Positions 1 to 34,016 of a stretch of 34,016 nt of DNA are shown here, in pieces (position 1 is the first letter of the stretch; each line of letters starts with the position of its first letter). The position numbers and the translations under genes are program-made. This DNA is from Singulisphaera sp. (GTDB taxonomy: Bacteria > Planctomycetota > Planctomycetia > Isosphaerales > Isosphaeraceae): the NCBI GenBank assembly GCA_027451445.1, contig DAIDJG010000612.1, positions 1 to 34,016 on the forward strand, given 5' to 3'. The notes below the pieces were generated by a model that made no database searches, was not told the DNA's origin, and saw only the letters and a list, made by a program, of their open reading frames with translations.

Positions 1-127
1 GAGACACGATGAACTTCCGCCATGAGTCGATCCTCCGTACGCTTGCCGGGATGGAGCTACGGAGAAGGGTTATACAACATAAGGATCCAAAGCGCAATCC
101 TATATTTTGCCAGGGTTACCCAGAGTG

Positions 128-283
128 CGCGCTGGCCCTGCAGGATATGCGTCGTTGCCGGAAGGGCCGGGCCTTGGGGTGCAGCTCGACCTGGAGAAGC
201 TCGCGCGCGTGGCCTCAGACCCGAAATACAAGTGGCGCTGGCCCGAGATGAAGTTGCCGGACGGTTCGGTGACGGATTACTGA
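128..283 (+). pseudogene. C-terminal remnant of an enolase-superfamily (mandelate racemase/muconate lactonizing type) gene
   Basis: The last roughly 50 codons before the TGA at 281-283 read like the C-terminus of a mandelate racemase/galactonate dehydratase-type enolase-superfamily protein: a PEGPGLGVQLD segment, then LEKLARV, then a W-rich stretch and a final LPDGSVTDY. That ending is common in planctomycete members of the family. The same frame is closed by stops at 80-82 and 23-25, and neither other forward frame from 1 to 127 continues the protein, so the barrel domain is missing. I infer a truncated or rearranged gene, although an unseen frameshift near the window edge is possible. The stop lies 6 bp from the stop of the convergent GntP permease. 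Sugar-acid dehydratases and GntP permeases are often neighbours, which fits the assignment. Positions 1-127 show nothing else recognisable. Confidence 0.5.
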
Positions 284-289
284 CGCCGC

Positions 290-1678
290 TCAGATTCCCC
301 GAAGGGCCGAGATCCCAAACGCGAGTGCGAAGACCGTGACCGTCTTGAGCACGGTAATGGCGAAGATGTCTGCGTAGGACTCCCGGTGGGTCAGACCCGT
401 GATCGCGAGCAGCGTGATCACGGCTCCATTGTGGGGCAGAGTGTCCATGCCACCCGAGGCCATCGAAGCAATACGGTGGAGTAGCTCCGGACTGATCCCT
501 TGAGCCTGCGCCAGTTCCAGGTAGCGCTGGCCCATGACTTCGAGTGCGATCGACAGACCCCCGGACGCCGACCCGGTGATACCCGCCAGAACGTTGACGG
601 CGGTGGCCTCCGACACGAGAACGCTACGGCTCACAAGGAAAACGTGCTTTTGGATCGCCAGAAAGCCGGGAAGCGTTTTCACCGTGTGCCCGAATCCAAC
701 CTCGGACGCGGTGTTCAGGATCGCCAGCAACGATCCCGTGGTCGCCGCGGATAGCGCCGACTGAAGACGCCCACGTGAGCGCCCACCGCCCACCGCCAAC
801 GCGGTCACGATGCCGGCGACGAGCGACAGGATCATCGCCCAGGTCGGTGCGGAGACGGAAACGTTAATCGCGGGAAAGTCTTGCTTCAAGCTCTCTTCGG
901 AATACCACTGCGCGACGGAATGAGACGACCGGCTCAGTACGAAGTTCCCGACGAGGACCACGACGAGCGGCAGGGTCGCGATGACGAAGGGGAGATGATG
1001 GACGTGAGACTCTTCTTGGACCTCGGCGCTCCCACCGCCGTAGCCTTCACCCGCCCTCGCCGCGCTGGCCCGTCGGCGGTCGAGCCAGAGCAGCCCACCC
1101 AAAAGAACGGCGAGACCTCCGATGCTGCCCGCCAAGGCGCCGGCATACGCGTCGGTTCCAAAATACCGCGTGGGGATCAGGTTCTGGATTTGCGGGGACC
1201 CGGGGAGCGCGTCCATGGTGAGCGTGAAGGCGCCGAGCGCGATCGCGCCGGGGATCAGTCGCTTGGGGATATCCGCCTCCCGAAAGAGCGCCGCCGCGAA
1301 CGGATAGACGGCGAACGCGACGACGAAGAGAGACACACCTCCGTACGTCAGGACGCAGCACGCAAGGACAACCGCGGGGATCGAACGCTGGGGGCCGAGC
1401 GTCCGGGCGATGACCGATGCGATCGAACCCGCTGCGCCGCTAGCTTCCATCAGCTTGCCGAACACCGCGCCCAGGAGGAATAACGGGAAAAACGAACGGA
1501 AGTAATCGGCAGCCTTGGGCATAAAGAGGTCGGTATAGGTGGGAAGTAACGGTCGTCCGGATAACGCGGCCGCCAGGAGCGCACAGACGGGCGCGAACAG
1601 GATCACCGGCAGGCCGCGATAGGCGAGCACCATCAAGAGAATCAGCGCGGCGATGATTCCGGCGATCTGGATCTCCAC
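290..1678 (-). CDS. GntP-family gluconate/organic acid permease
   Basis: This is a 462-residue integral membrane protein of the GntP family (gluconate:H+ symporter and related organic-acid carriers). About a dozen hydrophobic segments run through its length, beginning with IAALILLMVLAYRG near the N-terminus, and family-typical stretches such as YGGVSLFVVAFAVYPFA and DALPGSPQIQN are present. I place the start at the GTG at 1678 because a strong AAAGGAG ribosome-binding site lies at 1687-1693, 8 nt upstream. The open frame continues to 1786, but that extension is basic and not membrane-like. Substrate specificity within GntP (gluconate, other aldonates, lactate) cannot be read from the sequence. 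The neighbouring enolase-superfamily remnant and Gfo/Idh oxidoreductase are consistent with sugar-acid catabolism. The gene is divergent from the SGNH-like gene at 1830. Confidence 0.88.
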   Translation of the reverse strand: MEIQIAGIIAALILLMVLAYRGLPVILFAPVCALLAAALSGRPLLPTYTDLFMPKAADYFRSFFPLFLLGAVFGKLMEASGAAGSIASVIARTLGPQRSIPAVVLACCVLTYGGVSLFVVAFAVYPFAAALFREADIPKRLIPGAIALGAFTLTMDALPGSPQIQNLIPTRYFGTDAYAGALAGSIGGLAVLLGGLLWLDRRRASAARAGEGYGGGSAEVQEESHVHHLPFVIATLPLVVVLVGNFVLSRSSHSVAQWYSEESLKQDFPAINVSVSAPTWAMILSLVAGIVTALAVGGGRSRGRLQSALSAATTGSLLAILNTASEVGFGHTVKTLPGFLAIQKHVFLVSRSVLVSEATAVNVLAGITGSASGGLSIALEVMGQRYLELAQAQGISPELLHRIASMASGGMDTLPHNGAVITLLAITGLTHRESYADIFAITVLKTVTVFALAFGISALRGI

Positions 1679-1829
1679 GACGAATTCTCCTTTAACCAGC
1701 AAGCGTTTCCGTTTGTGCTTATAATGAAGTTCTTGTCGAGGCGTTCCCAGGGGGTGTGCCCGAGTCACAGGACGCGTATCATGCACCGGCCGGCGGTCTC
1801 GGGCAAGCGGGTTCAGGGGTTATCGGCTT

Positions 1830-3515
1830 ATGGCAATTGAGTCTTCCGTTGTGCGAATCCGTTGGCGACTGCTTGCATCGCGCGTCCTGGTTCTCGCTAT
1901 TCCGATCGTTGGAGTGGCTGCACTCATCGCCGCGAATTTCTTGATGCCGTTCGTTCGGCCGGAGATTCGTCGTAACGCCACAGAGTTGTTCCTGCGTGGG
2001 CTGCTGATCGGCTACAGTGCGGGACTCGGTTTGGCGCTCGTCGGAATCATCACGTTACCCGCTGTGCTGCTTAGTGCGCGTCGACGGGGTGTGCGGCGGC
2101 CGCGAATGGCGCGGCTCTTGTTGCTCTGTTCGTCATTCCTGGTCAGCCTCGTTGGACTCGAAGCCGCGTCTTGCCTCTGGATGGCCTGGTCACACCGGCT
2201 TCCGGTGTTGCCGACGCGTTTCCCACCGGCGCCGGCCGACGAGATCTCGATTGTGGCACTGGGAGGGTCCAGCGGGTTGGGATATCCCTACAACCCGGCC
2301 TGTTCACCGGCACAGATCATTGCATGGCAACTGGAACGCGCGCTGCCCGGGCGTCGGGTTGTGGTCGACAATCGGTCGAAGATGGGTGCGTCCCTCGAGA
2401 TGGAACACCAGGGCCTGGTCCATCTCGACCGTCGTCCCGACGTGATGCTGATTTACGCGGCGAATAATGAGTTCCTGGCGCGCTACGAGGGATCGCGCGA
2501 CGCGGCGCTCGACGAGGCCCCGCTCGAACCGATCCTCAACCGGTTTTACCGCCTGAGTCAGCACTCATGGCTTTGCGGCTTACTGTATGAAACAGTGAGT
2601 AAAAATCGGCTGGGTGGTCCGCCCCCAGCCCTCAAGAAACACCGCGTCATCGACCCGCCACTGTGCACGCCCTCGGAATACGAAGCGATCCGGTCCGACT
2701 TCGAGCGCCGGCTGGAGGCCCTCGTCGCTTACTGCCTCAGGGTGGGGGCCGTGCCGGTCTTGATGATCCCGCCCGGTAACGAAAGCGGCTTTGAGCCGAC
2801 GCGGTCCGCCGTGCCGCAATCGGTGTCGAAAGCCGAACGCGAAAAACTAATCGCGGCGTTTGAGTCGGCGCGTGGGCTGGAGTCCGAAGATCCGTTGAGG
2901 AGCGTCGAGGCGTACCGGGGTCTCGTCGAGCGCCAACCGGAGTTCGCGGAGGCTCAGTTCCGCTTCGCTCGCCTTTTGGAGGAGGCGGGCGATACGGCAG
3001 GCGCACGGCGGCACTACATCCGCGCGCGGGATTTTGACGTGTTTCCGGTGCGCTGCACGACAACGTTTCAAAACGCGTTCCGTGCCGTGGCCGCACGGCA
3101 CAACTGCATCCTGATCGACGGTCCCGAAGTGACGCGTGCGAAGACGCCCAAGGGGATTATCGACGATCACGTGATTCATGACGCGCATCATCCGACCTTG
3201 ATGGGGCAAATCGCGTTGGCAGAGGCCGTGCTTGCTGCACTGCGGAAGCGACAGGAGTTGGGGTGGTCAACTGGTGACGCACCGACACTCGACCCAGCGG
3301 AGTGCGTGCGGCACTTCAAGATCAACCGCGAGGTGTGGCAGGCCGTTTGCGCACGCTCGAGCACGTTTTACCGCGACTTTTCCCACGCACGGTATGACCC
3401 TTCGGAGCGGCTGGCCAAGATGCGAAAGTTCGCCGAGGCCGGGCGCCAAATCGGCGACGGAATGGCGCCTGAGCAAACGGGTGTGCCGGGCCTGGGAATC
3501 GCGCCGGTTGATTGA
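1830..3515 (+). CDS. Membrane-anchored SGNH/GDSL-hydrolase-like protein with a TPR segment
   Basis: This 561-residue protein has three N-terminal hydrophobic helices (about residues 17-38, 56-82 and 94-118) followed by an SGNH-hydrolase-like domain. Block I is GGSSGLG at 145-151, with Ser147 the likely nucleophile. The block III asparagine is in AANNEF (about 210-215). Block V is DAHH at 451-454, giving the D-x-x-H pair. Between blocks III and V, at about 350-405, is a helical stretch with TPR character (paired segments around VEAYRGL and AGARRHYIRA). SGNH enzymes act on esters such as acylated glycans; the true substrate here is unknown. Membrane anchoring suggests action at or outside the cytoplasmic membrane. 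The remaining 90 C-terminal residues match nothing I recognise. The Gfo/Idh gene follows after 63 bp on the same strand. The ATG at 1830 has only a weak upstream G-rich ribosome-binding site. Confidence 0.75.
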   Translation: MAIESSVVRIRWRLLASRVLVLAIPIVGVAALIAANFLMPFVRPEIRRNATELFLRGLLIGYSAGLGLALVGIITLPAVLLSARRRGVRRPRMARLLLLCSSFLVSLVGLEAASCLWMAWSHRLPVLPTRFPPAPADEISIVALGGSSGLGYPYNPACSPAQIIAWQLERALPGRRVVVDNRSKMGASLEMEHQGLVHLDRRPDVMLIYAANNEFLARYEGSRDAALDEAPLEPILNRFYRLSQHSWLCGLLYETVSKNRLGGPPPALKKHRVIDPPLCTPSEYEAIRSDFERRLEALVAYCLRVGAVPVLMIPPGNESGFEPTRSAVPQSVSKAEREKLIAAFESARGLESEDPLRSVEAYRGLVERQPEFAEAQFRFARLLEEAGDTAGARRHYIRARDFDVFPVRCTTTFQNAFRAVAARHNCILIDGPEVTRAKTPKGIIDDHVIHDAHHPTLMGQIALAEAVLAALRKRQELGWSTGDAPTLDPAECVRHFKINREVWQAVCARSSTFYRDFSHARYDPSERLAKMRKFAEAGRQIGDGMAPEQTGVPGLGIAPVD

Positions 3516-3578
3516 GTGGATCGAAGCGTTTAGCATCAGCGCGCCTCGGGTTTCGGGCCGTCGATCGGGAGGCGAAAC

Positions 3579-4685
3579 ATGGCTTTGGATACGGTGTGCG
3601 TCGGGCTCGTGGGCTCAGGCTTCATTTCCTTGCTTCACGACGAGGCGTTACGAAGGGTTCCCGGCGCGCTGGTGGTTGGCGTTGCCTCGCCGACCACGGG
3701 ACATGCCGAACGGTTTGCGGCCGAGCGCGGTATTGCCTGGCACGCCAGCGATTATCGAGCACTCTTCGACCGCAAAGACGTCGACATGGTGATCCTCGGC
3801 CTGCCCAACGACCTGCACTGTGAGGCGGTCGTCCATGCGGCCGAGGCAGGCAAACACATGGTCGTCGAGAAGCCGATGGCGCTCAGTCTTGATGAGTGCG
3901 ATCGCATGATCGCCGCGTGCGCGAAAGCCGGCGTGATGCTCGGCTACGCGGAAGAGCTCTGCTTCGCGCCCAAGTACGTACGGCTCAAACAGCTCGTGGA
4001 CGACGGAGCGTTCGGCCGCGTGCATCTTGTGAAACAGTCTGAGAAGCACGACGGCCCGCATTCTGGTTGGTTTTATGACACCCGCCGGAGTGGCGGCGGC
4101 GTGACGATGGACATGGGCTGCCACGCGATTGAGTTCTTTCGCTGGATGCTGGGCAAGGACGGCGCAAAGGCGCGTATCACGGGCGCGTACGCGCAGATGA
4201 ACACGTACGTCCACAATGACAAAACGGACGGCGACGACGAGGCGCTGCTGATCCTCGACTTCGAAAGCGGTGCCGTCGGTCTCGCCGAGGAGAGCTGGAC
4301 CAAGCCCGGCGGAATGGACGACCGGGCCGAAGTCTTTGGATCCGAGGGACAAGCCTACGCCGACCTGCTTCACGGCAATGCGCTTCGGGCCTTCTCGCGG
4401 CAGGGCTACGGCTACTCGGTCGAAAAGGGTGGCGATACGAAGGGCTGGACCTTCCCCGTCTTCGAGGAACTCTGGAACTATGGCTTCCCGCAGGAGATGG
4501 CGCACTTCGTGGAATGCGTGCGCGAAGGACGGACGCCCTCCGAGAACGGCGAGGACGGACGCGCCGTGGTCGAGGCGATCTTCGCCCTTTATGCCTCAGC
4601 GGGTGAAGGACGACGCGTGGCCTTGCCATTCGTTACCCCGGCGAGGCGGCCGATCGAACTCTGGAAGCGACGTGCCGGGTCATGA
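3579..4685 (+). CDS. Gfo/Idh/MocA family oxidoreductase
   Basis: This is a 368-residue NAD(P)-dependent oxidoreductase of the Gfo/Idh/MocA family, usually acting on sugars, inositols or their acids. The N-terminal Rossmann fold has the glycine motif VGSGFI at 11-16, and the family lysine motif EKP is at 97-99. The C-terminal domain carries the MDMGCHAIE segment, with Asp178 and His182 as the usual D-x-x-x-H catalytic positions. There is no signal peptide, so it should be cytoplasmic. The start is the ATG at 3579, preceded by GGGAGGCGAAAC, a good ribosome-binding site. The length is normal for the family. It may be co-transcribed with the SGNH-like gene 63 bp upstream. Its stop lies 13 bp from the stop of the convergent DUF1501 gene. 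The substrate is not predictable. Confidence 0.93.
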   Translation: MALDTVCVGLVGSGFISLLHDEALRRVPGALVVGVASPTTGHAERFAAERGIAWHASDYRALFDRKDVDMVILGLPNDLHCEAVVHAAEAGKHMVVEKPMALSLDECDRMIAACAKAGVMLGYAEELCFAPKYVRLKQLVDDGAFGRVHLVKQSEKHDGPHSGWFYDTRRSGGGVTMDMGCHAIEFFRWMLGKDGAKARITGAYAQMNTYVHNDKTDGDDEALLILDFESGAVGLAEESWTKPGGMDDRAEVFGSEGQAYADLLHGNALRAFSRQGYGYSVEKGGDTKGWTFPVFEELWNYGFPQEMAHFVECVREGRTPSENGEDGRAVVEAIFALYASAGEGRRVALPFVTPARRPIELWKRRAGS

Positions 4686-4698
4686 TCCGCACGGTCAT

Positions 4699-6150
4699 TC
4701 AGGCGAGAATGTCCTTCAAGACATCGCCGTGGACGTCGGTTAGCCGCAGATCCCGTCCCCCGAAGCGATAGGTCAGGTCCAGGTGGTTCACACCGAGTAA
4801 GTGCAGGACGGTGGCCCAGAGGTCGTAGATATCGCATGGCTTTTCCACGGCCCGATAGCCAAATTCGTCCGTCGCCCCGAGGATCGTGCCCCCCTTGATC
4901 CCGCCACCGGCGAGGAAGATGCTGAACCCGAACGGATCGTGATCGCGGCCGTTGCTGCCCTGGGAGAAGGGCGTGCGGCCGAACTCGCCGGCCCACACGA
5001 TCAGGGTTGAATCGAGGAGTCCGCGGTTCTTGAGATCCTTGATCAGTCCGGCAATCGGCCGATCGACTTGATGCGCCATCTTGGCGTGGCCGTTCTTGAG
5101 ATCGCCGTGCTGGTCCCACGGATTGGGACCGTTGCCGCCGCCAATGTCGTACGACAGGCACGTCAACTCCACGAAGCGCACCCCGCGCTCAACCAGCCGG
5201 CGGGCAAGGAGGCATTGGCGGCCATACGCTGCCGTTTTCGGCTCGGGATCGTCCAGACCGTACAACTGTTTCGTCGCTTGTGACTCTCCACTCAGGTCCA
5301 CAAGGTCGGGCACGGCCGATTGCATGCGGTACGCGGTTTCGTAGTTTTGGATCGCCGACTCGACCACGAGGTTATCATCCACGGACGTCAGGAAGCGGCG
5401 ATCCATGCTCTTGATGAACTCGAGACTCCGGCGCTGCATGGCATCGGTCTCGCGCGGTTTGATGTCGCGGACCGGCTCCCGTGCGTCTGCATCAATGAGC
5501 GATGCCTGATGGATCGCGGGGAGAAATCCGTTGCTGTAAAGTCCCACGCCGCCGTGTGGCACAGCCGATCCACCACTTCGAAGCACGACGAACCCGGGCA
5601 GGTCCCGATTCTCGGAGCCCAGGCCGTACGTCACCCACGACCCTGCGCTCGGACTCCCTTGGAAGGGAAAGCCGGTGTGAATGAAGTAATTGCCCTGGGC
5701 ATGCTCGCTGAACTTCGCCGTCATCGAACGCAAGACTGCCAGCTCGTCGACGCAGGAGCCAATCTGTGGGAAGAGGTCGCTGACCGGGATTCCGCTCTCG
5801 CCATACGGGCGGAATTCCCAGGGGCTGGCCATCAAGTTGCCATTGTTGTTGAATTGCGTGCGCTCGATCGGCATGGGCATTGGCTTGCCGTGGTCGCGCT
5901 TCAGGCGGGGTTTGGGGTCGAACGAATCGACGTGCGAGACGCCGCCGGACATGTAGCAGAAGATGACGTTCTTCGCGCGCGGCGTGAAATCGGGCGGCTT
6001 CGGTCCTGCGGCCTCGGCCGCCTTGCCGGCGTAGGCGGGGTCAGCCATGAGCCCGGCCAGAGCGACCATCCCGAACCCGGTTGAACAGCGGCGGAGCATC
6101 TCGCGACGCGAAGGGAGCATCTCATTCCGTAGCCGATTGCCGTGCGTCAT
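4699..6150 (-). CDS. DUF1501 protein, Tat-exported, PSD1 partner
   Basis: This protein of about 483 residues belongs to DUF1501, a planctomycete-rich family with an alkaline phosphatase/sulfatase-like fold and unestablished reaction. The N-terminus has a twin-arginine signal, SRREMLRRC, followed by a short hydrophobic stretch, so export in folded form is expected. Family landmarks are [15 protein letters not shown] near the N-terminus and [19 protein letters not shown] near the C-terminus; the acidic and histidine residues there resemble metal ligands. I prefer the ATG at 6150, with GAGG about 8 nt upstream, over the TTG at 6168. It starts about 14 nt after the stop of the PSD1-type gene (6165-6167), so the two are almost certainly one transcript. 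This pair is a recurrent planctomycete arrangement of unknown function, thought to act outside the cytoplasm. Confidence 0.93.
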
Positions 6151-6164
6151 CGTCACCCTCGCGG

Positions 6165-9100
6165 TCAACGGATGTAGAGGAATTCCTTGAAATTGAAAAG
6201 GGCATGCGCGAGATCCTGCCAGCGTTGAAGAGGTGCGGGAGCACGGTCGTTCTCGTTCTCGAAACGACGTATTTGCTCGGTCAAGTTTTTGATCTCTCGC
6301 CTCAGCCGCTCGACCTCGCTTCGCTCCTTCGGCGTGAGCGCGAGGAGGACCGCGGATTCGGGAACGAACTTTGGCATGGCCACGTTTGAGCTGGCGATCT
6401 CATCAGGGGTCAGGACCCGATCGTACAACTGCGCGCGCAGGATGCGGCCACGGAGCATCTTGTTGCCTCCGGCCGGGGCGTGACGCATCCCGAACACGAC
6501 GTGACTGTTCGCGCCGTCGAATCGTAAGGGACCGCCGGTCTTGTAGGCTACGCCGTACGGCTTGCCGTTCCGATAGCCGGCAATGGTACCGTCGGCCTCA
6601 TAGACCAGGACAATATGGATCGGTTGTTGCGTCGCATCTTCCTCATTGGGCCCCCGGAAGGACTGGGTGCGTGCGAAGAAGTTGCTCCCCGCCATCCATG
6701 CCTTCGGACTCATCTCTCCAAACACGATCGCGTCAAACTCGTGTCCGTCGACGGTCTCGACCGAGAGCACTCCGCCTCCTCGCTGGTCGAGATCGTCGAG
6801 CACCACCCACGCTTCGAGCGTCTTTTCGGTGAGCGGCCGCCCGAGCGGCGGTGTCTCGACGTAGGAATGTCCGTCGAGCACCAGAGCTCCGTCTTCAAGC
6901 TTCGCGTTGCCGTGCCCTTTGCCGTGAAGCGCACCCACCGAGTCGCGCAGGTCGCGATCAAATTCCCAACGCGCTACCGGACCAGGCGTCGGTGGGATCG
7001 CGACCTTCGCCTCACTTGAAGCCGGCATGCTGTGGCGGACCGGCTCCAGAATTGCGTTGACGCGTTTCCGAAGCGACGCGAGCTCATCCGCGCGGCGGCG
7101 ATTCTCGCGTTCCTCGTCTTCTCGTTCGGCCTGTTGCACGCCGAGAAAATGGCGGCACTGGCTCAGCTCGTCGTCCGAGGGTGCGCGTCCGAGGGCGGAA
7201 AGAAACATCGCGCGGATGCGTTCATTGTCGCCGGAAGGCTCCGACCGCGCGACGTTTTCACCCCAGCGCCGGGCCTGGTCGAGCACCCAGGGATCGTTGA
7301 GCAATGTCAGCGACTGCGCCGGCACATTCGTGGTGTCGCGACGTCCTCGGGCGGACTGGGGCTCGGGGGCGTCGAAGACGTTGAGGAACGGATCGAGGCT
7401 CGTCCTTCGAACGTTGACGTAAATGCTTCGCCGACGGCTCTGACCCGGCACGGGAGGACCGTAGAACGTCTCATCCCATGGGCCAGAGACCGCGAGGATG
7501 GTGTCGCGAATGGACTCGGCGTCGAGGCGCTGTACCGAAAAGTGGGAGAGCCGCAAATTGTCCGGATCGCGCTCGAGGGCGCGCTGTGAGGCCCGAGCGC
7601 TCGACTGATAGGTCTGTGACGTGACGATCAGGCGAATCATCTGCTTGATCGACCAACCGTCTTTCACGAAGAGGGTCGCGAGGTAGTCAAGCAACTCGGG
7701 ATGCGTTGGTTCATCGCCTAACCGACCGAAGTTGTCAGGCGTCCCAACGAGGCCGCGTCCCATGAGGTAATGCCACAGCCGGTTCACGATCACGCGCGCC
7801 GTCAGCGGATTGTCGGGCGCCACGAGATCAGCCGCGAGTTCCAGGCGCCCGCTGCCTTTCGCCTCGTAGGGCCTGGAGCCGAAGACCTCCAGGAAACGCC
7901 TCGGGACGGGATCGCCGGGCTTTTTGTGGTTCCCGCGGACGAACAAGGGTTGATCGAAGGATGTTCCCTCGAGAACGCCTGGAGCACGTGTGGGCACGGG
8001 AACGTCAGCTTCACATTTGCGGTACTCGGCGACGAGGGGAGCCGCCTCCGGCAACGTCTCGAGGCTATTGGGAAGCAGGCCGGCCCGCAGAAATGCGCCG
8101 AGCAACTCTGCCTGCGGATCATTCAATGTGCCACTTTGCCACGCCTGGATTGCGGCTCTGAGGCGATCGGCATAGAGGCCGGCCAGCTCCTGAGCCGTCG
8201 TGGGGACGGTTCCCTGCGCGAACTCAGCCCACGGTTTGACCTGCTCGACCGTCGCGTTCGTGACGCGCTGGCCGGCCGCGGTGATGCCGAACCACGATCG
8301 TCCCTCGTTCGGTTTGGTCTCGACCGGCAAGTCTTCCGCCGTCGCAATCTCGAGGTAGGCCCACTCGCCCTTCCAGTAGCGCGTATCGAACGAGAGGTCG
8401 CGCAGTTCTTCGCTCTCCGGCTCAATCGAGGGATAGAGCAGGCCCGGAACGCGCGGATAGTTCTGAACAACAAGCCGAACGCGCGCTTTGTTACCACCTG
8501 CGACCCGGAATGTCACCTGATCGGCGTCGATCTTGAATCGCGGCGATGTGAGGACACCGTTGTGCTTGTTCGAGAGCGTGTGTGTGTAGACGCCCGCAGG
8601 GTAGATGTTCGAAAGGACCCGATCCCCGTTCGCGAGAATATGGAATTCACCCGCTGCGGACGGCGTTGCCAGCAGCCCGGTCCCGTGTTTGAACCACGTA
8701 GCATAGTCCTTACCCGTCAGGTCCCAGCCGCGCAGATTCGCGGTCGAGAAGGCGTCCGTGGATTGGCCCGAAATCCGGGTCCATCCCTTCGCGAATTCGG
8801 CTCCCTCCAATTTACGAAGCGCGACCCACGCGTGCAGAGGATGGGTCAGCGCCTTCGTCGCCTTGTCGACCTCGGTCTTCGGAGCCGAATCGAGTGCTGA
8901 CATCCGGCGCGGCAAGTCGTCGAGGGAACGCGCCCACGTGTCGGCCACCTTCGCTTTGATCCGGCTCCGTAATGCGGTGAGCTGAGCGTCCTGACGTTTC
9001 AGAACGTCCGCCGTGTCGACTGTGATCAAGGCGGGCCGGCTACTGGCCATGATCCCGTACAGGGCGTAAAAGTCCGCCTGGCTGATCGGATCGAACTTGT

Positions 9101-10217
9101 GGTTGTGGCACCGCGCACACGAGACCGTCAGACCCAGAAACGCCTTGGACACCACGTCGATTTGGTTGTCGGTGAACGTCACCTGCTCGTCGAGCGCATC
9201 TGTCGGCGAGTAGCCGTGCTGGACCATCCGGAAGTGCCCGATTCCCAGCGCGGATTCGTTGATGTGCGATTCCTGATCGATTCGAGGCTTCGGCAGCAGG
9301 TCGCCCGCGATGTGTTCGCGGACCAACTGGTCATAGGGGACATCCGCGTTCAAGGCCCGGATCAAATAGTCGCGGTAGCGCCAGGCGAACGGAATGACCG
9401 GGTCGCCCTCGCTGCCGTGTGTCTCCGCGTAACGGAACCAATCCATCCAGTGCCGCGCCCAGCGTTCGCCGAACCGTCGCGATTGAAGGAGCCGGTCGAC
9501 CAGCTTCTCGCAGGCATGAGGCGACTCATCGCGCACAAACTGTTCGATCTCGGCCGGCGTCGGCGGTAGACCGGTAAGTGCGACCGTCAGCCGTCGAATC
9601 AGCGTCGCACGGTCTGCGGATTTCCCTGGTTCGAGCCCTTCCTGGTCGAGCTTCGCCTGGATGAACCGATCGACCGGGTGATCCGAACGACCTGGCCCGC
9701 GCGGGTCTGGCGGTTCCGGATGCGTGACAGGCTGGAAACTCCACCACTGTTTGCGGCGCTCGCGCACGGCGTCCCACGACGTGAGCGCCTCGAGTTCCGC
9801 GGCTTGAGGTGGCTGATCGCGAGGGTCCGGCGCGCCGATCTTGATCCACTGCGCGAAGTCGCGAACGACCTGATCCGAGAGCTTCGCGTCCCCCTTGGGC
9901 ATGCGGGGACTGCCCTTCTGATGGCGGAGCGCCCGAACGAGGAGGCTTTCATCAGGCGCTCCCGGCTTGATCGCGGCGCCGGAATTGCCTCCCTCCAAAA
10001 GCCCGTCGCGGCAGTCGAGCGCCAGGCCGCCCTCGGTTTTCGTGTGGCTGTTGTGGCACTCGTAGCAGCTCTCGACCAGGACCGGCCGAATCCGCTTTTC
10101 GAAGAATTCTCTCCCCGCATCATCCGCAGCCGCAACGGGCAGGACGCCACACAGGAGTAACCATCCCGCCGCCGGCAGCACGCGCCGTGAAATCCCGAGC
10201 CTGGAGGAATTCTTCAT
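6165..10217 (-). CDS. PSCyt1-DUF1549-DUF1553 (PSD1) cytochrome protein with LamG-like domain
   Basis: This protein of about 1350 residues has a signal peptide (to about residue 30) and a planctomycete-type cytochrome c domain with CYECH at about 51-55. The DUF1549 domain (about 180-395) contains a second heme-type motif, [11 protein letters not shown], near 367. A beta-rich middle region follows (about 430-780). The DUF1553 domain (about 800-1060) has [18 protein letters not shown] at its start and a [15 protein letters not shown] segment. A LamG/concanavalin-like domain (about 1080-1265) and a coiled coil (about 1275-1320) come last, before the typical NFKEFLYIR ending. The ATG at 10217 has GAGAA 9 nt upstream; a GTG two codons earlier is also possible. 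The protein is probably exported and redox-active; its substrate is unknown. DUF1501 follows immediately, and the AroE-like gene ends 48 bp upstream. Confidence 0.93.
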
Positions 10218-10265
10218 GGTCACGTTCTCGATTCAGGCTTCAAACGTCGTCAAGAAGTTTCGAGC

Positions 10266-11111
10266 TTAAGCACCGAAGATTTCTTCGAGCTTCTTGCGCA
10301 TCACGCCGGCGTCCGCATCGATCCCGGTCCAGTACTTCAGCCCGATGACGCCTTGATTCACGAGCATGCCCAGTCCGTCAAGCACCGTACAGCCGCGCGC
10401 CTGGGCGTCGCGAACCAGGAGGGTGCGGGGCGGGTTGGGGATCACATCGGCCACCACCATTCCAGGATGGAGCGTATCGAGGTTGAGCGCGAGCCGTGCA
10501 TTCACATCGGGAAACAGGCCGATCGAGGTCGCATTCACAACGATGTCGATCCCTTGAGGCACGTCGAACGCGCCCTGCCACGGTACGAACTCGGCCGCGA
10601 CCGGCGTCTTCCGGCTCAAGAGCTCGGCAAGCTCGCGGCCGCGCTCAGGGCTCCGGTTGACGACGGTAATCTTCTTGATCCCCGCCAGGGCGGTCTCCAC
10701 ACCGATGGCTCTGGCCGCACCCCCAGCGCCGAACATAACGAGCGTTTTTCCCTTGGGGTCGACCACCTCACGCAACGATTCGACGAACCCCTTGCCATCG
10801 GTGTTCTCGCCGATGTACTTGCCGCCCCGCCGGACGACACAATTGACCGCTCCCATGATCGCGGCCGACTCTCCGAGCCCGTCGATATGCTGGATCACAG
10901 CGACCTTGTGCGGCAATGAGCAGTTGAAGCCCACCCAGCCCATCGCGCGTGCGCCTCGCACGGCGTCGGCGAGGTTCTCCGGCGGGATCTCGCAATTGAT
11001 GTAACGCCAGTCCAAACCATGGTGACGATACGCGGCCTCGATCATCGCCACCGTGGGATTCTCGGCACACGGATAGGCGAAACAACCCGTCAACTGACTC
11101 AAGAAGTTCAT
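10266..11111 (-). CDS. Shikimate dehydrogenase-like protein (AroE family)
   Basis: This 281-residue protein has the AroE fold order. The substrate domain contains the catalytic-lysine motif NCSLPHK (Lys69) and NTDGKGF (Asp105), the dinucleotide site is GAGGAAR at 128-134, followed by NRSPER, and the C-terminal motif is DGLGMLVNQG. Canonical AroE reduces 3-dehydroshikimate with NADPH in aromatic amino acid synthesis. The N-terminal Ser-x-Ser that binds the shikimate carboxylate is not evident: by my alignment the region reads Asn18-Pro19-Thr20. That points to a paralogue such as a quinate/shikimate or AroE-like dehydrogenase with another substrate. The gene is monofunctional, lies outside any aromatic-pathway cluster, and sits upstream of the PSD1/DUF1501 pair. 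The start is ATG 11111, with GGGAGAC a few bases upstream. Confidence 0.85.
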   Translation of the reverse strand: MNFLSQLTGCFAYPCAENPTVAMIEAAYRHHGLDWRYINCEIPPENLADAVRGARAMGWVGFNCSLPHKVAVIQHIDGLGESAAIMGAVNCVVRRGGKYIGENTDGKGFVESLREVVDPKGKTLVMFGAGGAARAIGVETALAGIKKITVVNRSPERGRELAELLSRKTPVAAEFVPWQGAFDVPQGIDIVVNATSIGLFPDVNARLALNLDTLHPGMVVADVIPNPPRTLLVRDAQARGCTVLDGLGMLVNQGVIGLKYWTGIDADAGVMRKKLEEIFGA

Positions 11112-11144
11112 AATGTCTCCCGCATCGCACTTGGTGGGTCGTCG

Positions 11145-11156
11145 AACGCTAGCGTT
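11145..11156. promoter_or_regulatory. Perfect 12-bp palindrome upstream of the AroE-like gene
   Basis: AACGCTAGCGTT is a perfect palindrome 33 bp upstream of the AroE-like start codon. Its position fits an operator or a structured 5' leader for the minus-strand operon. There is no independent evidence that it is bound by a protein. Confidence 0.35.
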
Positions 11157-11178
11157 GGATTAGATTACAATTGATATT

Positions 11179-11194
11179 CACGTCGGTCGACGTG
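11179..11194. promoter_or_regulatory. 16-bp inverted repeat upstream of the AroE-like gene
   Basis: CACGTCG-GT-CGACGTG is a perfect 7+7 inverted repeat with a 2-bp centre, 67 bp upstream of the AroE-like start. An AT-rich stretch lies between it and the 12-bp palindrome at 11145-11156, where a promoter could sit, although I found no convincing -35/-10 pair. It is an operator candidate only. Confidence 0.35.
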
Positions 11195-11224
11195 GTGCGC
11201 TCGCGGACAACCCCCTCAACAAAC

Positions 11225-11488
11225 GAAGGAGAATAGATAACTCCCCCCCTTGGGAAGGGGGGGTTGGGGGGGTGGGGAGTAGCCGTGGCCATTGGCCTGG
11301 TGCCTTCAGGCTCGCAGACCGTGCCCTTCGGTTTCTGGGTGATGATGGGGTCGCGAAGGTCTAGCGCTGTCGCCTGCGGGCACAGGCCAATGCCCACCCC
11401 CCCTAACCCCCCCTTCCCAAGGGGGGGAGTTATATGTTGGTTCCGCGCAAACGGAAAAACGACGCCCGACCATATCGTGCGCCATTCG
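11225..11488. repeat. G-tract inverted-repeat element, copy 1
   Basis: The core is a pair of about 40-bp inverted arms, 11237-11280 and 11393-11432, built from C7-TT-GGG-AA-G7 blocks, enclosing about 112 bp. The two arms are identical except for one extra base. The pairing extends inward: 11287-11299 (GGCCATTGGCCTG) matches the complement of 11383-11395 at 12 of 13 positions. Flanks beyond the arms (GAAGGAG on the left; TATATG and a CCGCGC-AAACGGA hairpin on the right) are conserved in a second copy at 31200-31460. The left arm has four G-tracts on the plus strand and the right arm four on the minus strand, so both could form G-quadruplexes. No transposase is nearby. It looks like a small non-coding repeat of MITE or REP type; it may also terminate transcription from the PfkB gene. 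Confidence 0.8.
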
Positions 11489-11516
11489 AACCCGAACCAG
11501 TCTTGTTGACCTTGTC

Positions 11517-12449
11517 TCATCGAACAGCTCGTTGTGTGTTTACAAGGTCGATCAGGCTCCTTGGCAACTCCGGCGTCGCCCCTGGTTGTGAAGCGACGAA
11601 CGCCCCCGCTGCGTTCGCGAGCCCGACGACATCTTGCAGCGGCCAGCCCAGCAGCAGTCCCACAAGAATCCCGGCCGAACACGCATCTCCCGCTCCCACG
11701 CTATCGGCCCCAGCCTGCAGAGGATAGTGAATGCTCTCTCCCGCAATCGTCCCCTGATTGGAGAACAGAAGGGTCCCCTCGGCTCCGCGAGTGAGCACCA
11801 CGACCTCGAGCCCAAAACGGCGCCTTAACGCCTCCGCTTGTTCTTCCGGTGTCGCGTTTTCGTCAGCGATGCCGAGCAGACGAACAACTCTCGGCAACTC
11901 CGCCTCATTCAATTTTACGACCGTCGCCAGCTCGACGCTTTGTCGAGCGATCTCCGCGCTGAAATACGACTGCCGCAGATTGACGTCGAACATGCGGATC
12001 GCGTTGGTTGCATGTCGGAGAAAGCTCTGAATCGTACTCCGGGAACGAGGGCTACGCTGGGCAAGCGTCCCAAAGCATACCGCATGACAGCCGTCGGCCA
12101 GTTGCTGCCAGTTTTCGTCGAACTCAAGCCAGTCCCACGCGACGTCTTCGGCGATCTCGTAGTCCGGCTCCCCGTCACGGAACGTGACGAGGACCCGGCC
12201 TGTTGGTTTCCGCTCGTCGATTTGGATCCCCAGAACAGGGATCCCTCGCGCGGACAGCTCTTCGAGGAGGCGTCCGCCCAGCTCATCCTGCCCGACGCGG
12301 CTCAACGGTAGACCAAACCCTCCCAGTCCGCGGACCAACTGGTGCGCATGGACCGCCGCATTCAACGGAGCCCCCCCGAGGACTTCTCGGTCGGGAAAGA
12401 CGTCGAAGAGGGCTTCACCCAGTCCGATGATCGTTGGTCCTGGCTTCAT
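11517..12449 (-). CDS. PfkB-family carbohydrate kinase (fructokinase-like)
   Basis: This 310-residue kinase belongs to the PfkB/ribokinase family and phosphorylates a sugar or sugar acid with ATP. The N-terminal GLGEALFDVFPD and GGAPLNAAVHAHQL stretches match signature 1 and resemble fructokinase-type members. The N-x-x-E motif is in KLNEAE, and signature 2 is DSVGAGDACSAG, with the catalytic base at Asp255. The length is normal and there is no export signal. The gene begins 24 bp after the regulator gene on the same strand, so the regulator and kinase form an operon that diverges from the sugar-uptake genes at 13870. That context implies the kinase acts on the imported sugar or a derivative. 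The exact substrate is unknown; fructose or a 2-keto sugar acid is plausible. The ribosome-binding site is weak. Confidence 0.92.
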   Translation of the reverse strand: MKPGPTIIGLGEALFDVFPDREVLGGAPLNAAVHAHQLVRGLGGFGLPLSRVGQDELGGRLLEELSARGIPVLGIQIDERKPTGRVLVTFRDGEPDYEIAEDVAWDWLEFDENWQQLADGCHAVCFGTLAQRSPRSRSTIQSFLRHATNAIRMFDVNLRQSYFSAEIARQSVELATVVKLNEAELPRVVRLLGIADENATPEEQAEALRRRFGLEVVVLTRGAEGTLLFSNQGTIAGESIHYPLQAGADSVGAGDACSAGILVGLLLGWPLQDVVGLANAAGAFVASQPGATPELPRSLIDLVNTQRAVR

Positions 12450-12473
12450 GTTGGCGAGTTCACAACGACAAAC

Positions 12474-13637
12474 TCATGGGGCGCCACACGACTGTCGAAC
12501 AACCAAACGCGGTTCCAGCAGTACCGTCCGCAGAGGCAAATCCGGTTGAGCGATCCGCTCCAGCAACGTGCTGAGAGCGACCGTCCCGAGTTCTCGGCAA
12601 GGCTGCTGCATCGTCGTCAATGGGACACCAAGCCACTGGGCGTACTTCACGTCGTCGAACCCGACGACACCGACGTCCTCTGGCACGCGCAGCCCTTGAG
12701 CGAAGAGAACCTGCATGAGTCGGGCGGCCGTGATGTCGTTCGCACAAATGATGGCTTCCGGACGGACGGCTTTCAGGAATGCTCGGACGAACGCGGCGTC
12801 ACCTGGGTCGCCGAACCGGACCCAGTCGCGAGCGGGCGTTGCACCGGCGTCCCACAAGGCCTCGCGATAGCCTGCGATCCGTCGCTCGACCGTCGGCGCC
12901 GATCGGGGACGCGCCAGGAAGCCGATCCGTCGGCGACCCTGTTGGATCAAGTGCTGTGTGAGTACGTAACTCCCGCGCACGTTGTCGATCCCGACGAGAT
13001 CGAAGCGGCTCCTCGCAGGGAACGGGACGGTATCGCGGTCGAGCAGGATTACGGGAATTCGCGCACGATCGAGCGCAGCGAGGATGCTCTGGTTCGTTTT
13101 GCCCTCATCGGATGTGAACTCCACCGGCGCGAAGAAGACCCCGGCCACCCCTTGCTCGACAAAGTTTCGGCACGCTTGCTCCGCCCGGCTCAGGCGGGTG
13201 GCCAGTCCAAGGGAGACATCATCCAGACCTTTGAGGCCGTCCGCGAGCGTACCTTTTTCCGGATGGTCGCCCGAGTCGCCCCAAAGGAGCGAATGGCCTA
13301 AAGTCTGGATCCGACGGGCGATCTGGGCGCAGATCGGTTCGAAGATCTCGGCCTGCCCCAATTCCGGGATCAACAGCCCGAACAGCTTTCGAGCTGTGCC
13401 GTTCGTCTCCGGAGTCCGGACGAACGTCCCTGACCCAGCCCGTCGCTCGATGAGACCCGCATGCTGCAGCTCGCGCAAGGCGCGTGCCACCGTCGGTCGC
13501 GAGGTCTGGAAAAGCTCCGTGAGCTCATGCTCGCTCGGCAGGCGCTCACCGGCCCGGCGCTCACCCGACTGGATTGCGCGTTCGAGATACTCAAAGATCT
13601 CGGCATGTTTGCGCTTTTTCGCAACCTGCGAGGGCAT
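12474..13637 (-). CDS. GntR-type transcriptional regulator with LacI-like sugar-sensing domain (AraR-like architecture)
   Basis: This 387-residue regulator has an N-terminal GntR winged helix (about residues 11-75), including AGERLPSEHELTELFQTSR and the wing GLIERRAGSGTFVR. A LacI/periplasmic-binding-protein-type effector domain follows (about 85-380), with GLLIPELG at its start, RARIPVILLDRD mid-domain and the ending VGVVGFDDVKYA. The same arrangement occurs in Bacillus AraR, so a sugar is the probable effector and repression the probable mode. The start at ATG 13637 has AAGGTG upstream. The gene is followed by the PfkB kinase and diverges from the binding-protein gene, whose promoter overlaps a palindrome at 13702-13714. 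I infer that this protein binds there and controls both transcripts. The effector is unknown. Confidence 0.92.
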   Translation of the reverse strand: MPSQVAKKRKHAEIFEYLERAIQSGERRAGERLPSEHELTELFQTSRPTVARALRELQHAGLIERRAGSGTFVRTPETNGTARKLFGLLIPELGQAEIFEPICAQIARRIQTLGHSLLWGDSGDHPEKGTLADGLKGLDDVSLGLATRLSRAEQACRNFVEQGVAGVFFAPVEFTSDEGKTNQSILAALDRARIPVILLDRDTVPFPARSRFDLVGIDNVRGSYVLTQHLIQQGRRRIGFLARPRSAPTVERRIAGYREALWDAGATPARDWVRFGDPGDAAFVRAFLKAVRPEAIICANDITAARLMQVLFAQGLRVPEDVGVVGFDDVKYAQWLGVPLTTMQQPCRELGTVALSTLLERIAQPDLPLRTVLLEPRLVVRQSCGAP

Positions 13638-13678
13638 GTCGGCGCACCTTCTGAAAACTCGGCCCGCTCACGAGAGTG

Positions 13679-13707
13679 ATATTACAGGTCGCTTGCGGCG
13701 GTGTCAA
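13679..13707 (-). promoter_or_regulatory. Predicted sigma-70-like promoter of the regulator-kinase operon
   Basis: On the minus strand, TTGACA (13707-13702) and TAATAT (13684-13679) are separated by 17 bp. The -35 is perfect and the -10 matches the consensus at four positions. Transcription would start about 35 nt before the regulator ATG at 13637. The -35 forms one half of the central palindrome. Confidence 0.6.
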
Positions 13708-13714
13708 CTTGACA
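13702..13714. promoter_or_regulatory. Candidate operator palindrome between divergent sugar genes
   Basis: TGTCAA-C-TTGACA is a perfect 6+1+6 palindrome formed by the back-to-back -35 boxes of the two divergent promoters. A dimeric GntR-family regulator bound here would block both transcripts at once. The TACAGG direct repeats at 13683-13688 and 13715-13720 flank it. The regulator is encoded next to it, so autoregulation is the natural inference. Confidence 0.55.
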
Positions 13715-13736
13715 ATACAGGATCGGCTCGTATAGG
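13709..13736 (+). promoter_or_regulatory. Predicted sigma-70-like promoter of the sugar-uptake operon
   Basis: TTGACA (13709-13714) and TATAGG (13731-13736) are separated by 16 bp on the plus strand. The binding-protein ATG is at 13870, giving a leader of about 125 nt. I saw no attenuator or riboswitch in that leader. Confidence 0.55.
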
Positions 13737-13869
13737 CTTCGGACACTTCCCTGAGATTTCACGATCCGTGGGCGAGTTGGAAGGTGATCGGTCGCGGTCA
13801 TGTAGGGTGCTTACTTGCTCGTTGGGCCGCGCGGCGCTTGTAAACTCAGCTTTGAGGAGCGAAGGTTCG

Positions 13870-14889
13870 ATGTCATTACCGCTGCCCGCGCGCGAAGTCC
13901 GGTCCCGATTGTCGGTGTGGGCCGGTATCGCCTCAATCCTGGTTGCCGGCTGCGGTAATCCGGAAGGAAACACCGCGGCGAAAACCGAGGTTGCGAAATC
14001 GACCCCCAAAGCGTTCAAGGGGACGATCGCGGTCTCGGTGCTCACGCTCACGAATCCTTACTTCAAGGTGATCGCCGACACGGTCATGGACGAAGCCGCC
14101 AAGAAGGGCTACGAAGTGCTCGTCACAAGCGGCGAGTTCGACGTGGCGAAGCAGCAGAACCAGGTCAAGGATTTCATCGTCAAGAAGGTGTCGGCGATCA
14201 TCCTCTGTCCGTGCGACTCACGATCGATCGGTCCGGCGATCCAGGAAGCCACCACAGCCGGGATTCCGGTTTTCACCGCCGACATCGCCTGTCTGGCGCC
14301 CGGCGTTAAGGTGGTTTCACACATTGCCACGGACAATTACGGGGGCGGCAAGCAGGCGGCAAACGCCATGATCGAGGCCCTGGGCGAGGCAGGTGGGAAG
14401 GTCGTGATCCTCGACTTCAAGCAAGCGGAGTCGTGCCTGCTGCGGGTGAAAGGGTTCAAGGAAGTCGTCGAGAAGCACAACGAAGGGCGGATGTCGGGTA
14501 AGATCGAGATCGTCGCGGAATTGCCGGGAGACGGAAAGAAGGATCAAGGGTTCAAGTGTGCGGAGGATGCACTTCAGGCCCACCCCGACATGGCCGGCAT
14601 ATTCGCAATCAACGACCCCTCCGCACTCGGGGCGCAGGCGGCGCTGGAAAAGGCGGGCAAGGCGAGCCAGATCAAGATCGTCGGGTTTGACGGCCAACCC
14701 GAGGGCAAGCAGGGAATCAAGGAGGGCAAGATCTACGCCGACCCGATTCAGTTTCCTGACCGGATCGGGCGAATGACGGTCGACTCGATCATGGCTTACT
14801 TTGCTGGCGAGGACGTACCGCCGGAGCAGTTGATCCCGACCGCGCTCTATCGGCAGGCCGACGCACTGAAAGACCCCGAATTGAGATAA
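13870..14889 (+). CDS. Sugar ABC transporter substrate-binding lipoprotein (type 1, ribose-binding-like)
   Basis: This 339-residue protein has a lipoprotein signal peptide with lipobox LVAGC, Cys28 being the lipid-attachment site. A type 1 periplasmic-binding domain of the ribose/galactose class (Peripla_BP_4-like) follows. Its landmarks are IAVSVLTLTNPYFKVIADTV at the start, VSAIILCPCDSRSIGPAI, GIPVFTADIA and the hinge-region QIKIVGFDGQPEGKQGIKEG. The open frame extends far upstream, but the ATG at 13870 is chosen for the signal peptide and for the GAGGAGCGAAGG ribosome-binding site. The permease gene begins 6 bp after the stop, so the two are coupled. The ligand is most likely a mono- or small oligosaccharide; its identity is not evident. 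Confidence 0.92.
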   Translation: MSLPLPAREVRSRLSVWAGIASILVAGCGNPEGNTAAKTEVAKSTPKAFKGTIAVSVLTLTNPYFKVIADTVMDEAAKKGYEVLVTSGEFDVAKQQNQVKDFIVKKVSAIILCPCDSRSIGPAIQEATTAGIPVFTADIACLAPGVKVVSHIATDNYGGGKQAANAMIEALGEAGGKVVILDFKQAESCLLRVKGFKEVVEKHNEGRMSGKIEIVAELPGDGKKDQGFKCAEDALQAHPDMAGIFAINDPSALGAQAALEKAGKASQIKIVGFDGQPEGKQGIKEGKIYADPIQFPDRIGRMTVDSIMAYFAGEDVPPEQLIPTALYRQADALKDPELR

Positions 14890-14895
14890 GACCGC

Positions 14896-16227
14896 ATGGC
14901 TCGGGTTCGCCTTCCCAGAAGCCTCGGCTTCGTCCTTGGCGACTACGGCATCCTCTCGGTATTGCTGCTGCTTTGCGCCTTCTTCAGTCTCGTCACGCGT
15001 GCCGAACAGTTCCCGACGGGTGCCGAGGCGGCTCGCCAGTTGGCCGACGAATTGGCAGCACGCGGGGACGGTAAGGTAGTCATCGTGGTGCGCGACAACG
15101 AGGACGACCGAGCGTTCGCCAGGGAGTTGGAGCGCCAACTCGAACGCCGCCACATGTTGGTCGCGGCGTCCGTCCACGGACAGCCCGCGGACGCCCGGCG
15201 CGCGATCGTCAAGGTCGCGGAGCGTGGCGAACGCATCATCGCATTCGCGTGCAACCAGGTGACTTCGTCGTGGAGCATCTACGAGCCTTTTACCTCGCGT
15301 TACCCGTCCTTGTCCGGCGCCATCGTTGCGAAACCCAAAGGCTACGTTTGGCCCAACTTTCTCAAGACGGACAACCTGCTGAACGTCGCGAACCAGATCG
15401 CAGTCATCGCCCTGATCGCCATCGGCATGACCATGGTCATCATTACGGGCGGAATCGACCTATCGGTCGGTAGTCTGATCGCCCTGTCGGCCGTCGTCAC
15501 CGCGCGGCTGATCCGGGACGTCGGGGGGGCCGAGTCGGCCAGCACTCTGGGGATGCTGGCGGCCGGATGCGGCGGCGTGCTCATCTGTGCGGCGTCCGGG
15601 GTCTTCTCGGGCGGAATGGTGACGCTCTTTCGGATTCCACCGTTCATCGTCACGGTCGCGATGATGCTGGTATCCAGCGGTCTTGCCTACATCCTGGCGA
15701 ACGGTGAATCGATCAACCGCGTGCCCGATGCCTTCATCACTCTGGGCCGGGGCTCGGCGCTTTTCCACATTCCGAACGGGGTCGTGCTCATGCTGCTGGC
15801 GTACGCCTGCGCGCAGTTGGTGATGACACGAACTGTGTTCGGACGCTACCTCTACGCCGTGGGGGGCAACGCCGAAGCGGCAAGGCTCTCCGGTGTTCCC
15901 GTCCGGCGAATGCTCCTCGTCGCCTATACACTCTGCGGCGCACTCGCCGGTCTCGGTGGGGTCGTCATGGCCTCGCAGCTCAAGAGCGGCGCACCCACGT
16001 ATGGGCAGTTGTACGAGCTCTACGTGATCGCCGCGGTCGTCGTAGGCGGGACGTCGTTGTCAGGTGGTCGCGGTAAGATCCTCGGAACGCTGATCGGAGC
16101 GTTCATTATCGCGGTCATCCAGAACGGCATGAACCTGACCGGGGTCGAGAGCTACACGCAAAAGATCGTGCTCGGGCTGGTGATTCTGGGCGCCGTGATG
16201 CTTGACCGCCTCAAGCGTGGGCGCTGA
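14896..16227 (+). CDS. RbsC-like ABC sugar transporter permease with an alpha/beta insert after TM1
   Basis: This 443-residue permease belongs to the ribose-type family (BPD_transp_2). The family signature GMTMVIITGGIDLSVGSLIA lies at about 177-196, and further hydrophobic segments follow to the end, including VVVGGTSLSGGRGKILGTLIG. RbsC homologues run from TM1 almost directly into the P-N-F motif. Here about 110 residues (36-148) intervene between TM1 (17-34) and PNFLKTDN (153-160). The insert alternates helices and strands (VVIVVRDNED; ADARRAIVKVAER; RIIAFACN), like half of a binding-protein lobe, and should face outside. The gene follows the binding protein by 6 bp. No ATPase gene is adjacent, which is unusual for this transporter class. 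Confidence 0.9.
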   Translation: MARVRLPRSLGFVLGDYGILSVLLLLCAFFSLVTRAEQFPTGAEAARQLADELAARGDGKVVIVVRDNEDDRAFARELERQLERRHMLVAASVHGQPADARRAIVKVAERGERIIAFACNQVTSSWSIYEPFTSRYPSLSGAIVAKPKGYVWPNFLKTDNLLNVANQIAVIALIAIGMTMVIITGGIDLSVGSLIALSAVVTARLIRDVGGAESASTLGMLAAGCGGVLICAASGVFSGGMVTLFRIPPFIVTVAMMLVSSGLAYILANGESINRVPDAFITLGRGSALFHIPNGVVLMLLAYACAQLVMTRTVFGRYLYAVGGNAEAARLSGVPVRRMLLVAYTLCGALAGLGGVVMASQLKSGAPTYGQLYELYVIAAVVVGGTSLSGGRGKILGTLIGAFIIAVIQNGMNLTGVESYTQKIVLGLVILGAVMLDRLKRGR

Positions 16228-16308
16228 GAATGAGTGCGCTTTGCGGTGTTTGCCGTGCAGATGTTCGAACGATGAGGGCTGGAGGTCCATCGAGAAGGAG
16301 TCGGCTTT

Positions 16309-17130
16309 ATGAAGGCGAAGCTCCTTGTTCTCGGCGTGTTGGCGCTCGCGCTCACCGGCGCCGATCCCAAAGTGAAGAAGACGCGTGTCGCGAAGAGCCC
16401 CACGGTTGAGCCGGGTGCTCGTGTGACGATCAGCGTCCCCGCTCGGTTCGCCAGTGCAACGGCCTTTCCGAACGAGAAGGAATACCGCGCGTTCCTTGAG
16501 AGCGCCAGGGAAAAGGATGTCAGTGCGATCGTCCGCCAGTACGGCACCCGAGGTTTGATCGGGAAGCGGCCGGGGTTGAGCGTCGAGGTTCTGGCGGTGA
16601 GCGACGAGCCAGATTTCGCGCTGCATGCCCCTGTGGCTCGCGTCAAAGTGGCGGATTCTCAGAACACGGCGGATTCGTTCTGGATTCCGCTGCAATACCT
16701 TCGCCAACCGTCGACCCCCATTCCGGCAAGCGAGGATCGCCTCCCGATTCTCTTCGACGAACGCGTGAGGAACTACGTTCCCCGGGAAGGCGACGACGTC
16801 GAGTTGTACAACTATGATGCCGGCGGTGTTGCCGTTGCGCCGGAGTACGCGACCCTTGCTCGCTACGCCCAGACCCGCGATAAGGCGGGCGCGCAGAAGC
16901 GGGGCGAGGTCACGATTGTCGCCGACTGGTCCACGGCGAAGGTGCTCGATGTCCAGAAGCGGGCCGAGAAGAAGAGCATTTCCTCACTTCGGGTCCGGAT
17001 GGCCCAACCGCCGCTCGAGGGGAAGGAGGTTTGGGTGATCGCGGATCAGTGTCATCCCAGGCCGAAGGAGGGAGAAGACTTCACGATCTCGATTCGGACT
17101 TACGATAGCGTGGTGCGACCAGTGCGCTGA
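16309..17130 (+). CDS. Exported protein of unknown function with two similar beta-rich halves
   Basis: This 273-residue protein starts with a signal peptide (to about residue 18). I do not recognise the family. The mature part seems to contain two related modules of about 100 residues. Each begins with a G-x-x-V strand, continues through an E-Y-containing helix (KEYRAFLESA; PEYATLARYA) and a V-rich strand, and ends in an R-V-K/R strand followed by an F/V-W-I/V motif (SFWIPLQY; EVWVIADQ). The pattern is SH3-like. The ATG at 16309 has an AGAAGGAG ribosome-binding site. It lies 81 bp after the permease and 56 bp before the Gfo/Idh gene, on the same strand, so it is probably part of the sugar-uptake operon. 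A role in envelope binding or as an accessory factor is only a guess. Confidence 0.75.
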   Translation: MKAKLLVLGVLALALTGADPKVKKTRVAKSPTVEPGARVTISVPARFASATAFPNEKEYRAFLESAREKDVSAIVRQYGTRGLIGKRPGLSVEVLAVSDEPDFALHAPVARVKVADSQNTADSFWIPLQYLRQPSTPIPASEDRLPILFDERVRNYVPREGDDVELYNYDAGGVAVAPEYATLARYAQTRDKAGAQKRGEVTIVADWSTAKVLDVQKRAEKKSISSLRVRMAQPPLEGKEVWVIADQCHPRPKEGEDFTISIRTYDSVVRPVR

Positions 17131-17186
17131 GGAGCTTGTGTTGTTGTCCGCCCGTCTTGGGCGAAAACCGAGGGGAGAGCCGATTC

Positions 17187-18317
17187 GTGTCACCCGTCAA
17201 TCCGACTCGCCGAGGCATCCTGTTGAGCGCGGCTGCGGGAACGTTGGGCTGTATCGCTGCGGCACCCGCCGCTGAGCCCGAACCGGGGAAGGTCTATCGG
17301 ATCGGCGTCATTTCGGCGAGCATCCGCGGGAAGCCGCAGCCCCGCAACGGACACACCTGGCACTTCGCGCAGTATCTTCATCCTGCGGTCGACCTCGACG
17401 TAATCCAGAAATACATGGATCCTGGTTCCGCGACGATGTTCCGGACCATGCTGCGGGATCCGAAGTTCAACTTCGATCAACTACCGTTCCCTGACACCAG
17501 GATCACCCACTACTACGACGCCGATCCCAAGGTGGCTGTCGCGTATACCGAGGCTTTTCCAGGCGTTCAAGTCGCGTCATCGCTCGAAGCGATGGTCGAC
17601 GAAGTTGACGCGATCTGGATGGGTGATGCGTCCGGTTTCGGGGACGATCATTTCGACCTTGTCGCGCCCGGTTTGCAAAAGGGTCTGCCGACGTTTTGCG
17701 ACAAGCCGATCGGCGGCACGGTGGCGGGCACGCGGAAGATCCTCGGGTTTGCGCGGCAGCACAAGGCGCCCCTGATGTCGTCCAGTCTCTTCCGTCACGA
17801 GTGGGGGACCGAGGCGGCGATCCGTGCGCGGGATGCAGGGGAGTTCGGGCCGATTCTCTACATCATCGCTGGTGTGGAGGGTGGATTCTCTCCGGACGGC
17901 TGGGTGGTCTACGGCCAGCATCCAAGCTGGACGGTCGTAACGCTTCTGGGGACGGGCGCGGATGCGGTCAGCCTCTACGCGCGTGAGAACCAGTCGCACG
18001 CGATGGTGACGTACAAAGATCGGATGCCGGCGGAGATCTGGTTCGGCCGTCCGGGAGCACAGCGAGAATACAACCACACGGCGGTTCACTTCGCGAAGAA
18101 ACGCTACGAGTACGCGCCCTCGATCGAGGGTAATTTCGCCTATGGGCACCACTACCAGATGTTTCGGATGGCCGCGACGTTCCGGCAGATGATCAAGACC
18201 CGCCGCGAACCAATCCCGCATGCGGAGATCCTGGAGGTGACCGCCATTGTTCAGGCGGGCGCACGGTCGCTCAAGGAACGGAGTCGGTACGTCGAACTGG
18301 CGGAGGTCATGGCGTAA
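17187..18317 (+). CDS. Tat-exported Gfo/Idh/MocA-like protein
   Basis: This 376-residue protein is distantly related to Gfo/Idh/MocA oxidoreductases. The start is placed at GTG 17187, 8 nt after a GAGGGGAGA ribosome-binding site; the longer frame from 17136 adds a Cys-rich stretch with no support. The N-terminus NPTRRGILLSAAAGTLG looks like a twin-arginine signal peptide, so the folded, cofactor-loaded protein would be exported. The first strand of the Rossmann domain reads YRIGVISASIRGK, without a clean GxGxxG. The usual EKP motif appears as CDKP. The C-terminal half has the family's mixed beta-sheet pattern. It is the last gene of the uptake operon, with its stop 5 bp from that of the convergent gene. 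Cofactor binding and the reaction are uncertain. Confidence 0.85.
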   Translation: MSPVNPTRRGILLSAAAGTLGCIAAAPAAEPEPGKVYRIGVISASIRGKPQPRNGHTWHFAQYLHPAVDLDVIQKYMDPGSATMFRTMLRDPKFNFDQLPFPDTRITHYYDADPKVAVAYTEAFPGVQVASSLEAMVDEVDAIWMGDASGFGDDHFDLVAPGLQKGLPTFCDKPIGGTVAGTRKILGFARQHKAPLMSSSLFRHEWGTEAAIRARDAGEFGPILYIIAGVEGGFSPDGWVVYGQHPSWTVVTLLGTGADAVSLYARENQSHAMVTYKDRMPAEIWFGRPGAQREYNHTAVHFAKKRYEYAPSIEGNFAYGHHYQMFRMAATFRQMIKTRREPIPHAEILEVTAIVQAGARSLKERSRYVELAEVMA

Positions 18318-18322
18318 GACGC

Positions 18323-19690
18323 TTATCGTTTGTTGAATGGGGTCGGCAGGAGGTTGTGAACCGTGTCGACGATCAGGTCTTCCACAGCCGGCTCGAAGTG
18401 GTTCGGCCGCCCGTAGTAAATCATCGAGCCGTCGGTCTCGTAGCCCCCTTCGGCGATAACGCGTTTGGAGGCGATGTAGCACGGGACGTCGTTGCTGTAG
18501 GCCACGACCCACAGCCGATCGGCGTCGCACTCGCGCTGGAGTCGAAGGGCGTAGTCGACCACGACTTCACCTCCGAGGAACACCATTCCTAACGCGTCGC
18601 CGAAGGACCATGTTTGGATCGGGTACGTCAAGGTGCGCTGAAGGCTCTCGCCGCGATCGAGACGCTCAACCATCGTCCGGGCGAAGTAACCCTCGGCACC
18701 GGGTTTCTGGGAGCGCTCGACGAGCTGTTCGCGAGTCGGCGGCATCGCGAAGGGGAGTTCGATCGTCTGATATTTGGCGGCGATCGCGCCGGGAAGGGGC
18801 GTCATGGTGCCACCGATCAGGCGTTCGGTTTCCTGGGAGATGGATTTGCCGTGGGCCTGGGTCGCCTCCAGGGTACGGCGAGGCTGAGGATCTGCATCGG
18901 CGCCGCAACCGATAATCATAAGGGCGACGGCGCCGGGGTGTTTCTGCTCGATCTCATCGGCCGCGTAACCGGCCCACTCGGCACTAATCTGGTTGAACTC
19001 GCCGGTGAGCGTCGTGCAGTGGCAAGCGTAACCCACCAGCACCGCGCGGAGTTTCCCGTCGGGGTCGTTGATGCGAAGCACGGGCAAGCTGTGGTCGACG
19101 GGACCGTTCGGGTTGGCGCCGAAGCCGGTCCATTTGCCGTCCTTGAGCATGCGGCGGTTCGTGGCGAACGCGACCTTGCCCCTGGCCCATGCCAGGCGCG
19201 AAGGTTTGCGGTTGGCAAGTGCTTCCGCGGCGACTTTTTCGAGGGCGTCGGTGAGCTCTCGCGTGTAGCGTTCGACGTGCGCTTGCTGGTCGTTGGGGAG
19301 GGGTGCTCCAAAGATGAACGGGATCCCATTGCTGAGGCAAGGCGCACAATGGGTGTGGGTGGAGCAGACGGCGAGCCGTTCTCTCGGCAGCGACGACTTT
19401 GACTTCAAGCGGGCCGCCACCTCGTCGCTGATGCGCACCGGAACCCCGCAATTGTCAACGGACACCAGTACGACAGGCGACTCGCCGATCGCCAGGGCCC
19501 TGGCCTTGAGCCGGCTGGACACGCCTTCGGACTCCGTCTTGCGCCCGCCGTACCCATTGAGGCGGATCGGATAATCGGGCGTGATGTCGACCACCGCGAC
19601 GCCGACCAGTGTCGGTGCGTCGGTGTCGGCCGCTTGTGTCAGGGAGCCCAGGCAGGCCGTGATCAACGAGGCGGTGATGAGCGATCGCAT
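18323..19690 (-). CDS. Exported protein with neutral/alkaline ceramidase N-terminal-like domain
   Basis: This 455-residue protein has a cleavable signal peptide (about residues 1-20). Its domain resembles the N-terminal domain of neutral/alkaline non-lysosomal ceramidases: GVAVVDITPDYPIRLNGYGG near the start, CSTHTHCAP with His112 and His114 as likely zinc ligands, and YACHCTTL further on. True ceramidases have a GDVSPN motif holding the nucleophilic serine; the corresponding place here reads GCGADADP (about 261-268), and the C-terminal ceramidase domain is absent. It is therefore probably a hydrolase of a related but different type, substrate unknown. The ATG at 19690 is chosen over the longer frame to 19810 because GGAGGT precedes it and the signal peptide follows. 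The gene is divergent from the penta-heme gene. Confidence 0.82.
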   Translation of the reverse strand: MRSLITASLITACLGSLTQAADTDAPTLVGVAVVDITPDYPIRLNGYGGRKTESEGVSSRLKARALAIGESPVVLVSVDNCGVPVRISDEVAARLKSKSSLPRERLAVCSTHTHCAPCLSNGIPFIFGAPLPNDQQAHVERYTRELTDALEKVAAEALANRKPSRLAWARGKVAFATNRRMLKDGKWTGFGANPNGPVDHSLPVLRINDPDGKLRAVLVGYACHCTTLTGEFNQISAEWAGYAADEIEQKHPGAVALMIIGCGADADPQPRRTLEATQAHGKSISQETERLIGGTMTPLPGAIAAKYQTIELPFAMPPTREQLVERSQKPGAEGYFARTMVERLDRGESLQRTLTYPIQTWSFGDALGMVFLGGEVVVDYALRLQRECDADRLWVVAYSNDVPCYIASKRVIAEGGYETDGSMIYYGRPNHFEPAVEDLIVDTVHNLLPTPFNKR

Positions 19691-19791
19691 AGCGGACCTC
19701 CGGTGCGGTCGGGGTCGAACGTCGGCGGGTGATTGGTGAGCGTAGCACTCGCGCTTTCGACGGGCAACGGTGCTCTCGTCGCGGCCGCGTG

Positions 19792-19820
19792 TTGCTCCGT
19801 GCTTGCGCATTCCGTATACC
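19792..19820 (+). promoter_or_regulatory. Weak candidate promoter of the penta-heme gene
   Basis: TTGCTC (19792-19797) and TATACC (19815-19820) are separated by 17 bp and lie 61 bp before the ATG at 19882. Both boxes match the consensus only partly. I saw no operator-like palindrome in the 191-bp divergent region 19691-19881. Confidence 0.3.
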
Positions 19821-19881
19821 AGGATCGTGGGAATCCACGCAGGTTCGCCAGCAGGGAGGCGTCGTTTCCAGAGGCTTGCTC

Positions 19882-22800
19882 ATGGCATCACGTTTCGCGA
19901 TTCAAAGACGGCAACGGCTCGTGAGCAGTCTGCTGCTGATCGCTCTGGGAACGCTCCTCGGCGCCGATGTTCCCAGCCGCCCCGTCGACGCGGACCCCGA
20001 ACAACTCAAGCCCGGCCTGCTGGCGGCGTACCGGTCTCTCCATGACGCGAACGCCGCCTTCCAACGGATCGATCTCAAACCGGCACTCGCTCTGGGATTC
20101 TCGAATCCGCATCCCCGAATTCCCACCGGTCCCTTTGAGGTTGTCTGGACGGGACTGCTTCAGGTCCAGGAGTTGACTCCGGTGACCTTCCAGGCGTACG
20201 TGGGCGGGGAGCTTTCCGTGGATGTCGACGGGGTCACGGTGCTTCAGGGACGAGGATCGAACGATCGAAGCCTCATCACGTCGACTGAATCCTTCCAGCG
20301 TCCCCCTGGTCTTTATCGGCTGTCCGTACGTTTCCGCTCGCTCGCGGATGTTCCCGCGCGGGTTCAACTGTTCTGGGACGGCGGCACGTTTGCGCGTGAA
20401 CCCGTGCCAGCGTGGCGGCTTTGGCATCTCGACACGGAGGTTTCTCCTTCGTTTGTGCGTGCAGCGCTCGAGACGCGTGGACGGGACGCGGTGGGCCGCA
20501 TCGGCTGCGCACGCTGTCATCAATCGGCGTTTCCGGGAGTCACACAACCGGGTCCGGGGCCTTCGCTGGCGGATACGCGGCAGAGACTCACCCGCGACTG
20601 GCTGCTGCAATGGCTCGAGAATCCGACAGACGTGCGGCCCGGTGCACGGATGCCCGCGTTGTTCTCCGCGGATCGTGCAGGCTTCGTCGAGCGCTGGATC
20701 GTGGCCGATTTCCTGGCCAGGCGCGACGACGCGAAACGCGAGGAGCCGTCGAACGCGGGTGACCACCGCCTCGGGCGCCGGCTTTTCCTGGGATCGGGGT
20801 GTGCGGCCTGTCACTTCGTCCCCGATATCGAGCGTTCCGAGCAGGACGATCTGAATCGCATTCCGCTCCAGGGATTGGGCGACCGGCTGGACGCTGCCGG
20901 CTTGGCCGCGTTTTTGAGGAGCCCCCGGTCGCGCTATCCGGACGGCCGGATGCCCACAATGGCGATGGGACCGGAGACGGCTCGCGACGTTGCCGCATAC
21001 CTCCTGATGTGGTCGCCTCCCACGACGCCGAAGGAGCCGAGCGCCGCTCCTTCCGCGGACGAGATCAGCGCTGTCGTCCGTCGTTTGGGGGCGCGCAGCC
21101 CCTCGGCGGCCGCATCGGTCCTGGTTCGCATGAAGGGCTGCTGCGCGTGTCACAGCGGACTTGAAACCTCGCTACCGCTCGATATCCCCATTGCATCGCC
21201 CGAGAACGGCGGTTGCTTGTCCGGAAAGAGCGGCCCGCGTTTTCAGCTCGACGAGCCGACACGCCAGGCGCTTGCCGCCTTTCTGACGGTATCGACCGAG
21301 GAAAAGCACCCGTCGCCGGCTTGGGCTCGCCGCGAGCAGCTCGAACGTGCGGGCTGTGTCCAGTGCCACCAGCGCGATTCCGATCGGCCGCCGCCCATCG
21401 AGGTCGCAGGGAGCACGTTGGGAGGCGGCCATCTCTCGGCGCTGCCGTTTCAACGGACGCCCCGGCTCAGCAACCCCCACCAGAAATTCACGTACAAGCA
21501 CCTGGTCACGGCTGTTCGCGAAGGGGTCAGCGGTCTTCGTCCCGCCGACTACTCGTACCGGATGCCCGCGTTCGGCCATGATGCTGAATCCCTCGTGCAG
21601 GCCCTGGCCGAGCAGGACGGTGAGCGCCTGTCGGACGAAGGGCCCTCGCTGGTCCAGGCGGGTGATCCGACGGCGGGTACCCTCCACGGCCCCGTGCTGG
21701 TCGGACCACAAGGCTACGGTTGCATCTCGTGTCACGTGTGGAACGGGGCGCAACTCGCCCAGCCTGACCCCGGCGCCGTCGGACCGGACCTGACGCGTGT
21801 CCCTGGCCGTATTCGTCGCGACTGGTTCGACCGGTTCCTGGAAGGTCCGGGGCGCTATTGCCCGGGCACGCCGATGCCGGCGATTTTTCCGAGAAGTCAG
21901 CCCGCCACGCTAACGTCGATTCTCGATGGTGATTCTGCGAAGCAGAAGGACGCTCTTTGGAGTTACTTCGCTCTCGGCAAGAACGCGCCGGCTCCCAAAG
22001 CGCCGCCCCCGTTCCCCATTCCCGCGCCTGAAGCGGGCACTCCCTCCCTCGTGGCTCAGATCCCGATCCGCCTCGACGATGGCAAGGTCGTCGAAAGCCT
22101 CAGCCTGTTGACGGAACACGATGACTTATTGATTTATGACTTGCATGAAATGGCCCTTCGAAGGTTTCTCACGGGTGCTCAGATCCTGCGCAACGTGCAA
22201 GGCCGCACACGACAGTTCCTGGCGGCGGGAACCCCCGTCGGGAGTGCGTTTGAGAACAGGCCAACGCTCCAACTCGTTACCCAACATGGGACGGAAAAAC
22301 CCAAGGACGTCGTGATTCACAGCTACCGACGTAGCCGGGAATCGTTTTCGATCGAATGGCAGGCACGATTCCCCTCAGGATCGTTCGAAGTCGTGGAGTC
22401 GTTTTCCGTACGTTCCGAAGGACGCGATCACTTCGGGCACGGACTCGTTTTCAAGGGTGTTCCGCGCGACGCGGTTCTGGTGCTGCCGGTCGTGAGTGGT
22501 CCCAACGTCCAAATCCTTTGCGAAATCGGCTCGATTACGGACAACGCCCAGATCACATTCCCGGCCGATCTCATCGCTCCCGATCGTAACGGTTCGCTGC
22601 GGGTGACCGTATACGAGCTTCTGCCGCCCGCCAAAAAGGCGCCTGCCTGGGAGGGGAAACCCTTCGTCGAGAAGGAGCCGACCGAAGAGGCGTTGGAACG
22701 ACCGGGCTACCGAGCGGTACGCTTTCCGCGCCCGAAGACGATCTCCGGAGAAGATCGCGTCATGCCCGGGGCGATTGCGGTCGATCCCAAGGATGGGCGC

Positions 22801-24024
22801 GTCTTCGTCGCTTCGCTCAAGACGGGCGAGCTCTTTGTGCTGAACGACACGGACGGCAACGGCAGCAACGCCCGGTTCGAGAACTACGGTCACGGGCTGT
22901 TTCAGGATGCGCTCTCCATGCGGGCCGAGTCCGATGCTCTCTACGTACTACACCGCAGAAACCTCACGCGCGTCACGGAACTCAGTCGCACTGACGCCGA
23001 CTACCAATTCGAGCGCGTCGCGGCACTTCCTCACGGGATTGCCGACACCTACGACTATGCCTACGGACTCGTGCGGAACCCGCAAGGCGAGTTCGTCCTC
23101 AGCTATGCCCCGTACGCGAACACCAATCTCCCTGGTTCTGGCGGCGCGGTGCGGTTGGTCCCGGGAGAGGCGCCCAAGGAGGTCGCGTTCGGATTCCGCA
23201 ATCCCTTGGGCTGGTGCAATGGACCCGACAACGAGGTGTTCTTCACCGACAACCAGGGGGAGTGGGTCGCCGCCAATAAGCTCTGCCATCTCGTTGAGGG
23301 CCGGTTTTACGGCTTCCCGAATCGAGCCCAGCCCGAGCACGCCAAAAAGCCGGTCGCTAAAGCGGCGGTGTGGGTCCCCTATGGCTGGGCACGATCGATC
23401 AACGGTGTCACCTACGACAACACCGGCGGCAAATTCGGTCCGTTTGCCGGGCAGTTCTTCCTGGCCGAGTTGATGTTCGGCGGCGCCATCATTCGCGCTG
23501 ATCTCGAAATGGTGAAGGGTCAATACCAGGGTGCGTGCTTCCCGTTCTGGGGAAAAGGCCTGATGGGGCCAGTCACGTTGGCTTTCGACCCGAAAGGCCG
23601 CCTGTTCGTCGGCTGTATCACGGAGCCGGGGTGGATGGCCCAACCCGATCGAGGCGCATTGTTCCGCATTGATTACACAGGTGCATTGCCCTTCGAAATG
23701 CGCACGATTCGCGTCTTGCCCCGCGGCTTCCGGATCGAGTTCACTCAGCCCGTGGATCGTGCATCGGCGCTCGATCCCAGGTCGTATCGCCTCGAGCATT
23801 ATTTCTATGAGTACACGGGGGCGTATGGCTCCCCCGAACTGGGCCGGACCGCGGTGGCACTGGAGAAGGTTCGGCTTTCGGAAGATGCCAGGTCGGTCGA
23901 GCTCACGGTGCCCGCGCTGGTCAAGGATCGCATCTATCTGATCAATGCGATGGGCGTGCGGTCTCTGAAACGGGAGCTGCTCGTACAGACGACGGGCGCG
24001 TACACGCTCAACGAGATTCCTTGA
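19882..24024 (+). CDS. PA14 / penta-heme cytochrome c / beta-propeller exported protein
   Basis: This 1380-residue exported protein has a signal peptide (about 1-28) followed by a PA14-like beta domain (about 40-175: PEQLKPGLLAAYRSLHD, later FQAYVGGELSVDVDG, and VQLFWDG). A long cytochrome region has five CxxCH heme motifs beginning at residues 209, 307, 420, 492 and 614. Methionine motifs (RMPALF, RMPTMA, RMPAFG, PMPAIF) follow several of them and are likely axial ligands. A linker domain and a sugar-dehydrogenase-like beta-propeller (about 940-1280: PGAIAVDPKDGRVFVASLKTG, then FRNPLGWC and GPVTLAFDPKGRLFVG) complete it. The frame opens at 19729, but the ATG at 19882 begins the signal peptide. 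It probably passes electrons from an extracellular substrate; neither substrate nor acceptor is known. Confidence 0.88.
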   Translation: MASRFAIQRRQRLVSSLLLIALGTLLGADVPSRPVDADPEQLKPGLLAAYRSLHDANAAFQRIDLKPALALGFSNPHPRIPTGPFEVVWTGLLQVQELTPVTFQAYVGGELSVDVDGVTVLQGRGSNDRSLITSTESFQRPPGLYRLSVRFRSLADVPARVQLFWDGGTFAREPVPAWRLWHLDTEVSPSFVRAALETRGRDAVGRIGCARCHQSAFPGVTQPGPGPSLADTRQRLTRDWLLQWLENPTDVRPGARMPALFSADRAGFVERWIVADFLARRDDAKREEPSNAGDHRLGRRLFLGSGCAACHFVPDIERSEQDDLNRIPLQGLGDRLDAAGLAAFLRSPRSRYPDGRMPTMAMGPETARDVAAYLLMWSPPTTPKEPSAAPSADEISAVVRRLGARSPSAAASVLVRMKGCCACHSGLETSLPLDIPIASPENGGCLSGKSGPRFQLDEPTRQALAAFLTVSTEEKHPSPAWARREQLERAGCVQCHQRDSDRPPPIEVAGSTLGGGHLSALPFQRTPRLSNPHQKFTYKHLVTAVREGVSGLRPADYSYRMPAFGHDAESLVQALAEQDGERLSDEGPSLVQAGDPTAGTLHGPVLVGPQGYGCISCHVWNGAQLAQPDPGAVGPDLTRVPGRIRRDWFDRFLEGPGRYCPGTPMPAIFPRSQPATLTSILDGDSAKQKDALWSYFALGKNAPAPKAPPPFPIPAPEAGTPSLVAQIPIRLDDGKVVESLSLLTEHDDLLIYDLHEMALRRFLTGAQILRNVQGRTRQFLAAGTPVGSAFENRPTLQLVTQHGTEKPKDVVIHSYRRSRESFSIEWQARFPSGSFEVVESFSVRSEGRDHFGHGLVFKGVPRDAVLVLPVVSGPNVQILCEIGSITDNAQITFPADLIAPDRNGSLRVTVYELLPPAKKAPAWEGKPFVEKEPTEEALERPGYRAVRFPRPKTISGEDRVMPGAIAVDPKDGRVFVASLKTGELFVLNDTDGNGSNARFENYGHGLFQDALSMRAESDALYVLHRRNLTRVTELSRTDADYQFERVAALPHGIADTYDYAYGLVRNPQGEFVLSYAPYANTNLPGSGGAVRLVPGEAPKEVAFGFRNPLGWCNGPDNEVFFTDNQGEWVAANKLCHLVEGRFYGFPNRAQPEHAKKPVAKAAVWVPYGWARSINGVTYDNTGGKFGPFAGQFFLAELMFGGAIIRADLEMVKGQYQGACFPFWGKGLMGPVTLAFDPKGRLFVGCITEPGWMAQPDRGALFRIDYTGALPFEMRTIRVLPRGFRIEFTQPVDRASALDPRSYRLEHYFYEYTGAYGSPELGRTAVALEKVRLSEDARSVELTVPALVKDRIYLINAMGVRSLKRELLVQTTGAYTLNEIP

Positions 24025-24230
24025 GCATTGGCACGACTCGACCCCGTCTGCGGCACTCCGCCACGGCCGTACAGCTCGACGGATACGTTGCGGATCATTG
24101 ACACCCGGACGCGCGGACGAAATACTGGCGGCTGTCACCCTCGCCCAGTCGTGAAGAGATTCAAGTCCCACTCTCCCGGTGGATCGCTTTTCAATCTCCG
24201 ATCAAATCGAAACTTTAGATCGCACCGATC

Positions 24231-25196
24231 ATGAAAACTATCGACTACGTGTACAGGTTCGACCCGCAGAATCCGAGCGTCAAGCCGGCGCCTCCGGACG
24301 CGGAGGTGGCTCGGAAGAATCTCGAGGATGGGAACCGGATGTTCTCGCAATGGATGGAGAGCTGCCGCACGGGTGAGTTCGCGGCGGGGGAGCCGCAGTA
24401 CATCGTCCAGTGCAATGGTCTCGAAGTGGGCATGATCCGGACGCATGGGCAGATGCCGAAGCAGTCACCCTTCGCGGTCGTGGTCGGCTGTTCGGACGCC
24501 CGGGTGCCGACGGAGATGCTCTTTGGCCAGGGGTTCAACGACCTGTTCGTGATCCGCGTGGCCGGGAACGTGCTCGGTGACGTTTGCCAGGGGAGCATCG
24601 ACTTCGCGCTCAATGCGTTGAGCGACAGCGTAAGGGTCCTCGTCGTTTTGGGGCATAGTGGCTGCGGGGCCGTGACGGGCGCGGTCGATTCGTATCTGCA
24701 ACCTTCGAAGTTCTGGTCACGCGCCACGTCTCCCATGCTGCGGTCGATCCTGCAACGCATTTTCGTGGCGGTGCGCGAGGCGGCGAATGGGCTCGAGGAA
24801 GTTTGGGGTGCGAACGCGCGCGCGGTGCCGGGTTATCGCGAGGCGCTCATCGAGACGGCGGTCTGCCTGAACGCCGCGATGACGGCATTCGATATGCGGG
24901 CTGAAGTGGAGCGGGCGGCGAAGTGGGAGATCGAAGTGCTCTACGGCGTCTTCAACTTGAATACGCACCAGGTTTGTATGCCGGTCAACCCGACGTCGAA
25001 GCCGTCCGAGGATAACGTGCATTTGGCCTATGCGCCGAATAACCCTCGTGATTTCAAGAGCCTGGCCGTCCGTATGGCCCAGATTCTGCATCCCGACGCG
25101 GTTCAAGCCGCTCGTGGAAACGGCGAGGCCGGGGCGCATGGCCGGGTGATTCCGCCAGACGCGATCGCGACTCTGAAGACACCTGACGGTCATTGA
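24231..25196 (+). CDS. Beta-class carbonic anhydrase
   Basis: This 321-residue protein is a beta-carbonic anhydrase, a zinc enzyme that interconverts CO2 and bicarbonate. The zinc site is complete: Cys87 and the Asp89-Arg91 dyad in GCSDARVP, and His142 and Cys145 in GHSGCGAVTG. The intervening FVIRVAGN stretch is typical. It is longer than compact members (about 200-230 residues) because of an N-terminal region, an insert around 45-75 and a C-terminal tail of about 70 residues after the last core strand (about 250-321) with no clear motif. There is no signal peptide. The ATG at 24231 lacks a strong ribosome-binding site. The 206-bp gap after the penta-heme gene suggests its own promoter, but I could not identify one. 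Its stop overlaps the convergent radical SAM gene by 7 bp. Confidence 0.93.
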   Translation: MKTIDYVYRFDPQNPSVKPAPPDAEVARKNLEDGNRMFSQWMESCRTGEFAAGEPQYIVQCNGLEVGMIRTHGQMPKQSPFAVVVGCSDARVPTEMLFGQGFNDLFVIRVAGNVLGDVCQGSIDFALNALSDSVRVLVVLGHSGCGAVTGAVDSYLQPSKFWSRATSPMLRSILQRIFVAVREAANGLEEVWGANARAVPGYREALIETAVCLNAAMTAFDMRAEVERAAKWEIEVLYGVFNLNTHQVCMPVNPTSKPSEDNVHLAYAPNNPRDFKSLAVRMAQILHPDAVQAARGNGEAGAHGRVIPPDAIATLKTPDGH

Positions 25197-26065
25197 GTAC
25201 GGTTCGTCGTGCGTAACCAGTGGCCGGCGAAGCCGTCGGGACCGACGCCGACGCGGCCGGGCAGGTAGCGTTCGGCGATCGCCGCCATTTCGTCTCGGTA
25301 AGAGAGCTCGACCGATCGCGGGTCGATGGCCGACATGGCCCGCGGCAATCGGGTCTTCAGGGTTCGGGAACCGAGCGGAGTCCCATCACCGCCGATGAAG
25401 TGGTCGAGGACCACGGCGTCGGCAACCAAGGCGATTCGGCCGAAGAATTGCTGCGGGTCCTCGATGGGAAGCAGCGGCGAAACGGTGATGATCGTGGAGA
25501 GCCCGGCGGCCTTCAACGCGGCCGCGGCCTCGAACCGCCGGGTCAGCGAGCTTGCCGGGGGCGGCAAGCCCGGCAGACGCTCGCGGTCCGTCTCGATCGA
25601 GACGTGGACTCGTAACGCCGACTTTGTTGCCAGGCGCTTCAACGAATCAATCGCATCCGTAACGCGGTGGGAATGCGTCTGGACGATCAACCCGTCGGGC
25701 GGCAGATCGCACATCGCTTCGAGCACGGAACGCGTGATCTGGTGGCGCGCTTCCTGGTGCGGGAACGGCTCTGTCGCGCTGGAGAGGAAAATCACGAATC
25801 CGCCCCGTTTTTCGCGCGCCCAGGAACGCTCGCGCTCATACGCGGCGCGGTAAGCTTCAACCGCATTGGTGCGGACTTCGAGGAAGCTTCCCCAGGCTCG
25901 CCCTTGCGTGACGTAGACATTGTGTTGAACGTAGCACCCCACGCCGCAGAGCGACGCGCCCAGCGGACAGCCGCGGTAGGGTTGAAGCGAGTGTGAGCAG
26001 ACATCGTTCAGGAAGCCCGACGTGCGCGTCAGGATCGATTTGACCTCAGTGAACTCCGTGATCAC
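25190..26065 (-). CDS. Radical SAM protein (SPL-like) with atypical cysteine spacing
   Basis: This 291-residue protein resembles spore-photoproduct-lyase-like radical SAM proteins. The N-terminal PYRGC segment is where the 4Fe-4S cluster motif begins, followed later by FLSSATEPFPHQE, LIVQTHSHRV and VHVSIETDRE, which fit the strands of a radical SAM barrel. The usual CxxxCxxC spacing is replaced by C-PLGASL-C-GVG-C-Y, that is C-x6-C-x3-C. The GTG at 26065 is chosen because it overlaps the TGA of the GH5 gene (26064-26062) as GTGA, giving translational coupling; the frame continues upstream to 26458 only as a shadow of GH5. Linkage to a glycosidase and an MFS transporter suggests a role with the same substrate. 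The reaction is unknown. Confidence 0.82.
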   Translation of the reverse strand: MITEFTEVKSILTRTSGFLNDVCSHSLQPYRGCPLGASLCGVGCYVQHNVYVTQGRAWGSFLEVRTNAVEAYRAAYERERSWAREKRGGFVIFLSSATEPFPHQEARHQITRSVLEAMCDLPPDGLIVQTHSHRVTDAIDSLKRLATKSALRVHVSIETDRERLPGLPPPASSLTRRFEAAAALKAAGLSTIITVSPLLPIEDPQQFFGRIALVADAVVLDHFIGGDGTPLGSRTLKTRLPRAMSAIDPRSVELSYRDEMAAIAERYLPGRVGVGPDGFAGHWLRTTNRTQ

Positions 26066-27921
26066 GGTTCGCCTCGATCCCTCCGTGTCACCACGAGAGT
26101 CTGCCGACCGGCGTCTGGACCGCTCCAAAGGAGCGTCTGAGTCGCGGCATCGTGACGCACGTCTCCGCTCGAAATGCGCCACTCCAGACCATCGGGATAC
26201 TGGACGCGCGGGACGTAGACTTCCGTGGGATGCCGAGAGCCGTCGGACATCATCTCCAGCGTGTATACGCCAGCCTCGAATTGCTGGCGCAGCGGACGGC
26301 CGGCACACGCTCGAACGCACGGCCGGCAGAAGCCTCGCACGGCCCGACCTCCGCTGTCGGGGTCGTTGGGGTCGCTCTGCTGGTCGCGACTGAAGATCGA
26401 GAGATCCTCCTGATTCCACTGATCGCCCCACGCGTTGGTGTTGTCGGACGTGTAGCACCAGATCGTGGCGTGGGCAAGGTGGGCGTCGAGTGCGTTGTAG
26501 TAGCAGGTGAGCGCTTCGACGTGGGAGGAAAAATCGCCGGACGTGAACGCAGCGCCTTCGTCGAGGTCGAAGGGCAGGCCGAATTCACCGATCAAGGTCG
26601 GCACGACCCCAAGATCGCGGTGTGACTCCTGAACCAGCGTCCCGATCTGGTCGGCCATCGAATTCCGAACGGCCTCGCGGCCCCTCACGGATTTGAGCGA
26701 GCCCCAGACGAGCGTTGCGTCCGGATCGAAATGCTTGGTGGTCAAGGTCAGCAAATCATACCAGTGACTCGCGTTCACGACGGGAATGCCCTCAGGAGCC
26801 TCCAGCGGCTCCGAGGAGCCGGGTTCGCCTTCGATGAAGAGCAACGCATCCTGATGCACTTGCCGCAACGCTTCGCCGTAGCGCTTGAGGAACGGCCGTA
26901 GTCCGTCGCGCACAAAACGGGCCTCGGCGAAGTAATCATCGCGCAGGAGCTGCGGCCGATCCTCGCTGACGAGATCCCACACGCCGTGCTTTCTCCAGAT
27001 ATCCAGGCTCGGATCTTTCCACGCGGAAACCCCTTTGGGATTGAGGAGGACCGTGTGAGTGACGGTTTGCCCGAGGTGCTCTCGCGTGACAACCGGGACC
27101 TCTGTTGGGAACCCTGCCGGAATCGAGAGCGACTCCAGTCCTGAGAGCCGGGGCGCGCTGTTATAGACTGGGAGCGATTCACTCAAACTGCGGATGCCGA
27201 TATAGCCTGCGCGCGGTTCGTTGAGACTATCGTAGCCCAGGACGTGCGGCATCTCTCGGAGCCGTTCGGCGAGGGTCGTCAGGGCGCCAAGAAAGTGTCG
27301 CTGAAGGATGTGCTGGATGTTTTCGCCGTCGATCAACGACTGCGGCGCAAGCCGCTCGCCCGCGAAGAAGAGCGTGAACATCGTCGCGCTGGCAAGCCGG
27401 TACCAGTTGTTCGGCCAGATCATCCGGCCGTAGGCGGGATACCGCCCCTTCATCGTGATCGCGGCCTCCGACGCATCAAGGGCGGAGAGTTCGAATCCCG
27501 CGAGGTCCAACGTCCACGCCGGCGCCCCATCGCCGCCCGAGAAGCGGCTCCAGGCGTCCTGGTGAGGATCGACGAATACGTAGAGGCCATACTCACCGGC
27601 CTTGCGAACGACCTCCGTGAAGTAATCGAGGTAGGCGAGATCGTAGATCCCCGGCCCTTCGTGCTCGATCGCTTCCCAGGTGGTGAGAAGGCGGATGACG
27701 TTGAACCCCCAGTGGCGCAGACGCCCGAAGTGCTCGTCCGCCTCCTCGAGCGGAAACGGCCGTCCGATGAAGTTGGCATCCTGCGCACCGTGCGGGTCCG
27801 CAGCATTGACGGGGTGACAGCCGGTCGGCGTCTTCGAGCTTCCGCCCAGGTTCACGCCCCGCAGCAGCAGGGCACGTCCCAAGGGATCGAGAAACCAGTG
27901 TCCGTCGGTCTTGAGTGCCAT
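26062..27921 (-). CDS. Glycoside hydrolase family 5, subfamily 12-like (glucosylceramidase/steryl-glucosidase relatives)
   Basis: This 619-residue GH5 (beta/alpha)8-barrel enzyme has the acid/base glutamate in SLNEPRAGYIG (Glu235) and the nucleophile in LIGEFGLPFD (Glu446). The stretch VDPHQDAWSRFSGGDGAPAW recalls fungal GH5_12 beta-glucosidases acting on glucosylceramide and sterol glucosides, as does the overall length with a C-terminal beta-sandwich (from about residue 520). The reaction would be release of glucose from a hydrophobic aglycone; this is inferred from resemblance. There is no signal peptide, so it should act in the cytoplasm, and the MFS transporter 15 bp upstream may import the substrate. 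The ATG at 27921 is preceded by GGGAG. The radical SAM gene overlaps its stop. Confidence 0.88.
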   Translation of the reverse strand: MALKTDGHWFLDPLGRALLLRGVNLGGSSKTPTGCHPVNAADPHGAQDANFIGRPFPLEEADEHFGRLRHWGFNVIRLLTTWEAIEHEGPGIYDLAYLDYFTEVVRKAGEYGLYVFVDPHQDAWSRFSGGDGAPAWTLDLAGFELSALDASEAAITMKGRYPAYGRMIWPNNWYRLASATMFTLFFAGERLAPQSLIDGENIQHILQRHFLGALTTLAERLREMPHVLGYDSLNEPRAGYIGIRSLSESLPVYNSAPRLSGLESLSIPAGFPTEVPVVTREHLGQTVTHTVLLNPKGVSAWKDPSLDIWRKHGVWDLVSEDRPQLLRDDYFAEARFVRDGLRPFLKRYGEALRQVHQDALLFIEGEPGSSEPLEAPEGIPVVNASHWYDLLTLTTKHFDPDATLVWGSLKSVRGREAVRNSMADQIGTLVQESHRDLGVVPTLIGEFGLPFDLDEGAAFTSGDFSSHVEALTCYYNALDAHLAHATIWCYTSDNTNAWGDQWNQEDLSIFSRDQQSDPNDPDSGGRAVRGFCRPCVRACAGRPLRQQFEAGVYTLEMMSDGSRHPTEVYVPRVQYPDGLEWRISSGDVRHDAATQTLLWSGPDAGRQTLVVTRRDRGEP

Positions 27922-27936
27922 CGGAAACTCCCTGCG

Positions 27937-29145
27937 TTAAAAGCTGACCTCGTCAGGGATGCGTTTGCGAAGCGGTTGTCGAATCTCGTCGGTACGCTCG
28001 AGTTCTGGTAGCCAAGCACACAACACGCTGGACGCGAATGCTCCCGCGGCAAAAACAAGGAACGCAACGTCCGGACGAAGTGCGCGATTGCACAGGGTCA
28101 TCGTTCCCGCCACCACGGCGCCTCCCAAACCCCATGTGACTCCCATGGTGATCGAGCTCGCAACCCGCTGCCCCTCGGGCAACAGCCGCTGGCCGTAGCT
28201 GACGAGGATCGGAAGCGTGGCGCCGAGCAAACAGCCGGCGCTTCCCACGAGCACGACCAGCACGCTTCCGCCCGTCGCCGGGCAGGCGATCAACATGGGA
28301 GTTGCCAGCAACGGGAACGTCCAGAGTACCTTACGCTCGTTCGCTCGCTGTGCGAAGACCGCACATGCCAGACTTCCCAGTCCGACCGACCCCAAAAAGA
28401 CCGATTGCACGACGCCGATCTGTTCGTTGGACGCTCCCCTGCCCTTCAGCACGTAGGCGAGCGCCATCGGCACTCCCAGCGCGGGCAAAACGCGGAGGAT
28501 CCCGATTGCCAGCACCAGGAGAACGCTCACCCCCCGGCCGCGAAGCAGTTCGGTCAAGGCGATTGGGTCGCGTGTGCTGGAGGTTGCACCGTCGTCGGGA
28601 GCCGAACGCAGGCTCCAGCCCAGAAGCGCCACGCCCGCCAGTCCCCAGGTCAGTCCCCAGATGAGCGTTCTCATCGGGAAATGCGTGGTGATCAAACCAC
28701 TGTAGATCGGACCCACCGCCTGGCCAAGATAACCCCCGACCGCGAACACCGACATCGCCCGGCTCCGTTGCCCCGGCGACGAGGCGCCGGCCATCGCGGC
28801 TGCCTCGGGATGAAACGCGGCGATCCCAAGCCCTCCGGCGACGAGCATCGCACAAAGCGCGGGAAACGTCGAAGCCCATCCCAGACTGCTGAGACAGATC
28901 ACTCCCACGCCGGGCCCGAACCAGATCAGCCAGTGACCCCGAGCGCGGTCGCCCCAGTAGCCAAAGGCCAACTGCGTGATCGAGGAGGCCAGGCTCCAAC
29001 CGAGATAGGCCCACTGGATTCCCGCCTCGTCAAGGGCGAGACTCTGTTGAAGGTCGGGCCAGAGCGGTTGGATCGAGGAGGCGTAGGCGTCTACCAGAAA
29101 ATGGCCCAGGGTTATGAGCCAGAGCGTTCGTGGAAGAGCGTTCAA
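27937..29145 (-). CDS. MFS transporter
   Basis: This 402-residue major facilitator superfamily protein has about twelve hydrophobic segments and a charged loop after the second helix (FGYWGDRARGHW), the usual place of the MFS motif A. GLGIAAFHPEAAAMAG and SVFAVGGYLGQAVGP resemble the Fsr (fosmidomycin resistance) group of exporters, but direction and substrate cannot be read. The start at 29145 is a TTG with only GGA nearby, so the true start is uncertain; the first helix (LWLITLGHFLVDAYASS) is close behind it. The gene lies 81 bp after the amidohydrolase and 15 bp before GH5, all on the minus strand. Import of a glycoside or export of a hydrolysis product are both possible. Confidence 0.88.
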   Translation of the reverse strand: MNALPRTLWLITLGHFLVDAYASSIQPLWPDLQQSLALDEAGIQWAYLGWSLASSITQLAFGYWGDRARGHWLIWFGPGVGVICLSSLGWASTFPALCAMLVAGGLGIAAFHPEAAAMAGASSPGQRSRAMSVFAVGGYLGQAVGPIYSGLITTHFPMRTLIWGLTWGLAGVALLGWSLRSAPDDGATSSTRDPIALTELLRGRGVSVLLVLAIGILRVLPALGVPMALAYVLKGRGASNEQIGVVQSVFLGSVGLGSLACAVFAQRANERKVLWTFPLLATPMLIACPATGGSVLVVLVGSAGCLLGATLPILVSYGQRLLPEGQRVASSITMGVTWGLGGAVVAGTMTLCNRALRPDVAFLVFAAGAFASSVLCAWLPELERTDEIRQPLRKRIPDEVSF

Positions 29146-29226
29146 GTGCGATGTCCGATGGCGGGGAGTGAAACCGGGCTTAACGCCGGTCGAAAACGCT
29201 GGCGAGAGCCCGGTCGTGTTCGGACA

Positions 29227-30984
29227 TCAGGGCTTGCTCTTCGAGTCAGACTGGTAGACCAGCTTTCCTCCTACCATCGTCCAGAGGACCTGGGTTTCTT
29301 TCAAGTCGTTCTCGGGACAGGTCAGAGGATCGCGATCCACCAGTACCAGATCGGCGAGCTTGCCCCGTTTGATGGAGCCTTTCTCGTTCTCTTCGAAATG
29401 CAGCCGCGCGTTATTGATGGTGTAGAACCGAAGCGCCTCCATGCGACTCAGACGTTGGTCCGCATTGAGCACATCGCCCCCTTCGTACTTGCGCGTTACC
29501 GTGACCCAGATCCCGAGCCAGGGGTCCCAGGGATTCGTGGCCCCAAGAGGATCGAGGCGGATCATGTGGTCGCTCCCGCCGCCGATCGTCAGGCCGGCGT
29601 CGAGCCACTTGCGGTAGGGGTGGAACCAGGTCATGCGCTTGGGTCCAAGCACGGATAGTAGCGTGCGCGCGTCCTTCCAGATCCAGGCCGGCTGAAGGTC
29701 GGCTCCGACGCCGAGCTCGGCGCAGCGTTTCAGGTTGTCGGCCGACGTGAAGTTGGCGTGCGTTATTAGCCAACGCCGGCCTCGAATGCCGATCGTGCGA
29801 TCGGCCTGCGCAAACGCGGTCAGCAGCTCATCCATGCCGGCTTCGCCTGCGGTGTGCGCGGTCATTTGCCAGCCACGTCGCGCCGCCTCTTCCGCGATGA
29901 GGGCGAGGGTCGGGGGAGGAATAAAGAGCAAACCATGGTAGTCGGGCTCGGTGATCTGATAGGCTGGCCCGACGCCCCAGGGCTCGCGCATGTAGGCTGT
30001 GCCATTGAGCATCCCTCCGTCCAGAAAGACCTTCAACGGCCCAATGCGGACCCAGAGATCGCCCATGCCCGATGGGCCGTTCGGCTCGCCGCCCCGTTCG
30101 TACGATGCCAGACGGTTGAGCCCCTTGACGATCGCTGCGCGATCGCCGAACGGCGGCGAGAGAACACGCGTCGCGTTGACCCGCACGGTCAACTCGCCCT
30201 TGTCACGCAGCCCTCGGTACACATTCAAAGCCTCGTCGCTCGCGCTCCGGTCCGCCACGCTCGTGAGCCCTCGCGAGTTATAGAGGCGAAAGAGTTCGCG
30301 AACGCGCGCGACGTCGGCGGCGTCGGTGTCCGAGTAGGCGTTTGAGGGGAGTCCCTTGAGCTTGGAGTACGAGTTTCGCATCATCCCCGTCGCCTCGCCG
30401 GTCTTGGGATCGCGAACGATCCGGCCCGCTGGAGGATCGGGGGTATTCTTATCGATGCCCGAGATCTCGAGCGCCTTCGAGTTGACGACCCCCGCCGGTC
30501 CCCCCTGGTGCAGCACGGGATGATCGGGCGCAATCGCGTCGAGCTCGGCCTTCGTCGGGAACCGGCTCTCCGCGAGCCGGGTCGGGAACGCGTAGCGGAC
30601 GACGATCCACGTCCCCTTCGGCTGAACCTTCACTCGCTCGGCGATGTAGGCTTTCACGTCCGCGAGCGTGTCGTACGCGGGGATCGGATGGTCTTTCTCG
30701 CTGTTGGCCGCCCCCAGGGGGTGGACATGGCTGTCGTAAAGGCCGGGCAGCAGCGTCTTACCACCAGCGTCAATCACATGCGTTTTGGGGCCGATCAAGG
30801 CGTCAACGGCCACGTTCGTGCCAACTGCGACGATTCGGTCACCCTGAACCGCAACCGCTTGGGCGATCTCATCGTGGCCTTCGATGGTGATGACGTGGGC
30901 GTTGTGAATCACCAGGTCGGCAGGGTCTGCTGCGCCCACGGCGCCGAGGGCGCCGACGACCAGCCATCGACGTATCGAGGTCAT
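29227..30984 (-). CDS. Exported amidohydrolase of the YtcJ type (Amidohydro_3)
   Basis: This 585-residue metal-dependent amidohydrolase has a short N-terminal signal-like segment (to about residue 19, AVGAAD). It has the family opening DLVIHNAHVITIEG, the metal motif LPGLYDSHVHPLGA with His86 and His88, and the further histidine in WQMTAHTAGE. The motif TRLAES-x-PTKAELDAIAPDHPV is typical of YtcJ relatives, and the end has KRGKLADLVLVDRDPL. Such enzymes hydrolyse amide or ester-like bonds in small cyclic or acyl substrates; the substrate is unknown. The ATG at 30984 has AAGCGAG upstream; an in-frame ATG at 31026 would add a basic stretch before the signal segment and is less likely. It is probably the first gene of the MFS-GH5-radical SAM operon. 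Confidence 0.88.
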   Translation of the reverse strand: MTSIRRWLVVGALGAVGAADPADLVIHNAHVITIEGHDEIAQAVAVQGDRIVAVGTNVAVDALIGPKTHVIDAGGKTLLPGLYDSHVHPLGAANSEKDHPIPAYDTLADVKAYIAERVKVQPKGTWIVVRYAFPTRLAESRFPTKAELDAIAPDHPVLHQGGPAGVVNSKALEISGIDKNTPDPPAGRIVRDPKTGEATGMMRNSYSKLKGLPSNAYSDTDAADVARVRELFRLYNSRGLTSVADRSASDEALNVYRGLRDKGELTVRVNATRVLSPPFGDRAAIVKGLNRLASYERGGEPNGPSGMGDLWVRIGPLKVFLDGGMLNGTAYMREPWGVGPAYQITEPDYHGLLFIPPPTLALIAEEAARRGWQMTAHTAGEAGMDELLTAFAQADRTIGIRGRRWLITHANFTSADNLKRCAELGVGADLQPAWIWKDARTLLSVLGPKRMTWFHPYRKWLDAGLTIGGGSDHMIRLDPLGATNPWDPWLGIWVTVTRKYEGGDVLNADQRLSRMEALRFYTINNARLHFEENEKGSIKRGKLADLVLVDRDPLTCPENDLKETQVLWTMVGGKLVYQSDSKSKP

Positions 30985-31014
30985 GGAATTCGCTCGCTTG
31001 GGTCGTATTTTCAA

Positions 31015-31025
31015 TGATGTCATCA
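31015..31025. promoter_or_regulatory. 11-bp palindrome upstream of the amidohydrolase gene
   Basis: TGATG-T-CATCA is a perfect palindrome 31 bp before the amidohydrolase start. It could be an operator for the amidohydrolase-MFS-GH5-radical SAM operon, but no regulator gene lies next to it. Confidence 0.3.
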
Positions 31026-31064
31026 ACCGTTAACCTCTGATTTGAAGCAACTCGCGAATCCTCG

Positions 31065-31124
31065 TTCCCACGGTCCTTCGTGGGAATGCCGTCTTGACCG
31101 CTCAGCGGTCTCGGTTCGACCGAG
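31065..31124. other. Three consecutive hairpin-forming inverted repeats
   Basis: Three perfect inverted repeats follow one another within 60 bp: TTCCCACG/CGTGGGAA with a 6-nt loop (31065-31086), GACCGCT/AGCGGTC around a single base (31096-31110), and CTCGGT/ACCGAG with a 3-nt loop (31110-31124). They lie 80-140 bp upstream of the amidohydrolase start codon. They may be a structured leader, a terminator-like region for the upstream CehA-like gene, or part of a repeat. No T-tract follows on either strand. Confidence 0.4.
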
Positions 31125-31199
31125 CGCTTGCCGGCTCGAACGGATAATGATCGCGTTGCGCAGGAACGATCGTCCCGGCGCGCTCACCCATCGCTTCTC

Positions 31200-31460
31200 A
31201 GAAGGAGGAATATATAACTCCCCCCCTTGGGAAGGGGGGGCTGGGGGGGTGGGGGAGTAACGTTCGCTGTCGGCCCAGCGTCTACGAGCTTGCGGAGGAT
31301 CGCCTTTCTTGTCATCGGCAACGGCGGATTCGCGGCGGTCGAGCACCGTTGGCTGTGGGCGACGGCCCAGGCCCACCCCCCCTTCCCAAGGGGGGGAGTT
31401 ATATGTCGCTCCCGCGCGAGCGGAGAAATGACGGATGGGCATAGCGTGTGCCATTTAAAC
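31200..31460. repeat. G-tract inverted-repeat element, copy 2
   Basis: This is the second copy of the element at 11225-11488. The left arm is 31215-31258, with C7-TT-GGG-AA-G7 and two more G-tracts; the right arm is 31372-31404. The right arm has lost one T-A-A-C7 block relative to copy 1. The flanks match copy 1: GAAGGAG and TATAACTC on the left; AGTTATATGT, a CCGCGCGAGCGGA hairpin, AATGACG and GCCATTT-AAAC on the right. The 110-bp interior has diverged more but still shares short stretches with copy 1. No coding capacity is credible. The copy occupies the middle of the 577-bp gene-free region 30985-31561, whose other contents are the hairpins at 31065-31124 and a palindrome. Confidence 0.8.
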
Positions 31461-31561
31461 TTGTCGGGTCTAGCTCCGAGGCCTCGTCGATGGTTGGTGT
31501 TTCGGATTGCCGCAGAGTGGCGGAGACGGCGTTTCCACGCGGGAGCAAGCGGCGTTTGTTC

Positions 31562-33847
31562 TCAATCCTCGGCCGATTCCGCCAGGATCTTTCTGTACGC
31601 CTTGCGTGCCACATCATACGCCGCCTCGGCCGCGGCCAATTCCTCCTTGCGCATCGCCTTGATCTTTTGCGACCAGCATTGATCGACGCTCTTGAGGCAC
31701 CACTCGGCCGACTTCTTGGATGTGCGGATTGGCTTGCCATCCACGACGACAAACACGGGGTTGGTGTGCGACGACGGGTAGATCCGCAAGGCGACCCAGC
31801 TCGATTTGTCGAGCTTGACGTCGAACGACAGATCCTGGAACGAGCCGTCCGCCGTGATCTCTTCGCGTGCAACCGGAGACCCGTTGACGACGACCTCGAC
31901 AGGAACCTTTCGCGACGAGCCAATGCGGGCCCGTTCGAGCTCCCAGTATGGTTTTGCTTCCAGGGACCGCGAACGCAGTTCGTCGAGGGCGGGGGTAAAC
32001 TCGGACTCGAGACGCGCAGCCACCTTGGCGGTCACCTTGACCGATCCGGGTGCCGCGAGCGTACGCTCGCCGCCGGTCTCGACGCCGTCGACCTGGAAGT
32101 CGACGAGGTGGCTCTTACCGTCAGTGACGTAGGAATGGCCCTGCTTGATGCCCTCGCACCAACGATCGAAGTCGAGCTTGCCGTCGGCCAGCTTCACATA
32201 GACCCGGCCCAGCCCAACGCGCTCGCCGTAGATGCACGGGAAGTCGGTTTCGCCGCTGATCTTGCAGCGGTACCCGCAATTCAGGGTGTGATACCAGATA
32301 TTGAGCTCCCAGGGAGCCGGGGTGTCGACGGTCGAGATGAAGTCCACCGCGTCGTGTACCACGTCGACGATGTACTCGTTGGCGCCGATGCCGTCGAAGG
32401 GCGGCACTTCAAAGCTGGGCAAGACGTTCTTCTTAAGCTTGAGTCCCCATCCCGAGTGCGAGAACCCGACGACGCCGCCCTGCTCCTTGCCCCACTTCAG
32501 GACGGGCAGGTCCCAGCTTGGCCATTCCTCAATCCGGGTTGTGCCCGGGTAGTCGTCTTCCTTGAGCCTGAGGAGGCAGAGGTGGCCGGTGTGCGACGAA
32601 GGGAAACCGGAAACCTCGACGTCGTAGCGCATGAGGTATTCGGGCGTCGACAGCGGATCGAGCTTTCCGCTGAAGAACTGCTTCTGTGCGTACCAGCACG
32701 GTCCCCAACTCAACACGCAGCCCACGTCGAGGTCTTCGCCGAGGATGTGGCGCATCATGTCCTCAGGTCGCACGCCCTCGGTTGGGCTCTCGTAATGGCC
32801 GCAGCCGGCCGCGTGAACGTGGTGGTCGCCCGAGAACCAGTTCCGTTTCGCCAGATGCACCCAGCGCTTCAATCGGAACGACTCGCGATGCGTCTTCGCC
32901 TTGGGCACTTCGATGGTTCGTGTCTCCAGGACGTACTCGGGACCCCGCGTGACCTCTACGGTGTATTTACCGGGCGCCAGGAGCACCGTTTCGCCCGATT
33001 TACGGTAGATCTGCGGGTGGAAGAAAAAGTCGGGGGCCAGGCGACGCGACTGCGAGGGACACACGCGGTTCTGCGAGTCGCGGAAGATGAACGAGCCGGT
33101 GGTCGGCCGGCCGTCGTCGTCGAGCACCTCCAGCGTCACGTCCACGGAGGGCTCGCATGTGAAGAGGATGTCGACGTCGCTGCGAAACCCGAGATCCTGG
33201 GTCCCCTGGCCGACATTGAAGCGAAGTTTCGACTCGCGATGGCCAGAGTCACGGCTGTAGATCTGGATGATCCGATATTCCAGGGCGAGGCCGGAAAGCG
33301 TGCGCTTGAGCGGCCGGTCGCGGAACGAGCTAACATCCATCCAGCGCTGGGGAACTTCATGCAGAGGAACGGTCGTCCTCGGCGATGGGCTGCCGCTGGA
33401 CCTTTGATAGAGCGGCGCGGCGTTGGGACTGTCGACGGCCAGTTCCGCTGTGACGCCGGCTTCGTTGCGGACCTTAACCAGAAACACGCGCCAGCCGTGT
33501 TGAACGAGTTGGGGCGAAGCCGGTCCTTGTACAGCTTTGACACGGCTCTCCGGATTGATCTCAATCCCGATCAGACAAAACGGATCGAGCGCCTCCTGGA
33601 GCCCACGCCCACCCGCCGAGGCGTCGGTTTGCTGGAGCGCCTGGTCGACCTTGGCCCTGACCGCTTCAGGCAAGGGCTGGCCGAGCTGTTCGAGTGCTTC
33701 GACGACGCGCCGAACCTGGGCCGAAAGGGGTTGGAACTCGACGTCGTTGTAACGCGGCAAGTTATCGCCGCGCGCGGGTATCACCGATCCCGCCGCGAGG
33801 AGAATCAGGAGCAGCAAAAATCGGGGGTTTGGGACAGCGTGTCGCAT
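31562..33847 (-). CDS. Exported CehA/McbA-like PHP-domain metallohydrolase
   Basis: This 761-residue protein has a signal peptide (about 1-25) and a beta-rich N-terminal half. A PHP-type metal-binding domain then begins at GDHHVHAAGCGHY (Asp341, His342, His343, His345). Further likely ligands are in VVGFSHSGWG, DGIGANEYIV and SGETDFPC. The C-terminal part (SHLVDFQVDGVETGGERTL onward) is a beta domain common in CehA/McbA relatives, and the protein ends in a basic helical tail. CehA and McbA hydrolyse carbamate or ester bonds of carbaryl, but planctomycete members probably act on other substrates. The ATG at 33847 follows AGGGG by 8 nt and starts the signal peptide. A weak promoter is visible upstream. 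The repeat element follows the gene. Confidence 0.85.
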   Translation of the reverse strand: MRHAVPNPRFLLLLILLAAGSVIPARGDNLPRYNDVEFQPLSAQVRRVVEALEQLGQPLPEAVRAKVDQALQQTDASAGGRGLQEALDPFCLIGIEINPESRVKAVQGPASPQLVQHGWRVFLVKVRNEAGVTAELAVDSPNAAPLYQRSSGSPSPRTTVPLHEVPQRWMDVSSFRDRPLKRTLSGLALEYRIIQIYSRDSGHRESKLRFNVGQGTQDLGFRSDVDILFTCEPSVDVTLEVLDDDGRPTTGSFIFRDSQNRVCPSQSRRLAPDFFFHPQIYRKSGETVLLAPGKYTVEVTRGPEYVLETRTIEVPKAKTHRESFRLKRWVHLAKRNWFSGDHHVHAAGCGHYESPTEGVRPEDMMRHILGEDLDVGCVLSWGPCWYAQKQFFSGKLDPLSTPEYLMRYDVEVSGFPSSHTGHLCLLRLKEDDYPGTTRIEEWPSWDLPVLKWGKEQGGVVGFSHSGWGLKLKKNVLPSFEVPPFDGIGANEYIVDVVHDAVDFISTVDTPAPWELNIWYHTLNCGYRCKISGETDFPCIYGERVGLGRVYVKLADGKLDFDRWCEGIKQGHSYVTDGKSHLVDFQVDGVETGGERTLAAPGSVKVTAKVAARLESEFTPALDELRSRSLEAKPYWELERARIGSSRKVPVEVVVNGSPVAREEITADGSFQDLSFDVKLDKSSWVALRIYPSSHTNPVFVVVDGKPIRTSKKSAEWCLKSVDQCWSQKIKAMRKEELAAAEAAYDVARKAYRKILAESAED

Positions 33848-33924
33848 GCGTGAACCCCTAACGAAGGAGGGGGAAACGTTCCGAGGGTGGGATTGCGAGC
33901 GCAAAGGACTCGCCTAACATCCAT

Positions 33925-33953
33925 GGTCTAACGGCGCCGTACGGTCGTTTCAA
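33925..33953 (-). promoter_or_regulatory. Candidate promoter of the CehA-like gene
   Basis: On the minus strand, TTGAAA (33953-33948) and TAGACC (33930-33925) are separated by 17 bp and lie about 77 nt before the ATG at 33847. The -35 is good and the -10 weak. Confidence 0.3.
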
Positions 33954-34016
33954 TGGGATACCGGTCCGGGCGACCGCGGAAAATCGACGACTCGAGGACA
34001 AACGAGCGCTTGCCTG

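Follow-up and report, generated by a model that had tools for sequence, protein, structure and literature searches.

We judge the chances evenly balanced that three genes of the window form a genus-restricted operon for β-glucoside uptake and hydrolysis, built onto an older gene cluster, together with a separate, co-transcribed function carried by a radical-SAM-like protein with the fold of spore photoproduct lyase (SPL). The window is the whole stretch of DNA that was analysed (34016 bases); it is one entire contig of a 10.9 Mb genome in 622 contigs, which we take to be that of a planctomycete of the family Isosphaeraceae. By analogy, the MFS transporter would import a small glucoside whose aglycone is hydrophobic, and the cytoplasmic GH5_12-like enzyme would cleave one glucose from it by a retaining, two-glutamate mechanism. 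The hydrolases of the cluster may act on the remainder or on similar compounds. The radical-SAM-like protein would serve a function of its own, and its substrate would not specifically be the glucoside.

The initial annotation described the three genes as a tightly packed operon, and its coordinates, strand, gap and overlap are all correct (Table 1). The MFS and GH5 genes are separated by 15 bp (27922-27936), and the GH5 and radical-SAM-like genes share the four bases GTGA (26065-26062). The operon was also placed downstream of an amidohydrolase, and that gene does lie upstream of the MFS gene, on the same strand across an 81-bp gap (29146-29226); the MFS-amidohydrolase link is seen again in two genomes from a different genus. 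On the opposite strand, a carbonic anhydrase-like gene (24231-25196, plus) is convergent with the radical-SAM gene, their 3′ ends overlapping by 7 bp.

Table 1. Positions of the features in the window (feature, coordinates, strand, remarks)
MFS transporter	27937..29145	minus	402 aa, TTG start
GH5_12-like beta-glucosidase	26062..27921	minus	619 aa
Radical-SAM-like protein	25190..26065	minus	291 aa, GTG start overlaps GH5 stop
Cysteine loop CPLGASLCGVGC of the radical-SAM-like protein	25934..25969	minus	Cys33, Cys40, Cys44; CX6CX3C replaces CX3CX2C
Amidohydrolase (Amidohydro_3)	29227..31026	minus	Pfam; belongs to older cluster
CehA/McbA-like metallohydrolase	31562..33904	minus	NF038032 2.8e-92; opens older cluster

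The trio is real and kept, within the genus only, on the two species by which the genus was sampled. In the congener (genome G001, locus L071) the MFS, GH5 and radical-SAM genes stand in identical order, with an MFS-GH5 gap of 10 bp and, again, a 4-bp overlap between the GH5 stop and the radical-SAM start. The trio proteins are 68-75% identical between the two species. Their dN and dS values (NG86) are 0.26 and 1.27 for MFS, 0.18 and 1.37 for GH5, and 0.20 and 1.32 for the radical-SAM gene, and the trio is under purifying selection between the two congeners.

Conservation of the three-gene order, which the initial annotation had put forward as a check, thus holds inside the genus and fails beyond it. 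At E 1e-30 the GH5 was found in two of the 45 family genomes, both of the window's genus, and in one of the 392 genomes of the phylum sample, the window's own; a widespread trio was rejected on these counts. At the looser threshold of E 0.001, 13 of 59 relatives matched; in the 11 outside the genus only short stretches align (best 3.3e-18), and these are probably other GH5 subfamilies. The spread of the GH5 in planctomycetes is patchy, which suggests horizontal gain. Searched with this protein, plasmid records gave 14 matches, in 9 of which at least 80% of the query is covered at a single place, and viral contigs gave no relatives.

The GH5_12-like assignment is supported. The protein matches Pfam Cellulase (1.3e-16) and Glyco_hydro_5_C (5.1e-10), and its best PDB matches are SglA (8exd, E 2.4e-104) and Sgl1 of Cryptococcus (7lpo, 2.9e-93), both of which we take to be GH5_12 members; the next, endoglycosylceramidases 5ccu and 5j14, reach 4e-16 at best. 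It is, by sequence, a bacterial relative of the GH5_12 sterylglucosidases. Its supposed intracellular location is also supported: no N-terminal signal was seen on inspection by eye.

In the Sgl1 report (PMC8497620), the glucose-binding and catalytic residues are Lys47, His142, Asp144, Asn269/Glu270, Tyr453, Leu458, Glu520, Trp570 and Glu587, and Trp584 is the cap, a Trp restricting the pocket to a single sugar. The counterparts in the window's GH5, in the order of Sgl1, are K30, H120, D122, N234/E235, Y388, L393, E446, W488, W502 (for the Trp584 cap) and E505, mapped by hand on the PDB alignment, in which the chain numbering runs one ahead. All of these mapped residues, the cap included, are invariant in the five aligned bacterial sequences, and the two catalytic Glu are present. 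The likeness to Sgl1 and SglA thus extends over the catalytic-domain sequence, the catalytic and glucose-binding residues and the pocket-limiting Trp; the window protein differs in being bacterial and in having only 619 aa, the two chains being of 779 and 797. The bacterial GH5_12 proteins of Rhizobium, Sphingobium and Leptospira are 36-44% identical to it over nearly the whole length. The Sphingobium relative (L100:7989-9784) carries the annotation of two hypothetical proteins, and its match falls into three pieces.

The neighbours of these bacterial GH5_12 genes differ from those in the window: other transporters are adjacent, or none, and the four stretches hold no annotated radical-SAM gene in gene tables that are incomplete. 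In Rhizobium K84 and R. tumorigenes, sugar ABC transporter genes lie divergently beside GH5_12. The Sphingobium record has the order TonB receptor, MFS, GH5_12. In Leptospira the gene is between those of a patatin-like phospholipase and a lipoprotein, and the closest transporter gene encodes a sodium:solute symporter and lies about 3 kb away. The window's MFS itself scores 116.4 bits with Pfam MFS_1 (1.8e-33), above the gathering score of 33.4. By sequence it has no solved relative, the one match (0.095) being to an unrelated protein; import is therefore argued by analogy. Because the GH5_12 genes of Rhizobium and Sphingobium adjoin importers, we favour import, and the MFS likely brings in the glucoside. 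The role of importer, for which the initial annotation named it a candidate, is upheld in part: importer genes stand by GH5_12 in the two Rhizobium records and the one from Sphingobium, but the Sphingobium MFS is not homologous to that of the window (BLASTP).

The opposite direction of transport, in which the MFS would be an exporter, the cluster would detoxify or release a compound and the GH5 would unmask or trim a glucoside inside the cell, is unlikely. In its favour, MFS_1 is uninformative on direction, efflux proteins are among the weak NCBIfam matches (0.056 and 0.12), with the phosphoglycerate transporter PgtP ranking first (3.3e-6), and six other loci with homologues of the MFS (L104-L109) gave no match to the other cluster proteins. 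Against it, two alphaproteobacterial lineages have importer genes next to GH5_12.

The uptake and hydrolysis operon appears to have an older base. G010 and G027, genomes from a second genus of the family, have the order CehA-like hydrolase, amidohydrolase, methyltransferase, MFS, and neither has a match at 1e-30 to this GH5 or to the radical-SAM gene. In the window the order is CehA-like, amidohydrolase, MFS, GH5, radical-SAM, and in the congener it is CehA-like, methyltransferase, MFS, GH5, radical-SAM. The window's amidohydrolase is 76% identical to, and in the same place as, those of G010 and G027; the closest one in the congener is 44% identical and on a different contig. The CehA-like hydrolase is 73-84% identical in L071, L102 and L103, and the homologous MFS frame of L103 also has a TTG start, at the aligned position. 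The methyltransferase has no match in the window's genome at 1e-20, and in the congener it is an open frame; a broken gene there was considered and rejected, as both of the TGA counted precede its ATG. From these gene orders we infer that the GH5 and radical-SAM genes were appended behind the MFS of an older four-gene cluster.

The window carries two copies (11232-11438 and 31204-31412) of a MITE-like palindrome, ~207-209 bp long and with arms around CCCCCCCTTGGGAAGGGGGGG; one copy separates the CehA-like gene from the amidohydrolase. Across the genome the arm matches 135 times in forward and 136 times in reverse orientation (at most 2 mismatches), and the backward control gives no match in either.

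The third protein of the operon is a new variant that merits separate study. With Pfam Radical_SAM (0.0013) it scores 19.4 bits, under the cut-off of 29.5. The NCBIfam families PA0069 (2.8e-17), mobile pair B (1.8e-13) and Rv2578c (2.1e-11) are detectably homologous, but the bit scores are far under the cut-offs (62.8 versus 360 bits for PA0069, NF033668), and no NCBIfam model reached its own. No solved relative was found by sequence. The cysteine loop reads C-P-L-G-A-S-L-C-G-V-G-C, that is, CX6CX3C in place of the canonical CX3CX2C. Other spacings exist in the superfamily, for example CX2CX4C in ThiC. Among the papers that literature searches listed (few subscription journals were covered), none was by its title about a radical SAM protein with CX6CX3C, and those on the chemistry of PA0069 and Rv2578c yielded no lead.

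The altered spacing marks a clade. The loop was read in 53 loci: it is CX6CX3C in 37, carries a Ser in one further locus of that clade, and is CX3CX2C in the 15 more distant ones; the new spacing therefore occurs in 37 of the 38 clade loci. Three further family members (L130-L132), read only in a later motif check, all have it as well. The exception (L036:5992-6855) has Ser (TCC) for the middle Cys and may be an error, because it comes from a metagenome assembly. Plasmid records matching the protein number 10, none at more than 60% identity, and the motif is canonical in both that were read; the distant homologues, 15 loci and two on plasmids, thus differ from the window's clade. A maximum-likelihood tree of 46 rows gives the clade a support of 99/97, and it holds all 36 CX6CX3C rows together with L036. 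The label of loop spacing requires two changes on this tree, apparently a single origin of CX6CX3C and a single loss. The exact sister of the clade is unsure because two plasmid rows sit on long branches. Members come from Planctomycetota, Latescibacterota and Walliibacteriota, the contigs of the latter two being all metagenome assemblies.

In its AlphaFold model (pLDDT 95.0, pTM 0.92) the protein is predicted to have the radical SAM superfamily fold. The top structural match, at Z 17.4 over 242 residues (3.4 Å, 16% identity), is to spore photoproduct lyase; the six SPL entries score Z 16.8-17.4 with 14-16% identity, and the next match scores 14.3. From their recognised titles, we take the listed matches to be radical SAM enzymes. 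The likeness to SPL lies in the predicted fold; the low identity and the cysteine spacing set the two apart. An SPL-like enzyme of nucleic acid repair, co-transcribed by chance, would agree with this leading match and with the varied neighbourhoods described below, but the identity is only 14-16%, and no Cys outside the loop is shared by the whole clade: the most frequent such column, at Ser149 of the window protein, holds Cys in 26 of 37 aligned clade rows and lacks it in the window. We regard a repair enzyme as distinctly improbable.

The genomic distribution of the radical-SAM gene is wider than that of the trio. At E 1e-30 it was found in 16 of the 45 family genomes, all 16 with CX6CX3C, and 14 of these are without this GH5. 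In the phylum sample the count is 21 of 392 (CX6CX3C in 20, the canonical motif in G101), versus one of 392 for the GH5; the 392 genomes are apparently the same in both searches, judging by their handles. Fifteen genomes were inspected that have a match at 1e-30 or better, and 10 of them also have a second, weaker one. We searched 37 neighbourhoods with tblastn for 12 proteins drawn from those neighbourhoods, some of them identified by Pfam. An HpcH/HpaI aldolase was found in four, and each of the other eleven in 1-3. This count omits L031 and L033 (equal to L071 and L114) and L130-L132, and includes L129, which has the canonical motif; some stretches end at contig ends. Longest-frame gene calls were often in the wrong frame in this GC-rich DNA and served as a guide only. 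The aldolase lies near the radical-SAM gene in L059, L060, L065 and L114, and a 2-hydroxyacid dehydrogenase does so in three of these four.

In this sample, then, the radical-SAM gene is not tied to the GH5 or to any single pathway. The initial annotation had the MFS import a lipid or sterol glucoside, the GH5 free it, and the radical-SAM protein modify the released aglycone or sugar; this last step is the least supported of that proposal. Because no tested neighbour occurs in more than four of the 37 neighbourhoods, a dedicated role on the aglycone or sugar finds no support, and action specifically on the GH5 product was rejected on the varied neighbours and the 14 family genomes without the GH5. 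The order of the three genes is kept in the congener together with the 4-bp overlap, at 75% identity, which would also fit a real coupling of GH5 and radical-SAM protein. Given the absence of a constant neighbour among the 12 tested and the uneven counts in family and phylum, we consider the full route very unlikely.

Conservation within the clade bears on whether the altered loop still works. Our alignment includes all but one of the 38 clade loci (L082, with unknown residues, was omitted), thus 37, and 7 of the 15 canonical loci. L002 was left out as it is on the same contig as L031, L033 equals L074 in sequence, leaving 36 different clade rows, and L130-L132 are outside it. The 37 clade rows share 34 invariant positions, among them Cys33 and Cys44; Cys40 is kept in 36. 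S95, T98 and E105 are invariant in all 44 rows, canonical ones included, and would bind SAM. That the clade lost radical SAM chemistry, its loop binding another metal or being structural, would account for the new spacing, the Cys-to-Ser member L036 and the Pfam score under the cut-off, but is hardly credible with all three loop Cys in 36 of 37 clade rows and S95, T98 and E105 unchanged across 44.

Retained chemistry is thus the preferred reading for this protein: in an SPL-fold lineage, the [4Fe-4S]-binding loop would have been rebuilt from CX3CX2C to CX6CX3C, and the rebuilt loop probably still binds the cluster and SAM. The broader proposition that a radical SAM lineage of SPL fold, with both spacings changed, carries out an undescribed reaction in at least three phyla and was recruited to the glucoside operon seems to us possible, though short of an even chance.

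The GH5_12 part of the operon is a bacterial, transporter-linked relative of the sterylglucosidases, and its substrate is open to direct assay. Should the CX6CX3C loop bind a catalytic cluster, searches that rely on the CX3CX2C motif or on the Radical_SAM cut-off would miss the lineage, and the clade would be a natural test of how much change a cluster-binding loop tolerates.
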